Assembly: GCA_900155415.1 (NCBI GenBank)
Contig: LT700187.1
Span: 1,736,001 to 1,800,000, forward strand
Direction of reading: 5' to 3'
Source of the DNA: Christensenella massiliensis
GTDB lineage: Bacteria; Bacillota; Clostridia; Christensenellales; Christensenellaceae
DNA length: 64,000 nt
Part shown: one piece after another, positions 1 to 64,000 of the stretch
Layout of the letters: the number at the start of each line of letters is the position of its first letter
Position numbering within the stretch: position 1 is the stretch's first letter
The notes under the pieces: model-generated
Database searches by the model: none
Told to the model about the DNA's origin: nothing
What the model saw: only the letters and a program-made list of their open reading frames with translations
Made by a program: the position numbers and the translations under genes

Positions 1-219
1 GGGATCGACGTGGGAGCAAAGGCAGAGATACATTCCCTGATGGGGGATTTTGCAAAGGCTGGAATGGCGATCATAATGATTTCCTCTGAGCTGCCGGAGA
101 TCATCGGAATGAGCGACCGGATTATCGTGATGGGCGAGGGGAAGATCAAAGGAGAATTTAAGCTCGGAGAATATTCGCAGGACGATATTTTGAAATGTGC
201 ACTGGGAGGTAAAAAATAA
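1..219 (+). CDS. Sugar ABC transporter ATP-binding protein, C-terminal end (RbsA-like, partial)
   Basis: This is the last 72 codons of a CUT2-type ABC ATPase that energises uptake of ribose-like sugars or related solutes at the inner face of the membrane. The visible part starts in the D-loop region of the second nucleotide-binding domain (GIDVGAK) and continues through the MISSELPEI switch and SDRIIVM strand typical of RbsA/MglA/XylG; the Walker motifs lie off the left edge. Its stop overlaps the permease start by one base (taATG), with GGAGGT eight bases before that ATG, so the two are translationally coupled. The sugar cannot be told from this fragment. Confidence 0.9.
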   Translation, partial: GIDVGAKAEIHSLMGDFAKAGMAIIMISSELPEIIGMSDRIIVMGEGKIKGEFKLGEYSQDDILKCALGGKK

Positions 220-1217
220 TGATGGCATTTGGAGGCAATAAAGAAGGGGTACTTCAGAGAGGAAATTTCAGACAATATATTAGAAGCTATGCGCTTGTGA
301 TCATATTTTTAGGCGTGTGCGCCATTTTTGCGATCGCATCGCCTACTTTCTTATCGCCTACGAATATTGTCGGTGTCTTTCGGCAGATAGCGATCAATGG
401 CGTTCTGGCTCTCGGAATGACATTGGTTATTATCACGGGAGGCATCGACCTTTCAGTAGGTTCCCTCATGGCGATAACCGGCGTCGTGTCAGCCATGATT
501 TTGGAAAACGATCCGAACATGCTGGCGGTTGCACTGATCGTAGGGATCGGCGCAGCTGCAGTCGTGAGTATGTGGACAGCCGTTCTGGTGGCAAAGATGA
601 AGATCGCGCCATTTATCGCCTCGCTTTCTACTATGACCATTGCACGCGGTATCGCGCTCGTATTGGCAGACGGGATACCGCATACGATCAAAAACGCAGA
701 ATACAGCCAAATCGGAAATGGATATTTGTGGGACGCCTCTTTAACAGGCGGAGTAGGATTTCCCATATTAGTGCTTATATTGATCGTGATTGCCGTTATA
801 ACGACCATTATCTTATATAACACGAAATTTGGACGCTATATTTATGCGGTGGGAGGAAATGAACATGCGGCAGAGGCCTCCGGAGTCAACGTTGTAAAGA
901 TAAAATTTTGGACCTATGTGTTGAACGGCGTGCTTTGCGGTGTAGCAGGAATGATGCTCGCAGCCCGTATCACTTCCGGACAGCCGAATGCAGGAGATGG
1001 CTATGAGCTCGATGCGATCACTGCGGTCATTATCGGCGGAACGAGTATGGCGGGCGGCAGCGGAAAAATCAGCGGAACGATTATAGGGGCGTTGATCATA
1101 GGCGTTTTGGATAACGGTTTGGTTTTGCTGGGCGTGTCTTCATACTATCAGCAGATCATTAAAGGTATCATTATTGCAGTCGCAGTGCTGCTTGATATGA
1201 AAACCAAAAAAAGATAA
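219..1217 (+). CDS. Sugar ABC transporter permease (RbsC-like)
   Basis: A 332-aa integral membrane protein of the BPD_transp_2 (RbsC/XylH/YtfT) permease family, normal in length. It has repeated hydrophobic spans, the TGGIDLSVGSLMA signature near residues 67-79 and a late GGTSMAGGSGKI loop that contacts the ATPase. It would form the membrane channel with the ATPase ending at 219 and the lipoprotein at 1235. The operon continues into hydrolases, so the transported compound is probably a breakdown substrate for them. That is inference; the permease itself does not reveal the ligand. Confidence 0.95.
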   Translation: MMAFGGNKEGVLQRGNFRQYIRSYALVIIFLGVCAIFAIASPTFLSPTNIVGVFRQIAINGVLALGMTLVIITGGIDLSVGSLMAITGVVSAMILENDPNMLAVALIVGIGAAAVVSMWTAVLVAKMKIAPFIASLSTMTIARGIALVLADGIPHTIKNAEYSQIGNGYLWDASLTGGVGFPILVLILIVIAVITTIILYNTKFGRYIYAVGGNEHAAEASGVNVVKIKFWTYVLNGVLCGVAGMMLAARITSGQPNAGDGYELDAITAVIIGGTSMAGGSGKISGTIIGALIIGVLDNGLVLLGVSSYYQQIIKGIIIAVAVLLDMKTKKR

Positions 1218-1234
1218 TCAAGGAGGAAAATGGA

Positions 1235-2245
1235 ATGAAGAAACTGGTAGCTGTAATACTGGCCATCCTTTTGGTGGCGATGGTGGCGGGATGCTCGGGA
1301 ACAGTGGAACCGTCCGCATCTGCAGATACGTCTCAGCCTGCGGAAAGCAGCGGAGCCGAACAGCCTGCGGAAGATGCGGAAAAAGTATGGAAAATCGGGG
1401 TATCGACCCAGTCATGGGAACATGAGTTTCTGAAGAATATGGTCAACGCCTTGCAAGCAATCGATGAATCGATGCCGAATGTGGAGCTTGTGATCGTTGA
1501 TAGTGAGGATTCGGTTGAAAAACAATTGAACGACGTCGATACGCTCATTGCGCAGGGAGTAGACGGTATCATTCTGAATGCCGTCAATATGGAGGGCAGC
1601 AGTCAGGCTGTGGTAGCAGCGAAAGAAGCGGGCCTACCGGTCGTCGAATTGGTGGCTTTGACGGAAAATGAAGATTATGACACCTTCGTAGGAACCGACG
1701 TAAAAGCATCTGGTATTCTCGCAGGAGAAATAGCTGCGGAAATGATGGGAGAAAAAGGGAAATTATTCGAGATACAAGGACAAATGGGGCATTCTGCGCA
1801 GATCAACAGAGGCGCAGGGATCGCTGAAGTGTTAGCGGAGTATCCGGATATCGAGCTTGTTGAGTCGCAGAGCGGCGAATTCACAAAAGACAAAGCGATG
1901 TCGGTCACCGAGGCATGGCTTGCAAAATATCCTGCCGGCGAAATAGACGTCATTATTGCCCATAATGACGGAATGGCTCTCGGAGCAATGAATGCATGTA
2001 TTTCGGCCAACCGTCCGGAAATCAAGATCATCGGTATCGATGGAGATGCTGAAGCCTTACAAGCAGTTATTGACGGAACTTTAGCGGCAACTGTTGTTGA
2101 CGACGTTGAAACGGAATCACAGCTTGCAGTAGATGAAATGGTCAGCATTCTCGAGGGGAGCGCTCCGGAAGGACAGATATTAGCGGAATATATTCCCATC
2201 ACAACGGCTGAAGATGCAGAAGTATGGCTCGAAAAGAGACAATGA
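1235..2245 (+). CDS. Sugar ABC transporter substrate-binding lipoprotein (RbsB-like)
   Basis: A 336-aa periplasmic-binding-protein type I (Peripla_BP_4) protein anchored outside the cell as a lipoprotein. Residues 1-19 form a signal peptide and VAGC gives the lipobox with Cys20; a Ser/Ala/Glu-rich linker follows, then the two-lobe fold starting at VWKIGVSTQSWEHEF. Motifs typical of the family include VDGIILNAVN, FVGTD and IIAHNDGMALGA. AAGGAGG lies eight bases before the ATG. It delivers ligand to the permease just upstream; ligand identity is unknown. Confidence 0.93.
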   Translation: MKKLVAVILAILLVAMVAGCSGTVEPSASADTSQPAESSGAEQPAEDAEKVWKIGVSTQSWEHEFLKNMVNALQAIDESMPNVELVIVDSEDSVEKQLNDVDTLIAQGVDGIILNAVNMEGSSQAVVAAKEAGLPVVELVALTENEDYDTFVGTDVKASGILAGEIAAEMMGEKGKLFEIQGQMGHSAQINRGAGIAEVLAEYPDIELVESQSGEFTKDKAMSVTEAWLAKYPAGEIDVIIAHNDGMALGAMNACISANRPEIKIIGIDGDAEALQAVIDGTLAATVVDDVETESQLAVDEMVSILEGSAPEGQILAEYIPITTAEDAEVWLEKRQ

Positions 2246-2275
2246 TCATAAGAAAAAGTATAAAGGCAGAATGCT

Positions 2276-2312
2276 GCAGGACGGGGAAAGGATACCTTTC
2301 CCCACAGCCTGC
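2276..2312. other. Intergenic hairpin between the binding-protein and M81 genes
   Basis: A perfect 9-bp stem (ggggaaagg at 2283-2291, cctttcccc at 2295-2303, loop ata) is extended by gcagg/cctgc (2276-2280 and 2308-2312). No T-run follows, so it is not a classic terminator. Such hairpins after a binding-protein gene often protect the mRNA 3' end and lower expression of downstream genes; that role is inferred. Confidence 0.6.
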
Positions 2313-2333
2313 GGCGGAAAGAGGAATGCTCTG

Positions 2334-3782
2334 ATGAAAGTTTTGACAGGTTCCTTTCAATGTGAATCAAATTCGTTTTGCGATGACGTAGCAAAGGAAA
2401 GCGATTTTGAAGTTTATTATGGAAAAGACGCGGCGCAAAAATTAGCTGCGACACGATATTTTGAAGAAAACGGTATAGAAGCTGTTCCCATGGTATTTGC
2501 CAGCGCATTGCCAAGCGGCGAAGTCGCTTATTCGGCTTACCAATATTTTGAGCGGATATTTCTTGAGAAAATCAGAGAACAGAAAGATTTCGATGGGCTC
2601 TATATCTATTTCCACGGTTCCATGTATGTGGAAGGGCATGGCTGCGGGGAAGAGCTTCTCACAACGGCGATCCGCAAGGAAATCGGAGACAAAATACCGA
2701 TTTCGGCAGCGTGCGATTTTCATGCGACGCTATCAGACCAGTTTTATAAGAACGTAAATGCCGTAAACGGCTTCCGTACGGCGCCGCATACAGACCATGA
2801 CGATACGGAACGGCGCGCCGCGCGGTCATTGATTGAATGTATGAAGCGGAATATCGCGCCGAGATTGCAGCGTGTCCGTGTTCCGTTCTTAGGAGCGGAT
2901 GCATCCGTCACGGCAAACGAGCCCTATCTTTCCGTTACCAAGGAGCTTCAAAGGCTCGACGCAGAAGAACATGTTATCTCATGTGCATTTTTTAACGGAC
3001 ATGCATGGTATGATGCGCCGCACACGGGAGCCTGCGCCGTAGTGGCGGATACAGACGGCGAAACGGCATTCGCGGAAGCAATGAGGCTCGCAAAAATATT
3101 TTGGGAGCATAAGGAGGGCGCGGTGTTTGAAGGCGCAATGCCTACGGACGAGGCAGTCGACCGTTCCCTTGCGCAAAAAGAGGGACTTATTTTCGTGAAT
3201 GATTCAGGAGATAATACGACCGCCGGCGCTTGGGGCGCAGGAACGCTTATGCTCCGCAAATATATGAAAAAGAATGCGAAGAATGTACTGATATGCGGGA
3301 TCTTCGATCCGGAGGTCACGACTGCGCTTCTGGAAGACAAACCGGGTGAAAAAAGACGCATCGTGCTGTGCAAAGGCAAACACACCGCACAGGAGATTGA
3401 GACTGAGCTTGATGTCACTGTGAAAAGCGCCGGAACGGTATGCGGCTGGGCAGGTGATGAAGTGGGAAAGGGCGTCGTGGTCAAATGTGGAGGGATCGAT
3501 ATTTTGATAACGGATGCCCGGGCAGCATTTACGACTTCAAGGCATTTTGAAAAAATGGATATCGATCCTTACGATTACCGGATCATTGTATTAAAAATGG
3601 GATATTTGTTCCCCAAACTGAGGGAAATATCGGACTTGGCTGTTGTTGCATTGACGCCGGGACAGAGCACAAATGATTTTTCACAAATTGATTTCAAGCG
3701 GGCGCCGAAGCGGCTTTATCCGGCCTGTAAGGATATCCGCTGGGAAGAGATAGAAACGAAAGCGAGGCGAATGCGTTTATGA
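2334..3782 (+). CDS. M81 family metallopeptidase (MlrC-like)
   Basis: A 482-aa protein of the MlrC/M81 family, named for microcystin-degrading MlrC and found widely beside peptide or sugar transporters. Family landmarks are the N-terminus MKVLTGSFQCESNSF, HGSMYVEGHGCGEE, CDFHATLS, FRTAPHTDHDDTERR and NDSGDNTTAGAWGAGT. I chose the ATG at 2334 because the family begins with this segment and AAAGAGG lies about nine bases before it; the open frame extends upstream to 2214 across the intergenic hairpin and is unlikely to be coding there. Its stop overlaps the next start by four bases. The substrate is unknown. Confidence 0.88.
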   Translation: MKVLTGSFQCESNSFCDDVAKESDFEVYYGKDAAQKLAATRYFEENGIEAVPMVFASALPSGEVAYSAYQYFERIFLEKIREQKDFDGLYIYFHGSMYVEGHGCGEELLTTAIRKEIGDKIPISAACDFHATLSDQFYKNVNAVNGFRTAPHTDHDDTERRAARSLIECMKRNIAPRLQRVRVPFLGADASVTANEPYLSVTKELQRLDAEEHVISCAFFNGHAWYDAPHTGACAVVADTDGETAFAEAMRLAKIFWEHKEGAVFEGAMPTDEAVDRSLAQKEGLIFVNDSGDNTTAGAWGAGTLMLRKYMKKNAKNVLICGIFDPEVTTALLEDKPGEKRRIVLCKGKHTAQEIETELDVTVKSAGTVCGWAGDEVGKGVVVKCGGIDILITDARAAFTTSRHFEKMDIDPYDYRIIVLKMGYLFPKLREISDLAVVALTPGQSTNDFSQIDFKRAPKRLYPACKDIRWEEIETKARRMRL

Positions 3783-5854
3783 AAAAGATCATGCCGCAGC
3801 CGAAGATCATGTACAAGCTCCCGCCGCGGGCAGAGCCTTTCACCGGGCTTTCCATTCGCTCAAATTGCAAAAATACGGAAGGAGCGGAGCAGTTGTTCCG
3901 GTCACGGTTCTGGAACATGAAAAGCGTTCTGCAGGACGAGACGGACGGTTATCCCGTCTATCTGAACGATGCGCCCAGCAGCATGAACGACGAACGGCTG
4001 TTTCGCGAGCAGGGCTATGTGCTGCATGCACAGGCGGATAGAGCGGAGGTCTATGCTGCGGCAAAGCAGGGGTTTGCCTATGCTGCGGCTGCGTTGAAAC
4101 AGTTGATTTCACATGCAGAGAGCGGATATACGGTCGATTGTGCGCACGTTGAGGACTACCCCTCTGTTGAGGTGCGGGGCATATCCATTCCATTTACATG
4201 GTATGCCGGTTATGGGAGGATCGGTTTTGATTCCCAGCTTTGGAATTTTGAGCAGTGGAAACAGTTTTTGGACGTCTGCTCCGATTACCGGATCAATCAA
4301 CTCAACATGGTATTATACGGCTTCTGGCCGTTTGAGTTTCCCGAATATCCGGAGACTGTGCTCAGAGATCTTGAAATGCAGGTGTACGATCCGGAAAACG
4401 ACGGCTGGCTCACCGTCAAATATACGCATCCGAATGTAGAAAGCCCTTTCCTCAAGAAACTCATCGAGTATGGGCACGGGCTTGGGATCCGGTTTTTCGC
4501 TTATACGGGGCTCAACAGCTATAGTGGAGGCTATGCCTGCCGCCACCCGGAAAAGCGGATGAAAAAGGAGGCAGGCAGTAAATTTATCAACGATTTCGAC
4601 AGCCTGTGCCTGAGCGACCCGGAGACGATCGAGTATTTGAAGGCAAGCATCCGAAAAATCGTGGAACAGGGCTTTGATGGGATCGATTTTGAGGAAAGCG
4701 AAGAAGCTTTCTGGTATTGCAGCTGCGAGCAGTGCAAACAGACCTTCTGGAAGAATGCAAACACACCGGAGGAAGCGCTCCATGCGGCAAATACGACGCT
4801 GCTGAAGATACTTTATGAGGAGATCAGAAAGATTTCCAAGGATTGTGTGATTGGATTGCGGGCATGGCGGCAGCCGCCGTTGGTCCGCAGCGAAGAACTG
4901 ATCGAAAGTATGGTAAAAAGCGTGCCGGACGATATCGTGCTGTTTTGGGCTCCCGGCCAATATGTACCGGATGAGGAATTCGAAAAATGGGCCAAAGCCT
5001 TTGGAAAGGAACGGATATGGGGGCGCGATACGGAAGCCATTGGCTTTGCGGCCTGCTTTGGCAGACTCCTGCGGCCGTTTCGGTGGAACGGACTGCGGGC
5101 AGAAGAAGAAACGATCACACAATTTGTAGAAGAGGACATTCGCCAGCATAGGGGTTCTGTCGAGATGAAAGTCAAGGGGATCAACGGATATCAATTTGAA
5201 TGGCACGGATTCTTTATGGCGCTTTTTGCCCACTCCTATTACGGCTGGGGCGGAACCATGGAAGCGGAAGCGTTCTATCGTTATTCTCTTGAAGCAGCTT
5301 TTGATCAAGCGGCAAACGATGTATGGTATGTCATGAAAAATATGCTGACGATCCATGAGAGTCAAATGAAAATATACCGTGCGGAATTCCCTATGGCACG
5401 CAACAAGGTGGAACAGCAGGATATTCCACGCATCAAACGGGCGATCGAAGAGTATCCGGATATGATGGAGCGGCTCGGCAGGATACGTGAATATGTACGC
5501 GCGCATGAGGAGACGGCGCATTTTGACCTGCATTTCAAAAAATGGGAGATTGCGATGCGTAGATTGAGAATCATTTATGATATGGCGCTTGCGTCTGTTG
5601 CATACGATAACGCACAGGCGCCGGAGGAAAAACGGAAGCATCTGAAAGAAATGTACAGGCTGAACGAAAAGGAATTCGAGATCATCCGCAGCAGCTATTT
5701 TGATGTGAACCCAATGACTGAGGCGGACGTGAAATCCTGCTGCTTCCCGTATCATGAGATGAAGCGGATCCTGACGAACGCGCTTTATCCTGAACGGGAA
5801 GATAACGAACCGATCTATGCGGGCGTGGAAGCGCTCGGATGGTTATGGGCATAA
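3779..5854 (+). CDS. GH20-like glycoside hydrolase
   Basis: A 691-aa cytoplasmic protein (no signal peptide) resembling GH20/GH67-type enzymes. An N-terminal alpha/beta domain (about 1-125, with the YAAAALKQLI helix seen in hexosaminidase domain 2) is followed by a TIM-barrel beginning near VEVRGISIPFTWY. The likely acidic centre is GIDFEESEEAF with D303, E305 and E306, followed by a CSCEQC cysteine pair. A helical C-terminal region ends at GWLWA. It overlaps the M81 gene by ATGA, so both enzymes are made together. Lack of secretion fits processing of an imported oligosaccharide or glycoconjugate. Exact family and substrate remain open. Confidence 0.7.
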   Translation: MKKIMPQPKIMYKLPPRAEPFTGLSIRSNCKNTEGAEQLFRSRFWNMKSVLQDETDGYPVYLNDAPSSMNDERLFREQGYVLHAQADRAEVYAAAKQGFAYAAAALKQLISHAESGYTVDCAHVEDYPSVEVRGISIPFTWYAGYGRIGFDSQLWNFEQWKQFLDVCSDYRINQLNMVLYGFWPFEFPEYPETVLRDLEMQVYDPENDGWLTVKYTHPNVESPFLKKLIEYGHGLGIRFFAYTGLNSYSGGYACRHPEKRMKKEAGSKFINDFDSLCLSDPETIEYLKASIRKIVEQGFDGIDFEESEEAFWYCSCEQCKQTFWKNANTPEEALHAANTTLLKILYEEIRKISKDCVIGLRAWRQPPLVRSEELIESMVKSVPDDIVLFWAPGQYVPDEEFEKWAKAFGKERIWGRDTEAIGFAACFGRLLRPFRWNGLRAEEETITQFVEEDIRQHRGSVEMKVKGINGYQFEWHGFFMALFAHSYYGWGGTMEAEAFYRYSLEAAFDQAANDVWYVMKNMLTIHESQMKIYRAEFPMARNKVEQQDIPRIKRAIEEYPDMMERLGRIREYVRAHEETAHFDLHFKKWEIAMRRLRIIYDMALASVAYDNAQAPEEKRKHLKEMYRLNEKEFEIIRSSYFDVNPMTEADVKSCCFPYHEMKRILTNALYPEREDNEPIYAGVEALGWLWA

Positions 5855-5888
5855 ATAACGAAAAATCTAAGCAAAAAGGAGAAATGGT

Positions 5889-7061
5889 ATGTCTTACTAT
5901 AACGAACAGGAAACGAAAAACAGGATCGAAAAGGTAAAGGGGATCCTGAAAAGCAAAGGTCTTGATGCAGCGCTGATCTATTATGACGAGCTGAACATTG
6001 CGAACGGTTGGTATCTTACGGGCTGGTGCCCCCAGTTTGAAAAAGGAGCCGTGCTTCTGCCGGTGGAGGGAGAAGCGCTTCTGTTAGGCGGACCGGAAAG
6101 CGAACCCTTTGCAAAAATGAGCAGCGCGGTCAAGGAAACACGCAATTTTTCGGCGTTCATGGTACCGGACGAGGAATATCCAAATGCAACGATCATGGAC
6201 TTTACCGGACTTGCAGAAGAACTAAAGGCCAAAAACTGCATCCTGAAAAAGGTCGGCGTCGTTGGAACGAATGCAATTCCCTATCAGGTATACACGCAGT
6301 TTAAAGAGGGCTTCCAAGGCGTAGAGCTCATTGATATCACGGGCGAATATGAAGCGCTGCGGGCTTATAAATCCGCGTGGGAGACGGAAAATGTAAAACA
6401 GTCCTTTGGAATATGCTATGAGGCTTTCAAGGCCATGAAAGCTGCTGTAAAACCCGGTGTATTCGAGCACGAGGTCGCAGCAGAGGGTGAATATATCTGT
6501 CGGAAGCAGGGAGCCAGCAGCTTTGCCTATACGACGATCGTCGGCAGCGGAGAACGTTCAGATGCGGTCGTTCCAACGGCAATCAACAAAGAAATGAAAG
6601 CCGGGGAATGGGTCATGATCGGCATTGCGCCGCGTATGAATGGATATGCGGGAACAGTGGGCGAGACGCTTCCGGTATCGGGAGAATATACGCCCGAACA
6701 GCGCGACGCAGTCAATACCCTAAGAAAGGCGCTGCGTGTTACAAAGGAGATATTGAAACCGGGTATGAGCGGCAGAGAGCTCGATATTCCGGCACGCAGA
6801 CTTTTTGAAGAAAAGGGGCTGATCGAATATCTGGTATGTCCGTTTGTGCATACGATCGGCTTGATGGAAGCAGAAGGGCCGTTCTATGGTCCGAACAGCG
6901 ACGATAAGCTGGAGGAAGGCATGACGGTGTGCATCGACGTCAGCTTTTTCGGCCATCCGACGCTCCACGGCGCACGGATCGAAACGGGGTATTTGATCAC
7001 CAAGGACGGCTGCGAGCCGCTTAGCCCTGAAATGGATGCGGTTTTCATGGAAGACCTGTAA
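5889..7061 (+). CDS. M24-family pita-bread protein with degenerate metal site (creatinase/Xaa-Pro peptidase fold)
   Basis: A 390-aa protein with the two-domain creatinase N-terminal plus M24 layout. A good ribosome site (aaaggag) precedes the ATG. Aligned to dinuclear M24 peptidases, the first Asp is Gly245 (VMIGIAPRMNGYAG), the second is Thr256, His321 is kept (FVHTIGL), the first Glu is Asp350 (CIDVSF) and the last Glu is kept as Glu365 (ARIETG). This resembles creatinase-type members that lack bound metals. It may be a C-N hydrolase of a non-peptide substrate instead of an aminopeptidase. It sits in the same transcription unit as the M81 and GH20-like genes. Confidence 0.82.
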   Translation: MSYYNEQETKNRIEKVKGILKSKGLDAALIYYDELNIANGWYLTGWCPQFEKGAVLLPVEGEALLLGGPESEPFAKMSSAVKETRNFSAFMVPDEEYPNATIMDFTGLAEELKAKNCILKKVGVVGTNAIPYQVYTQFKEGFQGVELIDITGEYEALRAYKSAWETENVKQSFGICYEAFKAMKAAVKPGVFEHEVAAEGEYICRKQGASSFAYTTIVGSGERSDAVVPTAINKEMKAGEWVMIGIAPRMNGYAGTVGETLPVSGEYTPEQRDAVNTLRKALRVTKEILKPGMSGRELDIPARRLFEEKGLIEYLVCPFVHTIGLMEAEGPFYGPNSDDKLEEGMTVCIDVSFFGHPTLHGARIETGYLITKDGCEPLSPEMDAVFMEDL

Positions 7062-7079
7062 AAACCGGAGGAAAACAGA

Positions 7080-7439
7080 ATGGAGCTTGGGAAAAAAACG
7101 TGGGTGTTTGCGGACGGCGATTTGCCGCCGCAGGGAGAAAGCGAGCCGCTGGGACATGAGGCCTTGATGATCGTAAACAATTGCGGAGAAACGGCCGAGA
7201 TAACGCTCGATCTGCTGTTCGAGGATAAGGCGCCGAAGGAGGGGATCAAGATCGCAGTTCCCGCAAAACGGGTAAACTGCTTCCGCATGGATTTTCCAAT
7301 CGGCGAAGAGGGCTATCAGATACCCAAAGGGCAATATGCGGTAATACTGACATCGAACGTTCCGGTCGTGGCTGCATTCGGCAGATTGGACCGGAGGAAA
7401 GATATGGCCTATTACCCGGTTGCAGGCTACAGCATATAA
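7080..7439 (+). CDS. Sensory-rhodopsin-transducer (ASRT) fold protein
   Basis: A 119-aa protein of the PF07100 family, founded on the Anabaena sensory rhodopsin transducer. Signatures include KTWVFADGDLPP, the EALMIVNN strand and the closing ASNVPVVAAFGRLD-like segment (here ILTSNVPVVAAFGRLD). Most members occur in bacteria without rhodopsins, next to carbohydrate genes, and the fold resembles small sugar-binding beta sandwiches. GGAGG lies about nine bases before the ATG, 18 bases after the M24 stop. It is the last gene of the operon, which ends in the hairpin at 7456. A role in sensing or handling the imported compound is inference. Confidence 0.85.
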   Translation: MELGKKTWVFADGDLPPQGESEPLGHEALMIVNNCGETAEITLDLLFEDKAPKEGIKIAVPAKRVNCFRMDFPIGEEGYQIPKGQYAVILTSNVPVVAAFGRLDRRKDMAYYPVAGYSI

Positions 7440-7455
7440 TAGGAAGCACAGAGCG

Positions 7456-7490
7456 CAAAAGCGTTTTCCCATTAGGGAAAACGCTTTTGT
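7456..7490 (+). terminator. Rho-independent terminator of the catabolic operon
   Basis: A perfect 15-bp stem pairs 7456-7470 with 7475-7489 around the loop atta. The right arm ends in CGCTTTTG, giving a short U-tract. Confidence 0.8.
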
Positions 7491-7517
7491 CATCCTGTGA
7501 AAAAGACAGGAAGCCCC

Positions 7518-7546
7518 TTGTGGATTTGTGCGCCATATATTATAAT
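7518..7546 (+). promoter_or_regulatory. Predicted sigma-A promoter for cysS
   Basis: TTGTGG (7518-7523), a 17-bp spacer, then TATAAT (7541-7546), about 40 bases before the cysS start. No T-box leader is visible between it and the gene. Confidence 0.65.
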
Positions 7547-7585
7547 AACAAAGTATGGTAATTTAACAGACAAGAGGGTTTGACT

Positions 7586-8968
7586 TTGAAGATTTTCAAT
7601 TCGATGACGGGCAAAAAAGAGGAATTGGTGCCTCTCCATCCCGGACAAATCAATATTTATGCCTGTGGGCCGACGGTATACAATTATTTTCATATCGGGA
7701 ATGCACGGCCGTTTATCGTGTTCGATACACTCCGCAGATATTTGGAATATCGGGGCTATCAGGTGTCCTTTGTGCAGAATTTTACTGATGTGGACGATAA
7801 AATGATCCGCGTGGCAGCGGAAGAGGGAATCACCGTAAAGGAACTGGGCGAGCGGTATATCGGTGAATATTTCAAGGATGCAAAAGCGCTGAACATCCGT
7901 CCGGCTACTGTGCATCCTAAGGCGACGGAGCATATCGGCGATATTATTGCGTTGGTGCAGAAGCTGGTCGATACCGGACATGCCTATGAGCTGAACGGCG
8001 ACGTATATTTCGATACGCAGAGCTTTCCGGGGTATGGAAAGCTTTCCGGGCAGGACCTTTCGGAGTTAGAGCTTGGCGCGCGCATCGATATCAACGAAGA
8101 AAAAAAGAATCCTATGGATTTCGCTCTTTGGAAAGCCAAAAAAGAGGGAGAGATCGCATGGCAGAGCCCGTGGGGAGAGGGAAGGCCGGGTTGGCATATC
8201 GAATGCTCGGCCATGAGCATGAAATATCTCGGCGATACGCTTGATATCCACGGCGGCGGGCAGGATTTGAAATTTCCGCACCATGAAAATGAAATCGCCC
8301 AGAGTGAAGCTGCGACGGGGAAGCCTTTTGCAAATTATTGGATGCACAACGGCTACATCAATATCGACAATAAAAAAATGTCAAAATCTGCGGGCAACTT
8401 TTTTACCGTGCGCGATATCCTGAAAGAATTCCGCGGGCCGGCGGTACGTCTTTTCATGCTGAGCGCACATTACAGAAACCCGATCAATTTTTCGCGCGAG
8501 CTGCTCACACAGTCGGAGACGGCCTACGACCGCATCCTCAACTGCCGGGAAAACCTCAAATTTATCATGGAGCATCCCAAAGATATCGCAGTGGATGTAG
8601 CGCCTGCGGCTACCGCCGCAAATGAAAAATTCAACGCGGCTATGGACGACGATCTGAACACAGCGGATGCGATCGGCGGCATTTTTGAATATATCAAGGA
8701 AGTCAATACGCTCTTTGAAAACGGCGGGCAGACTGAAGCTGCAAAGGCAGCGCTTGCGGCGCTCGACATATTGCTGGATGTGCTTGGGCTCCTGCCGGAG
8801 GAAGCGGATGAAGCGATCCCGGAAGATATCCGGAGGATGGCGGACGAGCGGCAGGCTGCGCGCGCCGGCAAAGACTGGGCCGAGGCAGACCGTCTGCGGG
8901 ATGAGATCAGAGCGCGGGGCTATGAACTGAAAGATACGCCGGACGGCGTTAAAATCAATAAAATTTAG
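7586..8968 (+). CDS. cysS: Cysteinyl-tRNA synthetase
   Basis: A 460-aa class I aminoacyl-tRNA synthetase that charges tRNA-Cys. It has the HIGNARP form of the HIGH motif (from His36), KMSKS at 264-268, and zinc ligands in ACGPTVYN, WHIECSAMS and the HGGGQDLKFPHHENE segment. The C-terminal part carries the helical DALR-like anticodon region. I prefer the TTG at 7586 (MKIFNSMTG) because AGAGGG sits seven bases before it; the in-frame TTG at 7580 would leave almost no spacing. It begins a new transcription unit after the terminator at 7456. Confidence 0.97.
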   Translation: MKIFNSMTGKKEELVPLHPGQINIYACGPTVYNYFHIGNARPFIVFDTLRRYLEYRGYQVSFVQNFTDVDDKMIRVAAEEGITVKELGERYIGEYFKDAKALNIRPATVHPKATEHIGDIIALVQKLVDTGHAYELNGDVYFDTQSFPGYGKLSGQDLSELELGARIDINEEKKNPMDFALWKAKKEGEIAWQSPWGEGRPGWHIECSAMSMKYLGDTLDIHGGGQDLKFPHHENEIAQSEAATGKPFANYWMHNGYINIDNKKMSKSAGNFFTVRDILKEFRGPAVRLFMLSAHYRNPINFSRELLTQSETAYDRILNCRENLKFIMEHPKDIAVDVAPAATAANEKFNAAMDDDLNTADAIGGIFEYIKEVNTLFENGGQTEAAKAALAALDILLDVLGLLPEEADEAIPEDIRRMADERQAARAGKDWAEADRLRDEIRARGYELKDTPDGVKINKI

Positions 8969-8985
8969 GGGGAAAACAGGTAAAT

Positions 8986-9327
8986 ATGGAAGGCGCTTTT
9001 AATTTTATGATGATATTCGACATCTTTATCGCGATATACTTATTATATTATGCGATCAAAGGGTCGGGGAAAGCATACGAGAACGATTATCCTGAAGAGA
9101 TGCAGGAAGCACACAGAAAGCTTCTGCGTACGTTCTGCTGGATCACAGGTGTGCCGCTGCTCGTGCTCTCTATTTTGGAATATACGAGCGCAGAGGGGAT
9201 CCAGTCGCCGTGGAGCATCGTCAGCATTATTTATATTCTGGCGTGCGTCGTAGCATATTTCATCATCTTCCGGGTAAAATTCAAGGAATATCTGCGCGAT
9301 CCGCGTAAAAATCTGCCGAAAAAATAA
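8986..9327 (+). CDS. Small membrane protein of unknown function
   Basis: A 113-aa protein with three predicted membrane spans: FNFMMIFDIFIAIYLLYYAI, a second around WITGVPLLVLSIL and a third around SIIYILACVVAYFIIF. A basic tail (FKEYLRDPRKNLPKK) should face the cytoplasm. It follows cysS by 17 bases. I do not recognise a family and see no catalytic motif. Confidence 0.75.
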   Translation: MEGAFNFMMIFDIFIAIYLLYYAIKGSGKAYENDYPEEMQEAHRKLLRTFCWITGVPLLVLSILEYTSAEGIQSPWSIVSIIYILACVVAYFIIFRVKFKEYLRDPRKNLPKK

Positions 9328-9335
9328 GGGACGGC

Positions 9336-9394
9336 CCCGCGGCAGCTGCTGCGGAGGAAAAAGCTGTGAAAGGTCCGGCGGCGTTTGCCGCCGG
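9336..9394. other. GC-rich inverted repeats in a 118-bp intergenic gap
   Basis: A near-palindrome (ccgcggcagctgctgcgg, 9336-9353) is followed by an 8-bp stem ccggcggc/gccgccgg (9375-9382 and 9387-9394, loop gttt). The trailing T-run is poor, so a weak terminator or mRNA-stability element are both possible. Confidence 0.45.
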
Positions 9395-9445
9395 GCTGTT
9401 TGCATTGGCAGGGGAACAGGTATATAGGATCGAAAGGAGAAGCGT

Positions 9446-9826
9446 ATGGAATTTTTGGCGCCATATCTTGATATCGTTACGACCGTTCTATATCTTTGTT
9501 CGATCACAGTCCTGCTTTGGGGCATGGTTCTGTGCCTCAGGGATTTTCTTGCTTCCCATCTCAGGAGGGAAATAAGAAGCGGCAGGATGCGGGAGCTCAC
9601 AGAGATCAAAAATAATCTGGGACGATATGTCCTGCTCGCGCTTGAGGTTCTGATCGTAGCAGATATCATCGATTCTATCGTAAAGCCTACCTTTGAAGAT
9701 ATTTTGCGGCTCGCTGCGATCGTGGCGATCCGTACCGTGATCTCTTATTTCCTGAATAAGGAGATCAGAGATTCGGAACAATGGGGAAAAATAAACGAAA
9801 AGAAACGGAGTGAACGACATGAGTGA
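9446..9826 (+). CDS. DUF1622 family membrane protein
   Basis: A 126-aa protein matching DUF1622 by its LGRYVLLALEVLIVADII span, the IVKPTFEDILRLAAIVAIRTVISYFL segment and the charged EIRD tail. Three membrane spans are expected, with the loop after span one rich in Arg/Glu. GAAAGGAG precedes the ATG. Its last codons overlap the ATPase gene start. The function of this family is unknown. Confidence 0.85.
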   Translation: MEFLAPYLDIVTTVLYLCSITVLLWGMVLCLRDFLASHLRREIRSGRMRELTEIKNNLGRYVLLALEVLIVADIIDSIVKPTFEDILRLAAIVAIRTVISYFLNKEIRDSEQWGKINEKKRSERHE

Positions 9827-10649
9827 AAATTGTACGCACGACTGCGGAAGCTGTTCGGAAAGCTGTGAGTCGAGGAAGCAGAAGCCGGAGGACTTTTTAG
9901 AGCAGCCAAACGAGGCAAGTACGATCAAAAAGGTGATTGGTATCGTCAGCGGAAAAGGAGGAGTCGGCAAGTCGCTCGTCACATCGATGCTGGCGGTCCT
10001 GCTGCGCCGGAAAGGTCTGAATACGGCCATACTCGATGCAGATATCACAGGCCCGTCCATTCCCAAGATGTTCGGCCTGACGGAAAAGGCGAGAGGAACG
10101 GAGAACGCGATATTCCCAGTCTATACGAAAGAGGGCACGCAGGTCATGTCTGTCAATCTGCTGCTGCCGGATGAGACCGACCCGGTCGTATGGCGCGGCC
10201 CGGTGATCGCGGGAACTGTGACGCAGTTTTGGAAAGATGTGATTTGGTCTGATGTGGACGTGATGCTTGTGGATATGCCGCCGGGCACGGGCGATGTACC
10301 GCTCACTGTATTCCAGTCGATCCCGGTGGATGGGATCATCGTAGTCACCTCTCCGCAGGAATTGGTGTCCATGATCGTGGGAAAAGCCGTTAAAATGGCG
10401 AACATGATGAATATACCGGTTTTAGGGCTTGTGGAAAATATGAGTTATCTGGAATGCCCGGATTGTGGAAAAAAGATCGCTGTTTTCGGCGAAAGCCATC
10501 TTAACGAAACGGCGCAGAAATTCGGACTTCCGGTCCTCGGAAGAGTACCGGTCGACCCGCAGATCGCCCGTGCGGCGGATGAGGGCAAAATAGAAGAGCT
10601 GCGCGGCGAATGGCTCGACGCGGCGGCGGAGCAGGTCGAGGGCCTATGA
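9819..10649 (+). CDS. Mrp/NBP35-family Fe-S cluster carrier ATPase
   Basis: A 276-aa P-loop protein that binds and transfers Fe-S clusters to apoproteins in the cytoplasm. The N-terminus has four cysteines (C5, C9, C12, C16), as in NBP35-like members; the deviant Walker A GKGGVGKS lies at 45-52, with DADITGPSIPKMFGL and VDMPPGTGD motifs following. A late CxxC (ECPDCG) provides the bridging cluster site. The ATG at 9819 is favoured over an in-frame GTG at 9810 because CGGAG is spaced for it. It overlaps the next gene by ATGA, suggesting that protein may be a client. Confidence 0.93.
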   Translation: MSENCTHDCGSCSESCESRKQKPEDFLEQPNEASTIKKVIGIVSGKGGVGKSLVTSMLAVLLRRKGLNTAILDADITGPSIPKMFGLTEKARGTENAIFPVYTKEGTQVMSVNLLLPDETDPVVWRGPVIAGTVTQFWKDVIWSDVDVMLVDMPPGTGDVPLTVFQSIPVDGIIVVTSPQELVSMIVGKAVKMANMMNIPVLGLVENMSYLECPDCGKKIAVFGESHLNETAQKFGLPVLGRVPVDPQIARAADEGKIEELRGEWLDAAAEQVEGL

Positions 10650-11092
10650 GCGGGAAAGCGGAAGAGGCCAGCGGTTACTTTCGTCAAGGCTATAACTGCT
10701 GTCAGGCAGTGGTTCTCGCATTTGCCGAGGAAGCCGGACTGACTGCAAAAGAAGCGGCGCTTCTCGGTTCCTCCTTTGGAGGCGGAATGGGACGGCTGCG
10801 CGAGGTGTGCGGAGCTGTAAGCGGTATGCTGATGGTTGCAGGCTTATTGAAAGGGTATGTTTCACCCAAAGATAGAGAGGGAAAAACAACCCATTATGCG
10901 CTTGTGCAAAAATTAGCGGATGAATTCAGGAAGAAAAACGGATCCATCGTCTGCCGTGAGCTTTTAGGGATAGAGGGCAGGAGCCCACACGTTCCCGAAG
11001 CGCGTACGGATGCCTATTATAGAAAAAGACCGTGCGGCGAACTCGTGGAATGCGCAGCAGATATCCTTGCGCAGGAGCTTGGAGTAAAATGA
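10646..11092 (+). CDS. C_GCAxxG_C_C family redox protein
   Basis: A 148-aa protein of the C_GCAxxG_C_C family. Signatures are GYNCCQAV near the N-terminus, FGGGMGRLREVCGAVSGMLM, then VCRELLG and PCGELVECAADIL. The conserved cysteines suggest metal or Fe-S binding, or electron transfer; no member function is settled to my knowledge. The start is the ATG overlapping the Mrp stop; an upstream in-frame extension to 10610 lies inside the Mrp gene. A terminator follows at once. Confidence 0.88.
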   Translation: MSGKAEEASGYFRQGYNCCQAVVLAFAEEAGLTAKEAALLGSSFGGGMGRLREVCGAVSGMLMVAGLLKGYVSPKDREGKTTHYALVQKLADEFRKKNGSIVCRELLGIEGRSPHVPEARTDAYYRKRPCGELVECAADILAQELGVK

Positions 11093-11134
11093 GCAATTAA
11101 AAGGCGGCGCAAACCTACGCCGCCTTTTAATTGC
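11093..11134. terminator. Bidirectional terminator between convergent genes
   Basis: A 17-bp stem pairs 11093-11109 with 11118-11134 around an 8-base loop. The arms contain AAAAGG and CCTTTT, so a U-tract is produced in both directions, for the genes ending at 11092 and 11138. Confidence 0.85.
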
Positions 11135-11137
11135 CGA

Positions 11138-11548
11138 TTATTTTTCGAAACGAGAAACGCGTTCAAATAAGGAGAGAAAAAGAAAGATAAGACCGATGGC
11201 CGTAAGGATATGCCCGATCCCGGCGATCCCTGCGACCGCCGCGCTTTCGACGATCCCCTGCACCTGTAGAATACCGCGTATCAGCATCAAGGCCGCTGTT
11301 AGTGCAATACCAATATTGTAAAAGTATAAAAAGGGTCTCCATTTTTTACTGGAAGATAAGGAAAACGCTTTTTCGAATAGGAGCAGCAAAAGGAACATCA
11401 ACATTCCCAATATCAAAAGATGTGTATGCACAGCAGCAAGCGCTGTTTCCCCCGCAAAGCCGTAAAGCTTGGTAAATTCCCGGAAAAATACGCCGGCAGC
11501 GAGTCCGGCGATTAGATAAGCCAAAGAAAATTTAAGTAAATTTTTCAT
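11138..11548 (-). CDS. DUF2871 family membrane protein
   Basis: A 136-aa four-span membrane protein matching DUF2871: the AGLAAGVFFREFTKLYGF opening, LAAVHTHLLILGMLMFLLLLLFEK, YNIGIALTAALMLIRGILQV and AGIAGIGHILTAIGLIFLF. Conserved His residues in VHTHLL and GIGHIL may bind a metal or haem, as in haem-copper-like membrane proteins, but this is speculation. The start at 11548 has a GGAGGAG ribosome site; the frame is open further upstream without one. The gene is transcribed alone, divergently from the cyclase gene. Confidence 0.85.
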   Translation of the reverse strand: MKNLLKFSLAYLIAGLAAGVFFREFTKLYGFAGETALAAVHTHLLILGMLMFLLLLLFEKAFSLSSSKKWRPFLYFYNIGIALTAALMLIRGILQVQGIVESAAVAGIAGIGHILTAIGLIFLFLSLFERVSRFEK

Positions 11549-11593
11549 CAGAAACTCCTCCTGAGAGCTTATTTGCTGTACGAGGCCATTTCT

Positions 11594-11622
11594 ATTATAG
11601 AGCATCCGCGTAGAATTTGGAA
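11594..11622 (-). promoter_or_regulatory. Predicted promoter for the DUF2871 gene
   Basis: On the minus strand TTCCAA (11622-11617) and TATAAT (11599-11594) are separated by 17 bp. Confidence 0.5.
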
Positions 11623-11649
11623 CGATTTTGTGAATAATCAAAGCGGCGG

Positions 11650-11678
11650 TTGAAAAAACAGATGAAAATCACTATAAT
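11650..11678 (+). promoter_or_regulatory. Predicted promoter for the cyclase-to-sigH cluster
   Basis: TTGAAA (11650-11655), a 17-bp spacer and TATAAT (11673-11678) form a near-consensus sigma-A promoter, 42 bases before the cyclase start. Confidence 0.7.
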
Positions 11679-11719
11679 AGACACTACGGAATGAAAAGGC
11701 AAAACTTTGAAAATATGAG

Positions 11720-12286
11720 GTGTTTAAAATTAAAATAATCGATATTACCCGTGAATTAAATAGCGAAACGAGAGTGTACGAGGGAGATCCGCACGTGCGT
11801 CTCGAAAAGTTTTTTACCGTGGATAATTACGGTTATGCCGTGACAAAGCTGACGATGGGGTCGCACAGCGGAACGCATATCGATGCGCCGGCCCATGTTG
11901 TGGCCGGAGGGAAAACGGCGCGGGAGATACCGCTTTCCACCCTCATCGGCGACGCGGTGCTCGTATATAAAAAGGATTTTCGCATTCCCCGCGGTACAAA
12001 ACGCGTCATTTTGAAAGGCTCGGAGGAAACGGAAGGGCGGCTGTCCGAAAAAAGCGCGCGCAGCCTTGTGGATGCGGGCGTGTGTCTGATCGGAACGGAC
12101 GCTCAGTCTATCGGAAACGACTCTGTGCATAAAATATTGCTTTCCGAGGGGATCGTCGTGCTGGAATCCCTCGATCTCAGCAAGGCGGAGCCGGGACAAT
12201 ATATTTTGTGCGCGCTTCCGCTGAAGATCGATACGGATGGTTCGCCGATACGTGCTTGCCTCATCCGGGAATGGGATGAGGAATGA
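11720..12286 (+). CDS. Cyclase family protein (kynurenine formamidase-like)
   Basis: A 188-aa metal-dependent hydrolase of the cyclase/KynB superfamily. The zinc-binding signature is GSHSGTHIDAPAHV near residues 47-60, preceded by VYEGDPHV. Members hydrolyse formamides, isatin or similar amides. The start is uncertain: GTG at 11720 gives MFKIKIIDIT, but a GAGG lies only just before it. No tryptophan-degradation genes are nearby, so the substrate is unknown. It overlaps the following gene by ATGA. Confidence 0.82.
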   Translation: MFKIKIIDITRELNSETRVYEGDPHVRLEKFFTVDNYGYAVTKLTMGSHSGTHIDAPAHVVAGGKTAREIPLSTLIGDAVLVYKKDFRIPRGTKRVILKGSEETEGRLSEKSARSLVDAGVCLIGTDAQSIGNDSVHKILLSEGIVVLESLDLSKAEPGQYILCALPLKIDTDGSPIRACLIREWDEE

Positions 12287-13011
12287 GCGGTACGGGAACG
12301 AAGAGAAGCGGCTTATGGGCTGTAAGACTGCTGGCGGCAGCGGGAGCGGTCCTGATCATCTTTTCGGCTGCTGTGGCGTGCATCAGCGGCACAGCGTTTG
12401 ACAAAGCTTTTTACCGGGAAGAATACCGAAAAATGGATACGGCGGCGTATGTGGGCGTTACTGATTCTGTTCTTGGACAGGCGACCGATACGCTGCTTGA
12501 CTATTTACAGGGCAATGCGGCTTCTCTGGACCTTGCGATGGAAAACGGAGAAGAATACTACAGCCAGCGCGAAAAAGACCACATGGTAGATGTAAAAGCC
12601 CTGTATCAGGGGGCGGTGTGCTTTATGACAGCGGGCTTCTGCGCAGGAGGCGTGTTGCTTGCCGGCTGCTTTCTGTGGAAAAGAAAAAATGCGCTTAAGC
12701 CTGTTCTGCAAAGCTGGTTTTGGGCGGCAGCCGGCGTGCTTGTATTTTTTGCATGCATCGGTATTTGGGCGGCAGTAGATTTCAATAGCTTCTGGGTCAG
12801 CTTTCACCATGTGTTTTTTACAAACGACCTGTGGCTGCTCGACCCGGCCTCTTCCCGTATGATACGCATGTTTCAGGAAGAATTTTTCGCCGCTATGGTA
12901 GCGCGCATTCTGGTATGGTTTTTGGCCATTGTAATAGGAAGTGCGGCCGCTGCGGGGATCGTTTACCAAAGGATGAAAAAGCATGGAAGATATCAGCATA
13001 CTTGCAATTGA
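12283..13011 (+). CDS. TIGR01906 family (DUF1461) membrane protein
   Basis: A 242-aa protein with an N-terminal membrane span, an extracytoplasmic region (FYREEYRKMDTAAYVGVT, then a stretch ending YSQREKDHMVDVK) and three further spans; the FWVSFHHVFFTNDLWLLDP segment is diagnostic for the family. The role is unknown. It overlaps the tsaD start by 29 bases, so expression of tsaD is coupled to it. Confidence 0.85.
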   Translation: MSGTGTKRSGLWAVRLLAAAGAVLIIFSAAVACISGTAFDKAFYREEYRKMDTAAYVGVTDSVLGQATDTLLDYLQGNAASLDLAMENGEEYYSQREKDHMVDVKALYQGAVCFMTAGFCAGGVLLAGCFLWKRKNALKPVLQSWFWAAAGVLVFFACIGIWAAVDFNSFWVSFHHVFFTNDLWLLDPASSRMIRMFQEEFFAAMVARILVWFLAIVIGSAAAAGIVYQRMKKHGRYQHTCN

Positions 13012-13990
13012 GACCTCGTGCGACGAAACGGCGGCGGCGGTCGTTAAAAACGGCCGGGATGTCGTTTCGCAGGCGCTTTATACACAGATTGAGATCCATA
13101 AGGAATACGGAGGAGTCGTTCCGGAGATCGCTTCGCGCAATCATGTGAAAAAGCTTCCGCATGTTGTGGAAGCCGCTGCGCATGATGCGGGAGGATTTGA
13201 GCAGATCGATGCGATTGCGGTCACGAACGGGCCGGGCCTTGTAGGGGCGCTGCTGACGGGCGTTTCCTATGCAAAGGGGCTTGCCTATACGCTGAAAAAG
13301 CCTCTTATTCCTGTTCATCACATAGCGGGGCATATTTGTGCGAATTATATTTCTCATCCGGAACTTGAGCCGCCTTTTTTATGCCTTGTGGCGTCGGGCG
13401 GCCATACGCAGATCGTGTGGGCAAAGGATTATACGGAATATGAAACGCTTGGCCGCACGCGGGATGACGCGGCAGGCGAGGCGATCGATAAAGTCGCGCG
13501 CGTGCTGGGGCTTCCTTATCCGGGCGGCCCGAACCTACAGGAGCTTGCAAAGCACGGAGATGAAACAAAATATAAATTTCCGCACAGCTTCCGCGGCGAA
13601 ACGCATTTGGACTTTTCCTTCAGCGGCCTCAAAACAGCGGTCATCAATCTGCTGCATAAATTTGACCAACAGGGGCAGACGTACCGAAAAGAAGACGTTG
13701 CCGCGTCGTTTTTGAAAAATGTCGCGGATACGCTTGTAAAAAACACCTTTGAAGCGGCGCACAGAACAGGAGCGCATGCCCTTGCAGTGGCGGGCGGTGT
13801 TTCCGCAAATGAACAGATCCGCGGGGCATTCGGGAAGAGAGCGCGGGAAGAGGGCGTTTCCCTCTATTTTCCCGAACCCCAATATTGTACGGACAATGCG
13901 GTGATGATCGCTTCCTGCGCGTATTATGAATTTTTAAAGGGAACGCGCGGGGGGCTTGAACTCAATGCGCGCCCGGTCATGGAGCTTTAA
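12983..13990 (+). CDS. tsaD: tRNA N6-adenosine threonylcarbamoyltransferase
   Basis: A 335-aa ASKHA-fold enzyme that transfers threonylcarbamoyl from TC-AMP to A37 of ANN-decoding tRNAs, normally with TsaB and TsaE. The metal-binding HxxxH is H113 and H117 in VHHIAGH; LAIETSCDETA, NGPGLVGALLTG and CLVASGGHTQI match the family. Length is standard. The start lies inside the previous gene, with AAAGGATG upstream. The partner genes tsaB and tsaE are not in this window. Confidence 0.97.
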   Translation: MEDISILAIETSCDETAAAVVKNGRDVVSQALYTQIEIHKEYGGVVPEIASRNHVKKLPHVVEAAAHDAGGFEQIDAIAVTNGPGLVGALLTGVSYAKGLAYTLKKPLIPVHHIAGHICANYISHPELEPPFLCLVASGGHTQIVWAKDYTEYETLGRTRDDAAGEAIDKVARVLGLPYPGGPNLQELAKHGDETKYKFPHSFRGETHLDFSFSGLKTAVINLLHKFDQQGQTYRKEDVAASFLKNVADTLVKNTFEAAHRTGAHALAVAGGVSANEQIRGAFGKRAREEGVSLYFPEPQYCTDNAVMIASCAYYEFLKGTRGGLELNARPVMEL

Positions 13991-13996
13991 AGAGAA

Positions 13997-14704
13997 ATGA
14001 TGAGGCTGAAACGATCGCTGCTCATCCTGCTTGCAGGAGTTATGCTGCTTATACTGTCCGCATGCGGAGCGGAAGCCGACCCTAAATATTCTTCCGTGAG
14101 CCTTGAGGGGATGAAGATCATCGTAGATCCGGGCCATGGCGATACGGATGTCGGAACGATCGGCGTATCGACAGGCCGATATGAAAAGGAAGTCAATCTT
14201 GAGATCGGACTGAAGCTGCAGGCAATGCTTGAAAAAGAGGGCGTTACAGTAGTCATGACCCGTGAATCAGACGGGCCGATTGCCGCGGCGGCGGAGACGG
14301 ATATCGCCAAGCGTAAGGAAGCGGACATGCAGAAGCGCGAGCAAATCATTCGGGAAGCGCAGGCGGATATGTATATCGGAGTCCACCAAAACAGCTTTGA
14401 GAACGAAGACGCATGCGGCCCGCAGATTTTCTATTATACTGATTCCAGCCAAGGGAAAAAACTGGCGGAGTGTATTCAAGCGGTCATGAATGAAGAACTG
14501 GAAGTGCAGGAGCCGCGCAAGGTGAATTTCGGGCGCTACCGTCTGCTCGCACCGGGGAGCCAGCCAAGCGTAACGGTGGAGTGCGGCTTTTTTACAAATC
14601 CGGAGGAAGAGCAAAGGCTGCAGCAGGATGACTATCAGGATAAGGTAGCTGCAGCTATCGTGGACGGGATCAAATATTATCAAATGGAAAATGGAACTGT
14701 ATGA
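13997..14704 (+). CDS. N-acetylmuramoyl-L-alanine amidase lipoprotein (Amidase_3)
   Basis: A 235-aa zinc amidase that cleaves the bond between MurNAc and the stem peptide. Residues 1-22 form a signal peptide and LSAC gives the lipobox (Cys23), so it should be tethered outside the membrane. The first zinc ligand is His47 in VDPGHGD, with the Glu in YEKEVNLEIG and the second His in YIGVHQNSF. Its size and single domain recall CwlD-type enzymes, but no spore-specific gene is adjacent. It starts six bases after tsaD and overlaps mrnC by ATGA. Confidence 0.9.
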   Translation: MMRLKRSLLILLAGVMLLILSACGAEADPKYSSVSLEGMKIIVDPGHGDTDVGTIGVSTGRYEKEVNLEIGLKLQAMLEKEGVTVVMTRESDGPIAAAAETDIAKRKEADMQKREQIIREAQADMYIGVHQNSFENEDACGPQIFYYTDSSQGKKLAECIQAVMNEELEVQEPRKVNFGRYRLLAPGSQPSVTVECGFFTNPEEEQRLQQDDYQDKVAAAIVDGIKYYQMENGTV

Positions 14705-15111
14705 TAGGCGGGATAGATAAAACGTTAAGACTCACAGAAGACAAAGCGGCTCAGATGCCGCCGCTGACGCTGGCCTATATCGGCGACAGCGTGTTTGACC
14801 TTTATGTGCGGACAAAATATGTGCTCGGCTGTTCCAAAAACGCCGGAGCACTGCATGCGATGAGCGTTCGTCTCGTGAATGCGCGCGCACAGGCGGAATT
14901 TGCGCATCGCTGGATGGAACACTTCACGCCGGAGGAGGCAGACGTTTTCCGCAGAGGCCGGAACGCCAAAAGTCCCTCTCCGCCTAAAAATATGAGTATC
15001 GCAGACTATAAATACGCGACCGCTATGGAAGCGGTCATCGGCTACTTGTATCTGACAGGACAGGACGAGCGGATCGATGAGATACTCGGAACGCTCGCAT
15101 TCGAAGTATGA
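14701..15111 (+). CDS. mrnC: Mini-ribonuclease III
   Basis: A 136-aa RNase III domain without the dsRNA-binding domain, which matures 23S rRNA in Bacillota. The catalytic segment is LAYIGDSVFDLYVRTKY (about 20-36), and RGRNAKSPSPPKNMSIADYKYATAMEAVIGYLYL contains the second acidic motif and the loop typical of MrnC. In Bacillus this gene lies beside cysS and rlmB; here rlmB is two genes downstream, a partly kept order. Confidence 0.95.
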   Translation: MIGGIDKTLRLTEDKAAQMPPLTLAYIGDSVFDLYVRTKYVLGCSKNAGALHAMSVRLVNARAQAEFAHRWMEHFTPEEADVFRRGRNAKSPSPPKNMSIADYKYATAMEAVIGYLYLTGQDERIDEILGTLAFEV

Positions 15112-15129
15112 ACGCAGGAGGAAAAGAAG

Positions 15130-15873
15130 ATGCCCAAAACAAAGCTCAAAACAGTATTGCTGGCGGCAACGCCGGATCCGGAGCTCATCGTCTCCATGGG
15201 GGCGAAGCTGTGCTATTCAAAGGCGGATATCGCCGCGCTTGAACAGACGGCAAAAAGTCCGGAATTTATCGACAGGCTGACGCAGATGGGGCATCTTTCG
15301 CCAATCGAGCATGCGGTCTTTTCATTTGGAATAGAAGGCGTATCGCGTGCGCTTCTCGCGCAGATCACGCGGCACCGCATCGCGAGTTTTTCCGTGCAGT
15401 CACAGCGGTATGTGAACCAAAGCGCGAAAAAGGGCGAATTCTCCTATGTGATCCCGCCGAGCATCGAGGCGCTCGGAACGGAGGCAGTGCAGAAATTTGA
15501 GAGCCAGATGAATACCATGCAGAAGTGGTATGACGAGTGGGTGGATGCACTCGGAAACGCGGGAGAAAAGTCCAACGAAGACGCACGGTTCGTTTTGCCG
15601 AACGCATGTGAGACAAAAATGATCGTTACGATGAATGCGCGTGAGCTGCTGCATTTCTTTGCGCTTCGCTGCTGCAATCGGGCACAATGGGAAATACGCG
15701 AGCTTGCATGGCAGATGCTTGCCCTTGCCATGGAAAAAGCGCCTGCGCTTTTCAAAAGCGCGGGTCCCGCATGTGTAAACGGGGTATGCAGCGAGGGGAA
15801 GATGAGCTGCGGGCGTATGGCTGAGGTTCGGGAACGGCATCGGAAACTCATGGAGGGCTGCGGACATGAATGA
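15130..15873 (+). CDS. thyX: FAD-dependent thymidylate synthase
   Basis: A 247-aa flavoprotein that makes dTMP from dUMP using methylene-THF and NADPH. The ThyX motif is RHRIASFSVQSQRY at 81-94, with RFVLPNACETKMIVTMNARELLHFF downstream. It replaces ThyA, so the cell does not need dihydrofolate recycling for this step. AGGAGG lies about ten bases before the ATG. It overlaps rlmB by eight bases. Confidence 0.97.
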   Translation: MPKTKLKTVLLAATPDPELIVSMGAKLCYSKADIAALEQTAKSPEFIDRLTQMGHLSPIEHAVFSFGIEGVSRALLAQITRHRIASFSVQSQRYVNQSAKKGEFSYVIPPSIEALGTEAVQKFESQMNTMQKWYDEWVDALGNAGEKSNEDARFVLPNACETKMIVTMNARELLHFFALRCCNRAQWEIRELAWQMLALAMEKAPALFKSAGPACVNGVCSEGKMSCGRMAEVRERHRKLMEGCGHE

Positions 15874-16645
15874 GCAGGAATACATATTTGGACGCAACAG
15901 CGTGCGGGAAGCGATCAAAAGCGGAGAGCAGATCGACCGTATCTATGTACAGCAGGGACTTGCGGACGGAAGCATTCGGGAGCTTTTGATGCTGGCGCGC
16001 CAAAACAGTCTTGTGGTGTCGGAGGTTCCGCGCAGCAAGCTCGACAGTATGTGCGCGGGGCTCGGCCCGGGAGAACGGCCGGGAAATCATCAGGGTATCG
16101 TTGCACAGGCACCGGCATTCCGGTACAGCGAGCTCGAGGATATCTTTGAGCTTGCACAGGTGCGCGGAGAACAGCCGTTTATCCTCATTTTGGAAAACGT
16201 TCAGGATCCGCATAATCTTGGCGCGGTGATACGAAGTGCGGAGGCGCTTGGGGCACACGGCGTGATTATCGGGAAACGGCGGTCGGCGTCGCTTACTGCG
16301 GCGGCGTTCAAGGTATCCTGCGGAGCGGCGCAATATATTCCGGTAGTCAAAGTAGCAAATATCAACCAGACGATAGAAAGCCTGAAAAAACGCAGCGTAT
16401 GGGTCGCCGCAGCGGATATGGATGGCCAGCCGCTTTCGGTCTCAGACCTTACCGGAGCCTTTGCGATCGTGATCGGCGGCGAGGGCGAGGGGGTCGCGAA
16501 GCACACGAAAGAATTGTGCGATCTGACTGTGAAGATCGAAATGGGAGGGCGGACGACATCGCTCAACGCTTCCTGCGCGGCAAGCATACTCATCTATGAA
16601 AAGCGCCGGCAGGAGCTGGTCAAGCGGGAAAGGAAGAGCAATTGA
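15866..16645 (+). CDS. rlmB: 23S rRNA (guanosine2251-2'-O)-methyltransferase RlmB-type
   Basis: A 259-aa SpoU/TrmH-family SPOUT methyltransferase. An N-terminal substrate-binding domain (FGRNSVREAIKSG) precedes the knotted catalytic domain with LENVQDPHNLGAVIRSAEALG, IVIGGEGEGVAKHT and the C-terminal GRTTSLNASCAASILIYE. The NHQGIVA segment matches RlmB and not TrmH. It overlaps thyX and sigH, forming one translational chain. Confidence 0.94.
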   Translation: MNEQEYIFGRNSVREAIKSGEQIDRIYVQQGLADGSIRELLMLARQNSLVVSEVPRSKLDSMCAGLGPGERPGNHQGIVAQAPAFRYSELEDIFELAQVRGEQPFILILENVQDPHNLGAVIRSAEALGAHGVIIGKRRSASLTAAAFKVSCGAAQYIPVVKVANINQTIESLKKRSVWVAAADMDGQPLSVSDLTGAFAIVIGGEGEGVAKHTKELCDLTVKIEMGGRTTSLNASCAASILIYEKRRQELVKRERKSN

Positions 16646-17331
16646 CGGAAAAAGAGACAGTGAAGGCATTGGAGCCGGAAGAGCAGGATGTCATCGTACA
16701 CGCAGGCTTTGAAAGGTATGCTCTCATGACGGACGAACAGGTCGTGATCATGGCAAACGAAGAAGAAAGCGGAACAGCGCTCGAGTATATCCTGCATAAA
16801 TATAAAAATTTTGTCCGTGCAAAGGCAAGGTCCTACTTTTTGATCGGCGCGGATAAGGAAGACATTGTGCAGGAAGGAATGATTGGGCTCTATAAGGCGG
16901 TACGCGATTATGACGCGGAGAAAAAGGCGTCGTTTCGTGCATTTGCGGAGCTTTGTATCACCCGGCAGATCATTACAGCGATCAAGACTGCGACGCGGCA
17001 GAAGCATCAGCCGCTCAATTCCTATGTATCTCTCAATAAGCCAGTCTATGAAGAAGAGTCCGAGCGTATGCTGGTGGATATCATCGCGGCGTCTAAAGTA
17101 TCCAATCCGGAGGAGATCGTGATCGATCAGGAGGATTACGCCAGCATGGAGGAGGAGATCGCTAAAATGCTTTCCAGCCTCGAAAATCAGGTGCTTACCT
17201 ATTATCTGCACGGGCTTTCCTATCAACAGATCGCGCGGCTCTTGGGACGGCACGAGAAATCGGTGGATAATGCACTGCAGCGGGCTAAGGGGAAGATCGA
17301 TAAGTTCCTTGAAGAAAAGAACAGGAAATAG
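16642..17331 (+). CDS. sigH: RNA polymerase sigma-H factor
   Basis: A 229-aa sigma-70-family factor very similar to Bacillus SigH. Region 2 contains YKNFVRAKARSYFLIGADKEDIVQEGMIGLYKAVRDY and FRAFAELCITRQIITAIKTATRQKH; region 4 near the end has SYQQIARLLGRHEKSVDNALQRAKGKI. In spore formers SigH starts post-exponential and early sporulation transcription; in others it can control competence. The TTG start overlaps the rlmB stop (ttGA). No anti-sigma gene is adjacent. Confidence 0.96.
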   Translation: MTEKETVKALEPEEQDVIVHAGFERYALMTDEQVVIMANEEESGTALEYILHKYKNFVRAKARSYFLIGADKEDIVQEGMIGLYKAVRDYDAEKKASFRAFAELCITRQIITAIKTATRQKHQPLNSYVSLNKPVYEEESERMLVDIIAASKVSNPEEIVIDQEDYASMEEEIAKMLSSLENQVLTYYLHGLSYQQIARLLGRHEKSVDNALQRAKGKIDKFLEEKNRK

Positions 17332-17376
17332 CGCGTTATAAAAGGGAAAAACAGGCGCGCACGGAGAGGGCTCGCC

Positions 17377-17406
17377 TTGACAAAACAAGGATTTTCTCTA
17401 TATAAT
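17377..17406 (+). promoter_or_regulatory. Predicted strong promoter for greA-lysS
   Basis: A perfect TTGACA (17377-17382), an 18-bp spacer and a perfect TATAAT (17401-17406), 55 bases before greA. Confidence 0.75.
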
Positions 17407-17460
17407 AAATGACATGTAAATTGGATAAGTGCGCGCAAACGCACGGCGAGGAGTAAATAA

Positions 17461-17937
17461 ATGGCAAACGAGGGTGTAGTATTAACGCATCAGGGCGTAA
17501 AAGAACTGGAAGAAAAATTAGAATACCTAAAGACTGTAAGACGTCTTGAGATCGCAGAAGAGATCAAAACGGCACGGGCGTTTGGCGACCTTTCCGAGAA
17601 TGCGGAATATGACGAAGCCAAAAATGAGCAGGCTAAAATAGAGGGCGAGATCGTGATGCTCGAAAATATGCTGCGGAACGCGACGGTCGTAGATCAGGAG
17701 GACGTGGACGTACAGCGCGTCAATGTAGGAACAACGGTCAAGGTGTTGGATAAGGAATATGACGAAGAGATAGAATATAAGATCGTAGGCTCTGCGGAAG
17801 CGGACCTCAGCACGAATAAAATATCGAATGAATCTCCGGTGGGCAAGGCTTTGCTCGGAAAAAAGGTGGGCAACCTTGTCAAGGTGGAAACGCCCGGCGG
17901 CATCGTACGGCTTAAGATTTTAGACATCCACAGGTAA
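17461..17937 (+). CDS. greA: Transcription elongation factor GreA
   Basis: A 158-aa factor that rescues backtracked RNA polymerase by stimulating transcript cleavage. The N-terminal antiparallel coiled coil includes the acidic tip [18 protein letters not shown]; the C-terminal FKBP-like domain ends with [19 protein letters not shown] lies seven bases before the ATG. It is 11 bases ahead of lysS, a pairing common in Bacillota. Confidence 0.97.
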
Positions 17938-17948
17938 GGAGAAAAGAC

Positions 17949-19433
17949 ATGAGCGATACACAGGAAAAGCAGCAGGAATTGAGCGAGGTATTGCGCGTAC
18001 GGCGGGAGAAGCTCGCGGCGCTCAAAGAGGCGGGCCGCGATCCGTATGAGATCACGACGTTCGGCAAGACGCATTCCTCCGACGAGATCATCAGCCGCTT
18101 TGCTGAAATGGAGGGGGATACCGTATCGGTCGCCGGAAGGATTATTTCAAAGCGCGTGATGGGAAAAGCAAGCTTTTTTCATATTCTCGACGGGAAGGGA
18201 AAGCTGCAGATCTATGCCCGGCGCGATGTAATGGGCGACGAGCCATACGCGGAATATAAAAAATTCGATATCGGCGATATCGTCGGTGTGACGGGGGAAG
18301 TGTTCAAAACGAATGCGGGCGAGATCTCCGTCAAAAGCCACGAGGTCGTCTTGCTTTCCAAATCCTTGCTGCCGCTGCCGGAAAAATGGCATGGCCTAAA
18401 GGATACGGACCTGCGGTACCGTCAGCGGTATGTGGACCTGATCGTGAATCCGGACGTAAAAAATACGTTCTATGCCCGCTCAAAAATCATCCGTGGCATC
18501 CGTGATTTTCTGGATGGGCAGGGCTATATTGAAGTGGAAACGCCCGTTTTGCAGACGAATGCGGGCGGCGCGGCGGCACGGCCGTTTATCACGCATCACA
18601 ATACGCTCGATATCGATATGTATCTGCGTATCGCAACGGAGCTGCATTTGAAGCGCCTCATTGTAGGCGGCTTTGAACGTGTCTATGAGATCGGCAGGAT
18701 ATTCCGGAACGAGGGGATGGACCCGAAGCATAATCCGGAATTCACGACTGTGGAGCTTTATCAGGCTTATACGGATTACAAGGGAATGATGGAGCTGTGT
18801 GAAAATCTGTTCCGTTATTGCTCGCGGCAGGTGAACGGCTCGGATGTGATCACTTATCAGGGAACGGAAATAGACCTTGGCTCTCCGTGGAAGCGGTTGA
18901 CGATGGTGGAAGCGGTGCGGGAGTATGCCGGCGTTGATTTCGGCGCATGCGAAACGGACGAGCAGGCGCGTGAGCTTGCGAAGCAGGCGGGGATCCATTT
19001 TGAGGGGCAGCCTTCGCGCGGCGCTCTGCTGAATGAAGCGTTTGAACAGAAGGTGGAAGAAAACCTGATCCAGCCGACGTTTATTTACGATTATCCAATC
19101 GAAGTTTCGCCGCTTGCCAAGAAAAAGCCCGGTTCGGATTGGCTTGTGGAGCGGTTTGAATTGTTTATTACCGGCAGAGAGCTTGCGAATGCGTTTTCGG
19201 AGCTCAACGATCCGGATGATCAGCGGGAGCGCTTTATGGAACAGGCAAGGAAGCGCGCTGCGGGCGATGAGGAAGCAAACATGATGGATGAGGATTTCGT
19301 TACGGCGCTTGAATATGCAATGCCGCCGACGGGCGGCATGGGAATCGGCGTAGACCGCATGGTCATGCTCCTTACGGACTGCTTCTCGATTCGCGACGTG
19401 CTTCTGTTTCCGACAATGAAGCCGAGAGAGTAA
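17949..19433 (+). CDS. lysS: Lysyl-tRNA synthetase (class II)
   Basis: A 494-aa class II synthetase charging tRNA-Lys. An N-terminal OB-fold anticodon domain (about 55-150, [21 protein letters not shown]) precedes the catalytic core with motif 2 in [19 protein letters not shown] and motif 3 in [18 protein letters not shown] lies before the ATG. The 114-bp gap after it shows no clear terminator. Confidence 0.97.
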
Positions 19434-19547
19434 AAAATGCCTTGGCAAAGGGAGATTAAGCGCTGAATAAACAAAATTAACGACATATTTACGACAATGA
19501 AACCGAAAGATACCGTTTGATCGAATGGAAACCGGAACGAGGTAATT

Positions 19548-20129
19548 ATGGTGGCAAAAGAAGGCGGCAATAAACCGGCCAGAGGCATCCTATATATATT
19601 ATCGCGGTTAGCGATCGTTGTGGTGGCAGCGGCGGTCGTCGTCGTTGCTTTTTACGCTGCGATGAATACGATGAATATCCGAATGGTGGCTAAGGACGCG
19701 CTTTCCCTGCGCGCAGAGGTCGTATTGACGCACGATGAAGAGAAAGTGGATTCGTCTCAGCTTCAGAATTATTTTACGGAACGCTTTCTGACGGGTGATC
19801 CTGTGCTGAATAGCTCGACCTATTCAGAATTTCAGATCACGAATTATTACCAGCGTGCAGACATCAGGCCGCCGGTCATATGGCCGTGGCAGACAGAAGC
19901 AAAAGTACCCGCGGACGATATTATTACTGAAATATCGGGGCACTTAGCCGCACAGACGGAAGAGGACGGGGAAGATACGACGAAGCCGCCGGAATGGCAG
20001 AGCGGAACGTATGAGCTTTCTATGGTGAAAGTAGACGGCGTTTGGATGATAGACGGGATGGAGCTCGTTCAGGCCGTCATGCCGGAAGAGACAAGCATGC
20101 CGGAGGAAACGCCGGCAGCATCGGAATAG
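19548..20129 (+). CDS. Single-span membrane protein of unknown function
   Basis: A 193-aa protein with a short cytoplasmic head, one membrane span (about 14-40, ILYILSRLAIVVVAAAVVVVAFYA) and an extracytoplasmic domain that ends in a Pro/Glu/Thr-rich tail. The MVKVDGVWMIDGM segment resembles small conserved extracytoplasmic proteins of Clostridia, but I cannot name a family. GAGG lies seven bases before the ATG, and a terminator follows. Confidence 0.75.
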   Translation: MVAKEGGNKPARGILYILSRLAIVVVAAAVVVVAFYAAMNTMNIRMVAKDALSLRAEVVLTHDEEKVDSSQLQNYFTERFLTGDPVLNSSTYSEFQITNYYQRADIRPPVIWPWQTEAKVPADDIITEISGHLAAQTEEDGEDTTKPPEWQSGTYELSMVKVDGVWMIDGMELVQAVMPEETSMPEETPAASE

Positions 20130-20133
20130 ATGG

Positions 20134-20161
20134 AAAAGCGCGCTCGGCTGCGCGCTTTTTT
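20134..20161 (+). terminator. Rho-independent terminator
   Basis: The stem aaaagcgcgc / gcgcgctttt (20134-20143 and 20150-20159, loop tcggct) runs into a T-tract ending at 20161. Confidence 0.85.
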
Positions 20162-20181
20162 GCGGAAAAAGGACTGTGAAA

Positions 20182-21135
20182 ATGACCGAACCTAAAATCT
20201 ATCTTGCTCCTATGGCAGGCGTGACAGATACGGCCATGCGGGAAGTATGCGTCTCATGCGGGGCCGAGATGACCTTTACGGAAATGGTCAGCGCAAAAGG
20301 TATCGCCTATCGGAACAAACGTACGCAGGAGCTGCTCGCAGTCTCGCCGCTCGAAAAGAAAATCGGCGTTCAGCTTTTCGGCAGAGAGCCGGATATTCTC
20401 GCGGAGACGGCGAAAGAAATATGCGGTTTGATCGGAGAGCGTCTGTTTACTATAGATGTAAATATGGGTTGCCCGGCGCCAAAGATCGTAAATAACGGAG
20501 AGGGAAGCGCGCTTATGCGGGAACCGGCGCTTGCGGGGCAGATCATTTCCGCCCTGAAAAAAGCGGTGAATATTCCGGTGAGCGTTAAATTTCGGGCCGG
20601 ATTTACGCAAAAAGAAAAAAATGCGGTAGCTTTTGCGAAAATGGCTGAAGATGCGGGCGCAGATGCCGTTACGGTCCATGGCAGAACACGCGAGCAATAT
20701 TACAGCGGGAAAGCGGACTGGAATGTCATAGCTGAAATAAAACAGGCCGTGAAGATCAAAGTGATTGGAAACGGGGATATTTTTACCGCGCAGGACGCGG
20801 CGGAAATGTTCCATAGGACAGGCTGTGATGCCGTAATGGCGGCGCGCGGTGCGCAGGGGAACCCTTTCCTGTTCACCCAGATCCGCGAGCTTCTTTCAGA
20901 GGGCAAGGTAAGGACATATCCGACGGAAGCCGAACGAATTGCCATGTGCCTGCGGCAGGCGCGCATCGCCGTACGAGAAAAAGGAGAAGCGCTTGCCATC
21001 AAACAGATGCGCGGGCATGCGGCGCATTACGTGAAGGGAATGAAAGGCGCGGCCGGCCTGCGCGCTCAAGTCGTACATGCCGAAAGCTATGCGCAGCTTG
21101 AAGAGATATTAAATGGTTGGCTCGCGAAAAAATAG
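20182..21135 (+). CDS. dusB: tRNA-dihydrouridine synthase (DusB-type)
   Basis: A 317-aa flavoenzyme that reduces uridines in the tRNA D-loop. It has the FMN-binding LAPMAGVTD start, DVNMGCPAPKIVNNGEGSALM with the catalytic Cys, VTVHGRTREQYYSGKADW and IGNGDIFTAQDA. The ATG at 20182 is preferred to the GTG at 20176 because AAAGGA is nine bases away. Bacillota dus genes are often near the translation cluster, as here. Confidence 0.94.
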   Translation: MTEPKIYLAPMAGVTDTAMREVCVSCGAEMTFTEMVSAKGIAYRNKRTQELLAVSPLEKKIGVQLFGREPDILAETAKEICGLIGERLFTIDVNMGCPAPKIVNNGEGSALMREPALAGQIISALKKAVNIPVSVKFRAGFTQKEKNAVAFAKMAEDAGADAVTVHGRTREQYYSGKADWNVIAEIKQAVKIKVIGNGDIFTAQDAAEMFHRTGCDAVMAARGAQGNPFLFTQIRELLSEGKVRTYPTEAERIAMCLRQARIAVREKGEALAIKQMRGHAAHYVKGMKGAAGLRAQVVHAESYAQLEEILNGWLAKK

Positions 21136-21164
21136 TTGCAATTTGCGCCGGTTCATGCTATCAT
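21136..21164 (+). promoter_or_regulatory. Predicted promoter for secG
   Basis: TTGCAA (21136-21141), a 17-bp spacer and TATCAT (21159-21164), starting right after the dus stop codon. Confidence 0.6.
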
Positions 21165-21196
21165 ATCTCTGTTACGTATTTTAACTGGAGGTTGTT

Positions 21197-21448
21197 ATGG
21201 AGATATTATCTCTTGTTATTAAAATAGTATTGGTTGTTTTCTCTGTGTTCCTGATTGTAGTCGTGCTGCTTCAGTCAGGGGCGAAAACAGGCGTGCCCGG
21301 TGCGATAGGCGGCGGCGCGGAAGCAATGTGGGGCAAGAAGAAAGCCCGCGGCATGGAAGCCACTTTGGTACGGTTGACAAGGATCGCCGCGATCGGCTTC
21401 ATGGTGCTCGCAGTATTGCTCGTCATTATGCAAAAGTATTGGATGTAA
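21197..21448 (+). CDS. secG: Preprotein translocase subunit SecG
   Basis: An 83-aa protein with two membrane spans (about 3-23 and 57-78) and the conserved LLQSGAKTGVPGAIGGGAEAMWGKKKARGMEATL loop. It assists SecYE in protein export. AACTGGAGG lies before the ATG. The secG-rnr-smpB-ssrA order is typical of Bacillota. Confidence 0.96.
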   Translation: MEILSLVIKIVLVVFSVFLIVVVLLQSGAKTGVPGAIGGGAEAMWGKKKARGMEATLVRLTRIAAIGFMVLAVLLVIMQKYWM

Positions 21449-21460
21449 GCTGGTTTAGAG

Positions 21461-21492
21461 AAAACACCCGCAAACGGCAGGGTGTTTTTTTT
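21461..21492 (+). terminator. Terminator between secG and rnr
   Basis: The stem aaaacaccc / gggtgtttt (21461-21469 and 21480-21488) is followed by more T residues to 21492. It may be leaky, since rnr has no obvious separate promoter. Confidence 0.75.
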
Positions 21493-21554
21493 ATGAAAAG
21501 CATACCGGGTGCTTATAAAAAACAAGAAGATATCAATTGAGATTGGAGATTTAT

Positions 21555-23642
21555 TTGGATAGGAATGAAGAGATTTTAAAAGAAATCGGAGAACGGATCT
21601 ATATTGGGATAGACGAGCTGGCAGAGCGTGTAGAGCTGCCGTCAGATATGCTGAGGGGCATCGTGGACGAGCTGGAGCGGGAATATCTTGTAGCGCGGAC
21701 AAAGAGCGGAAAATATGCGCTTGCGTCCACGATGGGGCTTTTCCGCGGAACCATTGATTGTAAGCGGGGCGGTTTTGCTTTCCTGCGCACGCCGGAAAAT
21801 GTGGAAGATATTTTCCTTTCACCCTCTCACAAGGGAGGCGCGTTCGATGGAGAAGATGTGCTGGTACGGCTGCTCAAGCGGCAGAGCGGCGGCGGTCATT
21901 TGGAGGGTAAGGTAGTCAAGGTTTTGTCTCCTTTGCCGGTCGAGGTGGTCGGAACAGTTCAGGCGCGCAATGGAACCGTGTTTGTCGCGAACGATGCGCC
22001 CGGCTCAGACGATGTATATATTCCCAAAAGGTCGCGACGGGGAGCAAAAAATGGACAGAAGGTTGTAGCACGAGTGACACAGCGGGCCTTTCGGGGGAAA
22101 AGCGCGGAAGGCGAGATCATAGAAATACTCGGAAAAGCGGGAGATGCAGGGGTAGATATCCTTGCCTATGCACGGCGGTTCGGACTTGTCTCTGAGTTTC
22201 CAGACGCATGCAGGCGGCAGGCTGAAGCCCTGACTGCGGAGCAGACAGCCATGGAGGGGCGGACGGACCTGCGGGACCGAATGGTGTTCACCATAGACGG
22301 CGCCGACGCAAAAGACCTTGACGACGCGGTATCGCTGCGTATCCTTGAAAATGGAAATTATGAGCTTGGCGTGCATATAGCAGACGTGAGCCACTATGTT
22401 CGCGAGGGTTCGCCGCTCGATAAGGAAGCGCTTCGCCGGGGAACAAGCGTTTATTTGGTGGACCGCGTTGTGCCGATGCTTCCGAAAGAGCTTTCAAACG
22501 GCCTCTGTTCTCTTAATGCGGGGGAGGATAAGCTTACGCTTTCCTGCATAATGGAAATCGACCGGCGCGGGGAATTAGTCGCGCAGAAATTAGAAAATAC
22601 GATGATACGGTCTTCCTATCGGCTGACATACGAAGGCGTGAACCGCCTGCTCGCAGGAGACACGGAAGAGTGCGGAAGATACGCCGAAATCAAAGATACG
22701 CTGGCAGAAATGAACAAGCTTGCCAAAACGCTGCGGGCACGCCGGTTTGAAAAAGGAAGTATCGACTTTAACATAGACGAGGCACAGATATTGTTGGATG
22801 GGAAAGGCATACCGAAAGCGGTTACCGTAAGAAAACGCGGCGATGCGGAAAGGATGATCGAAGAATTCATGCTCCTCGCCAATATTACAGTCGCGCAGCA
22901 GTATTATTATATGGAGCTTCCCTTTCTGTACCGGATCCACGAGCAGCCGGATGCTCAGCGCATGAAAGAGCTTGCGGTATTTCTCGGCAATTTCGGGATA
23001 CATTTGAAAGGATTTCAAAATGTACATCCTCATGCCATACAAGATGTATTGACGCAGGCAGAGGGAAGACCCGAAGAAATAATTGTCAATACGGTGACTC
23101 TGCGGGCGCTCAAAAAAGCGCGGTATGCGGTGCAGCCGATTTCGCATTTCGGTCTTGCGGCGGACCAATATTGCCATTTCACCTCCCCAATCAGGCGCTA
23201 TCCGGATCTGCAGGTGCACAGGATCGTAAAAAGGCTGATCGGAGGAAAGATGGACGACGGGTATATCCGGCATCTTGAAACTGTGCTTCCAGAGATTGCT
23301 ACGCAAACGAGTGCGCGGGAACGGAACGCGATAGAAGCCGAGAGGGCGGTACAGGACCTGAAGATGACGGAGTATATGGCGCGGTATATTGGAGAGGAGT
23401 TTCCGGCGGTCATATCGGGCGTTACGAATTTCGGTTTGTTTGCAGAGCTTGACAACACGATCGAAGGAATGATACCTCTTGCATGTATGAACGATGATTA
23501 TTATGTATATCACGAAAAGGAGTATTGCGTGATAGGGGAGCATACGAAGAGAAGGATAACGCTTGGGGACAAAGTGCGGATAAAAGTTGCGGCAGCAGAC
23601 GTAGCGGTAGCAAAAATTGAATTTACCTTTGCGGATATTTGA
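21555..23642 (+). CDS. rnr: Ribonuclease R
   Basis: A 3'-5' exoribonuclease of about 695 aa that degrades structured RNA and works with SmpB-tmRNA in ribosome rescue. An N-terminal winged helix ([19 protein letters not shown]) is followed by cold-shock domains, the RNB catalytic domain with [36 protein letters not shown], and a C-terminal S1 domain ([19 protein letters not shown]). Start choice: TTG at 21555 has GGAG six bases before it; an in-frame TTG at 21537 would add six residues with a poorer site. Confidence 0.94.
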
Positions 23643-23680
23643 AGTATAATAGTGTTGACAGGAATGGTAAGGAAAACGAT

Positions 23681-24124
23681 ATGGCGGGAGAAAAGCTTCT
23701 TGCACAAAATAAAAAAGCGCGGCATGAATACTTTATAGAAGATTCCTATGAAGCGGGGATCGAGCTTGTAGGCACGGAAGTAAAGTCCTGCCGTATGTCG
23801 AAGGTCAACCTGAAGGATTCCTATGTGCAGATCAGGAATGCGGAAGCGTTCGTGAACAATATGCACATCAGCCCGTATGAAAAAGGGAATATCTTCAACC
23901 GCGATCCGCTGCGTGTGCGCAGGCTGCTTCTCCATAAAAAGGAGATCACAAAGCTTCTCGGACTCACTGCGCAAAAGGGATATACGCTCATTCCGCTGCG
24001 AATGTATCTGAAATGCGGAAAGGTCAAGCTCGAAGTAGGCGTTTGCCGGGGAAAGCATTTATATGATAAGCGGCAGGACCTGAAGGAAAAAGCCGTAAGG
24101 CGCGATATGGAACGGAGGATATAG
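23681..24124 (+). CDS. smpB: SsrA-binding protein
   Basis: A 147-aa OB-fold protein that loads tmRNA onto stalled ribosomes. It has [39 protein letters not shown] and the basic C-terminal tail ([17 protein letters not shown]) that reads the empty mRNA channel. The ATG at 23681 fits the family start and has TAAGGA before it. The tmRNA begins 56 bases downstream. Confidence 0.96.
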
Positions 24125-24143
24125 CTCCGTTTCATATAGAAAA

Positions 24144-24165
24144 CGGCATCGCACACCGCATGCCG
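24144..24165 (+). other. Hairpin just upstream of tmRNA
   Basis: cggcat (24144-24149) pairs with atgccg (24160-24165), ending 14 bases before the mature tmRNA 5' end. It may shape the precursor for 5' processing; no T-run supports termination. Confidence 0.35.
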
Positions 24166-24179
24166 AAAAAACTGAATAT

Positions 24180-24564
24180 GGGGATGTACTGGTTTCGACG
24201 GGGGCATTTGTGAGGGTAATAAGCAAGCCGCAGTTGAGTACTCTGCGTTAAAAAGATTCATCTAAATATAAACGCAAAAACAAACAAAACGGCAGAAGTG
24301 GGTTCTCCCGCTCTGCTCGCTGCTTAATTTAAATTAGCAGCCTTCCGGCCTCTCTTTCCCTGTTTGGGAGAGGATCGGGAGTCAATTTAAAACAGGCTAC
24401 TACGCTGCCAAAGCTTTGCGGCAGCGCGGAGCTTATGAAGCTACCTCTTTTTGGTTTTTGTGGCCGGGGGCTTTAAAGAGGGAAATAAACAAAGGCCAAT
24501 AAGCTTGTAGAAAGTTGCCCGGGCAGGCTTTCGGACAGGGGTTCGACTCCCCTCATCTCCACCA
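24180..24564 (+). ncRNA. ssrA: Transfer-messenger RNA (tmRNA)
   Basis: A 385-nt tmRNA. Its 5' GGGGAUG pairs with CAUCUCC at the 3' end (one G-U) to form the acceptor stem; the T-arm aggggTTCGACtcccct precedes it and CCA is encoded at 24562-24564. The tag reading frame starts at the GCA resume codon (24274) and ends at TAA (24325-24327), encoding AKTNKTAEVGSPALLAA, with a stop-containing helix after it. The prophage is inserted in its 3' end and the attachment repeat restores the last 19 bases, so tmRNA should stay functional in the lysogen. Confidence 0.97.
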
Positions 24565-24565
24565 A
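24546..24565 (+). repeat. Left attachment site core (within ssrA)
   Basis: The 20-bp core is identical to 60280-60299. It spans the end of the tmRNA T-stem, the acceptor stem and CCA plus one base. Confidence 0.9.
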
Positions 24566-24574
24566 ATATCAAAG

Positions 24575-24600
24575 AAACCCGCTTGAATAGCGGGTTTTGT
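24575..24600 (+). terminator. tmRNA terminator supplied by the prophage
   Basis: The stem aaacccgct / agcgggttt (24575-24583 and 24589-24597) with a T-rich tail lies just inside the prophage. After integration it replaces the original host sequence downstream of tmRNA. It lies convergent to the integrase gene. Confidence 0.75.
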
Positions 24601-24608
24601 TTTGTGTG

Positions 24609-24625
24609 TACACGTTTTTTACACG
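24609..24625. repeat. Candidate integrase arm-type site, left end
   Basis: Two TACACG copies 11 bp apart (24609-24614 and 24620-24625) overlap the integrase stop. The same pair with the same spacing and orientation occurs near the right end at 60139-60155. Paired short repeats inside both ends are typical of tyrosine-integrase arm sites; binding is inferred. Confidence 0.5.
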
Positions 24626-25749
24626 ATTTTGTTTAGAATTTTGATGGCGCGCTCTTCTTCTTTTGGATAAAGATGGGAATAGGTATTCCATGTCATTTCA
24701 ATATTGGAATGGCCGAGCCGGCGGGCGATCTCTTGGATATTGATCCCTTTATTGGCCAGAAGTGACACATGGGAATGTCTGAAATCGTGGATGCGTATCT
24801 TCTTTACACCTGCTGCCTCCGCAAATCTTTTATTGCGGTTCTCGACCGATGTGTCGCGCAGGCACTTTTCTCCGCCGCACACCCGATAGGATGCGCTGAA
24901 ACCCTCGTGTTTTTTCCAACGCTTTTTATGTTCCTCCAGTATAGTGAGCAATGGAACGGGGATTTGGAGCGTCCGAACAGACGCTTTGTTCTTAGGAGCG
25001 GTTTCCCGGTCTCCGCCTTTCAGTTTCTGCGCGATGCTGCGTTTTACGGATAGGAAGCTGCCGGATATGTCGTTCCATTGCAAGGCGTGTATTTCACCTT
25101 TTCTGAGGCCCGTATAAAACGCAATGGCAAAGAACACATAGTAATCCCATTCAGACAGGAAGCCGCGTTCTTCGGCCTCCTGCGCATTCTGACGGGCTGC
25201 TGAGAGGAACCTTTTAAATTCCTGCGGCGTGTAGAAGTCCATTTCCTTTTTGATATCGCCCGAACTTTTGAAATTCCCGACCTTATCAAGCGGATTCTTT
25301 GGGATATATTCCATTTTTACCGCGTAATTCAGCATGGCGCGAAGCGGGGAATAGGCGGATTGCTTTGTTGCAAGAGCAAGCCCCTTGCCCTCTATACTCA
25401 TTTTCCATTGCGCCAATATTGGGGGCGTGATCTTGCTTAGTTTCAGACCGCCCAGCTCCGGCAGGATATGATTCTCTGTGATATGCTTAAATTTATCCAG
25501 CGTGGATTCCCGCATTTCATTTTTACGGATATTACAATACTCACAGAACAGCTCGCGCAGCGTCATGCGCTTTGCCGGCGCTTCCTGCCGGATATCCTGC
25601 TGCAGCTTCAATTCGAGCAGTTTTGCTTCATCGGAGCCATAAGTTACGCGGTCCACCTGCCGGGCCTTTCCGAGAGCGTCTATGTAGTTGATGCGCACAC
25701 GGTATTTTTGCTTTCCGTCGCGCCGTCCGTTCATTTTATAGATTGGCAT
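24619..25749 (-). CDS. int: Phage tyrosine site-specific integrase
   Basis: A 376-aa integrase that joins phage and ssrA attachment sites. An N-terminal AP2-like arm-binding domain (about 1-60) is followed by the SAM-like core-binding domain (about 63-155) and the catalytic domain with Arg216 (TGLRKGE), Lys in APKNKASVR (about 253-255), His321 and Arg324 (HDFRH), His347 (LGH) and Tyr357 (WNTYSHLYP). All catalytic residues are present. AGGAG precedes the start at 25749. It lies directly inside the left attachment site and reads towards it. Confidence 0.96.
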   Translation of the reverse strand: MPIYKMNGRRDGKQKYRVRINYIDALGKARQVDRVTYGSDEAKLLELKLQQDIRQEAPAKRMTLRELFCEYCNIRKNEMRESTLDKFKHITENHILPELGGLKLSKITPPILAQWKMSIEGKGLALATKQSAYSPLRAMLNYAVKMEYIPKNPLDKVGNFKSSGDIKKEMDFYTPQEFKRFLSAARQNAQEAEERGFLSEWDYYVFFAIAFYTGLRKGEIHALQWNDISGSFLSVKRSIAQKLKGGDRETAPKNKASVRTLQIPVPLLTILEEHKKRWKKHEGFSASYRVCGGEKCLRDTSVENRNKRFAEAAGVKKIRIHDFRHSHVSLLANKGINIQEIARRLGHSNIEMTWNTYSHLYPKEEERAIKILNKIV

Positions 25750-25762
25750 TGCTTTCTCCTGC

Positions 25763-25807
25763 GCCTGCTTTGCTCCTCTTGTGTTGGCAGCATGGAGGGG
25801 CGTTTTA
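25763..25807. repeat. 45-bp repeat, copy 1, 3' of the first type III toxin
   Basis: This 45-bp segment matches 26570-26614 at 43 of 45 positions. It forms gctcctc / gaggggc with a T-rich tail on the plus strand. Each copy abuts the 3' end of one toxin gene, so it marks the edge of the two cassettes. Confidence 0.85.
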
Positions 25808-25808
25808 T

Positions 25809-26261
25809 TTATAGTTTTGACTGGATTTTCAGTATATCCAGATTAGGCTTTAATTTTCCTGCCCGCACAAGCGATAAATAACGTTTTGCTTTTGTCATGA
25901 TGGCCTTAATGAGCGCTTTGTCCTTTACAATGTACGGTACGCCTTTTATGGTAAATGCAGACCTTATATATTCTATTTTTACCGGAATAATATTTCCGAT
26001 CAAAAATACACGCTCACGTCCTGCGATTTTTCCGATATGATAATATAGGCAATTACCATGTTTTCCTTTATCCTTTTCTATTTTTAATTTATATGATTCA
26101 ACTTGTGTACTTAACGGTATGAACCATATTATTCCGTCTGCACTGCGTATGGCGCAATAAAAAGGGCGCTTTTCGCTTTTGTTCTGAATAAGAAACTTAC
26201 TTGAAAATTTTTCAAAATAGGAATCTTTTAACTTATATAGGCCGCAATCGATTATATTCAA
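25809..26261 (-). CDS. Type III toxin-antitoxin toxin, CptN/ToxN-type endoribonuclease
   Basis: A 150-aa protein resembling CptN-family toxins, distant relatives of ToxN and AbiQ. Typical features are GLYKLKDSYFEKF at the start, NKSEKRPFYCAI, WFIPLSTQVESYK, then YYHIGKIAGRERVFLIGNIIPV and a C-terminal SLVRAGKL..LDILKIQ. These toxins cut RNA and are held inactive by their own repeat RNA. The TTG start at 26261 is chosen because GGAGGA lies five bases before it; the longer frame runs into the upstream terminator hairpin. The gene follows its RNA antitoxin and shares its promoter through a leaky terminator. It may act in phage exclusion or prophage maintenance. Confidence 0.75.
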   Translation of the reverse strand: MNIIDCGLYKLKDSYFEKFSSKFLIQNKSEKRPFYCAIRSADGIIWFIPLSTQVESYKLKIEKDKGKHGNCLYYHIGKIAGRERVFLIGNIIPVKIEYIRSAFTIKGVPYIVKDKALIKAIMTKAKRYLSLVRAGKLKPNLDILKIQSKL

Positions 26262-26280
26262 GGTTGTCCTCCGAATATAA

Positions 26281-26461
26281 ACACCCCTGCCAATGAGGAC
26301 AGGGGTGTAAAATTCTTTCAAGCCTACTATTTATATGTCGCCGTAGGCAAGCGGCAATCACAAGCAAGTTGCATATTTGTATGTCGCCTTGCAACAGGCG
26401 GCATTTAGGCGATGACACAGAACACGGGGTTCAAATTCATCGTACACAGTATTTCTACTGT
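26281..26461 (-). ncRNA. Type III antitoxin RNA repeats (CptI-like)
   Basis: Transcribed on the minus strand ahead of the toxin. Two units with a 46-nt period each show interlocked stems of an H-type pseudoknot. Unit A: gcctac/gtaggc (26322-26327, 26343-26348) interleaved with tgtcgc/gcggca (26336-26341, 26351-26356). Unit B: gttgca/tgcaac (26368-26373, 26390-26395) interleaved with tgtcgcc/ggcggca (26382-26388, 26397-26403). The first stem changes on both sides between units, which is compensatory. A 9-bp terminator hairpin (26281-26289 and 26300-26308) separates repeats from the toxin, as expected for this TA class. Confidence 0.75.
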
Positions 26462-26467
26462 AAATTT

Positions 26468-26495
26468 ATTATACCACAACTTGCGGTAGTGTTAA
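26468..26495 (-). promoter_or_regulatory. Promoter of the CptIN-like module
   Basis: On the minus strand TTAACA (26495-26490), a 16-bp spacer and TATAAT (26473-26468). A small inverted repeat (acagta/tactgt, 26445-26460) overlaps the predicted RNA start and could be an operator or 5' hairpin. Confidence 0.65.
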
Positions 26496-26569
26496 CCCCC
26501 CAGATATAGTTTTCAAAATCTGTTTACATACTTACATGTTGTATTTTTCCTCCCTGTAGTGGTGGTGAT

Positions 26570-26614
26570 GCCTGCTTTGCTCCTCTTGTGTTGGTAGCAC
26601 GGAGGGGCGTTTTA
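26570..26614. repeat. 45-bp repeat, copy 2, 3' of the second type III toxin
   Basis: It matches 25763-25807 with two differences. The TenpN-like stop codon lies in its last three bases. Confidence 0.85.
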
Positions 26615-27019
26615 AATATCAAAATATTGCAGAGCGCTATACTTTAGTATACTTTTACTTCTTGGATTATCTTTGTGCTTCAAAGCACGTTTATATTGCC
26701 GGACGTAAGATCGGAAAGCGTGGAATATAGCGTTTTCGTCTCGCTTTACCTTATTCCATTCCTGACTGTCTACCCACGGCATATTTGCTGATATATAAGA
26801 GCTATCTTTTATAACAACGGCTTTTGTGTAATCCAACCCGCATTTTCCGTAAGTAATATATGCGTAAGAGTGGCTAATATGATGCCGGAACGGTATGGCA
26901 TACAGTATATCGTCTATTTTTACCATCATGCAGACATACGGTCTGTTGGCTTTCTTTAATATTTCCGGGCAGCTTCCGTATTCAGTATAAAATTTTTCCG
27001 ATAACTGTATTAGCCTCAT
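26612..27019 (-). CDS. Type III toxin-antitoxin toxin, TenpN-type
   Basis: A 135-aa protein resembling TenpIN-family toxins: LSEKFYTEYGSCPEILKKANRPYVCMMVKIDDILYAIPFRHHISHSYAYIT, then CGLDYTKAVVI and the closing ALQYFDI. These are ToxN-fold endoribonucleases neutralised by repeat RNA. GGAGGG lies seven bases before the ATG at 27019 and just after the T-run of the antitoxin terminator. The sequence is unrelated in detail to the neighbouring CptN-like toxin, so the two modules are not simple duplicates although they share a 3' repeat. Confidence 0.75.
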   Translation of the reverse strand: MRLIQLSEKFYTEYGSCPEILKKANRPYVCMMVKIDDILYAIPFRHHISHSYAYITYGKCGLDYTKAVVIKDSSYISANMPWVDSQEWNKVKRDENAIFHAFRSYVRQYKRALKHKDNPRSKSILKYSALQYFDI

Positions 27020-27030
27020 TTACGCCCTCC

Positions 27031-27176
27031 AAAAAACAAAACCCTTACCTGTTACAGTAAGGGTTATCATCAATTGGGCTTTCTTTTGTTTAAGCTCCTT
27101 GCGCCCTACAAGGAGAATCATCAATTGAGCCGTCTTATTTTTACCCTTGCCCTGCTCTCAGGCAAGTATCATCTTA
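27031..27176 (-). ncRNA. Type III antitoxin RNA repeats (TenpI-like)
   Basis: Three units with a 51-nt period lie upstream of the toxin on the minus strand. Each has a hairpin of different sequence followed on the plus strand by the constant ATCATC(AATTG): aacccttac/gtaagggtt (27040-27048, 27057-27065) with the motif at 27066; ctccttg/caaggag (27095-27101, 27109-27115) with the motif at 27117; cttgcc/ggcaag (27146-27151, 27161-27166) with the motif at 27168. Paired stem changes show structure conservation. In RNA order the last hairpin is followed by ttgtttttt, making it the intrinsic terminator before the toxin. Confidence 0.75.
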
Positions 27177-27181
27177 CTGTA

Positions 27182-27209
27182 ATTATAACACGATATTCAG
27201 CTTTGTAAA
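27182..27209 (-). promoter_or_regulatory. Promoter of the TenpIN-like module
   Basis: On the minus strand TTTACA (27209-27204), a 16-bp spacer and TATAAT (27187-27182), with TG before the -10 (extended -10). Confidence 0.65.
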
Positions 27210-27214
27210 CAGTT

Positions 27215-27865
27215 TTATCTCACAATCCTTATTAGCCGCCTGACTTCACCGAGCACGCGACATTCATTCAAATCCCAATTTTCAATGCGTTTTGTTTGGT
27301 ATTCGGGATTACGTGGGATAAGCTCTACCCAATCTTCGCCTTTTTTGTAACGCACTTTTTTCAGCGTTGCGACCTCGCTATCATACAACATGACCGCGAC
27401 CGCGCCGCTGTCCACAGAGTTCTGGCGGTGTACAAGAACGTGATCGCCGTCCTGGAAGTCTGGGTACATAGAGTCGCCTTTCACGCGTAGAACAAAGAAG
27501 TTATCCGGATTGTGGCCCCGGAGCCATTCTATAGGTATCTGCTCATAATCTCCGGTTTCTTCTTCAACAGCCTCACTTCCGAATCCTGCGGCTACTTCGC
27601 CGATTACAGGATAGGAGCGGCAGGCACTTTGTTCTGCCAAAGCTTCTTTAATATATGGGTCATTACTCCATCCCATAAGGTATACAGGGGAGCAGTTCAG
27701 TATTTCAGCTATTGATACAACGGTTTCATACTTAATATTCTTAATGGCACCGCTTTCGTAACGTTGCACAGTAGCTTCCTTGACTCCAAGCAATTCAGCA
27801 AGTTGTAATAATGTGAGATTACGTTTTATGCGCATCTCTTTAATTCTTTCATTAAGTATAGCCAT
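27215..27865 (-). CDS. Phage repressor, XRE domain plus S24 LexA-like peptidase
   Basis: A 216-aa CI-type repressor. Residues 4-60 form the helix-turn-helix domain (LLQLAELLGVKEATVQRYESG); a linker holds the Ala93-Gly94 cleavage bond (GEVAAGFG); the S24 domain has Ser132 in VKGDSMYP and Lys169 or Lys170 in ATLKK. DNA damage would trigger RecA-assisted self-cleavage and induction. It is transcribed leftward from a promoter overlapping an operator at 27904 and faces the Cro-like gene. Confidence 0.94.
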   Translation of the reverse strand: MAILNERIKEMRIKRNLTLLQLAELLGVKEATVQRYESGAIKNIKYETVVSIAEILNCSPVYLMGWSNDPYIKEALAEQSACRSYPVIGEVAAGFGSEAVEEETGDYEQIPIEWLRGHNPDNFFVLRVKGDSMYPDFQDGDHVLVHRQNSVDSGAVAVMLYDSEVATLKKVRYKKGEDWVELIPRNPEYQTKRIENWDLNECRVLGEVRRLIRIVR

Positions 27866-27890
27866 GTATTTACCGCCTTTCGTTATTAGA

Positions 27891-27919
27891 AGTATAACAT
27901 TTACTTACGCATAACGCAA
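27891..27919 (-). promoter_or_regulatory. Leftward (repressor) promoter with operator
   Basis: On the minus strand TTGCGT (27919-27914), a 17-bp spacer and TATACT (27896-27891) with an upstream TG. The operator copy cttacgcataacg (27904-27916) lies between the -35 and -10, allowing autoregulation. Confidence 0.65.
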
Positions 27920-28005
27920 CATTTTTTTGGCAAAAAGTTAAAAAACTTACGCAATAAGTACTGACATACAAATCATACTATGCTATCATAAACTTACGTA
28001 ATACG
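27904..28005. promoter_or_regulatory. Operator array of the lysis-lysogeny switch
   Basis: Three copies of a 13-bp motif CTTACGyawtAmG occur at 27904-27916, 27946-27958 and 27993-28005. The middle copy is a dyad (acttacgcaataagt). A further CTTAC-N7-GTAAG dyad lies at 28252-28268 at the end of the Cro-like gene. The spacing relative to both promoters is like a lambda-type OR region. Confidence 0.65.
27961..27989 (+). promoter_or_regulatory. Rightward early promoter
   Basis: CTGACA (27961-27966), a 17-bp spacer and TATCAT (27984-27989). Operators lie just upstream (27946) and just downstream (27993). Confidence 0.65.
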
Positions 28006-28018
28006 AAAGGTGATGGAT

Positions 28019-28267
28019 ATGGCTATTAGAAATATTCGCTACAGGGTCAATACGATAGAATTGCAAAAATCAGCAATTGAATGTGGGATGGGTAAAATCA
28101 AAGACCTTTCTGAAGCATCTGGTGTTGATAGAAATACGCTGAGCAAGGTATTAAATGGTAAAATTACTCCATCAGCAAAAGTAATGTATGCATTAGTTGC
28201 TACATTACATCTATCTGAAGAACAAGCGGGAATAATTTTTTTTAGCAGAGACTTACGTATTGAGTAA
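28019..28267 (+). CDS. Cro-like XRE transcriptional regulator
   Basis: An 82-aa protein that is almost entirely one helix-turn-helix domain (MGKIKDLSEASGVDRNTLSKVLNGKITPS), so it should bind the same operators and favour lytic growth. The ATG at 28019 has CGAAAGG eight bases before it; in-frame GTG (28010) and ATG (28013) starts are too close to that site. First gene of the rightward operon. An operator-like dyad overlaps its stop codon. Confidence 0.85.
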   Translation: MAIRNIRYRVNTIELQKSAIECGMGKIKDLSEASGVDRNTLSKVLNGKITPSAKVMYALVATLHLSEEQAGIIFFSRDLRIE

Positions 28268-28282
28268 GAAAGGGGCAAGCAC

Positions 28283-28510
28283 ATGACAGATATACAAAAA
28301 TGGAAAGAAATTATTATGCCGCAAAGTGAAGAACGGGAAGCGGTAACCCAAAAGGAGCATGAATGCGTAATTGAAACAGCGAGGTTTGTTTCAAAGATGG
28401 GGGTAAGTGTGCGTTCGGCGGAGCGCATATTGAACGGAGCAATCGAAATCATACGCGCTACCGCCGACACGCAGAAGACATTAGAGGTTCTCGGAGATGC
28501 GGCCGATTAA
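28283..28510 (+). CDS. Small early phage protein of unknown function
   Basis: A 75-aa, mostly helical, acidic protein. The middle (MGVSVRSAERILNGAIEII) could form a helix-turn-helix-like pair, but no family is recognised. It follows the Cro-like gene by 15 bases with an AAGAAAGGGGC ribosome site, so it belongs to the early operon. Its last 30 bases overlap a minus-strand gene. Confidence 0.65.
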   Translation: MTDIQKWKEIIMPQSEEREAVTQKEHECVIETARFVSKMGVSVRSAERILNGAIEIIRATADTQKTLEVLGDAAD

Positions 28511-28657
28511 ATCCTTATAATCATTTAGAACATAGTCCGCCATATCATAAAGTCCCGGCTCATTGCCGGAGGAAGCTATTTTATCCTGAATCATGCTGTC
28601 CAAACGAGATTTCAGGATAATGACAGCAAGGTCATGGGCTACTTGTTCTTTATCCAC
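28481..28657 (-). CDS. Small antisense-oriented phage protein (hypothetical)
   Basis: A 58-aa reading frame on the strand opposite to the early operon, convergent with and overlapping the previous gene. The GTG at 28657 has a strong GGAGG eight bases before it, and residues are acidic and helical (EQVAHDLAVIILKSRLDSM). The ribosome site argues that it is real, although its orientation is unusual. No family is recognised and no promoter is clear. Confidence 0.45.
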   Translation of the reverse strand: MDKEQVAHDLAVIILKSRLDSMIQDKIASSGNEPGLYDMADYVLNDYKDLIGRISENL

Positions 28658-28666
28658 GCGAATCAC

Positions 28667-29131
28667 CTCCCTCCTACCCCAATATTACCATAGGGAGGTA
28701 TGGAGGACAAGAAAGGAGTATTGCAAGTTATGCCGTGAATTACAATGGGCGACTCATGCCCTACAACAATGAACCGCCCACGCCGAATTTATTTACCTCT
28801 TCGCCTTGCAAGCAGCATTAAACAGCTCTGCGGTAGTGTAGGCATCCGGCGCGCCGCACTTATGCGGTTACGATTCCGCTGAAAGGTTAAGCCCTTTTGT
28901 ACGCGGCGGTTGTGCAGGCTTGTCCGCGCGTTTCCTCCGCGCGGGTGGTACCAGCATCAACAAGGGGAACGGGGCAAGGACAAAAATTCTGGTGAGAAGC
29001 TGAAATTCAGCGTTATCAAGAGAATCGCCCCCTTTCTGTCTCCGTTATGGAGACACTTAAAGTATACGGCAATCACGGCATAACTGGCAATACTGGAGAT
29101 AAACGGCATTGGGTAAGAAAGGAACAAGACA
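28667..29131. other. Gene-free early region with inverted repeats
   Basis: These 465 bp carry no convincing gene of normal length. Short hairpins are visible: ccgca/tgcgg near 28855-28870, a ccgcgcg/cgcgcgg stem near 28925-28945, and gtctcc/ggagac near 29037-29054. Tiny frames exist after a GGAGG at about 28693 (12 codons) and after AAAGGAG at about 28712 (about 30 codons ending TSSPCKQH), neither with strong support. A leader, small RNA or peptide region is possible. Confidence 0.35.
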
Positions 29132-29422
29132 ATGAAAAAACGACAACCATTCAACGCAGAAACGGCACTTCGGATTTACTACGCTTATCCGAACGAAATA
29201 GGGAACGCGGAGCTGAAAGAGTTATTTCAAGTGGAATCAGGCTCTAAAATAGCATCTATCAAAAAAGAAGTCCGCAAGCTGATGGCAGAAAAGGAAATCA
29301 AGGTTTGGAATCCAAGGAACGTTGACACCAAAACGACGTATGAATATGCGGGAATCGACATTGCAACGGTCGAGAGGAGCTATTTGAAGATGAAGAAGCT
29401 GGGATTGGAGGCACAGGCATGA
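29132..29422 (+). CDS. Phage protein, possible winged-helix DNA-binding
   Basis: A 96-aa basic protein. The segment NAETALRIYYAYPNEIGNAELKELFQVESGSKIASIKKEVRKLMAEKEI reads like a winged-helix or HTH unit, and a C-terminal helix follows (VERSYLKMKKLGLEA). No named family is recognised. A GAAAGGAAC ribosome site precedes it, and its stop overlaps the small membrane-peptide gene by ATGA. Confidence 0.65.
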   Translation: MKKRQPFNAETALRIYYAYPNEIGNAELKELFQVESGSKIASIKKEVRKLMAEKEIKVWNPRNVDTKTTYEYAGIDIATVERSYLKMKKLGLEAQA

Positions 29423-29577
29423 AGCTGATCGCGGAAGCGCTGATCCTCATGCTGATACTGACGCTTGCGGGCTATGGGCTGTGGAAGCTGCGGCTCATGA
29501 TCCTATGGGCGTGGAGGAAGCGGAGGGCGCGGGCATATAAAAATACCCGCCGGAGTTGCAGCTCTGGCGGGCGGTGA
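29419..29577 (+). CDS. Small single-span membrane protein
   Basis: A 52-aa protein beginning MKLIAEALILMLILTLAGYG, one membrane span, then a strongly basic tail (WRKRRARAYKNTRR). It overlaps the previous stop by ATGA, so it is translated by coupling. Its last codons fall in a GC hairpin (cccgcc / ggcggg, about 29546-29572) that could terminate or attenuate the early transcript. Similar tiny membrane proteins occur in many siphoviruses; the role is unknown. Confidence 0.6.
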   Translation: MKLIAEALILMLILTLAGYGLWKLRLMILWAWRKRRARAYKNTRRSCSSGGR

Positions 29578-29634
29578 AAATAACAAGACAATTATCTTCG
29601 CCTCCATTATGAGGCAGAAAGGACGGAAAGTCAA

Positions 29635-30210
29635 ATGAAATTCAAAGTTGGAGATATTATCAAAGGGATCGATAAAAACAGATACTCACGCACAAGCACC
29701 GACATGACAAGGGGAACGGTCACTGAAGTATTTGAAAATACTAAAGATGGTTGTGATATCGAGGTTCAAATTCTGGAACATACCGACCCGGATGAAATAG
29801 GCGAATTATATATCGTCGAATCTAAATATTTCGAACTAATAGAGCATGCGCCGTTCGGGAAGTCAGATTTAAAGACGGGTATGCAGGTGCGCACTAATGC
29901 AGGTAGGCTATATATGGTTTTGGAAAATATCGATACGAAGGTCTACGGAAAACAGCAATTTATATTAGCAAATTTTGAGGGAGGATTCCTGTGCGGCAGC
30001 GATTACGACGATGAACTCAAACATGCTGACCATAGCAAATATGACATTGCAAAAGTATATGATGTACCCGTCACTAGCTCGATTTTGAAACCACTCCGTT
30101 GCGCTGCACCTATTTGGAAACGCGAGGAAGAGCCGATAGGAGTCACGATCAAAGAAATAGCGGATTGGAAAGGCGTATCGCCGGAGCGGATCAGAATAAG
30201 GGAGGACTAA
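29635..30210 (+). CDS. Phage protein of unknown function
   Basis: A 191-aa acidic, beta-rich protein. The opening MKFKVGDIIKGIDKN and TRGTVTEVFEN look like an SH3-like or KOW-like barrel, and a second similar unit may begin near TGMQVRTNAGRLYMVLENID. No catalytic motif is seen and no family is recognised. GAAAGGACGG precedes the ATG. It lies four bases before the next gene. Confidence 0.65.
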   Translation: MKFKVGDIIKGIDKNRYSRTSTDMTRGTVTEVFENTKDGCDIEVQILEHTDPDEIGELYIVESKYFELIEHAPFGKSDLKTGMQVRTNAGRLYMVLENIDTKVYGKQQFILANFEGGFLCGSDYDDELKHADHSKYDIAKVYDVPVTSSILKPLRCAAPIWKREEEPIGVTIKEIADWKGVSPERIRIRED

Positions 30211-30213
30211 GTT

Positions 30214-30399
30214 ATGACCTGTAAACGATGCGGACAGACGGGGTTATTGGAATCCGATCTGTGCGGGGATTATGGGTGTGTTTCATGCTGTGACGGCACA
30301 GTGGCAGACCCTTGCAAGCGCATAGACGAGATAGTCAAAAAATACGGCATTTATGACAGTCGGAAAGATCAGGAGGGATATTATGAGCACGTTATATGA
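30214..30399 (+). CDS. Small Cys-rich (zinc-ribbon-like) phage protein
   Basis: A 61-aa protein with CKRCGQTG, a later CGDYGCVSCC and DPCKR; the cysteine spacing suggests one zinc site. It overlaps the Gp157 gene start by 17 bases. Related tiny zinc proteins are common in phage early regions. No function assigned. Confidence 0.6.
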   Translation: MTCKRCGQTGLLESDLCGDYGCVSCCDGTVADPCKRIDEIVKKYGIYDSRKDQEGYYEHVI

Positions 30400-30886
30400 A
30401 TTAACGGAACAATGGGCGGCAGTACTTTCGCTTGCAGAGGAAGGTGCAGACGCTGAGGCAATAGAAAACGCCCTTGCAGATATTGGCGGAGAAATCGAGG
30501 ACAAGGCAGACGGCTACGCGAAGGTCATCAAGGAATTGGAAGGTCAGGCTGAGATCGCCAAGGCCGAGAAGGAACGCCTCTATGCACGGGAAACAGCGTT
30601 CAAGAACTCTGCAAAGAATATGAAAGCCCGGCTTGAAGAGGCAATGGTGCGCTGTGGCAAGCCTAAATTTAAAACGGACCTATTCAGTTTCAATATTCAG
30701 AAAAATGCACCGTCCGTTAGGATAGACGATGAAGCCCGGCTTATGGAAGCGTTGAAGATGGAAGCGCCGGAGCTTTTGAAAACAAAAATTGAGATCGACA
30801 AAAAGGCACTTTTGAGTGCGCTCAAAGCGGGAGCTGCTTTCAAGGGAGCCGAGATACAACAATCTGAAAGTTTGAGGATAAGATGA
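30383..30886 (+). CDS. Siphovirus Gp157 family protein
   Basis: A 167-aa protein matching the Sipho_Gp157 family (founded on Streptococcus thermophilus phage Sfi21 Gp157): MSTLYELTEQWAAVLSLAEEG start, a long charged coiled coil (about 45-95), FKNSAKNMKARLEEAM and PSVRIDDEARL. Members sit at the start of phage recombination-replication modules. AGGAGGG precedes the ATG at 30383; the frame extends upstream but without a ribosome site. It overlaps the next gene by ATGA. Confidence 0.87.
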   Translation: MSTLYELTEQWAAVLSLAEEGADAEAIENALADIGGEIEDKADGYAKVIKELEGQAEIAKAEKERLYARETAFKNSAKNMKARLEEAMVRCGKPKFKTDLFSFNIQKNAPSVRIDDEARLMEALKMEAPELLKTKIEIDKKALLSALKAGAAFKGAEIQQSESLRIR

Positions 30887-31638
30887 TGTTTGGTGAAAAG
30901 AAGGAAGAATACGATTCTGTGAGTAGAGCGAAGCTCCCCGTTTTCCAAATGCCAAAGTACATAACAGGGCGAGAGGCGGCGGTCAAGCTGCTCAAGGAAA
31001 AGGATTATATGTCCGAGGCAGATTTCTGGATTCTTATGAATCGGAGTAAGGCCGGGGATAAGATGCTATATTCGGGGCTTATCATCTCTCACAACGGCTG
31101 TCTTAAAATCAACGACAATTTGCCGGATGAACAGAAATTCCGACCGGAATGCGTCAGCGTAAATGAAAGCGGCTACGGCGGAGCGCTTGTATTCACCTAT
31201 ATGTGTCCGGAACAGAGGATATACGAAGTAGGAGAAGTAACGCCGAAAAACTGTAAGAACGAATATCCTTATGCTATGGCGCTGAAACGATGCTTCGATC
31301 GCGTCGTGCTCAAACAATGCAAATTAGCGTATTACGGGGTATATTCGGACAGCGAGGCGGACGAGTTCAAAGAGAATCCTCCAAGTTCTTCAAAAGAAGA
31401 AACTCAGACTGACAGTAAAAAGGCCGACGAAATCAACAAGGAGTTTTCCGATGCGCTGAAGCGATCTGGGATGGCGGCGGATGAACAGATAGAGGCGATC
31501 AAGGCCGCGGCTATCGCGACAAAAACAGACGTACTGAGTGCAATCCGGCGCAAGGGGAAAGCGTCGCTGAAAGAACTTACCTATGAGGAAGCGGAAGCAT
31601 TGTTCGGGACTTTGAAAAAGAAGGCGAACGCTGTATGA
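30883..31638 (+). CDS. Phage recombination-module protein, possible ssDNA annealing protein
   Basis: A 251-aa protein. The core (SGLIISHNGCLKINDNLPDEQKFRPECV, ALVFTYMCPEQRIYEVGEV, NEYPYAMALKRCFDRVVLKQCKLAYYGVYSDSEADEF) resembles Rad52-like annealing proteins, where a domain with Lys/Arg pairs is followed by an acidic linker and a helical tail. The position between Gp157 and HNH/SSB supports a recombination role, but I cannot name the family with certainty. An 11-codon peptide frame overlaps its stop and runs to the next gene. Confidence 0.6.
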   Translation: MMFGEKKEEYDSVSRAKLPVFQMPKYITGREAAVKLLKEKDYMSEADFWILMNRSKAGDKMLYSGLIISHNGCLKINDNLPDEQKFRPECVSVNESGYGGALVFTYMCPEQRIYEVGEVTPKNCKNEYPYAMALKRCFDRVVLKQCKLAYYGVYSDSEADEFKENPPSSSKEETQTDSKKADEINKEFSDALKRSGMAADEQIEAIKAAAIATKTDVLSAIRRKGKASLKELTYEEAEALFGTLKKKANAV

Positions 31639-31673
31639 AACAGATATATTTTGAGAAATGGAAGGCTTTGTAA

Positions 31674-32354
31674 ATGGAAGTGATAAACGGCAGGATAACC
31701 GGATATGACGAGCGGGCCGGAGTGCTGCGCATCGAAGCCCAGTACACGAATTATGACCGTATGACGCTGCGGCAGTATGGCGAGGTCGAGATCGGCCTTG
31801 CTGACGGACGCAGGATAACGCCGGAGCAGAGGAAGAAAGCCCATGCGCTGATCGGGGAGATCGCGGAGTGGTGCGGCGACCTGCCGGACTACGTGAAGCG
31901 GCTTATGAAAATGGAGTTTATCGTGAACAGGCTTGAGGGCTTGGAGAAGAATATTTTCAGTCTTGCGGATTGTGACGTGACAACGGCGCGGGAATTTATA
32001 ACCTACCTTGTGGATTTCATTCTTGAGCACGAAATACCCGTAAAGGTGCCGCTCGTATCGCTTTGCGACGATATAGAGAAATATGTGTATTCCTGCCTGA
32101 TGCACAAACGCTGTGCCGTGTGCGGCAGAAAGCCCGTTGACCTCCACCATGTAGACAAAATAGGAATGGGGCGTAACAGGGACACGATCTTTCAGCTTGG
32201 CATGAGGGTGCTCCCGCTGCATCGAATCTACCACGCGGAAGCGGAAAGTACGCCGCGGGATGCGTTTTTGGAAAAATATCATCTTGTCGGAATCCCGCTC
32301 ACGGTTGAGATTGGGAAAGTGTACGGGCTTACCAAAAGGAATCTGGGGGCATAG
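31674..32354 (+). CDS. Putative HNH endonuclease (HNHc_6-like)
   Basis: A 226-aa protein. The N-terminal part (MEVINGRITGYDERAGVLRIEAQY, then TPEQRKKAHALIGEIAEW) and the C-terminal nuclease site RCAVCGRKPVDLHHVDKIGMGRNRD with VLPLHRIYHAEAE match the putative phage HNHc nuclease family. The CxxC pair and double His are typical of zinc-supported HNH folds. It probably processes replication intermediates. Confidence 0.82.
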   Translation: MEVINGRITGYDERAGVLRIEAQYTNYDRMTLRQYGEVEIGLADGRRITPEQRKKAHALIGEIAEWCGDLPDYVKRLMKMEFIVNRLEGLEKNIFSLADCDVTTAREFITYLVDFILEHEIPVKVPLVSLCDDIEKYVYSCLMHKRCAVCGRKPVDLHHVDKIGMGRNRDTIFQLGMRVLPLHRIYHAEAESTPRDAFLEKYHLVGIPLTVEIGKVYGLTKRNLGA

Positions 32355-32369
32355 CAATGACGGCGGAGG

Positions 32370-32456
32370 ATGAAAGAGCATTTGGATAAGTTTTATCCGG
32401 GATTCCCGGACGAGGACAGAGTATACCATAAATTGCCGGAGGAGCTGAGGCTATGA
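32370..32456 (+). CDS. Possible 28-aa translationally coupled peptide
   Basis: A 28-codon frame (MKEHLDKFYPGFPD start) whose stop overlaps the next gene start by ATGA. A GGAGG touches the ATG, too close to serve it well. It may simply couple translation. Low confidence. Confidence 0.3.
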   Translation: MKEHLDKFYPGFPDEDRVYHKLPEELRL

Positions 32457-32983
32457 ATTTAAAAGAACAGTTGCGGGAGAAAGGGATCACATATAACGAC
32501 ATCCTAAAGGTATACGGTGATCCCAAAATGACAAAGCCGCTTTTAACGGCCTGTTTCAATGGGACGGTGGGTTTTCCCAAAAAGCTATACAGAATCATTT
32601 TAAGGATGCTCGGCGTATCGGCAAGGGATTTTATCGGGGACGATATAGAAAGCGGCGAGAGCGGTGTTATAACACCGGATTACGAGCTTTTAAACCTGTT
32701 GGGGGTGGGCAAGAAGAACGCGGTTAGCCGTTACGACCTTACAGAGCGGTTATATCCCGGACACGGGCACTCAAAGGAGTATGACAGGAAGATGCGAAGA
32801 CGCGTCGAGCAGCTGCGCCGTGATTATGTGATTATAAATGAACAGGACGGCGGCGGATATTATATTGCGGACGATCTGGACAGAATAGACAAGTTTTACC
32901 ATCAGGAATTTTCACGAGCCATGAGCATATTGTTCCGCTTGAAAACGCCGCGAAAGATTTTGAGAAAGGCAGGAATGCTATGA
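32453..32983 (+). CDS. Phage protein with predicted winged-helix region
   Basis: A 176-aa basic protein. Residues 1-65 include a possible HTH (LREKGITYNDILKVYGDPKMTKPLLTACFNG). Residues about 90-150 (NAVSRYDLTERLYPGHGHSKEYDRKMRRRVEQLRRDYVIINEQDGGGYYI) look like a winged helix with a beta wing, and a helical tail follows. Between HNH and SSB, a role in replication start is plausible. No family recognised. Confidence 0.6.
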   Translation: MNLKEQLREKGITYNDILKVYGDPKMTKPLLTACFNGTVGFPKKLYRIILRMLGVSARDFIGDDIESGESGVITPDYELLNLLGVGKKNAVSRYDLTERLYPGHGHSKEYDRKMRRRVEQLRRDYVIINEQDGGGYYIADDLDRIDKFYHQEFSRAMSILFRLKTPRKILRKAGML

Positions 32984-33384
32984 ATAAGGCAGTCATTGTA
33001 GGAAATTTGGTGAGAGACCCGGAGATGAGGACAACGCCGAACGGCGTTTCCGTGACGAGCTTCACGGTCGCGGCAAACCGCAGGTACAAGTCGCAGGACG
33101 GACAGCAGCAGACGGATTTTATTAACTGCGTGGCATGGCGGAGGACGGCGGAGTTTATTGCGAAATATTTTACGAAAGGCTCTAAAATCGGGATCGTTGG
33201 CAGTATACAGACGCGCACGTACGACGACCAGAATGGGAACAAGCGTTATGTAACGGAAGTTGTTGCAGACGAGGCCGAGTTTGTAACAAGCAAGGCGCAG
33301 AACACAGGAGCAAAACAACAGGAAGCTGCACCGGACGGGCTGGAGGAATATGAGCCGCTGGATGATTCCGAGTTTCCATTTTGA
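32980..33384 (+). CDS. ssb: Single-stranded DNA-binding protein
   Basis: A 134-aa OB-fold SSB: MNKAVIVGNLVRDPEMRTTPNGVSVTSFTVAANRRY, DFINCVAWRRTAEFIAKYFTKGSKIGIVGSIQTRTY and an acidic tip ending DDSEFPF that recruits partner proteins. Short linker, as in phage copies. ATGA overlap with the preceding gene. It protects ssDNA during phage replication. Confidence 0.95.
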   Translation: MNKAVIVGNLVRDPEMRTTPNGVSVTSFTVAANRRYKSQDGQQQTDFINCVAWRRTAEFIAKYFTKGSKIGIVGSIQTRTYDDQNGNKRYVTEVVADEAEFVTSKAQNTGAKQQEAAPDGLEEYEPLDDSEFPF

Positions 33385-33392
33385 GGTGAAAG

Positions 33393-34085
33393 ATGAGTGA
33401 GTTTTCAGAAAAAATGAATGAAAGTTTTGTGTTTTACGCGAGCTTTTTTGAAGCAATCGAGGGTTTACCTGCAAAAGATCAGTTAAAAATGTACCAAACG
33501 ATTGCGAAATATGCTCTAAAAGGAGAGGAAAACGAGCTGAAACAATCTCTGAAAAACCTATGGGTACTCATCAGACCGCAAATCATCGCAAGCCAGAAGC
33601 GGCGCTGTAATGGGAAAAATGGGGGAGCTCCTGTCGGAAATGCAAACGCAAAAAAACAACCAATGGTTGATTTTGAAAACAACCAAAGGTTAAGCGAAAA
33701 ACAACCTAATAATAATGTAAATGTAAATGATAATGGTAATGATAATAAACCCCCCCATACCCCCCGCGAGCGGTGGGATACCGCCCTTGAAGAAAATGAG
33801 GCCTTTCGTTCCTTACCGGATAGAGCGCGGAACGCTGCGAGAGAGTGGCTTTGTTACAAGAGAGAAAAACGGCAGGGGTATACGGAAAGAGGATTGCGGT
33901 CGTTTATGACAGAGTTTGCGAACAGAGTAAAAGAGTACGGCGAGAGCGCGGTCTGCGGCCTTGTGAACGAGTGTATGGCGAATAACTGGCGCGGCATCAT
34001 CTGGGATAAGCTGGCAAGGGGAGAGCCGCGGGCAGGGGGCGCACAGCTCGTCAAAAATCCGGCGGGAGGCTTTGACTTGAAATGA
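33393..34085 (+). CDS. DUF6291-like phage replication protein
   Basis: A 230-aa protein. The N-terminal part (SFVFYASFFEAIEGLPAKDQLKMYQTIAKYALKGEE, LIRPQIIASQKRRCNGKNGGAPVGNANAKK) matches DUF6291, commonly found before the phage helicase gene and thought to help start replication. A low-complexity Asn-rich linker follows, then a helical C-terminal domain. It overlaps the ATPase gene by ATGA, which suggests a working pair. Confidence 0.75.
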   Translation: MSEFSEKMNESFVFYASFFEAIEGLPAKDQLKMYQTIAKYALKGEENELKQSLKNLWVLIRPQIIASQKRRCNGKNGGAPVGNANAKKQPMVDFENNQRLSEKQPNNNVNVNDNGNDNKPPHTPRERWDTALEENEAFRSLPDRARNAAREWLCYKREKRQGYTERGLRSFMTEFANRVKEYGESAVCGLVNECMANNWRGIIWDKLARGEPRAGGAQLVKNPAGGFDLK

Positions 34086-35167
34086 GCATCACGAGAGACG
34101 AATATTTCCGGCTTCGGGAAATATACGCGAACATGAACCCAAACGACATCACGGACGCGGAGATGAAAGAGTTCATCCAGTACAGCGAGATGCTGTCCCG
34201 CGTTCCGGGGGCTTCGGTGCTGTTTGGCGGAGATCAGTTCCGGCAGGTAAACCGCATGTTTTACCGGATAGACGAGATCGAGGCGGTGGACCGCTCGAAG
34301 CTCGTTACGGTCAAAAGCGGGATAACCGCCATTGACGGCAGGCTGCACGGGTTCATTAAGGGGGAGCTTACCATCGTGAGCGGAACGAACGGGAGCGGGA
34401 AATCCACATGGCTTTCGCAGGTAGCGGTTGAAGCGGCTGCACAGGGCTTCACGTCTGTGATCTTTTCCGGGGAGCTTCCAGCTCCGAGAGTCAAGGAGTG
34501 GCTGATGCTTCAGGCTGCCGGGCCGGATCATATCGTGCGGGACGGATGGTCGTTCCATGTGGAGAGCGGCGCGGCGAAACAGATCACGGAATGGATGCGG
34601 AAGAAGATATTTATTTACAACAATGAAAACGGCACGGAGATCGGCCGCGTGCTGAAAGCGCTTGAATACTTCGCGCTCGTGCTCGGCGTGGACGTGATCG
34701 TCCTCGACAACCTGATGAGTATGGATTTGAGAAGCATAACCGGAGATAAATATGAGCGGCAGGCGGAGCTCACTCTGCGGCTGTCCGAATTTGCGAAAAA
34801 GCGGAACGTGCATATTTTCTTTGTCTGCCACCCGAGGAAGGCGATGGGATTTTTACGCAAGGACGACATATCCGGTACGGCGGACATCACGAACGCGGCG
34901 GACAATGTGCTGATCGTACATCGGGTAAACAATGATTTCAAGAGCCGGACAAAGGAGTTTTTCAAATGGGGCGACGACGCGGAGATGTACCGCTATTCCA
35001 ATGCGATAGAGGTCTGCAAAAACAGGGACTTGGGGGTACAGGACGCGTTTGCCGGAACATATTTTGAGGAATGCAGCAAGCGTTTTTTGAACGCTGCGGG
35101 AGAGGCGAAGCATTACGGCTGGGAGCCGGAAAAGGAGGAATGGAACGATGGGACGCCGTTTGATTGA
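34082..35167 (+). CDS. DnaB/RecA-fold replicative ATPase
   Basis: A 361-aa P-loop protein resembling the C-terminal domain of DnaB/Twinkle helicases. Walker A GTNGSGKST is near residues 99-107, Walker B VIVLDNLMSMD near 205, and FFVCHPRKAMGFLRKDDISGTADITNAADNVLIVHR contains the sensor and arginine-finger region. It lacks the DnaB N-terminal domain, having instead about 65 residues with an acidic helix. It is the main candidate for the phage helicase. Confidence 0.85.
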   Translation: MSITRDEYFRLREIYANMNPNDITDAEMKEFIQYSEMLSRVPGASVLFGGDQFRQVNRMFYRIDEIEAVDRSKLVTVKSGITAIDGRLHGFIKGELTIVSGTNGSGKSTWLSQVAVEAAAQGFTSVIFSGELPAPRVKEWLMLQAAGPDHIVRDGWSFHVESGAAKQITEWMRKKIFIYNNENGTEIGRVLKALEYFALVLGVDVIVLDNLMSMDLRSITGDKYERQAELTLRLSEFAKKRNVHIFFVCHPRKAMGFLRKDDISGTADITNAADNVLIVHRVNNDFKSRTKEFFKWGDDAEMYRYSNAIEVCKNRDLGVQDAFAGTYFEECSKRFLNAAGEAKHYGWEPEKEEWNDGTPFD

Positions 35168-35333
35168 CGTTAGCCTGATGGAGGAGGCGGAACGGTATGC
35201 GGAGGAGCGCATGCAGCGCGAGGACTGCCGCTTGTTTGTCGCGAAATATGCGGAGCTGAAAGGATCGGTGCGTCGCATGTTCATCGCGCGGTATCTGAAT
35301 GGGATGCTGTATGAACAGTCGGAGCAAGGGTAA
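35148..35333 (+). CDS. Small helical phage protein
   Basis: A 61-aa, highly charged, helical protein (MEEAERYAEERMQREDCRLFVAKYAELKGSVRRMFIARYLNG). It overlaps the helicase 3' end by 20 bases and the nuclease gene by 23. No family recognised. Confidence 0.55.
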   Translation: MGRRLIDVSLMEEAERYAEERMQREDCRLFVAKYAELKGSVRRMFIARYLNGMLYEQSEQG

Positions 35334-35646
35334 AAGGGGCGAGCTCGAGCTCGCGAAGGAATTGCAGAAATATGGTTTCGAGACTCGGAGAGGGCAGCAA
35401 TACTGCGGAGGCAACGGAGACGCGGACGTGGTCGGTGTGCCGGGGCTGCATATAGAGTGCAAGCGTGTGGAACGGCTGAACGTGGAAAATGCCCTGCGGC
35501 AAGCGGAACGGGATTCACAGAAAGGCAAGATACCCGTCGTGATGCACCGGGCGAACCGGGAGGAATGGAAGGTCACGCTGCGACTCAAGGATTTTATGGA
35601 GATATGGAAAAATGACGGAAACGGAATTGATCGGCGATATAAGTGA
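35311..35646 (+). CDS. PDDEXK-type nuclease, Holliday-junction-resolvase-like
   Basis: A 111-aa protein with the compact Hjc-like layout: KGKRGELELAKELQKYGFETRR (Glu in helix 1), NGDADVVGVPGLHIECKRVERL (D..ExK site), then a helix and a strand (KIPVVMHRANREEWKVTL). It probably resolves branched phage DNA. Start choice is weak: ATG at 35311 or at 35299. It overlaps the next gene by 35 bases. Confidence 0.78.
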   Translation: MNSRSKGKRGELELAKELQKYGFETRRGQQYCGGNGDADVVGVPGLHIECKRVERLNVENALRQAERDSQKGKIPVVMHRANREEWKVTLRLKDFMEIWKNDGNGIDRRYK

Positions 35647-35875
35647 AATGGAGATTATCCCGGTAGAGGAGAATGCGAATAAACCCAAATACTACAATAA
35701 GGCCAACACGAAAGTGTGCCCGGTTTGTGGAAAGAAATTTGAGAGTACGCCCGGCTGGGCGTTTCGGAGGTCGGGCAAGTGGTTCTGCTGTTATACGCAT
35801 TACGTTGAAGGCGGAGGCGATGGCGGAATGGACAGGGTCAAAGGAAAACGGAAGAAGTGGGGTAGGTACAGGTGA
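35612..35875 (+). CDS. Small zinc-finger phage protein
   Basis: An 87-aa protein with a VCPVCGKKF pair and a later KWFCCYTHY Cys/His group, so a zinc finger is likely. An acidic head and a basic tail (RVKGKRKKWGRYR) flank it. Its stop overlaps the GTG of the next tiny gene. Confidence 0.6.
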   Translation: MTETELIGDISEMEIIPVEENANKPKYYNKANTKVCPVCGKKFESTPGWAFRRSGKWFCCYTHYVEGGGDGGMDRVKGKRKKWGRYR

Positions 35876-35964
35876 GCGATAAAACAAAAACGATGCTCAA
35901 GATAACCAGCACAGCGATCCTTGCCCTTATGGTGCTTACGCTGATCGCGAGAGGGGCGGGGTGA
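35872..35964 (+). CDS. Tiny membrane peptide
   Basis: A 30-aa frame from GTG at 35872: a basic head (MSDKTKTMLK) then one hydrophobic helix (ITSTAILALMVLTLIA). It overlaps the zinc-finger gene stop (gTGA). Function unknown. Confidence 0.45.
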   Translation: MSDKTKTMLKITSTAILALMVLTLIARGAG

Positions 35965-35968
35965 GAAG

Positions 35969-36160
35969 ATGACGGTAACAGAACTAAATCATACAGATGA
36001 AAAAAGAAAAGAGACGGCGCAGCGGCTCGGACTATCCGAAGCGCAGTTGGAGACGATCTATAAACAAATAAAAGAGACGAAGCCATTATATCATTACGGA
36101 TATGACTATAATCGGATATTGGCTTATATCAATAAAAATGCCGGACGAATAACGATTTGA
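35969..36160 (+). CDS. Small phage protein of unknown function
   Basis: A 63-aa protein with a helical first half (EKRKETAQRLGLSEAQLETIYKQIKE) and a tyrosine-rich end (YHYGYDYNRILAYINKN). It follows the membrane peptide by four bases. No family recognised. Confidence 0.5.
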   Translation: MTVTELNHTDEKRKETAQRLGLSEAQLETIYKQIKETKPLYHYGYDYNRILAYINKNAGRITI

Positions 36161-36175
36161 GATTGGAGGAACGAA

Positions 36176-36472
36176 ATGAAAGAACTGAAAGAGGCGGTAA
36201 AAGTGCTGATGCACGAGGAATACGAGAGAGCGGCGGAGAGATTCGGGGAGAAATTCAACAGCCCGCATGAAGCGTATGCGGTGATTAAAGAGGAAGTGGA
36301 AGAAGCGCAAAAAGAAATGAGGTATACATTAGGCCAAACGGAAGTATATTGGATCAGAATAAAGGAAAACAGGATAACGGACGGTACGCTTGAAGTGATT
36401 GAAGAGCGCGCTCTAAACGCCGCCTGCGAGCTGATACGGGTTGCGGCTATGGCGTATAAGGCGAGGAGGTAA
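36176..36472 (+). CDS. Small phage protein with MazG-like helices
   Basis: A 98-aa all-helical protein. HEAYAVIKEEVEEAQKEM carries the EExxE pattern of MazG-like NTP pyrophosphohydrolases, and ALNAACELIRVAAMAYKA could be the second helix pair. The match is partial; nucleotide pool cleaning is one possible role. GGAGG is placed well before the ATG. Confidence 0.55.
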   Translation: MKELKEAVKVLMHEEYERAAERFGEKFNSPHEAYAVIKEEVEEAQKEMRYTLGQTEVYWIRIKENRITDGTLEVIEERALNAACELIRVAAMAYKARR

Positions 36473-36477
36473 ACACT

Positions 36478-36699
36478 ATGACCAGAGACGATACCCGCGC
36501 CAAAGGCGCGAAGAAGCACGAGGAAACGAATTACGAGCGGTATTTTTCTACGCCGGAAAAGGCGGCAAAATCAATAGTAACACTATCAGAGATGTGTGTG
36601 GATTTTTGCCTGAATAAATGCGACGACTATGACAGCATTACTGACGAAAAGTGCGAAAAATGCGCGCTCGAATGGCTTATGCGTCCTGCGGAGGAATGA
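36478..36699 (+). CDS. Small Cys-rich phage protein
   Basis: A 73-aa protein with a basic head and the cysteine group MCVDFCLNKCDDYDS..KCEKCALEWL, likely a zinc site. Five bases after the preceding gene. Unknown function. Confidence 0.55.
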   Translation: MTRDDTRAKGAKKHEETNYERYFSTPEKAAKSIVTLSEMCVDFCLNKCDDYDSITDEKCEKCALEWLMRPAEE

Positions 36700-36749
36700 T
36701 ATGGGAACTCGTGATGAACCGTATACAAAAACAAGAAAGTGAATAGGGA

Positions 36750-36998
36750 ATGAGAAGAAAACGATTTATAAGGTTACTTATGGCAAATGGGTATCAACGG
36801 AATCAGGCAAACGAAATTGCAAAAAGCGTACAGGATATATGTGCGAAACGATCATATGATTCGATATGGAATGATCCTGTCTTTCGGCTTTCATATATAT
36901 TTATATTTGGAGTATGCAAATATCTTGCAAAATTAAGAACTGCGGCGGATCGTGTTTCTGATGCTGCCAAAAATATGACACAACAGATAAGGTCATAG
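36750..36998 (+). CDS. Small phage protein of unknown function
   Basis: An 82-aa basic helical protein starting MRRKRFIRLLMANGYQRNQANEIAKSVQ, a pattern often seen in early-to-late transition regions of phages. The ribosome site is weak (AATAGGGA). No family recognised. Confidence 0.5.
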   Translation: MRRKRFIRLLMANGYQRNQANEIAKSVQDICAKRSYDSIWNDPVFRLSYIFIFGVCKYLAKLRTAADRVSDAAKNMTQQIRS

Positions 36999-37085
36999 AA
37001 GTGGCAAAACAGAAAGAGCGGCATAGAGCCGCCCAATCCGTGTCTTGTTTTATAGTAAATATATTATACCACAGGAGAGAAGATT

Positions 37086-37529
37086 GTGCAGACAAAATAT
37101 AAAATAGACCGGGACACGCGCACTTTGATTTTGAAATATATCCGAAAATATGATGAATACCGGAAATGGTATGAATGTGAGCGCGACAGGATTCTCTATC
37201 CGAGTCCGAAACAGGCGGATGGTATGCCGAGGGGCGGATATGTGAGCGATCCTACGCTTTCATCAGCGGAGAAGTTAGAGCTTCTTGAAAAAGAGCACAG
37301 GTCAAGAGTGATAAGGGCAATCGATCAGGCACGGCACATGATAGGGGTTGACATTGACCAAACTTTGGAGCAGGAGGAGACGCTACGGCGGTGCATTTGG
37401 CTTTCCTGTCTTAACGCGAGGGAATATCCGTTTGAGGCGTTTGACGGTCTTATATTTGTATCGAGGAGGCAGTTTTACAGGTATAAAAATCGGTTTATGA
37501 ACGATATAAAATATTTGCTTGGATTGTAA
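37086..37529 (+). CDS. ArpU/RinA-like phage late transcription regulator
   Basis: A 147-aa protein with a central helical region (SSAEKLELLEKEHRSRVIRAIDQARHMIG) and a C-terminal sigma-region-4-like helix-turn-helix (FEAFDGLIFVSRRQFYRYKNRFMNDIKYLLG), the plan of ArpU/RinA-type activators that switch on phage late genes. The GTG start has AGGAGAGAAG before it. It is the last gene before the noncoding segment and terminases, exactly where these regulators occur. Confidence 0.72.
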   Translation: MQTKYKIDRDTRTLILKYIRKYDEYRKWYECERDRILYPSPKQADGMPRGGYVSDPTLSSAEKLELLEKEHRSRVIRAIDQARHMIGVDIDQTLEQEETLRRCIWLSCLNAREYPFEAFDGLIFVSRRQFYRYKNRFMNDIKYLLGL

Positions 37530-37558
37530 AGTTGGCACTGGGCGTCCAAACTGTGGCT

Positions 37559-37564
37559 TATAAT
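37559..37564 (+). promoter_or_regulatory. Candidate late promoter -10 element
   Basis: A perfect TATAAT lies 30 bases after the ArpU-like gene, but no good -35 is at 16-18 bp (TTGGCA is 21 bp away). A poor -35 fits a promoter needing the phage activator. Confidence 0.45.
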
Positions 37565-37569
37565 AATAG

Positions 37570-37970
37570 TGTAGAATTATAGCCGCAACGAGGTGGAACC
37601 ACTTTCAAGGTGCAAAAATCCACAAGGAACACCTTATAAGATTCCCTGCAGGGAATTGAGAAAGTCACGTGAAAGCGGGTAGGCGCATACCGCTATAATC
37701 AGACGGCATTTGGGAAGCTGTCGAGTGCCAACGGGAATAGCCGTGTGCCCAAGCTGGCTGATACCCGAAAAAACCAAGCCGTAGGTTTCCTGCACAGATA
37801 AGAGCAGGTTTTAGAGCGGAATAGGATTAAATGATTGCCGCTTGCCCGCAGCGACGAATAAATAGCGGGCTTGAAACAAGGCGGTATAGCCGCAACGATA
37901 TAAAGTGATCGCGTTGTGCATGCTTGCGGGGCGCACAACCCTTAAAGACTCCCGCGGGAGTCTTTTTGTT
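37570..37970 (+). ncRNA. Candidate ~400-nt structured noncoding RNA
   Basis: There is no gene between 37,530 and 37,993. The segment has a TATAAT at its start, a strong terminator at its end and many inverted repeats: aaggtg/cacctt near 37600-37635, the 16-nt palindrome attccctgcagggaat (37641-37656), gcgg-ta/taccgc (37675-37693), aaacc/ggttt (37771-37788), cctgc/gcagg (37789-37808) and gcccgc/gcgggc (37844-37870). The 14-mer tatagccgcaacga occurs at 37578-37591 and 37885-37898, bracketing the fold. Large phage RNAs such as ROOL or GOLLD are possible relatives, but I cannot confirm either. Confidence 0.5.
37944..37970 (+). terminator. Strong terminator before the late genes
   Basis: A perfect 22-bp palindrome (aaagactccc at 37944-37953, gggagtcttt at 37956-37965) is followed by TTGTTTT. 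Confidence 0.9.
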
Positions 37971-37993
37971 TTACAAAAAGGGACGGTACATCA

Positions 37994-38308
37994 ATGAAAA
38001 TACTTGGCACAAAATATGAAATTGTTCGCAAGAAGCGTGAGGATGATCCGAAGCTTGTTGAAAATGACGGCTACTGTGACCCGACGAGCAAAATAATTGT
38101 AATTGTGGATGGATATACTCCTGACATAAACAATGTTTCCGATTTAAGCGTGTATGATAACAATGTTTTAAGACACGAGATAATACATGCATTTCTTCAT
38201 GAAAGCGGATTGCGCAATTATTCAGCGGACGAAACGCTTGTTGACTGGTTGGCGGTACAGTTTCCGAAAATGCTCGCCGCGTTTGAAAATGCAGAATGTG
38301 CAAGGTAA
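37994..38308 (+). CDS. HExxH zincin-like metallopeptidase
   Basis: A 104-aa protein with HEIIHAFLHESGL (residues about 56-68), the active-site helix of zinc metallopeptidases, and DETLVDWLAVQFPKM with a third possible ligand. The small size resembles ImmA/IrrE- or SprT-like minimal proteases of mobile elements. ImmA-type enzymes cut repressors, but here the gene sits with late genes, far from the repressor. Substrate unknown. Confidence 0.65.
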   Translation: MKILGTKYEIVRKKREDDPKLVENDGYCDPTSKIIVIVDGYTPDINNVSDLSVYDNNVLRHEIIHAFLHESGLRNYSADETLVDWLAVQFPKMLAAFENAECAR

Positions 38309-38313
38309 GGGTT

Positions 38314-38496
38314 ATGGATATTTACAATATGAGCCATTGTAAAGATTTGACTGCTGCCGTTGCGATCTCACGGGCAGATAGAAGAAAGACGATTGCGTTT
38401 GTTGTGAATGGGAGTTACCGGATCGGGGAAGTGTATAGATTTGAATGGAAAAATGGGATGTTGAAGCTCCTTAAATCTCCGCGTTCATGGAATTAG
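38314..38496 (+). CDS. Small phage protein of unknown function
   Basis: A 60-aa basic protein. Start ATG at 38314 is chosen for the GTAAGGG site before it; the frame is open from 38296 within the previous gene. The second half (RRKTIAFVVNGSYRIGEVYRFEWKNGMLKLL) looks beta-rich. No family recognised. Confidence 0.45.
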   Translation: MDIYNMSHCKDLTAAVAISRADRRKTIAFVVNGSYRIGEVYRFEWKNGMLKLLKSPRSWN

Positions 38497-38520
38497 GGGA
38501 ATGGTAAAGGTCGTTATGAA

Positions 38521-38901
38521 ATGGCAAAAGGAAAATATAGGGAATGGCTTGAACCGGATAACCTGAAGCTTTTGGAGGGCTGGGCGAGGGACGGCCTGAC
38601 AGATGAAGAGATCGCCCGAAACATGGGGATAAATATAGCGACGCTTTATCGTTGGAAAGAAAAGTATTGCGAGATTTGCGAGGCCCTAAAAAAGAGCAAG
38701 GAGGCCGTGGATTATAAAGTCGAAAACGCGCTGCTGCAATCGGCTCTTGCCGGAAACACAACAGCACAAATATTCTGGCTGAAGAACAGGAGGCCAGACA
38801 AGTGGCGGGATAACCGGAATGATGCGCCGGAGCAGCAGGAGGCCTTGAAGAAACTGGATCATAATCTCGCCGGAATAGACAGGGTAATGGAAGATGGCTG
38901 A
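38521..38901 (+). CDS. Phage terminase small subunit
   Basis: A 126-aa DNA-recognition subunit of the packaging motor. The N-terminal helix-turn-helix (GWARDGLTDEEIARNMGINIATLYRWKEKY) binds the pac/cos site; the middle is helical (VDYKVENALLQSALAGNTTAQIFWLKNRRPDKW), a segment typical of the family. It overlaps the large subunit gene by eight bases. Confidence 0.87.
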   Translation: MAKGKYREWLEPDNLKLLEGWARDGLTDEEIARNMGINIATLYRWKEKYCEICEALKKSKEAVDYKVENALLQSALAGNTTAQIFWLKNRRPDKWRDNRNDAPEQQEALKKLDHNLAGIDRVMEDG

Positions 38902-40081
38902 GTTTTCCACAATGCAAAGAGAATACTGGAACCGCGCGACGCACAGGTGGAACGTAAAAGCAGGGGCGACACGCTCCGGCAAAACGCATTTGGATTATTA
39001 CATGATACCAAAGCGGATAAGGGCATGCAGAGGCAACGGCCTTATTTTATTGCTCGGCAACACAAAGAGTACGCTTGAGCGAAACATTCTTGATCCAATG
39101 CGGAATCTATGGACGCCGGCGCTTGTAGGGAATATCAGCAGCAATAACACTGTGAACCTTTTCGGCAGGAAATGTTACGCGCTCGGCGCGGACAAGGTAA
39201 GCCAGGTAACAAAAATACAAGGCGCTGGAATAGAGTATTGCTACGGTGACGAGGTAACGACGTGGAACGAGGAAGTATTCCAGATGCTGAAATCCCGCTT
39301 GAGCACACCAACATCATGTTTTGATGGAACATGCAACCCTGGCCCGCCGAGCCATTGGTTCAAGACGTTTTTAGAGAGCGACGCGGATATTTATCAGCAA
39401 AGCTACACAATAGACGATAATCCGTTTTTATCCAAGAGCTTTGTCGAGAACCTGAAGCGTGAATATGCGGGAACTGTGTATTACGACAGATATATATTAG
39501 GCCTGTGGGCGCTTGCCGATGGGCTTGTTTATCCCATGTTTGACAAGGACAAACATGTTGTAAAGGAAGCGCCGGAAAAAGGGGAATGGTATATCTCGGT
39601 GGACTACGGAACAATGAATCCATTTGCGGCTGGATTATGGTGCACTAATAACGGGGTTGCGTATTTAGTGCGTGAGTATTACTACGATGGGCGTAAAAAC
39701 AGACGCCAGAAGACGGACGATGAATATTATAGAGATATTGAAGAATTGGCTGGAGATAAGGCAATCAGATATATTGTTGTTGATCCATCGGCAGCATCAT
39801 TTATTACCTTGATACAGCAACGCGGTAGATATTCAGTAATAAAGGCGGATAACCGCGTATTAGATGGAATACGGACAACAGCGGGGTTATTAAACGCAGG
39901 GAAGATTAAAATACATGAAAGTTGCACGGATTGTATTAGGGAATTTAGATCGTATAGTTGGGACGAAAGAGCTGGAGAAGATAAAGTGGTAAAGGAATCA
40001 GATCATGCGATGGACATGATGCGGTATCTTGTTATGACAGCAATGAGGCGAATCGGCGAAGTGTATGACGTGTATGTATGA
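38894..40081 (+). CDS. Phage terminase large subunit (PBSX-type)
   Basis: A 395-aa packaging ATPase-nuclease. Walker A is GATRSGKT (about residues 23-30), Walker B lies in GIEYCYGDEVTTW, and the RNase H-like nuclease begins at YISVDYGTMNPFA with later acidic residues (IVVDPSAASF, ESDHAMDMMRYL). Length is normal. The 150 bp after it hold no gene. AT content rises there and in the portal. Confidence 0.93.
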   Translation: MAEFSTMQREYWNRATHRWNVKAGATRSGKTHLDYYMIPKRIRACRGNGLILLLGNTKSTLERNILDPMRNLWTPALVGNISSNNTVNLFGRKCYALGADKVSQVTKIQGAGIEYCYGDEVTTWNEEVFQMLKSRLSTPTSCFDGTCNPGPPSHWFKTFLESDADIYQQSYTIDDNPFLSKSFVENLKREYAGTVYYDRYILGLWALADGLVYPMFDKDKHVVKEAPEKGEWYISVDYGTMNPFAAGLWCTNNGVAYLVREYYYDGRKNRRQKTDDEYYRDIEELAGDKAIRYIVVDPSAASFITLIQQRGRYSVIKADNRVLDGIRTTAGLLNAGKIKIHESCTDCIREFRSYSWDERAGEDKVVKESDHAMDMMRYLVMTAMRRIGEVYDVYV

Positions 40082-40236
40082 TTATGCGGCGCAAAAACGA
40101 AGCGTTTTCATGTAAAATATGCAAAATTTAGCATGGGTATGCATCAAAATATGAATAAATATTGAAAAATAGACGCTAAAAGCGCTCAACACTTCGCTAA
40201 AGTTTAGTTTTGCGAATAGTTGAAAAAGGGGTAAAT

Positions 40237-41694
40237 ATGCTAACTGATTTGAATTGGATTACGCCGGGCCAGCTGTTCCCACCAAGAGGGGAAGAGGGTA
40301 GATTAAAGGCGTACGAAAAATACGAATATATGTTTTCGGGGGAATATGAACGAGTATTCGGGAGTGGATTTGCAAATAAGGCGATGGAGCTCCGAATGAG
40401 AGATGCAAAAGTTTCTACTGTAATCAACTACCCGCAGCTTCTTAGTAAAAAAACAGCTGACTTTGTATGCGGCGAGCCACCTATTATTGATGTCGGAGAT
40501 AATACGGATGCCATGCAAGACGAGTTGGATGGAATGAATTTTTCAAACATTCTTTATGAATCGTTCATGGACGTTTCACGGTTTGGCAATTCTGTTGTAA
40601 AAACACTTGATGACAGAGTATCTATCACGCCGCCAAAGTATTGGTACCCTATTGTAGATATATACGACAAGAAAAAAATAAAACAGCAGGTGATTGCATT
40701 TGTGGCAGATAGGACGATTTATGTTGAGATTCATGAACCCGGAGTATATGAAAAGCGGATATATGAAGCTGAACCGGGAGAAAATAAACAGTATCTAAAA
40801 TTTGGAAAGCCGATTGGGGGATTTCAACGAATCGCTACAAATATAGACGAAAATGCGGTTCAGGTGCTTTCTAATGTAACAAGCTCCGATAGTCTATATG
40901 GGGTAAGCGATTATGACATTATCAAAGATACGCTTAAGCAGCTGCTTTGGCGTATTTTTTGTGTAGAAAGAATTTTAGATAAGCATTCTGCGCCATCTAT
41001 TGTAGGGCCCGGTACAATGCTTGAAAAAGACCCGATCACGGGGCTCACATTGATAAAGGCCGGGAACTTCTTCAAACGTGATAGTGCGGACACTCCTGCA
41101 CCGGAATATCTAACGTGGGACGGAAACCTTGATGCGGTTCGTTGGGAAATCGAATGGCTGACTAATCAAATGTATACATTATCGGAAATGGGCGCTGCAT
41201 TCCTTGAAGGGGCTGGGCAGGGCGAAGTAAACAGCGGAAGGGCGCTGCGCCTGCGTATGACATCCCCGCTTGTAAAAGCAAAGCGCCTTGTTGGCATCAA
41301 CGAACAGACCGTTAAGAAGATCATCCGTAATGTTGCGCTTTCAAGAGGGATGAGGGTTGAGATCAAGGATATATCTACGGTTTGGAACGATGGAATTCCA
41401 AACGATACGATAGAAGATAGCGAACTTTACGAAAGGGCTACAGGCGGGAAACCGTTCATGAGCCAACTAACAGCAGTAAAACGGTTTGGCAATCTTGATG
41501 ATCAAGCGGCAGAGGAGGAACTTGCAGCAATTGAGGGAGAACATGTTTCCGTATTTGAACCGATGGAGTTAGCACATGGACAGGATGGACGAGCTGATAC
41601 AGGAATACAGACGGGCACAGGAAGAAATAACGGCGGAAGTAGAGAAAAATCCGAACGGTACGGAGGGGGAATATCAGGAGCGCCTGCTGATTAA
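40237..41694 (+). CDS. Phage portal protein (SPP1 gp6-like)
   Basis: A 485-aa portal that forms the dodecameric DNA gate of the capsid. Features: LTDLNWITPGQLFPPRGEEGRLKAYEKYEYMFSGEYE start, NYPQLLSKKTADFVCGEPP, GNSVVKTLDD and the long stem-crown helices near SEMGAAFLEGAGQGEVNSGRALRLRM. Start ATG at 40237 has AAAAGGGG before it. Its last 119 bases overlap the MuF gene in another frame. Confidence 0.92.
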   Translation: MLTDLNWITPGQLFPPRGEEGRLKAYEKYEYMFSGEYERVFGSGFANKAMELRMRDAKVSTVINYPQLLSKKTADFVCGEPPIIDVGDNTDAMQDELDGMNFSNILYESFMDVSRFGNSVVKTLDDRVSITPPKYWYPIVDIYDKKKIKQQVIAFVADRTIYVEIHEPGVYEKRIYEAEPGENKQYLKFGKPIGGFQRIATNIDENAVQVLSNVTSSDSLYGVSDYDIIKDTLKQLLWRIFCVERILDKHSAPSIVGPGTMLEKDPITGLTLIKAGNFFKRDSADTPAPEYLTWDGNLDAVRWEIEWLTNQMYTLSEMGAAFLEGAGQGEVNSGRALRLRMTSPLVKAKRLVGINEQTVKKIIRNVALSRGMRVEIKDISTVWNDGIPNDTIEDSELYERATGGKPFMSQLTAVKRFGNLDDQAAEEELAAIEGEHVSVFEPMELAHGQDGRADTGIQTGTGRNNGGSREKSERYGGGISGAPAD

Positions 41695-43027
41695 GATAAC
41701 GGCTATCCTTGCGGCGCTATATGCCTACACAGAGCAATGGGGTAAAAAGAATATTCCGGAGCTGTATGAAAAAGGGATGAATGCTGCTTATGCTTCTGTA
41801 AGTGCGCAATACAGAGAGTCCGGGAAAACGCCGCCGGAAATGGCAGGCGCGACTGCGGCGGATGATGCAGCGGTTCGGGAGGCAAGGATAAATATGAATT
41901 CCTACCTGACAGATGCGGTCGAACAAACGCGGGAACATATGCAGACGGAAATCAGGCGGGCTGCCCTAAAAGCGACAGAGGAATCGATCACAAAAGGGCA
42001 GACAACAAAGGTAATGCAGGAAAATCTGATCGCTATACTGGAAGCGAATGGAGTACAATCTGTACCCTATATCCGAAACGGGAAAACGTGTTATATGCAA
42101 CTTGACGCATATGCGGAACTTGTGGCGCGGACGACAGAACATGAAATCCGGAACACAGCAAACATTAATATGGGTGCGCGAATCGGCAATGACCTTGTTA
42201 AAATGTCGGAGCATTGGGGGGCCTGTCCGATATGTACGCCGTATCAAGGACGCGTATTCAGTGTAAGCGGGGTAAATCCCCATTATCCGTATTTATATGA
42301 TACCCCGTGGTCGAGCGTGTACCAGAATTTTCATCCGCGTTGCCGCCATGTGCTGACACAGTATATAGAGGAACTGCACACGCCGGAGGAAAACGCGAGA
42401 ATGCAGGAATTTTCAGGGCGTTCGTTTGAAGTCGGAGGAAGCGGATGGACAAAGCAACAGACGGAAGCGGCGAATAAGAGCCTTGCGAATTATCGGATAG
42501 GACAAGAACGTAAACGGAAGCTGTATACCGATCGGAAGCAATATGAACGGTATCAGCTTGTATTAGGGGAAGACGCGCCGAAGACATTTTCCGGTTTCCG
42601 CAGGATGAAGGCGGCGAACAGCGAACGGTGGCAACTTACAGAACTGGATTATAGACGACGTAACAAGCTGATTGACAACCCGGAGCTTGCGCTGCCGAAT
42701 GCGGAAAAAGCGACGGCAGCAGACACGAAATTTACAAAGTATTTGTTTAATAAAGATAATGCTGACGGATGGGCGAAAGGCCGTGCATTTGAAAGCCGTT
42801 TGGGGTATAATATATCTAACTGGGAGGAACTGCAAAAGCAGCTTATCGATAGGGCGCGGATTTACCCGGCGAAGATTAATGGGAAAACGCCGCAAGGTAA
42901 TGATAAATATGTGCAAAATATAGTGGTGTACGGGCAGAAAGGAAAGCCTGCCAATGTTAAGATAATATGGGCACATGAGGAAGAAAAAGAACGCTTGATA
43001 ACGGCTTTTATTGAGGAGATTGAGTAA
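41576..43027 (+). CDS. MuF-type minor capsid protein with C-terminal DUF6883-like effector domain
   Basis: A 483-aa protein. Residues 1-300 are a phage minor-capsid/head-morphogenesis (SPP1 gp7/MuF) protein with the zinc-like set C217, C220, H253, C256 (ACPIC..NFHPRC) and NPHYPYLYDTPWSSVYQ. After a linker, residues about 372-483 (LPNAEKATAADTKFTKYLFNKD start, KGRAFESRLGYN, IIWAHEEEKERLITAF) resemble DUF6883, a domain seen at the C-terminus of polymorphic toxins. MuF proteins with variable toxin tails are known in temperate phages of Bacillota and could be injected with the DNA. The next gene, touching by one base, is a small candidate immunity gene. Confidence 0.82.
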   Translation: MDRMDELIQEYRRAQEEITAEVEKNPNGTEGEYQERLLIKITAILAALYAYTEQWGKKNIPELYEKGMNAAYASVSAQYRESGKTPPEMAGATAADDAAVREARINMNSYLTDAVEQTREHMQTEIRRAALKATEESITKGQTTKVMQENLIAILEANGVQSVPYIRNGKTCYMQLDAYAELVARTTEHEIRNTANINMGARIGNDLVKMSEHWGACPICTPYQGRVFSVSGVNPHYPYLYDTPWSSVYQNFHPRCRHVLTQYIEELHTPEENARMQEFSGRSFEVGGSGWTKQQTEAANKSLANYRIGQERKRKLYTDRKQYERYQLVLGEDAPKTFSGFRRMKAANSERWQLTELDYRRRNKLIDNPELALPNAEKATAADTKFTKYLFNKDNADGWAKGRAFESRLGYNISNWEELQKQLIDRARIYPAKINGKTPQGNDKYVQNIVVYGQKGKPANVKIIWAHEEEKERLITAFIEEIE

Positions 43028-43206
43028 TGAAATTTACGAAAGAATTGAAACAATACGATGCTGTTATATTAAAAGACGGCAGGCGTGGAGCAGTAGTTGA
43101 GATATGGGGAGACAAAGGTTTATCTGTGGATGTTGGATCATCTCCAAAAGATTGGGACAATATAGATGTTTCGTGGGATGATGTAAAAGAGATTATTCAC
43201 AATTAA
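43027..43206 (+). CDS. 59-aa candidate immunity protein (DUF4926-like)
   Basis: A 59-aa acidic protein whose ATG overlaps the MuF stop (taATG). LKQYDAVILKDGRRGAVVEIW and NIDVSWDDVKEII resemble DUF4926, a small beta-barrel family often placed next to DUF6883 genes. Size, acidity, tight coupling and the two terminators right after it fit an immunity protein guarding the lysogen against the MuF tail. The base composition is more AT-rich than the neighbouring MuF gene. Function is inferred from context. Confidence 0.6.
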   Translation: MKFTKELKQYDAVILKDGRRGAVVEIWGDKGLSVDVGSSPKDWDNIDVSWDDVKEIIHN

Positions 43207-43244
43207 AGTAGCGATAGACGATATAGAAAAGGTAATACACGACT

Positions 43245-43273
43245 AAAAGGAACGCTTGAGGGCGTTCTTTTTA
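43245..43273 (+). terminator. Terminator after the toxin-immunity pair (first)
   Basis: gaacgc / gcgttc (43250-43255, 43262-43267) with flanking A and T tracts (aaaag, cttttt). Confidence 0.75.
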
Positions 43274-43287
43274 TATAGCAAATAAGG

Positions 43288-43308
43288 CCACCCTTGGGGT
43301 GGTTTTTT
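43288..43308 (+). terminator. Terminator after the toxin-immunity pair (second)
   Basis: ccaccc / gggtgg (43288-43293, 43297-43302) followed by six T. Two terminators in tandem inside a structural operon are unusual. Confidence 0.8.
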
Positions 43309-43375
43309 ATTACCCTTTTACGGTGTAGGAAAAACCGGGAGATAACGGGCGACGGCCCTAAAACGGGGAGGCAAT

Positions 43376-43948
43376 ATGCTGAAACATTTATTTCCTTTCA
43401 TGGACGCGGACGGCGGCGCTACGGGCGCTGCAAGCACTCAGGACGGCGGCACGGGAACGGCTGCCCAGACTGATATTATGCAGGCCGGAAGCGCACAGGA
43501 GGGGGCTGACGAGCTTAAAACGGGAATGGACGTAAAGTCGGAAGCGCAAAAAATTGCCGACGCTATGGTGGCGAAAAAGCTGAAGGGTATGCCGAGCAAG
43601 GAAGAGATTGCTGAATACCGCAAATGGAAAGATGAACAAAGAACCGAAGCGGAACGGTTGGCAGACATCCAAAATAAAGCAGCACAGGCATTATCAGCAG
43701 CGGAAGAGCGCGAGGCGAAAGCAAGCGCGATGATTGCGGCGGCAGAAGCCGGCATCAGACCGGAGCATATCGATGACGCGGTCATTCTGGCGATGGCGCG
43801 TGTGGATGACGATACTTCCATTGAAGATGCGGTTGCAAAAATCGTACAGGCGAACCCGTCATGGAAGGCGGGAACGAATCTGCCGAAAATGGGCGGGAAT
43901 CCGGCAGAGGACGAACAGGAGAAAAGAAAACCGCCGATATTGATTTAA
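43376..43948 (+). CDS. Phage capsid scaffolding protein (DUF4355-like)
   Basis: A 190-aa acidic protein with a Gly/Ala/Gln-rich disordered head, a long coiled coil (IAEYRKWKDEQRTEAERLADIQNKAAQALSAAEEREAK) and a C-terminal small domain (AAEAGIRPEHIDDAVILAMARVD). This is the scaffold plan, and it directly precedes the capsid gene. GGGGAGG before the ATG. Confidence 0.82.
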   Translation: MLKHLFPFMDADGGATGAASTQDGGTGTAAQTDIMQAGSAQEGADELKTGMDVKSEAQKIADAMVAKKLKGMPSKEEIAEYRKWKDEQRTEAERLADIQNKAAQALSAAEEREAKASAMIAAAEAGIRPEHIDDAVILAMARVDDDTSIEDAVAKIVQANPSWKAGTNLPKMGGNPAEDEQEKRKPPILI

Positions 43949-43962
43949 AAGGAGAATGACAA

Positions 43963-45081
43963 ATGGCAAGAATTGAAAGTTTAAACGTATTGCTTGACCC
44001 GTCGGGGAAGGATTTCCTTGCGGAGCTTTACGGGAAAGTGATTGAGAACATCCAGAAGAATACCATTTCTTCCGCGTTGAAGAATCAGGATTTGTCCGGA
44101 CAGCCCACTAGCGGCTCTGTGGAGGCAAAACGCTTTGCAAACGCGCAGTCTAAAGATTACGGCACAGCGCGCGCAGCGGGAAAAGGCAATGCGGTGAAGG
44201 CAAAACCGGTGACGGTACAGATCGACCAGGACAAAGAGATTGTTGAGGAATTAGAGGAAAAAGACATCATGCTGTACGGTGTGGACGGCGTTATGACGCG
44301 GCGCTCGTCCAACCATGTACTAACCATGACACGGGAACTGGAACGCGCGTTCTTCCAGGAAGCAGTGAGCGCAGGCTCGCAGTTTACCACTGAAGAGACT
44401 GAGGTGGATTCTATATTGGAAGCGGCAATTCAGCAAATTGAAACTACGCGCAACGACTATGTGGACGGTGTGCCGAGGGATATGATTGCGGTAGTTGCAA
44501 CCCCGAACTTCTACGGAAAGGTGCGCAAGTTCTTAGATGATACCGTACATAACGCGAATGTAGATACCGCTGCCGCTGAGTTTTATACATTCCACGGCGT
44601 GTCTGTTCAAAGCTCGGTTTATCTTCCCGACGGCGTGGACTTTGTAGTCATGGTGCGCGGCGCGGTAGCGCAGCCAGTGCTTCCCAGACCGTACACTGCG
44701 GAGAAAATTCCGTTGTCCGAAGCGTTTGCGGTAGAACTGTTCTTCTATTACGGCACAAAGGCTGTTATGCCGGATTTAATCCTATATAAACCGGTAGATG
44801 CGCTAGGAGCGCTTACGGTCACGTCTGCGGCGGGGGCTTCTTCCGGCACGACTAAGATCACCGTCACTCCACCCAAAGCTGGCAGCAGAAGCTATGTATA
44901 TAAAACCGGCGCCTCCGTAACCGCACCGACCTATGATCAGAACCTATCTTCCGGCTGGACGGCATGGGACGGGACTTCCGACATCACAGCGACTACCGGA
45001 AACAAGATCGGCATTGCGGAAGTAGACACGGATAAGAAGTGCAAGAAGTATGGAGAAGCGACGGTTACATCCGCAGCGTAA
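43963..45081 (+). CDS. Phage major capsid protein with C-terminal decoration domain
   Basis: A 372-aa protein. Residues 1-about 285 form the capsid core (EALNVLLD-like start IESLNVLLDPSGKDFLAELYGKVIENIQKN, RRSSNHVLTMTRELERAFFQEAV, SEAFAVELFFYYGTKAVMPDLI). The last about 85 residues (ALTVTSAAGASSGTTKITVTPPK..) are a beta-rich surface domain that could bind mucus or cell surfaces. AAAAGGAG before the ATG. Confidence 0.9.
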   Translation: MARIESLNVLLDPSGKDFLAELYGKVIENIQKNTISSALKNQDLSGQPTSGSVEAKRFANAQSKDYGTARAAGKGNAVKAKPVTVQIDQDKEIVEELEEKDIMLYGVDGVMTRRSSNHVLTMTRELERAFFQEAVSAGSQFTTEETEVDSILEAAIQQIETTRNDYVDGVPRDMIAVVATPNFYGKVRKFLDDTVHNANVDTAAAEFYTFHGVSVQSSVYLPDGVDFVVMVRGAVAQPVLPRPYTAEKIPLSEAFAVELFFYYGTKAVMPDLILYKPVDALGALTVTSAAGASSGTTKITVTPPKAGSRSYVYKTGASVTAPTYDQNLSSGWTAWDGTSDITATTGNKIGIAEVDTDKKCKKYGEATVTSAA

Positions 45082-45095
45082 GCAGGTGATTTGAT

Positions 45096-45626
45096 ATGAG
45101 TCTGACAGTAGGCGTGGACAGCTACGTGACCATAGAGGAGGCAACAGAATATCTGAGCGCGCATTATCCGTCTACTGAAGAGCGTATGCAGGCGTGGGGA
45201 GAACTTTCAGAATCTGATCGGGAGGTTTTCTTACGCCGTGCGTGCGCCGCGCTCAGCCAACTTTCTTATCGCGGTGTTACATTTGAAGCGTTCCAACCGC
45301 TGCCGTTTCCGCGATACTTCTATCCGGGAGCAGTGATGGCATATCGGGAGCTGATTGCGCCCCTGGCGTATCTCTATCCGGAACTTGCAGAAGTGCCGGA
45401 TGACATTAAGGCGGCGCAAATCGAAGAAGCGTTTGAACTGGCATGTCCGTCTTCTGACACGGAGAAAAGCGCTGCACTTAATGGGGCGGTTCAGTCATAC
45501 AGCATCGGACATTTATCCGAAACACTCAGGACGGCGGGAGCGGGAACGGCAGAAGCGATGTTGAAAAGCGGGGTGGCGCAAAAGCTCGTTGAGCAGTATG
45601 TTGGAGGCGCTTATGAGATACTCTGA
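45096..45626 (+). CDS. Phage head-tail connector (DnaT-like/gp6-type)
   Basis: A 176-aa protein: VDSYVTIEEATEYLSAHYPSTEERMQAWGEL, DREVFLRRACAALSQLSYRG and VPDDIKAAQIEEAFELA match the connector family often labelled DnaT-like ssDNA-binding protein in phages. It should dock below the portal. It overlaps the next gene by 14 bases. Confidence 0.82.
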   Translation: MSLTVGVDSYVTIEEATEYLSAHYPSTEERMQAWGELSESDREVFLRRACAALSQLSYRGVTFEAFQPLPFPRYFYPGAVMAYRELIAPLAYLYPELAEVPDDIKAAQIEEAFELACPSSDTEKSAALNGAVQSYSIGHLSETLRTAGAGTAEAMLKSGVAQKLVEQYVGGAYEIL

Positions 45627-45912
45627 TAGGCTGGCTCTGTACCTCAATCAAACAGTGCAGCTTCAAAGACAAGCCGAACCGGACGGGTACGGAAATATGC
45701 AATACAGTAATCCACAGGTGATCAAGGCACGAAAAGAAGGAAGGACTCAGATGGTACGCGATACAAACGGTGAGACGGTAGTGTCTTCTACTACGCTTTT
45801 CACATTGGAGCGGGTAAGCCCGATGGATAAGATAGACGGTGTGATCGTTATCAACTCCATGAGTATGGTAGACCGCTATGGAAACATCGTTGGCTGGGAG
45901 GCGTATCTATGA
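45613..45912 (+). CDS. Phage head-closure/joining protein
   Basis: A 99-aa beta-rich protein (LALYLNQTVQLQRQAEPDGYGNMQY, TLFTLERVSPMDKIDGVIVI) in the slot of head-tail joining proteins. The ATG at 45613 has TTGGAGG before it and lies inside the connector's last codons. It overlaps the next gene by ATGA. Confidence 0.7.
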   Translation: MRYSDRLALYLNQTVQLQRQAEPDGYGNMQYSNPQVIKARKEGRTQMVRDTNGETVVSSTTLFTLERVSPMDKIDGVIVINSMSMVDRYGNIVGWEAYL

Positions 45913-46259
45913 GTTTTGAGTGGTACGGCGGCCAAATACTGGACGCAATCATTGAAGCGGGAGACAATGCGCTCCTGACGTGTGGAGCGGACTTGCAAAG
46001 CAAGTCTATTGACCGTGCGCCAATCGACACCGGAAAGCTGCGTGAATCTGGTGTTGTGGATGATGCTGAAATAGCAAGCCATGTTGTAAAGGTTGGATAT
46101 TCGCCCGAGGTCGACGATTATTCGCTTGTACAGCATGAGCGCTTGGATTTCAATCATCCACGCGGCGGGGAAGCCAAGTATCTGGAAAACCCTTTCAACG
46201 AAAACGCGCAGCAGTATATTGAAAAGATTGGAAAAGATATAGGGGAGGTGATCAAATGA
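45909..46259 (+). CDS. HK97 gp10-type tail completion protein
   Basis: A 116-aa protein with CGADLQSKSIDRAPIDTGKLRESG and DDYSLVQHERLDFNHPRGGEAKYLENPF, the signature of gp10-like/minor capsid joiner proteins that form the head-tail interface. ATGA overlaps on both sides. Confidence 0.83.
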   Translation: MSFEWYGGQILDAIIEAGDNALLTCGADLQSKSIDRAPIDTGKLRESGVVDDAEIASHVVKVGYSPEVDDYSLVQHERLDFNHPRGGEAKYLENPFNENAQQYIEKIGKDIGEVIK

Positions 46260-46657
46260 TTTTTCTGGACGATATGAAAAGTTATCTGGAGGAACAGGAG
46301 ATCGGAGTCCCGTTTTTTGTGGGCAACCTTCCGCCGAATCCTGTGAACTGTATCGCATTATTTGAGTATCAGGGCTTGCCTCCTGAGATGAACGCCGCCG
46401 TGACGCCTGCTATGCAGCTGCTTCTGCGCGTAGAAGCGGAACGGTTTGCCGAAGGGTATGAACAGCTTTATGCGGCGACAACCACACTATTGGAGATTGG
46501 ACGGCGCGACGGAGAGCTGTCAAAAGGGATCGAGATCAACGGCTCCCTTTATTTATTGGTCTATACGCCGGGATCGGGATTTAACCAGCTCGGAAAGGAC
46601 GAAAACGGAAACTCTTTATTGAGTAAAAATTTTTATGTGGTAAGAGGAGGAATTTAA
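46256..46657 (+). CDS. Phage minor capsid/tail terminator protein
   Basis: A 133-aa protein: DDMKSYLEEQEIGVPFFVGNLPPNPVNCIALFEYQGLPP resembles the Minor_capsid_3 family, placed as the tail terminator that stops tube growth. It abuts the tail tube gene. Confidence 0.78.
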   Translation: MIFLDDMKSYLEEQEIGVPFFVGNLPPNPVNCIALFEYQGLPPEMNAAVTPAMQLLLRVEAERFAEGYEQLYAATTTLLEIGRRDGELSKGIEINGSLYLLVYTPGSGFNQLGKDENGNSLLSKNFYVVRGGI

Positions 46658-47563
46658 ATGGCAAATAATCAACCAATGCCCAGAATCGGAGTAGACGAGC
46701 TATTCGTTGCAAAGATTTTGCAGGATATATCGACCGGAACTTCATACGCTGTGCCGATATGGCTTCAGGGCGTAAACAATATTGGGTATGATCCTGCGAC
46801 ACAAAGTGCAACATATGACGCTGATGACGGTGCATATGCGACGGTATCTGGAGATGGGAATTCACAGGCGACTATCAGAGTGGCAGATTTGCTGCCTGAA
46901 TATAGAGCGTTGCTTCTTGGGCTGATTCAAGATGCACAAGGTGTTGTCGAGAGCGGAATTTCTGATAATCCGCCGGAGTTTGCACTTGGGTGGCGTTCGC
47001 AAAAATCCAATGGAGCCTATCGATTTGTATGGTTACTCAAGGGTAAATTTTCGAAGGGTTCCGAGACATACACAACGAAGGGGAGTGCAGGGGTCACCTT
47101 TAACGACACAGAAATCGTGTTTACCGCCCTGAATCGTGCTTCCGATGGGAAAAAACAGCGCCAGATCGACAGCGATGATTATGCGCATATTCCGGCAGGG
47201 CTGACGCTTGATATGCTGTCGAGCAAAGAAACAGGATGGTTCTCGTCACCGAATTACATTCCGACGGTAACGGGTACACCAATCAGCGACCTCGTGGCAA
47301 CAACGGGTGCAGGAGAAAACGGGAGCATTGACCTTACATTCTCCGCTCCTGAAGGTGCAACTTCGGTGAAGGTTCAGGCCAAGCAGATAGATGGCTCGTG
47401 GGTAGATGTGCAGACCTCAGCATCAATCACTGCAGTAAGTACGACCGCTACTGTGATCGGGCTTACAGATGGTAACTCATATACAATCAGACTTGTTGTG
47501 ATGGGTGGAAGTAAAGCAGGGGCCTCAAATGAACAGACAGCGAAGGCAAAGGGCGGTGCGTAA
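46658..47563 (+). CDS. Phage major tail tube protein with C-terminal fibronectin III-like domain
   Basis: A 301-aa protein. The tube domain is about residues 1-200 (RIGVDELFVAKILQDISTGTSY, WLLKGKFSKGSETYTTKGSAGVTF), and the end (ATTGAGENGSIDLTFSAPEGATSVKVQAKQIDGSW..) is an Ig/FnIII-type domain exposed on the tail, a common add-on. AGAGGAGG before the ATG. Confidence 0.88.
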   Translation: MANNQPMPRIGVDELFVAKILQDISTGTSYAVPIWLQGVNNIGYDPATQSATYDADDGAYATVSGDGNSQATIRVADLLPEYRALLLGLIQDAQGVVESGISDNPPEFALGWRSQKSNGAYRFVWLLKGKFSKGSETYTTKGSAGVTFNDTEIVFTALNRASDGKKQRQIDSDDYAHIPAGLTLDMLSSKETGWFSSPNYIPTVTGTPISDLVATTGAGENGSIDLTFSAPEGATSVKVQAKQIDGSWVDVQTSASITAVSTTATVIGLTDGNSYTIRLVVMGGSKAGASNEQTAKAKGGA

Positions 47564-47697
47564 TGTATATGCTTGAAAAAAAAGGTGTGATCCGCGTCAC
47601 GGATGACCCTGAAAAAAGAGACGCTTTGATTGTTCAGCATGGTTTTACACTTAAAGAACAACCGAAGAAAACAGTAAAAAAGAAAGAAGACGAATAA
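47563..47697 (+). CDS. Small basic phage protein between tube and chaperone genes
   Basis: A 44-aa protein (MYMLEKKGVIRVTDDPEKR start, then a Lys-rich tail) whose ATG overlaps the tube stop. Short proteins with similar ends sit here in many siphoviruses. Function unknown. Confidence 0.6.
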   Translation: MYMLEKKGVIRVTDDPEKRDALIVQHGFTLKEQPKKTVKKKEDE

Positions 47698-47747
47698 GGA
47701 CGCGGGGCGGCGAAAGCTGCCCCTCTCCCTTATGAAAAGGAGAGGTT

Positions 47748-48050
47748 ATGAAAGAGATCAAAATCACCGTAGGTGGGGAAAGATACAGCAAAAAGAATTT
47801 TACAGGAGAAGACTGGATCAGATTCTTGGATTATATAGAAGTAGCAGGTGAAAAACCGCTCTCAAAGGAATTTTTTAATGCGCGTTATGATTTTATTTCA
47901 GACGTCATGGGAATTGATCGAGAGGCGTTGATGAGCGCAGACCTTACGGAGGTAACGACTGCATTTAAGGAAATTGAAAAAGGAATATCAGCGGCTTTTT
48001 TCGGTATTCCGGCGACAATAGAAAACGAAGCGCCGGAGACGCAAGAGTAA
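47748..48050 (+). CDS. Tail assembly chaperone, short form (gpG-like)
   Basis: A 100-aa acidic helical protein in the lambda gpG position, just before the tape measure module. AAAAGGAGAGG precedes the ATG. Near the end, GCT TTT TTC forms a slippery T-TTT-TTC (47996-48002), where a -1 shift gives the longer gpGT form. Confidence 0.8.
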   Translation: MKEIKITVGGERYSKKNFTGEDWIRFLDYIEVAGEKPLSKEFFNARYDFISDVMGIDREALMSADLTEVTTAFKEIEKGISAAFFGIPATIENEAPETQE

Positions 48051-48190
48051 GCTTTTTAAAACTGGCGCATGACATGATGGTAAATCACGGAATGCGGATA
48101 GACGATTTTTTGTCGCAGGATCTGGAATGGCTTTTGCGTACAAGCCGTGCGGCGGATCAACCAGAGCTTACATTTATTGATGAATTATAA
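47748..48190 (+). CDS. Tail assembly chaperone, -1 frameshift product (gpGT-like)
   Basis: A -1 slip on TTTTTTC (47996-48002, correctly phased as X XXY YYZ) joins the short chaperone to a second open frame that runs without a stop to TAA at 48188-48190. The added segment includes FLKLAHDMMVNHGMRIDDFL and ends ELTFIDEL. The pair of products and position copy the gpG/gpGT system, which spools the tape measure during tail assembly. The product would be 147 aa (85 plus 62). Confidence 0.75.
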
Positions 48191-48197
48191 CGAACGG

Positions 48198-48227
48198 TTG
48201 ATTCTTTTTTATTGTACATGATATTAT
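48198..48227 (+). promoter_or_regulatory. Promoter of the SHOCT cargo gene
   Basis: TTGATT (48198-48203), an 18-bp spacer and TATTAT (48222-48227), within the late region. A GGGAGGGG ribosome site follows before the ATG. Confidence 0.6.
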
Positions 48228-48249
48228 ATGGAAAGGGAGGGGCGGTGTC

Positions 48250-48858
48250 ATGGAAAACAATAAAATCAGAACTGCGGCAGATATGCAAAAGGCAGAAGAT
48301 GAGTTTCTAAAAAAGGTCAATTTTGTAGAAGATTTTGGATTAGAATTTACTGATGAAAAATCTTTTACACGATGCTTTTTGATTAGTAAGGACCGACGCT
48401 TTTATTGTACTCCGATTATGAGTAATCCAATATTTCGTGTAGAAAGATTAGATGATATTGTAGATGTTTCTATAAGCGAAAATAATACTCAAATCCAAGG
48501 ATTGCATGACATGATGATTGGAAACGCTTTATTTGGAGCAGTTGGCGCATTAGCAGCCGGGATAGGAAAAGGCGGGAAAATAAATGATTTACATCTTGAT
48601 ATCGTATTAAGAAATACGGACGATGCCCATATGAGGATCGATTTCATTGATGACCCTATACGAATAAAGAGCGAGATATATCAAGTTGTTACCCTGACAG
48701 CAGAAAAAATATATGCGCAACTCAAGTCTGCTATCACTTCATCGGTTGATAGTATGTCCATCGCGGATGAGATACGAAAATTTAAGGAATTAGCAGACGA
48801 AGGCATCATAACACAGGAAGAGTTCGAGGCGAAGAAGAAGCAATTGCTCGGAATATGA
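48250..48858 (+). CDS. SHOCT-domain protein, prophage cargo (moron)
   Basis: A 202-aa protein. Residues about 25-160 form a beta-rich domain with a short glycine-rich hydrophobic helix (GNALFGAVGALAAGIGKGG), and the end (SIADEIRKFKELADEGIITQEEFEAKKKQLLG) is a SHOCT domain, a short C-terminal module of membrane- or nucleic-acid-related proteins. It has its own promoter and terminator and higher AT content than the structural genes, so it is likely expressed in the lysogen. Function unknown; superinfection exclusion is a guess. Confidence 0.75.
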   Translation: MENNKIRTAADMQKAEDEFLKKVNFVEDFGLEFTDEKSFTRCFLISKDRRFYCTPIMSNPIFRVERLDDIVDVSISENNTQIQGLHDMMIGNALFGAVGALAAGIGKGGKINDLHLDIVLRNTDDAHMRIDFIDDPIRIKSEIYQVVTLTAEKIYAQLKSAITSSVDSMSIADEIRKFKELADEGIITQEEFEAKKKQLLGI

Positions 48859-48861
48859 ATG

Positions 48862-48893
48862 AAAATCGCTCAGGAATGGGCGGTTTTATTTTG
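48862..48893 (+). terminator. Terminator of the SHOCT gene
   Basis: aaatcgctc pairs with gggcggttt (48863-48871, 48878-48886; two G-U pairs), followed by TATTTT. Confidence 0.7.
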
Positions 48894-48906
48894 CAGCCAT
48901 GCATGA

Positions 48907-48928
48907 TATAATGGCATAGCAGGGATAC
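48907..48928 (+). promoter_or_regulatory. Toxin-side promoter of the type I TA-like module
   Basis: An extended -10 (TGATATAAT, TATAAT at 48907-48912) is followed by the RNA start element agcagggatac (48918-48928). Confidence 0.6.
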
Positions 48929-48984
48929 ATAAGCGGGCGGTTGGCCACTACTCCGTTTCTAACGGCTGGAAAGTGGTGGTGCCA

Positions 48985-49053
48985 ATGGAATATCTTGTCA
49001 TTTTGACAGTGATTCTGATCATTGTTTGGCAAATTTCAAAGGATAAAAAATAA
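48985..49053 (+). CDS. 22-aa hydrophobic peptide, type I toxin-like
   Basis: A 22-aa peptide: MEYL, then a single hydrophobic helix (VILTVILIIVW), then a charged tail (ISKDKK). This is the plan of small membrane toxins of type I systems (Fst/TxpA-like, often called putative holin-like toxins). A GGTGGTG precedes the ATG. The 5' leader element gggcggtt (48935-48942) can pair with aaccgccc (49053-49060) beyond the stop, which would hide the ribosome site as in other type I toxins. Confidence 0.65.
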   Translation: MEYLVILTVILIIVWQISKDKK

Positions 49054-49127
49054 ACCGCCCTCCGGCTCAAGGTTGGCGATTTATTCTAACCTATAATCTG
49101 GGCTAACCGCTTTGCGGTCGTATCCCT
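49045..49127 (-). ncRNA. Candidate antitoxin RNA of the type I module
   Basis: A minus-strand promoter (TATAAT at 49139-49134, -35-like TTTACT at 49161-49156) starts an RNA whose first bases are the same AGCAGGGATAC (49130-49120) as the toxin mRNA. It would end at a minus-strand hairpin (aaatcgcc / ggcggttt, 49085-49052) with a T-run, overlapping the toxin 3' end, so the two RNAs are antisense there. A 5' hairpin (accgc/gcggt) lies near 49106-49118. Confidence 0.6.
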
Positions 49128-49171
49128 GCTTTTATTATACCACGGAGAAATAAAAAGTAAACAGCATTTTG

Positions 49172-49196
49172 AGGCACCTGAAAAGGTGTCTTTTTG
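49172..49196 (+). terminator. Terminator upstream of the tape measure gene
   Basis: aggcacc / ggtgtct (49172-49178, 49185-49191) followed by TTTTGTTT, only about 15 bases before the tape measure start. Confidence 0.65.
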
Positions 49197-49210
49197 TTTG
49201 GAGAAAAACA

Positions 49211-52153
49211 ATGCAGAGTGGAATCGTAGGAAGGCTATATGTAGAAATAGCTGCAAATTATGAAAAAATGAATACTGGCCTTAAGCAGGCAGAAGAAGCT
49301 GCTAAAAAGGCGCAGCAAAATATGGAAAGCGGTTGGCAGCGGGCCGCAAATAAGATGAATACCATTGGAAACGGACTTACTGCCGGGCTTACCGCACCAT
49401 TGATTGCCGGCGGCATAGCCGCAATCAAATATGCATCTGATTTGGAGGAAACATTAAGCAAAGTCGATGTAGTGTTTGGAGACAGCGCAGATCGGGTCAA
49501 AGAGTGGGCCGATACTGCAGTCGAACAGATGGGGCTTGCGTCGGAAACAGCCATGAGTGCAGCATCTACCTACGGAAACATGGCAGATGGAATGGGAATC
49601 GCGTCGGAGACAGGACTTGAAATGGCAATGAGCCTTACTCAGCTTTCCGCAGACCTCGCGTCCTTCAATAACACGTCGCAGGAAACCGCACAGATAGCCT
49701 TGAACAGTGTATTTACCGGAGAAACGGAAACGCTGAAGCAATATGGTATCGTCATGACACAGACAAACCTGCAGCAATTCGCCATGCAGCAGGGGATCAC
49801 GAAAACTATTGCTGAAATGACACAAGCGGAACAGGTACAGCTTCGGTATAATTATGTACTTGCGAATACGGCTAACGCGCAGGGGGATTTTGCCCGGACG
49901 TCGGATAGTGTAGCCAACCAAACCCGAATGGCAAAAGAGCAGTTTAAACAGGTTGCTGCGACACTCGGCCAGAACCTGCTTCCGATGGCAACGAAAGTGC
50001 TTAAGGGCGTAAACAGCCTGTTGGATGGGTTTAATAATTTAGATAAAGACACTCAGCAATTACTTATAACGCTTGGTGGAATCGCTATCGCTGCAGGCCC
50101 TGCTATGAAGATTGGCGCAGGGGCGATCACTACAATCCAGAAATTGCGGGATGGATTACGCAATCTGAAAAACCCAGCGGCAGATGCGGCTTCTGCTGTT
50201 GGAGGAATTGGGACGGGAGCTAAAGCGGCCGTTCCGGGCGTGAAAACACTTGGCCTAACACTTAATTCCGCGCTCGGGATTATTGGGCTTGTTGGCGCGG
50301 CAGCAACAACGCTGATCGCTGTTTTTTCCGAGTTCTCCAAACCATCGGAGGAAGCGCAGGCACTTAAAGATAATACGGATGGGTTGATAGAATCACTGAA
50401 TAAAAGCGCTGCAGAATTTGAAAATTCAACAGCTAAGATAGACGCGCAAGCCGCTATGGCAAACACGCTTGCTGGGGAGATCGAGAATCTGAACAGCGAT
50501 ATTCTTACCATGAATGAGGCCGACGGTGCTTCTGTTGCGCAAAAAGAGCTGCTAAAACAAAAGGCGAATGAATTAAATTCCATATTGGGGAAAACGGTTA
50601 TTACGATTAACGATCAAACCGGAGCAATTAATGAAAACGTTAACAGCATTTATGACGCGATTGAAGCATACACAAAGCAGGCGCAAACGCAAGTATTTTT
50701 GGAGAGATATAACGATTTGTTGGCCGATATGAACAACCTTCAAATTGACAATGCAGTTGCAGTACGAAAGGTGCAGGATGGATTTGAAAAAATGCATCCA
50801 GCGTTACAGGAAGATGTAAAACTGGCATATCAATTAGGGGGTGCAGGCAGAGCATTAGAGGAGCTTGCAGCAGTTACGAATGATAACGATTTGCGTGCTT
50901 ATGCTATAACGGTTAGAGAGTCGCAGGAGGCTTTAGCGAGTGCAGAAGATGAAATGCAAACTTTTAAGGATGCCGCTAAAGACCTCGGTATCGATATTGA
51001 TTCTCTGATTGTATCGACTCAAGGAGAATCAGAGGCGCTCGAAACGCTTTCTGCGGCGACAAAGCAGATTACAGAAGATGAAGCCGCATTATTTATGCAG
51101 CGACAGGAGAACGGCGAGAAATTAAACGAAGAAGACGCGGCCAATCTTGAATTATGGAAAGCGAATAACGCAGAGCGTGCAGTTGTATTAGAGGAAGAGG
51201 TCAAACGCGAGGCAGAACTTTATCAACAACGCGTAGATGCCGCTACAGATATGAACAACAAGATCGATGTCGCGAATCAAACGTCTCTTGCAAAGGCCAC
51301 CCAAAATCTGGAACATAATACACAAGTTACACAGGAAATGGTCGCAAATCTCGATTCTCTGTATGGAAAAATACCAGAATCATTGTATACCTATTTAGAA
51401 GAGGCGGGAACAGATCAGGCAAGACTAATCTCACAATTAGCTGATGAAATGGAAGGTGGTGGAAGCGATGTTGCAGAACGGTTTGTAAACGCATATCTCG
51501 CGGCGTTAAACGCAGGAAAGTCACCCGCGGAAGCGGCATCGTATGCTTTTGGATCAGATGCGCAAACAGCTTCCGGTAAAGGTGTCGCCGACAATACTGC
51601 GATACAGACTGAAACTGTAAACCAAATGAACGATACGATCCAATCTATGCGTGATATTATTGACGGTGGAAATTTTTACTATCTCGGCATGGGAATTGCA
51701 AATAATATGGCACGCGGCTTACGTCTTGCCGCGCCCAACTTATATTCTGCGGCAGATACGATGATGAATAATTTAAAGAGCAGATTGTCTATTACAGTAG
51801 AAGCAGCAACAACATCGAGCGGGGCGAAAATACATGCTTACGACGTTGGCGGATATTTTACAAATCCACAGCTTATACAAATTGCAGAAAAGCGTCCTGA
51901 GTTTGTAGGAGCTGCGTCTGATTTGGAATCTTTCATTGATAAAGCTGTGAATAATGCTTTTGTAGGAGTCGATCCAATCGTAACAAGGCCAATCGCGCTT
52001 TCTTCACGAGACATCGCCTCAAGTCGAAATATTGAAATAAATGTACCGGTTCAAGTAATGGTATCGCAGTCGCTTTCAGATGTGGATATCAAAAGAAAAG
52101 CAAAAATGATCGGGGAAGTTGCGAATAGATATATAGGCAGGAGGACAAATTGA
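49211..52153 (+). CDS. Phage tail tape measure protein
   Basis: A 980-aa helical protein that sets tail length and helps DNA entry. The N-terminal part carries the phage tape-measure core (AATLGQNLLPMATKVLKGVNSLLDGFNNLDKDTQQLL, with hydrophobic spans at LTAGLTAPLIAGGIAAIKYA and NSALGIIGLVGAAATTLIAVF); the rest is coiled coil, ending with a basic tip. The ATG at 49211 has TTGGAGA before it. No lysozyme or peptidase domain is seen. Confidence 0.93.
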   Translation: MQSGIVGRLYVEIAANYEKMNTGLKQAEEAAKKAQQNMESGWQRAANKMNTIGNGLTAGLTAPLIAGGIAAIKYASDLEETLSKVDVVFGDSADRVKEWADTAVEQMGLASETAMSAASTYGNMADGMGIASETGLEMAMSLTQLSADLASFNNTSQETAQIALNSVFTGETETLKQYGIVMTQTNLQQFAMQQGITKTIAEMTQAEQVQLRYNYVLANTANAQGDFARTSDSVANQTRMAKEQFKQVAATLGQNLLPMATKVLKGVNSLLDGFNNLDKDTQQLLITLGGIAIAAGPAMKIGAGAITTIQKLRDGLRNLKNPAADAASAVGGIGTGAKAAVPGVKTLGLTLNSALGIIGLVGAAATTLIAVFSEFSKPSEEAQALKDNTDGLIESLNKSAAEFENSTAKIDAQAAMANTLAGEIENLNSDILTMNEADGASVAQKELLKQKANELNSILGKTVITINDQTGAINENVNSIYDAIEAYTKQAQTQVFLERYNDLLADMNNLQIDNAVAVRKVQDGFEKMHPALQEDVKLAYQLGGAGRALEELAAVTNDNDLRAYAITVRESQEALASAEDEMQTFKDAAKDLGIDIDSLIVSTQGESEALETLSAATKQITEDEAALFMQRQENGEKLNEEDAANLELWKANNAERAVVLEEEVKREAELYQQRVDAATDMNNKIDVANQTSLAKATQNLEHNTQVTQEMVANLDSLYGKIPESLYTYLEEAGTDQARLISQLADEMEGGGSDVAERFVNAYLAALNAGKSPAEAASYAFGSDAQTASGKGVADNTAIQTETVNQMNDTIQSMRDIIDGGNFYYLGMGIANNMARGLRLAAPNLYSAADTMMNNLKSRLSITVEAATTSSGAKIHAYDVGGYFTNPQLIQIAEKRPEFVGAASDLESFIDKAVNNAFVGVDPIVTRPIALSSRDIASSRNIEINVPVQVMVSQSLSDVDIKRKAKMIGEVANRYIGRRTN

Positions 52154-53019
52154 GAAGATTCTATTTAGAGGACAATACAGGGCGGCGGCTTTCCCTGCAG
52201 GATGACAAACGCTTCATGTGGGAACCGTCTGGCCTCGGCTATGCGGAGGATATCGGTTTCGCGCAGGTGGAATACGGCTTTTTCTCGGAATCCTCGCGGG
52301 ATTACGCGCAGCCAAGCATCAGCGGAACAATGGTGTTTATGCCGGATGTGCAGGAGCCGTATCAAACCTATCAGGAGTTTGTGGACTGGGTGAACAGCGC
52401 GGAGGGCCTGCAGCTTGTCTATGTTCCATACGGAACGCGAGAGTTGTATGTAGATGTGATCGTGACGGGGCTCGAGCTTTCGGAAAAGGAGCTGACAGGG
52501 GTGCTCGAATGCCCGGTCACATTCACGGGCACAAGTCCATATCACAAAAAGAACCCGCTGACGTTTCTGTTCAGGACGGAGGAAAGCATCAATCCAATGC
52601 GGTTCACGTTCAAATTCCCGTTCAAGTTTTCGGACAGCGGAGCGGGCGACGCGCAGATTTTTACTCCGCAGGGGCATTTCCCGGCGGCAATGGAGCTGTA
52701 TATCAACGGGCCGTGCTCAAATATCTACTTCAAAGTGGAGGACAACGCCACAGGGGCGCTTATAGGCGCGCTCGACCTGTCCGGCGTATCGGTAGCGGCG
52801 GGAGACTACATCTACTATTCCTCCCGGCCAAACGCTGACGGCGTGTGGAAAGTATCGGGCAACACACGAACGGATCTTGTGGAATCGCTCAACGAAAACG
52901 TGGCAAACTTCTTCACGATCCCGGTCGGGAAAGAAGTGCGGGCGACGCTGACAGCGGACACAACGGCAGGAACGGAGCTGACGCATATTTTGCACGTCCA
53001 CGAGTACTTTAAGGGGTGA
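52150..53019 (+). CDS. Distal tail protein (Dit-like)
   Basis: A 289-aa baseplate hub protein. The N-terminal beta domain (RRFYLEDNTGRRLSLQDDKRFMWEPSGLGY) and the later galectin-like domain (FTFKFPFKFSDSG, IFTPQGHFPAAMELYINGPCSN) match Siphovirus distal tail proteins. The TTG start overlaps the tape measure stop (ttGA) with AGGAGG upstream. The gene is GC-richer than the tape measure. Confidence 0.86.
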   Translation: MRRFYLEDNTGRRLSLQDDKRFMWEPSGLGYAEDIGFAQVEYGFFSESSRDYAQPSISGTMVFMPDVQEPYQTYQEFVDWVNSAEGLQLVYVPYGTRELYVDVIVTGLELSEKELTGVLECPVTFTGTSPYHKKNPLTFLFRTEESINPMRFTFKFPFKFSDSGAGDAQIFTPQGHFPAAMELYINGPCSNIYFKVEDNATGALIGALDLSGVSVAAGDYIYYSSRPNADGVWKVSGNTRTDLVESLNENVANFFTIPVGKEVRATLTADTTAGTELTHILHVHEYFKG

Positions 53020-53025
53020 TGCATC

Positions 53026-54096
53026 GTGATAACCTACATAAGAGATAGACATACATTCGCCCTCAAACATCACGCGACGGCACTCAACTATGATATGACG
53101 CTTTGCTCTATCTATGATGAGGTATCGGATTTCAAGATACGCGGGAAAGAATCTTCGGCAAAGGCCGGGGATTTTTTCTTTACGGACGGATTCTTCGGGA
53201 TAATAAAAGAGGTAGACAAGGACAGGGAGACGTTAGACGTTACATGCAACGACATCGACACGCTGTTCTCAAGGGATATCCCGGACGATACCGGAACGGT
53301 AGTCGGTAGCATCGAGCAGTATATAAAATCGCTCATAGATAAATACTATGTGAACCTATCTGACGCGGTATACGCCACGCCGTATCTAACAGTCATTGCC
53401 GCTACATCGACTGCGGGAAGCGCATTGCCGGACGTGGAAAACGGCGTTTGGAATGTGAAATCGTATCTCTCCAAAGTACGGCGGCTCTACAATATTCACA
53501 CTTCGTATTCGGTAGTAAACGGCGGCCTTGTGATGCGGCTCTTTCACCGCGACAGGCAGACGCACAAGGTGTTTCTGGACTTGTCAGATTTTGAGGTGTT
53601 AGAGGAATCGTTCGCACATGAGGCCATCGGAAAGATCACGACCATAGCGGAGGACACCGGAGCGCGGCGGGATTGGTACCTGCTTACAGACGGCACGGTC
53701 ACGAATACCTATACGGACGAAAACCGGGTGGATGGCACATGGGAAATATTAAATGTGAGCGAAGCTGCAAACGCTGCGGAGGAGGTCAAAAACAAATTCG
53801 CGGAGAACAGCGATTCGCACCTCATCGAGTTTGCGTGCAGTAAAGAATATAATTTCTATGACAATCTGATTGTTCGCACGAAAGACGGGCAGGTTCTATC
53901 GAGTTACATCTCCGCGATCCGCAAAAGCAGCGACCGGAGCAAGAACGTATACAAGAGCGGCGAGCTGCGGATCATGCTGGACGAAAAGCTGAACCTTTGG
54001 AAGCGGGAACAGCCGCAGACGGCAGGAGCGGCGCAAAGCATTGCGGTCGACGCGGAAGCAATTACAAATGAAGAATTGGAGGGAATGCTGAAATGA
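53026..54096 (+). CDS. Tail-tip/baseplate protein (Tal-like)
   Basis: A 356-aa protein in the tail-associated-lysin slot. The start (MITYIRDRHTFALKHHATALNYDMTL) and the segments VTCNDIDTLFSRDIPDDTGTVVGSIEQYIKSLID and WNVKSYLSKVRRLYNIHTSYSV resemble the conserved hub domain (Prophage_tail/ siphovirus ReqiPepy6 gp37-type). It has no attached peptidase. The GTG start has AGGGGTG before it. Confidence 0.8.
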   Translation: MITYIRDRHTFALKHHATALNYDMTLCSIYDEVSDFKIRGKESSAKAGDFFFTDGFFGIIKEVDKDRETLDVTCNDIDTLFSRDIPDDTGTVVGSIEQYIKSLIDKYYVNLSDAVYATPYLTVIAATSTAGSALPDVENGVWNVKSYLSKVRRLYNIHTSYSVVNGGLVMRLFHRDRQTHKVFLDLSDFEVLEESFAHEAIGKITTIAEDTGARRDWYLLTDGTVTNTYTDENRVDGTWEILNVSEAANAAEEVKNKFAENSDSHLIEFACSKEYNFYDNLIVRTKDGQVLSSYISAIRKSSDRSKNVYKSGELRIMLDEKLNLWKREQPQTAGAAQSIAVDAEAITNEELEGMLK

Positions 54097-54109
54097 GGAG
54101 GAAAGACGG

Positions 54110-54577
54110 ATGGCGCTGAATGGGATCATTTTTGAGGAAAGGAACAACACGGCAAAGAATTGGCGCAGGATATTTCAAAATATGCACGGAGACGGCATAT
54201 TGAGAGGGTGCGACGTGACCTTTACGTCCAACTCGATCACAGTAGGAGACGGAGTGTTTATACTGGCCGGAGGGATCATATCAAACGACGGGGCGGACAC
54301 GATCACGGTAACTCCAACGCTTACAGACGGATATGTCCGTCTTAAATGCCGGGTAGATATGACGCAGGAAGCGCTTGAAACAGGGCCCGGACAAGTAGAA
54401 TGGCTCACGGAGTTTTCGACGACAACGACGTTTCCGGCGCTGACACAGGAAGATATAAACGGCACGGGGAGTGTCTATGAGGGGGAGATCGCGGTCTTAC
54501 AGATCGTGAGCGGAAACATCACGGAAAAGGTAAGCGTGATGAATACGGTATATGGAGCGAATAGTGAGGATTTTTAA
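54110..54577 (+). CDS. Baseplate/tail fibre-attachment protein
   Basis: A 155-aa beta-rich protein: FQNMHGDGILRGCDVTFTSNSITVGDGVFILAGGII and TVTPTLTDGYVRLKCRVDM are typical of small tail-fibre adaptor proteins in Bacillota phages. GAGGAAAG before the ATG; follows the hub gene by 13 bases. Confidence 0.7.
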   Translation: MALNGIIFEERNNTAKNWRRIFQNMHGDGILRGCDVTFTSNSITVGDGVFILAGGIISNDGADTITVTPTLTDGYVRLKCRVDMTQEALETGPGQVEWLTEFSTTTTFPALTQEDINGTGSVYEGEIAVLQIVSGNITEKVSVMNTVYGANSEDF

Positions 54578-54579
54578 AA

Positions 54580-55074
54580 ATGGCAATCAAATATTTGGAT
54601 AGCAACGGTGTTTTATATTTATGGCAGAAGCTGAAAGCGCTTGTCAGCAGCGCAATTTCAAATAAGGTGGATAAGGTAAACGGAAAGGGGCTTTCCGCGA
54701 ACGACTATACGACAGCGGAAAAAGAAAAGCTGGCGGGGATAGAAGCGGGGGCAAATAAATATATGCACCCGGATAGCCACCCTGCCAGTATGATAAGTGG
54801 TCTCGACGCGGCGATACAAGAGAAAGTAGCGGCGGCCGGACATTTAAAGCGTGAGATCGCAGCCGCTCTGCCGGAGCCTTCGGCGGCAGATGGTAACACG
54901 ATCTATATGATCCGGAAATCATCGGGCGCCGATGGGAACCTATACGATGAATATATGCTGATCGACGGAGCGATGGAACGGCTCGGAGATACTGCGGTGG
55001 ATATGACGGGATATGTGAAAGAAAGCGACCTTGCTGCAATCACGAATGGGGAAATAGATGAGATATGCGTATGA
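54580..55074 (+). CDS. Tail fibre-type protein
   Basis: A 164-aa protein starting YLDSNGVLYLWQKLKALV, then the fibre repeat motif NDYTTAEKEKLAGIEAGANKYMHP found in many tail fibres, and a C-terminal part (ADGNTIYMIRKSSGADGNLYDEYMLIDGAMERLGD) that is a common tail-fibre end. Likely contacts the host surface. Confidence 0.8.
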   Translation: MAIKYLDSNGVLYLWQKLKALVSSAISNKVDKVNGKGLSANDYTTAEKEKLAGIEAGANKYMHPDSHPASMISGLDAAIQEKVAAAGHLKREIAAALPEPSAADGNTIYMIRKSSGADGNLYDEYMLIDGAMERLGDTAVDMTGYVKESDLAAITNGEIDEICV

Positions 55075-55082
55075 GGTGAACG

Positions 55083-55175
55083 ATGTTTGTTTTTTTGAAT
55101 AAGGCGGGGCTTGCCCGGCTATGGGAAAAGATCAAAGCGCTCGTTGCGGCACACGACTGCGGCGAAGATTTTTAG
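55083..55175 (+). CDS. 30-aa fibre-related peptide
   Basis: A 30-aa frame with FLNKAGLARLWEKIKALVAAH, clearly related to the start of the preceding fibre protein (YLDSNGVLYLWQKLKALVSS) and ending in GEDF. It may be a duplicated fibre head or a separate adaptor. AGGTGAACG before the ATG. Confidence 0.5.
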   Translation: MFVFLNKAGLARLWEKIKALVAAHDCGEDF

Positions 55176-55184
55176 GAGGAAGCT

Positions 55185-56048
55185 ATGTTTAAAAGGCACA
55201 GACAAATGACAGGCGCGGCAGCGCCGGAAAATGCTGAATATGGGGATATCGTCATTTTAAAAAACGGATCATTTTTTGTCGTAGACGAAAATGGTGATCT
55301 GATAGGGTTCATGACAAAAGACGGCGGAGTGTTCACAGGGGATATCAGCGTAAAAAACGTGATACCAAGCGTTGGAGGAGTAAGCACGTTAGGTACTGCT
55401 GCAAAAGAATGGAACAATATCTACACGCAGAACGTTTCAAGGAACGCGGCGGGATATTTAGTCTTACGATGCGACGATGATGTCATGGTAACGGACGAAA
55501 GCGGGGCATATCTGCGTGGTATTCGGGTAGGAGCGGGCAATGTGTCAAACGGTAACGCGCTGTTCGTGGGGGATTACCAAAGCTCATGCGGCGTGTTGTC
55601 TACGACGGCGTTTTACGTAGGGAATATTCAAGGGACTGCGCTGCAAACGATCTATGCGCAAAATATAAGCGGTTCTGCGAAACGGTTCAAAGAGGATATC
55701 CGGGAGCTGACGCCGGAAGAAGCGGAAAAGGTACTTAAAATGCTCCCGGTGGCTTTTAAATGGAAAGAGGGAGCGCCGTGGTCGGGCGAATCCATTTCAT
55801 TCATTGCGGACGACGTGGAGGAGATCGACGACCGATTCGTCTTTTATTCGGAGGACGCGGACGGAAATAGGCAGGTAGAGGGATTGCAGGTAAATCCGTT
55901 CCTTGCAGCGTTTGGGTTCCTGATAAAGGAAAACCGAAAAAGAATTGTGGAGCTTGAGGAAAAGGAGAAAAAATTCGATGCGCTTTCCGCGCTCCTTGTG
56001 GAAAAAGGGATATTGACACAGGAAGAGATAGACGGGCTGGGGGAATGA
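55185..56048 (+). CDS. Tail fibre with S74 intramolecular chaperone
   Basis: A 287-aa protein. A beta-rich shaft (ENAEYGDIVILKNGSFFVVDENGDLIGFM, STLGTAAKEWNNIYTQNVS) is followed by a Peptidase_S74 chaperone (about 165-285) with SGSAKRFKEDIRELTPEEAEKVLKMLPVAFKWK, which trimerises the fibre and then cuts itself off through a Ser/Lys pair. TAGGAGGAAGC before the ATG. Confidence 0.85.
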   Translation: MFKRHRQMTGAAAPENAEYGDIVILKNGSFFVVDENGDLIGFMTKDGGVFTGDISVKNVIPSVGGVSTLGTAAKEWNNIYTQNVSRNAAGYLVLRCDDDVMVTDESGAYLRGIRVGAGNVSNGNALFVGDYQSSCGVLSTTAFYVGNIQGTALQTIYAQNISGSAKRFKEDIRELTPEEAEKVLKMLPVAFKWKEGAPWSGESISFIADDVEEIDDRFVFYSEDADGNRQVEGLQVNPFLAAFGFLIKENRKRIVELEEKEKKFDALSALLVEKGILTQEEIDGLGE

Positions 56049-56051
56049 GAC

Positions 56052-56405
56052 ATGGGGATCGTAGAAGCAGTCGTAACGGTAGCCGTGGCGATCTTGGGAG
56101 CGGGTGGCATCGTTACGATCTATCTAAAGCATCGGCTGGATAAAGAGCGGGACGAAGAACGCCGGAAACGGGAAGCGGAGGCGGAGCGCCGGAAACAGCT
56201 TGTGCTGATTGAGAATGATATTGACCTTGCCAAAAGCAAGGAGTGGATGGCGCTCGGCAAGATATTGAAATCCATCGTGGACTGCCTGCACGGAGAAAAG
56301 CCAAACGGACAGCTTACGGCGGCCTATGATAATTACTTAAAATCAGCGGAAGAATCCGAGCTTCTCTACAAAAAGAAGCGGATTTTTTTAGACAGTGAAC
56401 AATGA
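56052..56405 (+). CDS. Membrane-anchored coiled-coil phage protein
   Basis: A 117-aa protein with one N-terminal span (IVEAVVTVAVAILGAGGIVTIYL) and a highly charged coiled coil (LDKERDEERRKREAEAERRKQ). Proteins of this shape lie just before the endolysin in many phages; it could be a spanin-like or holin-related factor, but this is not shown. Confidence 0.6.
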   Translation: MGIVEAVVTVAVAILGAGGIVTIYLKHRLDKERDEERRKREAEAERRKQLVLIENDIDLAKSKEWMALGKILKSIVDCLHGEKPNGQLTAAYDNYLKSAEESELLYKKKRIFLDSEQ

Positions 56406-56441
56406 CGCATCTGCGTCTTTTTTATTAGAAAGGAGTTTAGT

Positions 56442-57497
56442 ATGCAAAAAATAGCAAGACAGACAATGATCGATTTTGTCAAACAGGAAGCAGCGCGTGG
56501 CTCAATTTATGTATGGGGAGCGCAGGGGCAGCGCGGCGGACAGATCACCGAGGATTGGATCAGAAAAATGGAAACGTCCGCAACGAACGCGAACAGAGCC
56601 ATTTCTCTTTGGAAGAAAAATAAGGGGAAATACGATCCGAACATGATCGGCGCGTTTGATTGCTCCGGCCTGATCGGCGCGTGCCTCAACGCGAACGGAA
56701 ACGCGGGATTTGACGATACGGCAGACGGCTATAGGAATCGGTGCGTTTCCATAGATAAAGGCGCCCTGCAGGCTGGCGATCTCGTTTTTGAGTACAGCAA
56801 CGGAAAGTCCGGTCACGTCGGCGTATATATTGGAGGCGGAAAGGTCATAGAGGCACGGGGCCGTGATTATGGGGTAGTAGAAACAGAACTGAACGCGCGG
56901 AACTGGAAGAAATACGGTAGGCCGGATTTCATGTATACAGATGGAAATGCTCCGGCTACACCCTCGGAGCCGGCCTGCACCAAAAAGTCATTTACACTTG
57001 ACCATGTTGTGAAGAAAGGAAGCAAGGAAGCGGTGGTCGGTTCTATCCAGAACAATCTAAAGGCGATGGGCTATGATATTGGCACAGCCGGGCCGAATGG
57101 GAACGGGATCGACAACAACTTCGGCACAAAGACGGATGCCGCTGTAAGAGACGTACAGAAGAACGGCGGCGTGAAGATAGACGGACAGGTTGGAAAGAAC
57201 ACAACGCCGCTGCTCGGCGGGACATGGACGGAAAAGAGCGCACCCGCGGCGTCTATCCCAACGCTGACACGCAATTTAAAGCTGACCTCTCCCATGATGC
57301 GCGGCGACGATGTGCGGCAGGCGCAGGAGCGTCTGGAAAAGCACCTTGCGCAGCCGGGCAAGATAGACGGCGTATTCGGGAACAGTACGAAAGAAGCAGT
57401 CATACGGTTCCAGCAGGCGAGGAAAAACGAGGGCCGGGATATTGGAGAAGTGGACGGCGTGATCGGGCCGAAAACGTGGGCGATCTTGTGGGAATAA
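56442..57497 (+). CDS. Endolysin: NlpC/P60 peptidase with two peptidoglycan-binding domains
   Basis: A 351-aa lysin. The NlpC/P60 cysteine peptidase (about 1-165) has Cys74 in FDCSGLIGA and His125 in SGHVGVYIGGGKVIEARG; it cuts peptide bonds in peptidoglycan. Two PG_binding_1 units follow (about 190-265 and 275-350; VDGVIGPKTWAILWE end). No signal peptide, so it needs the holin that follows. GAAAGGAG before the ATG. Confidence 0.93.
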   Translation: MQKIARQTMIDFVKQEAARGSIYVWGAQGQRGGQITEDWIRKMETSATNANRAISLWKKNKGKYDPNMIGAFDCSGLIGACLNANGNAGFDDTADGYRNRCVSIDKGALQAGDLVFEYSNGKSGHVGVYIGGGKVIEARGRDYGVVETELNARNWKKYGRPDFMYTDGNAPATPSEPACTKKSFTLDHVVKKGSKEAVVGSIQNNLKAMGYDIGTAGPNGNGIDNNFGTKTDAAVRDVQKNGGVKIDGQVGKNTTPLLGGTWTEKSAPAASIPTLTRNLKLTSPMMRGDDVRQAQERLEKHLAQPGKIDGVFGNSTKEAVIRFQQARKNEGRDIGEVDGVIGPKTWAILWE

Positions 57498-57515
57498 GGA
57501 AAGGAGGATTAAGCA

Positions 57516-57794
57516 ATGGAAGTATTAGAACAGTACGCAATACCAATTGTTATGGGTATCTGCTTTGGCCTTGGGTTTGTGCTGAAGCACGCGGTCACAA
57601 AGCTGCCGAATAACTGGATTCCGGCGATTCTGGTTGTTATTGGCGTGATCGTCAATTCGTGGCTCGAAGCGTGGGCATTCACGCCGGAGATTCTGATTGG
57701 AGGTATTGCAAGCGGACTTTTGAGCGTCGGTTTGTTTGAGACGGCAAAGACGCTGATTGACCGGGTGAAGAATGCATTTAGTACGAAAGAGTAA
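57516..57794 (+). CDS. Phage holin (Hol44-like)
   Basis: A 92-aa protein with three predicted spans (IPIVMGICFGLGFVL, WIPAILVVIGVIVNSW, ILIGGIASGLLSVGLFETA) and a charged end (IDRVKNAFSTKE). It resembles the SPP1-type holin family and lies 18 bases after the endolysin, completing the lysis cassette. GGAAAGGAGG before the ATG. Confidence 0.83.
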   Translation: MEVLEQYAIPIVMGICFGLGFVLKHAVTKLPNNWIPAILVVIGVIVNSWLEAWAFTPEILIGGIASGLLSVGLFETAKTLIDRVKNAFSTKE

Positions 57795-57801
57795 CAAATT
57801 G

Positions 57802-57828
57802 GCGGGGGCGAAAGCTCCCGCTTTTTTT
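57802..57828 (+). terminator. Late-operon terminator
   Basis: gcgggggc / gctcccgc (57802-57809, 57814-57821) with a GAAA tetraloop, followed by seven T. Confidence 0.9.
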
Positions 57829-57840
57829 GTTTGAAAAATA

Positions 57841-57869
57841 TTGATAATATGAGATAAGTTATATATTAT
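57841..57869 (+). promoter_or_regulatory. Promoter of the Ntn-hydrolase cargo unit
   Basis: TTGATA (57841-57846), a 17-bp spacer and TATTAT (57864-57869), right after the late terminator. Confidence 0.65.
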
Positions 57870-57910
57870 TTTATATAGAAACAAATGATATAAACGGTGG
57901 AGGTATTTAT

Positions 57911-59206
57911 ATGAGCGCCGGGGTATGCATAATGAATAAAAATGGAATTGCCCTCGCAGCAGATAGCGCCCTTACAGTTAGGGGACGTGGGCCGCAACGT
58001 ATCTATAATAATGGGAATAAGTTGTTCTCGGTATCCAAATATCAACCAATCGGAGCGATAGAATATAATAATGCTCAATTTATGGGGATTCCGTTTGAAG
58101 TTATTATCAAACAATTTAGAATATATATCGGGAATCGTAAATTTGAAACAATAGAGAAGTGTGTTTCATGTTTTAAAGATTTTCTTGTAAAAGAACCAAT
58201 GCTATCGCAACTAGCGAAATATGAAAAGTATTTTGTTGAGAGGGTCGCGCAAGACTTTATTGCAGGCGCTGGAGTTGATTTCAACAAATTATATGGTGAA
58301 GCTGTTGAAAAAAATGGTAGCGAGTTAAAGCCAGAAGATTTACAGTCATTACTTGAGCAAACAGTAAGTATCAGCGAACAATATGTTAATGCATTGCCAG
58401 AACTGGGAACAGATATAGATATCAGCTATATAAAAAATAACTATGCGGAAAAAATATATGAAATTATTGATAACAGTTTTAATTTTGATCTTAAAACCAT
58501 AAGTAATGATATACGCTTACGGCTATTTAATGCATCTATAAAGATATTTGAAAAACGCTTTGATAGAGCGGGGTATTGCGGAGTGCTTTTTGCGGGATAT
58601 GGGGAAGAGCTCCTTTTGCCTAGTGCATGTCATTTTTATATATATGGCATTATTAACGGAGTTTTAATTTCACAACCCATTGAAGAGATAAACGTAACTA
58701 ATGAAAAATCCTGTGCCATAATACCACTTGCCCAAGTAGACGTTATGCGAATATTCATAACAGGATTAAGTGATAATATCCTAGACGCAATCAGCAAGAG
58801 TATTTATAGCAGTATAGGCGAAGTAATTGAAAAATCTTGCGACGAAATCCAAAAGAAAGAAATTGTGCGCAAGTGTATTACATCAATTAAAGAAAAAATG
58901 GCACTAGAGTTTACACAACCTGTCCTTTCAACGGTTTCTGCGGTTCCGGTGCAAGAATTGACTCAGTTTGCGGAGATGTTGGTGAGTCTTACTTCCATGA
59001 GAAGACATGTCGAAGACAATATGAATTTAGATACGGTAGGTGGCCCAATAGATGTTTCGGTTATCACGAAATCCGATGGATTTATTTGGATTAATCGAAA
59101 ACATTATTTTGATAAAGAATTAAATCCTCAGTATATGTTTACACACTACAATTATGGTGATAAAATAGTTGAAAAGACTAAAGAAGAGGGAGACGATGAA
59201 ATATGA
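57911..59206 (+). CDS. Proteasome-fold (Ntn) hydrolase-like protein, prophage cargo
   Basis: A 431-aa protein whose first 60 residues match proteasome-beta/HslV/Anbu folds: GVCIMNKNGIALAADSALTV, then NKLFSVSKYQPIGAIEYN. Counting back from Asp18 (Asp17 in HslV), the nucleophile position is Ser2, exposed after Met removal; Lys37 aligns with the catalytic Lys33. It is twice the length of proteasome subunits, with an added helical region (about 60-210) and C-terminal part. The gene is AT-rich, sits after the lysis genes and has its own promoter, all signs of lysogenic cargo. A defence or exclusion role is inference. Confidence 0.7.
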   Translation: MSAGVCIMNKNGIALAADSALTVRGRGPQRIYNNGNKLFSVSKYQPIGAIEYNNAQFMGIPFEVIIKQFRIYIGNRKFETIEKCVSCFKDFLVKEPMLSQLAKYEKYFVERVAQDFIAGAGVDFNKLYGEAVEKNGSELKPEDLQSLLEQTVSISEQYVNALPELGTDIDISYIKNNYAEKIYEIIDNSFNFDLKTISNDIRLRLFNASIKIFEKRFDRAGYCGVLFAGYGEELLLPSACHFYIYGIINGVLISQPIEEINVTNEKSCAIIPLAQVDVMRIFITGLSDNILDAISKSIYSSIGEVIEKSCDEIQKKEIVRKCITSIKEKMALEFTQPVLSTVSAVPVQELTQFAEMLVSLTSMRRHVEDNMNLDTVGGPIDVSVITKSDGFIWINRKHYFDKELNPQYMFTHYNYGDKIVEKTKEEGDDEI

Positions 59207-59370
59207 AAAATGAGAAGCAGTGTATTTCCTCTTATAGCAAAGCAGAAGTTGCACAAAAAATATATTTAGAGTATCTAAAAAAAAATCCGCCTTATAAAGA
59301 GAGTGGAAGAAAGCCGATAAAAGAAGTCGGAAATTTTGTAGAGCAACATAAATCTTTAACACAAATGTAA
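59203..59370 (+). CDS. 55-aa partner protein of the Ntn hydrolase
   Basis: A 55-aa basic protein (KAEVAQKIYLEYLKKNPPYKESGRK) overlapping the hydrolase stop by ATGA, so it is coupled. It is lysine- and tyrosine-rich and could be a substrate, inhibitor or activator. No family recognised. Confidence 0.6.
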   Translation: MKNEKQCISSYSKAEVAQKIYLEYLKKNPPYKESGRKPIKEVGNFVEQHKSLTQM

Positions 59371-59429
59371 TATAATACTAAAGAGATTTTCGGGGTAGGC
59401 AGATACTACCCCTGATTTTTCATAGCACA

Positions 59430-59675
59430 ATGTCAAACTACCCCGACCGCAACCGCATACTCTTATCCCTCAACCGCGCCGCCATTGAACAATGGGATCG
59501 CGAACATGGCGTTCCGCCCATGTTGGACGATGACGGTAATCCCGTGCCGGACGAGATATTCTTCATGGCGGTGCACCGTTTGATTTTGCACATCACGACG
59601 ATCTCGGACGAGGACAAGCAGCGCTCCATCGATTGGCTCACCTCCCACGGATGGGGAACCGGATTAGACAATTAA
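59430..59675 (+). CDS. Small prophage protein of unknown function
   Basis: An 81-aa acidic protein (RILLSLNRAAIEQWDREHGVPPMLDDDGNPVPDEIFFMAVHR) whose composition is GC-richer than the cargo before it. It resembles conserved small proteins near the right end of clostridial prophages. No ribosome site is strong. A terminator follows at once. Confidence 0.6.
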   Translation: MSNYPDRNRILLSLNRAAIEQWDREHGVPPMLDDDGNPVPDEIFFMAVHRLILHITTISDEDKQRSIDWLTSHGWGTGLDN

Positions 59676-59677
59676 AG

Positions 59678-59711
59678 ACCGCCTGCATCGGGTTGATGTG
59701 GGTGGTTTTTT
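59678..59711 (+). terminator. Strong terminator
   Basis: A 12-bp stem (59678-59689 with 59695-59706, several G-U pairs) and a T-tract. Confidence 0.8.
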
Positions 59712-59749
59712 GATTTTATAAACCTATGTAGATAATTCTAATTTTATAT

Positions 59750-59784
59750 TGCTTTCATTAAAAATGAGGATTAAAATGAAAGCA
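59750..59784. other. Inverted repeat in the right-end AT-rich gap
   Basis: tgctttcatt and aatgaaagca (59750-59759, 59775-59784) form a perfect 10-bp stem with a 15-base loop, about 100 bases before the last prophage gene. An operator or RNA hairpin is possible. Confidence 0.4.
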
Positions 59785-59887
59785 CAAAACAGTTTTTACA
59801 TACATCAGATACAAGGGAATAGTGTTTGAGATTGACGGCTGCCATTCATGCCGCCTATGCGTAGAAGCGCGAAAGGAGAGAGGCTTT

Positions 59888-60076
59888 ATGGAGTGGAAAT
59901 TCATGGTTGTTCAGCGGCGCTATTGTAACGGGGAATACGAAGCAGATATCTTTGATAAGAGGGATTTTTGCAAAGAGGATTTTCCCGAAAGTAAACAGTA
60001 TGAGCAGAGATTCTGCCCGTGCGGGAGTTTTGAAAAAGCGGTGCAGGAGATGATGCACTGGCATTCGGATGCTTGA
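59888..60076 (+). CDS. Small prophage protein with Cys residues
   Basis: A 62-aa protein (MEWKFMVVQRRYCNGEYEADIFDKRDFCKEDFPESKQYEQRF with CPCGSFEKA). The ATG at 59888 has AAGGAGAGAGG before it; an upstream extension lacks one. Last gene of the prophage; no family recognised. Confidence 0.6.
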   Translation: MEWKFMVVQRRYCNGEYEADIFDKRDFCKEDFPESKQYEQRFCPCGSFEKAVQEMMHWHSDA

Positions 60077-60091
60077 TACATAATATGGAGA

Positions 60092-60128
60092 AAGGGCCGC
60101 TTGCGCTGACGCGCGGGCGGCCTTTTTT
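60092..60128 (+). terminator. Terminator of the last prophage gene
   Basis: ggccgc / gcggcc (60095-60100, 60117-60122) flanked by AAAG and CTTTTTT. Confidence 0.75.
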
Positions 60129-60138
60129 ATTATTCCTG

Positions 60139-60155
60139 TACACGATTCTTACACG
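60139..60155. repeat. Candidate integrase arm-type site, right end
   Basis: TACACG at 60139-60144 and 60150-60155, 11 bp apart, as at 24609-24625. Confidence 0.5.
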
Positions 60156-60279
60156 TTTTTTCCGAATATCAATATTTTCGTTGAGAACATTTAAAAATGC
60201 TTTCCTGCGAAAATGCCTACATAATGCACTTTTTATAACATTAAAAAATGTATCGAGAAGCGAAAAAATAGTAGAAATA

Positions 60280-60299
60280 ACTCCCCTCATCTCCACCAA
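60280..60299 (+). repeat. Right attachment site core
   Basis: Identical 20 bp to 24546-24565; marks the prophage right boundary. A terminator-like stem (cctgctcgg / ccgagcggg, 60326-60347, then TTTT) lies just beyond, likely the original tmRNA terminator. Confidence 0.9.
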
Positions 60300-60573
60300 G
60301 TCGCGGTGGATTCCGCGATTCATAACCTGCTCGGGTTTCCGAGCGGGTTTTCAAATCGCTTCATCGCCGCTCCTTTGCCGCGAAAAAGCCCGGCGACGCT
60401 CTGGCTATTCGCTTGCAAGCGCGCGAATAACGCTTTCGCTGCCTACCACTTTTTCGCGGTAGCGCGCCTCCGGCGCGCGTGATTGACGAAATAACAATTC
60501 GTTTTGACGGAAACGGGAGGAGAACCAAATTGCGAAGCAATTTCGGTTCGTCTTTAGCCCGCGCAAAGCGCGG

Positions 60574-60591
60574 GACTCCCCTCATCTCCAC
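60574..60591 (+). repeat. Third attachment-core-like copy
   Basis: gactcccctcatctccac matches the tmRNA 3' end at 18 consecutive bases (24545-24562), then diverges. It may be the remnant of an older integration into ssrA. Confidence 0.7.
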
Positions 60592-61048
60592 AACGCTGCA
60601 GCAAACTGCGCTGTGCTTGAAAGCCCCGTTAAAAGTGGGTTTTTTACGTTCGCTCCGTTGCTGCGCATCTTCCGCAACAAGTCGTGTTCATGCTGTCCAA
60701 GCCTTTGCAAACGCGGGTGCTACACGGTAACTTGCTCGCTGTTAACTTTTTGCGGAGTATATATGCGACAAGCAGCTTTTTTAAGAGAGAAAATATACTC
60801 AAGCAAAAAAATTACGCATGCGCGCTTGCTTCGATTTTCTTCATTGAATCCATTCCGTCTTACTGTATTGAGCCTCGGCGGTTCCGCGTTTGCTTGTGCG
60901 CTATTAGGAGAGAGCAAATTTCAGAACGGCTTTTGAGTGATCTTAACATAATAAAGAACGTTCCCTTTTTCTGTATACATATCTGTCCGTTTTTTTATTT
61001 CCATGTACTATTTACAATAGGAAGAGTGCCTTTATCGATACCCGCTTG

Positions 61049-61090
61049 TGTGACCGAATCACAGAAATAATCAAAAAAATAAGCTAATAT
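61049..61090 (+). promoter_or_regulatory. Crp/Fnr-type operator and promoter of the redox operon
   Basis: TGTGA-N5-TCACA (61049-61063) is centred about 41 bp before the start predicted from TAATAT (61085-61090), the class II activator position. No good -35 is present, which fits activation. The regulator may be the Crp/Fnr protein at 63732. Confidence 0.5.
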
Positions 61091-61160
61091 AAATAACAGG
61101 AAAAGGAACAGTACCCATACGAGATATGCAAAAGATGAAAGAAAGGAAACGCGATCAATA

Positions 61161-61358
61161 ATGAAACAGGAAAAAGCAAATATTACAGTAGATCTAAACC
61201 GCTGTCCGCAAAACCATCCGTGTCCGTCGGTCAATATATGTCCGACCGGAGCACTGTACCAAAACGGATTTGACGCTCCCGCAGCGGATATGGAGCAATG
61301 CATCGGCTGTGGCAAGTGCGTAAGGTATTGCCCTATGGGCGCGATCAGCTTGGGATAA
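61161..61358 (+). CDS. 4Fe-4S ferredoxin-like protein
   Basis: A 65-aa protein with CPQNHPCPSVNICP (first group, atypical spacing) and CIGCGKCVRYCP (classic group). At least one, probably two, 4Fe-4S clusters. GAAAGGAAAC precedes the ATG. It opens the redox operon and could pass electrons to or from the flavoenzyme next to it. Confidence 0.87.
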   Translation: MKQEKANITVDLNRCPQNHPCPSVNICPTGALYQNGFDAPAADMEQCIGCGKCVRYCPMGAISLG

Positions 61359-61377
61359 GACAGAGGAAGGAAAAGCT

Positions 61378-63357
61378 ATGGGCAGGAAAATATTGATCGT
61401 CGGAGGCGTGGCTGGGGGAGCTTCGGCTGCCGCACGGCTGAGGAGACTGGACGAGACAACAGAGATCGTCATGCTTGAAAAAGGAGAATATATCTCTTTT
61501 GCGAATTGTGGACTGCCGTATTATATTGGCGGCGAGATCAAAGAAAAGTCAGCGCTGACGCTGCAAACACCGCAGAGCTTCCATGCGCGTTTTAACATAG
61601 ATGTCCGGACTTCTTCGGAAGCAGTGGCAATAGACCGCGTGCATAAAACTGTTTCGGTCAAAGATAAAAAAACAGGCCGCATCTATACGGAAAACTATGA
61701 TAAATTGATTCTTTCTATGGGAGCGGAACCGATGCGCCCGCCGGTCGACGGTTTTGAACTGGAGCGCGTATTTACTCTGCGGACGATTCCGGACACCTAT
61801 CGTATCAAGGCATATATAGAAGAACGTACGCCTAAATCTGCGGTAATTATTGGGGGCGGCTATATCGGCGTAGAAATGGCGGAAAACCTGAAAAAGTCCG
61901 GCCTTGACGTTACGCTGATCGAAATGACGGAGCAGGTGATCGCGCCGCTGGATTATGATATGGCAAGCGATGTGCACAGACATATGGAAGAAAACGGAGT
62001 CAAGCTGCTGCTCAATCATACAGTCCGTTCGATTCAAATAAAAAAAGGAAAATTGGCGGTTACCGTAAACAATGGGGAGCTTTTATGCGATATGGCGGTT
62101 TTGGCGGTCGGCGTCAGGCCGGAGACAAAGATCGCAGGAGAAGCAGGTCTGGCTCTCAGCAGCAGGGGAGCGGTCATCGTAGACGCCTTTATGAGAACGA
62201 ACGATAAAGATATCTATGCGATAGGGGACTGTGCGGAGACTGAGGACTTTGTGACGGGGGAAAAGACACTGATTCCATTGGCAGGCCCGGCAAACAAACA
62301 GGGGCGGATTGCCGCAGACCATATTTGCGGAGAGAAAAACAGCTATACAGGAACGCAGGGCTCGGCGATCTTAAAGGTGTTCGATATGACTGCCGCGGCA
62401 ACGGGAATGAATGAAAAGACGGCTAAACGTATGGGAATACCCTATGAAAAGTCATTCACCTATTCTGCAAGTCATGCCGGATACTATCCGGGCGCGGCAA
62501 ATATGTCGGTCAAGGTCCTGTTCCACCCGCAGACCGGGAAATTGCTGGGTGCACAGCTCGTAGGATATGAGGGGGTGGACAAGCGGTGTGATGTGCTCGC
62601 AACAGCGATCCGCGCAGGGATGACCGTCGAAGACCTAACCAGATTAGAGCTGTGTTATGCACCTCCATATTCTTCCGCAAAAGACCCGGTAAATATGGCG
62701 GGATTTGTAGCTGAAAATATCCTGCGCGGAAAAGTCAAAAATATCCATTGGCACGATATTCCGGAGCTGCCGCGTGACGGAAGCGTACAGCTTGTGGACG
62801 TAAGAAACGAATTGGAATATGCGGGAGGACATATCGGAGGCTTTATCAATATTCCCCTTGATTCTCTGCGCGGACGGCTTGGAGAGCTGGATAAGAGGAA
62901 AAAAGTATATGTGACCTGCCAGATCGGGCTTCGGGGATATATCGCCGCGCGGATCCTGATGCAAAATGGATTTGAGACCTACAATTTAAGCGGAGGATAC
63001 CGCTTATATCAGTCGATTTTCGGAACGGACGGACCGCCGCCGTTCACGAAAGCTATAGAAACACAGGCGCCGGAAATAGCGGAACAAAATGGCGGAAGGA
63101 CGATAACGCTCGACACCTGCGGAATGGCCTGCCCCAAGCCCATGGAAAAACTGGTTTCAGTCCTGAACGAAGCGGAAAACGGAGAGACCGTTCTGTTCAG
63201 GACGACAGACCGGACTCTTGCACAAAATCTGGAAAACGATCGTGTGTCTGCGGGGAGCCGTGTAGACAAGGCGCAAAACGATAAGGGAATTTATACGGTG
63301 TGGCTTAAAAAGGAAGAGGACGGCAAAAAAGACGAACGATATAAAAAAGGAGAATGA
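61378..63357 (+). CDS. CoA-disulfide reductase-type flavoenzyme fused to rhodanese and TusA domains
   Basis: A 659-aa fusion. Residues 1-about 445 are a FAD/NAD(P)H disulfide reductase (IVGGVAGGASAAARLRR, active Cys44 in SFANCGLPYYIGG, VIIGGGYIGVEMAENL, AIGDCAE). Residues about 460-550 form a rhodanese domain with Cys in VYVTCQIGLRGY, and about 575-650 a TusA-like domain (LDTCGMACPKPMEKL). The layout suggests reduction or transfer of persulfide and polysulfide sulfur, with electrons from NAD(P)H, keeping low-molecular-weight thiols reduced. It is followed four bases later by thioredoxin. Confidence 0.93.
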   Translation: MGRKILIVGGVAGGASAAARLRRLDETTEIVMLEKGEYISFANCGLPYYIGGEIKEKSALTLQTPQSFHARFNIDVRTSSEAVAIDRVHKTVSVKDKKTGRIYTENYDKLILSMGAEPMRPPVDGFELERVFTLRTIPDTYRIKAYIEERTPKSAVIIGGGYIGVEMAENLKKSGLDVTLIEMTEQVIAPLDYDMASDVHRHMEENGVKLLLNHTVRSIQIKKGKLAVTVNNGELLCDMAVLAVGVRPETKIAGEAGLALSSRGAVIVDAFMRTNDKDIYAIGDCAETEDFVTGEKTLIPLAGPANKQGRIAADHICGEKNSYTGTQGSAILKVFDMTAAATGMNEKTAKRMGIPYEKSFTYSASHAGYYPGAANMSVKVLFHPQTGKLLGAQLVGYEGVDKRCDVLATAIRAGMTVEDLTRLELCYAPPYSSAKDPVNMAGFVAENILRGKVKNIHWHDIPELPRDGSVQLVDVRNELEYAGGHIGGFINIPLDSLRGRLGELDKRKKVYVTCQIGLRGYIAARILMQNGFETYNLSGGYRLYQSIFGTDGPPPFTKAIETQAPEIAEQNGGRTITLDTCGMACPKPMEKLVSVLNEAENGETVLFRTTDRTLAQNLENDRVSAGSRVDKAQNDKGIYTVWLKKEEDGKKDERYKKGE

Positions 63358-63361
63358 TAAA

Positions 63362-63679
63362 ATGAACGTATTTACTATTACAGAAGAAAATTTCGCCAAA
63401 GAAGTGCTGGAAGCGGACCGGCCCGTACTGCTCGATTTTTGGGCGGCATGGTGCGGCCCGTGCCAGATGGTATCTCCGGTGATCGATGAGATCGCAGACG
63501 AGAATCCGCAGATAAAAGTAGGAAAGATCAATGTGGATGAGCAGCCGGAGCTTGCCGGACAGTTCGATGTCATGAGTATTCCGACCTTGCTGGTCATCAA
63601 AGATGGAAAAGCAGTCAGGAAGACAGTCGGCGCCCGGCCCAAGGAAGCAATATTGGATATGCTCAAAAGCTTTTATTGA
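63362..63679 (+). CDS. trxA: Thioredoxin
   Basis: A 105-aa thioredoxin with the active site WAAWCGPCQMV (about 28-38), the cis-Pro in SIPTLLVI and standard length. It reduces protein disulfides and is likely served by, or works with, the reductase upstream. AAAAGGAG before the ATG; terminator follows. Confidence 0.96.
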   Translation: MNVFTITEENFAKEVLEADRPVLLDFWAAWCGPCQMVSPVIDEIADENPQIKVGKINVDEQPELAGQFDVMSIPTLLVIKDGKAVRKTVGARPKEAILDMLKSFY

Positions 63680-63690
63680 TAGCTCATAGC

Positions 63691-63735
63691 AAAAGGCAGT
63701 TCAGTTCTCGAAATATGAAAGAATTGCCTTTTTAT
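63691..63735. terminator. Bidirectional terminator
   Basis: A 12-bp stem (63691-63702 with 63721-63732, one G-U) flanked by A and T tracts ends both the thioredoxin operon and the convergent regulator gene. Confidence 0.8.
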
Positions 63736-64000
63736 GTTGTAAGATCGCGCAGATGCTTTTTGTCAAGAAGCGTGATGCGGCCGCGGGAAACAGAAACGAG
63801 CCCTTCGCGCTCGAATTGCTTCAGCATCCGCGAAACAACTTCACGTGCGCTGCCAATATATTTTGCGATCTGCTCGTGTGTGAAAAACAGCGTATCAAGA
63901 CCGCTTTTATTGCTTTCATCCAGCAGAAATGCTGCCAGCCTGCCGTCTATTTTCATGAACAACAATTGCTCCATTGCCCACATGACGTCTGAAAAACGGT
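63732..64000 (-). CDS. Crp/Fnr family transcriptional regulator, C-terminal part (partial)
   Basis: The last 88 codons of a regulator whose start lies beyond the right edge. It shows the end of the dimerisation helix (AMEQLLFMKIDGRLAAFLLDES) and the HTH_Crp domain (FTHEQIAKYIGSAREVVSRMLKQFEREGLVSVSRGRITLLDKKHL). The recognition helix keeps R-E-x-x-x-R, which in CRP contacts GTGA. That fits the TGTGA-N5-TCACA site before the ferredoxin gene. The effector domain is not visible. Confidence 0.9.
   Translation of the reverse strand, partial: RFSDVMWAMEQLLFMKIDGRLAAFLLDESNKSGLDTLFFTHEQIAKYIGSAREVVSRMLKQFEREGLVSVSRGRITLLDKKHLRDLTT

Follow-up and report, generated by a model that had tools for sequence, protein, structure and literature searches.

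The window (the whole stretch of DNA analyzed here, 64 kb) carries a prophage at its tmRNA gene (24180-24564). The 3′ end of this gene occurs as an exact 20-bp direct repeat, at 24546-24565 and 60280-60299; these two copies are likely to be its attachment sites, attL and attR, which would give an element of about 35.7 kb inserted at ssrA, probably spanning about 24.5-60.3 kb. Toward the integrase side of the prophage lies a divergent cI/cro region, and the best explanation for it is that it is the immunity switch of this prophage, inserted where the tmRNA gene ends (3′). The two genes of the switch are the following.

27215-27865, minus strand: cI-like repressor, 216 aa (Pfam HTH_3 and Peptidase_S24; PHROG 4, transcriptional repressor)
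28019-28267, plus strand: cro-like HTH protein, 82 aa (HTH_3/HTH_26), ending in IFFSRDLRIE and the stop codon

The repressor has an N-terminal HTH (EATVQRYESG) and a C-terminal Peptidase_S24 domain, and its relatives in the PDB are LexA-like. The cro-like protein is 47.9% identical, over 89% of its length, to a regulator of Roseburia phage Shimadzu, and homologs at about 39-54% identity are found in that phage, in a Streptococcus phage and in Staphylococcus and Mammaliicoccus phages, as well as in IMG/VR contigs and in genomes titled Lachnospiraceae, Clostridium, Eisenbergiella and Lacicoccus. As a single-protein query, Cro retrieved one relative in viral contigs, which is this same prophage, and no confirmed relative in genome contigs; out of six genomes of the genus, one was positive, its own. 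A search with CI in 18 genomes of the family returned its own copy and distant repressors, the HTH-bearing matches listed having at most 39% identity, and the loci of those distant repressors were kept out of the operator counts given below.

Just past cI, on the minus strand at 27040-27209, we observe a promoter match (TTTACA-16-TATAAT, 27209-27182) in line with a match to the Rfam 6A RNA at 27069-27119 (43.1 bits for a cut-off of 41.2) and a terminator-like hairpin at 27065-27040, which together are a possible prophage small RNA. On the same strand, the neighboring proteins at 25809-26321 and 26612-27019 match the phage families phrog_33519 and phrog_8049, of unknown function. Downstream of cro, the stretch GGGTGGTACC at 28940-28960 is reminiscent of a T-box core; an Rfam search of these positions gave no match at gathering score.

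The promoters and operators of the switch, where the operator is a 17-bp dyad with half-site CTTACGYAW, are listed next. The sites OL, O2 and O1 are placed between the two divergent genes, and O4 is at the end of cro, with spacings of 42, 47, and 259 bp (OL-O2, O2-O1, and O1-O4).

27891-27896, minus strand: PL −10, TATACT
27904-27920: operator OL, CTTACGCATAACGCAAC, matrix score 10.8, in a similar position in relatives
27914-27919, minus strand: PL −35, TTGCGT
27946-27962: operator O2, CTTACGCAATAAGTACT, extending into the PR −35, matrix score 11.4
27961-27966, plus strand: PR −35, CTGACA, from promoter prediction
27984-27989, plus strand: PR −10, TATCAT, preceded by TG, from promoter prediction with a 17-bp spacer
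27993-28009: operator O1, CTTACGTAATACGAAAG, on the expected PR start, matrix score 24.5
28236-28243, plus strand: T8 tract, 8 nt ahead of O4, in codons ATT TTT TTT (I-F-F)
28252-28268: operator O4, CTTACGTATTGAGTAAG, which includes the cro stop TAA (28265-28267), matrix score 26.0, the best in the window

The two PL hexamers, separated by a 17-bp spacer, were read by eye and are absent from the promoter-prediction list. An earlier note on this DNA had described the region as a lambda-like switch with three operators and a fourth dyad in cro, based on a 13-bp motif. The divergent switch itself is borne out by the families of the S24 repressor and the small HTH protein, by the promoters, and by a layout that is conserved. 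As the note had it, the motif sits upstream of the PR −35 (27946-27958, next to CTGACA at 27961-27966) and downstream of the PR −10 (27993-28005, after TATCAT at 27984-27989), and a CTTAC-N7-GTAAG dyad lies on the stop of the Cro-like gene. The claim that the motif also occupies the spacer of the leftward promoter is mostly right for the 13-mer (27904-27916), which nevertheless overlaps the −35 by 3 bp, and the 17-bp site covers the −35. All the proposed operator sites are present, and they are better stated as two strong dyads, O1 and O4, and two weaker and mostly half-site operators, O2 and OL.

How rare is this motif? The loose 13-bp consensus, allowing up to 2 mismatches, has 13 matches in the window for a mean of 7.9 in shuffled sequences (7 out of 100 shuffles reach as many), and the gapped dyad has 21 matches for a mean of 15.1 (8 out of 100). 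In the whole genome (2.56 Mb), the consensus with at most one mismatch occurs 13 times, these sites accounting for six, and a reversed control pattern 27 times. Since these counts are not above chance, significance has to rest on clustering and on comparison. Of clustering there is plenty: four of the six occurrences of CTTACGYA in the 64 kb fall inside 365 bp, and the exact CTTAC-N7-GTAAG appears a single time in the window, at 28252. A motif scan, which the earlier note had suggested, was done with a scoring matrix built from the O1 and O4 sites of 20 other loci, the window left out; it ranks 28252 first (26.0), then 27993 (24.5), 27946 (11.4), and 27904 (10.8), and the next match in the 64 kb scores 7.6. 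The lone motif is not rare; the array is. In 398 genomes of the phylum, the O2/−35/O1 array was found in one, its own.

Within the open reading frame at 26612-27019 there are also two CTTACG half-sites 15 bp apart (26848-26869, minus strand). This pair, which is absent from the best 14 matrix matches listed for the window, is probably due to chance.

In order to compare related switches, we scanned viral contigs with two patterns that do not make use of O4 (O2, −35 and O1; and OL/O2/O1 at fixed spacing). Out of the resulting 31 loci, 21 were selected by the presence of a repressor hallmark or of a strong O1 dyad; one of them is this prophage, and some are near-identical. All 21 have exactly one further dyad with at least 10 of 12 arm letters located 20 to 400 bp downstream, and none of the other 10 pattern matches has a downstream dyad of that quality. 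The background in the flanks of the 21 loci is 2 such dyads in 174,792 positions, and the expectation by chance is about 0.003 per 300 bp. A third pattern added five more loci, four of them with a downstream site (L092, L093, L095, and L096; the site in L092 has 10 of 12 arm letters, at a locus without a recognized repressor hallmark); in the fifth, L094, the downstream site is weak (9 of 12, at +30). Altogether, of the 26 switches retrieved by patterns blind to O4, this prophage being one of them, 25 have a counterpart of it, a count in which many loci are near relatives of each other and so not independent. The earlier note had ventured that early transcription may be controlled a second time at the fourth dyad, and with this comparison, which extends to switches that have no cro, a second control point at O4 appears well supported.

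The O2-O1 spacing of 47 bp, or else the −35 to O1 spacing, was built into the search patterns, and 47 bp counts as evidence only in the loci found by homology: Shimadzu, L004/L050, and L051. The O2-O1 spacing is 46 in the Streptococcus group, and L052 shows no clear O2. The Staphylococcus phages phiJB and IME1365_01, and the Mammaliicoccus phage phi6223, have closely similar operators plus a site at the cro end. At L043/L044 (Cro at 48%) the site near the cro end is weaker, with 5 and 5 of 6, and for L048, L049, L054, and L055 the operator search gave scattered weak matches only. L003 has, by eye, another switch.

The comparison also tells us in which way O4 is conserved. In most of the loci that have cro, the dyad contains the cro stop (FFxxxLRxx-stop), and in the main group it spans the stop codon and the next base. 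In L095, the operator is in another reading frame (FFAQKLTQNVS). In L099, the cro stop comes ahead of the operator (IFFKC-stop). In L107, all four operators have the same variant base (CTTACGAA). The pattern that retrieved L099 and L107 already contained the T-tract and the dyad; these two loci serve as examples and enter none of the counts. Moreover, seven loci (L059, L060, L061, L068, L069, L075, and L083, in contigs of 7.5-17.8 kb) are cro-less, having no open reading frame of at least 50 aa that starts within 120 bp of O1, and all seven keep O4 in a leader, 90 to 220 bp downstream of O1. In the leaders of L060, L083, and L069 there is an apparent in-frame relic of the cro tail right at O4, and these loci look as if all of cro except the element had been deleted. 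On this comparative evidence, O4 is conserved as DNA and is not a coding accident.

The genes that follow were scanned in two of the cro-less loci, 10 proteins of L059 with Pfam and 9 of L075 with PHROGs. In both, they are those of a contractile tail: sheath, tube, tape measure, and baseplate. Among the proteins scanned in these two loci there is one scaffold-like gene and no other head gene, and L059 also has an ImmA-like peptidase. The gene sets of L059 and L075 are tailocin-like. In the other five cro-less loci, the first gene is similar by eye.

A second feature goes together with O4. A T6-T8 tract (mostly T7-T8, T6 in one group) ends 8-9 nt upstream of O4 in 18 of the 21 loci; a run of at least 6 Ts precedes 18/21 O4 sites versus 0/62 of the OL, O2, and O1 sites. 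In cro, the tract is typically ATT TTT TTT. We took one representative from each of 12 Cro clusters, with 25 members in total, all from loci that had been fetched without using the tract. Their phenylalanine codons are TTT in 24 of 24 cases, when 13.2 would be expected from the codon usage of each locus (P=1.8e-7), and the codon before them ends in T in 10 of 12, when 4.1 would be expected (P=5e-4). In L045 the tract is T7 and the second codon TTG. These biases argue for conservation of the tract at the DNA level. Part of the tract can also be due to the protein sequence, an I-F-F motif being conserved in genes that are rich in AT. In the cro-less leaders, four of seven have T7-T8 before O4, the only T7 run within the 460 bp covered, and L059, L061, and L068 have T3-T4 only; since an apparent relic of the cro tail is kept in three of the four leaders that have the tract, the tract there could be an evolutionary leftover. 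The arrangement is not that of an intrinsic terminator, in which a G+C-rich hairpin is followed by a U-tract, as here the T-tract precedes the dyad; a terminator prediction over 27000-29400 reported none at 28230-28270.

With the sites, their layout, their conservation as DNA, and the tract all legible in the sequence, we can propose how the switch would operate. The S24-type CI would recognize the 17-bp dyad, and the Cro-like protein probably would too. As OL covers the PL −35, O2 abuts the PR −35, and O1 covers the PR start, occupancy of these sites would set which promoter fires, in the manner of other divergent switches of phages. O4 would be a downstream operator within the PR transcript, acting as a second lock: a polymerase that has escaped from PR would be halted by the repressor bound to O4, where cro ends, and would not get to the remaining early genes. 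We lean, with moderate conviction, toward O4-bound repressor blocking the elongating polymerase, a roadblock of the stoperator kind and perhaps a repressor-gated terminator. The last qualification comes from the tract. In a polymerase blocked at O4, the RNA:DNA hybrid at the active site or right behind it would be rich in U and weak, which should favor release of the RNA, so that tract and operator would together make a terminator gated by the repressor. The 8-9 nt that separate the tract from O4 fit the position of the RNA 3′ end of a stalled polymerase only approximately. The identity of the binder, the block to elongation, and the release of the transcript are what we infer from the arrangement.

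Downstream operators in the switches of Gram-positive phages are usually taken as helpers of promoter repression. The main rival of the roadblock is a DNA loop, the action attributed to lac O2 and one that could hold for the OD operator of TP901-1. Applied here, O4 would be an auxiliary operator for cooperative repression, and CI bound to it would loop to CI at O1, O2, or OL, tightening the repression of PR. We consider this account possible but less likely. It can claim the precedents of TP901-1, where CI is described as repressing mor through the three operators OR, OL, and OD (PMC7250872), and of phi13, where CI binds all three of OR, OL, and OD (PMC8516035). The TP901-1 OD is in the same place as O4, on the stop of mor. 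A loop anchor should be a good site, and O4 is as good a dyad as O1, with all 12 arm letters matched in 13 of 21 loci versus 9 of 21 for O1. LacI loops block polymerase well (PMC5477534), which makes looping and roadblock not exclusive. Yet across 30 loci the O1-O4 distance spans 90 to 280 bp, and no clear helical phase emerges (at 10.5 bp, Rayleigh p 0.20, and 0.59 on 21 distinct values); for the seven cro-less loci taken alone, 11.0 bp, out of five periods tried, did give a sign of phasing (p 0.025). O4 is kept beside repressors of 216, 115, 110, and 133-143 aa that differ in their C-terminal halves, and looping leaves the T-tract unexplained. No promoter motif is conserved around O4 in the contexts inspected by eye. 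Taken together, the variable distance, the diversity of C-terminal parts, the quality of the dyad, and the lack of a promoter motif accord better with a block to elongation than with a phased loop.

A variant of the roadblock has Cro rather than CI as the main ligand of O4, so that Cro would limit its own operon after induction. The position of O4 at the end of cro suits this idea, and so does the small HTH protein C.Kpn2I, which roadblocks its own gene (PMC6237814). But all seven cro-less loci keep O4 beside the repressor gene, and there the repressor alone must manage; we find Cro as the main ligand unlikely.

Could the element act in the RNA instead? The dyad would give a short CUUACG...CGUAAG hairpin in the transcript, which together with the U-tract might modulate the translation of the next gene or the stability of the RNA, and several loci have a start codon no more than about 30 nt beyond it. 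However, the arms match the DNA operators, the L107 variant included, the next main gene is some 70 to 285 nt further in the cro-less leaders, and the U-tract is 5′ of the hairpin where a terminator would have it 3′, all of which makes an RNA element very improbable. Finally, we give next to no credence to the dyad being a by-product of a conserved Cro C-terminus (the tail peptide is indeed conserved, L79 and R80 being unchanged among the four Cro proteins that were aligned). L095 has the dyad in another frame and L099 has it past the cro stop, it varies together with the other operators in L107, it persists where cro is gone, and in the main group it includes the stop codon and the base that follows.

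Returning to the repressor-bound roadblock, we asked whether T-tract and downstream operator also go together when the operators are of different families. In a targeted test on 14 switches, we looked for a T-run near the cro end followed by a 17-mer matching the intergenic region of the same switch. Eleven of the 14 have at least 6 Ts near the cro end (r1t, LLC-1, and MPV1 have no such run), and in eight of those 11 a copy of the own operator comes just after the tract with p≤0.05: the window, Shimadzu, TP901-1, TP-J34, EG-TP1, iLp84, LP-LmcIH1-8, and Listeria phage 184. Abouo (0.068) and phiJB (0.093) are borderline, and phiGBSVK fails (p 0.605; its neighbor gene is by eye unlike CI). For 20 random anchors within cro, no equal match was obtained in 10 of the 11 switches. 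These p-values are not blind, as several of the sequences had been viewed beforehand, and the intergenic boundaries of Listeria phage 184 were changed because its annotated genes overlap. Fourteen phages had been fetched, of which seven were tested: four with tract and self-operator (EG-TP1, iLp84, LP-LmcIH1-8, and Listeria phage 184), two tractless, and phiGBSVK. The remaining candidates, L116, L120, L121, L122, L124, L125, and L126, were dropped for having no repressor divergent from a Cro-type gene on the lytic side. A de novo search for the 17-mer over the whole of cro is insensitive: it gives the window p 0.19 even though its O4 is plain, it puts the best place for Shimadzu elsewhere (p 0.09), and it reaches p≤0.05 in 7 of 15 switches.

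Within this family of switches, the downstream site is almost always there and comes with a T-tract. It tolerates very different distances from the promoter, and it persists when the C-terminal part of the repressor differs and when cro is lost. All this points to control of elongation, an alternative to looping that can be tested directly. It is conceivable, though we hold it only tentatively, that a T-tract, a 7-11-nt spacer, and an operator make up a general and unrecognized repressor-gated terminator in the phage and tailocin-like switches of Gram-positive bacteria. If so, the bound repressor, sitting where the first lytic gene ends, would do the work that a hairpin does in an intrinsic terminator, the TP901-1 OD and the TP-J34 downstream site would be members, and the element would outlive cro. 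It would explain a double locking of gene clusters that are harmful if leaky, such as prophages and contractile tail-like clusters, and a conditional terminator taken from nature would be of use as a genetic part. Downstream operators are of a known kind; what would be new is that a T-tract accompanies operators of several unrelated sequences, and that the site persists where cro is gone. A literature search, of partial coverage (titles and the starts of abstracts, one of the searches being swamped by unrelated papers), found no T-tract before a downstream operator, and the persistence after loss of cro was likewise not described in the literature covered.

Compared with known systems, the likeness to lambda that the earlier note proposed holds for the topology: divergent repressor and Cro-type genes with the promoters between them, and similar operators overlapping both promoters. 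The lambda arrangement is one of adjacent operator triplets, whereas the operators here stand singly, at intervals of 42 and 47 bp, with a further one at +259. Among switches that have been worked out, the closest are Gram-positive ones such as that of TP901-1. In r1t, a 16/17 copy of an intergenic stretch is found at the end of tec, without a T-run of at least 6, and we take this copy to be the published O3. In TP-J34, a 16/17 copy of an intergenic stretch comes just after coh, with a T8 before it and after the coh stop. The operator sequences of TP-J34 and r1t are unrelated to those of the window.

Two systems resemble this one in the proposed action on elongation. C.Kpn2I binds within its own coding region and stalls polymerase (PMC6237814); it belongs to a restriction-modification system and not to a phage switch, and the accessible part of that paper mentions no T-tract. 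The cluster A mycobacteriophages also have repressor sites away from the promoter and in transcribed regions, the stoperators, which are said to halt transcription elongation (PMC9283540). O4 is similarly 259 bp downstream of O1 in the expected PR transcript. Cluster A has 26 asymmetric sites and a monomeric repressor with a Stoperator domain, unlike the one symmetric site just after cro and the S24-type repressor we have here; four sites are found in the window, the next match scoring 7.6.

TP901-1 is similar in having a divergent repressor and mor gene, with dyads at the promoters and a further one downstream. Its OD-type dyad is preceded by a T7 with an 8-nt gap, and O4 is, judged by its sequence, a candidate extra operator at the same place, the end of the first lytic gene. 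In phi13, tagged CI binds the downstream OD about as well as OL (Kd 15 and 22 nM, with 310 nM for OR), and untagged CI binds all three operators alike, at about 12 nM (PMC8516035). TP901-1 and phi13 are different in their half-site (AGTTCAYR, from the same source, versus CTTACGYAW), in their Mor protein, and in having three CI sites versus four; the CI of TP901-1 is without a protease domain (PMC11149083), and the repressor here is S24-type. Shimadzu has the same operator sequence, the T8, and O4 on the cro stop, with sites at 2361, 2403, 2450, and 2713, that is, spacings of 42, 47, and 263 versus 42, 47, and 259 here, and differs in its annotated repressor of 115 aa, which leaves no room for an S24 domain.
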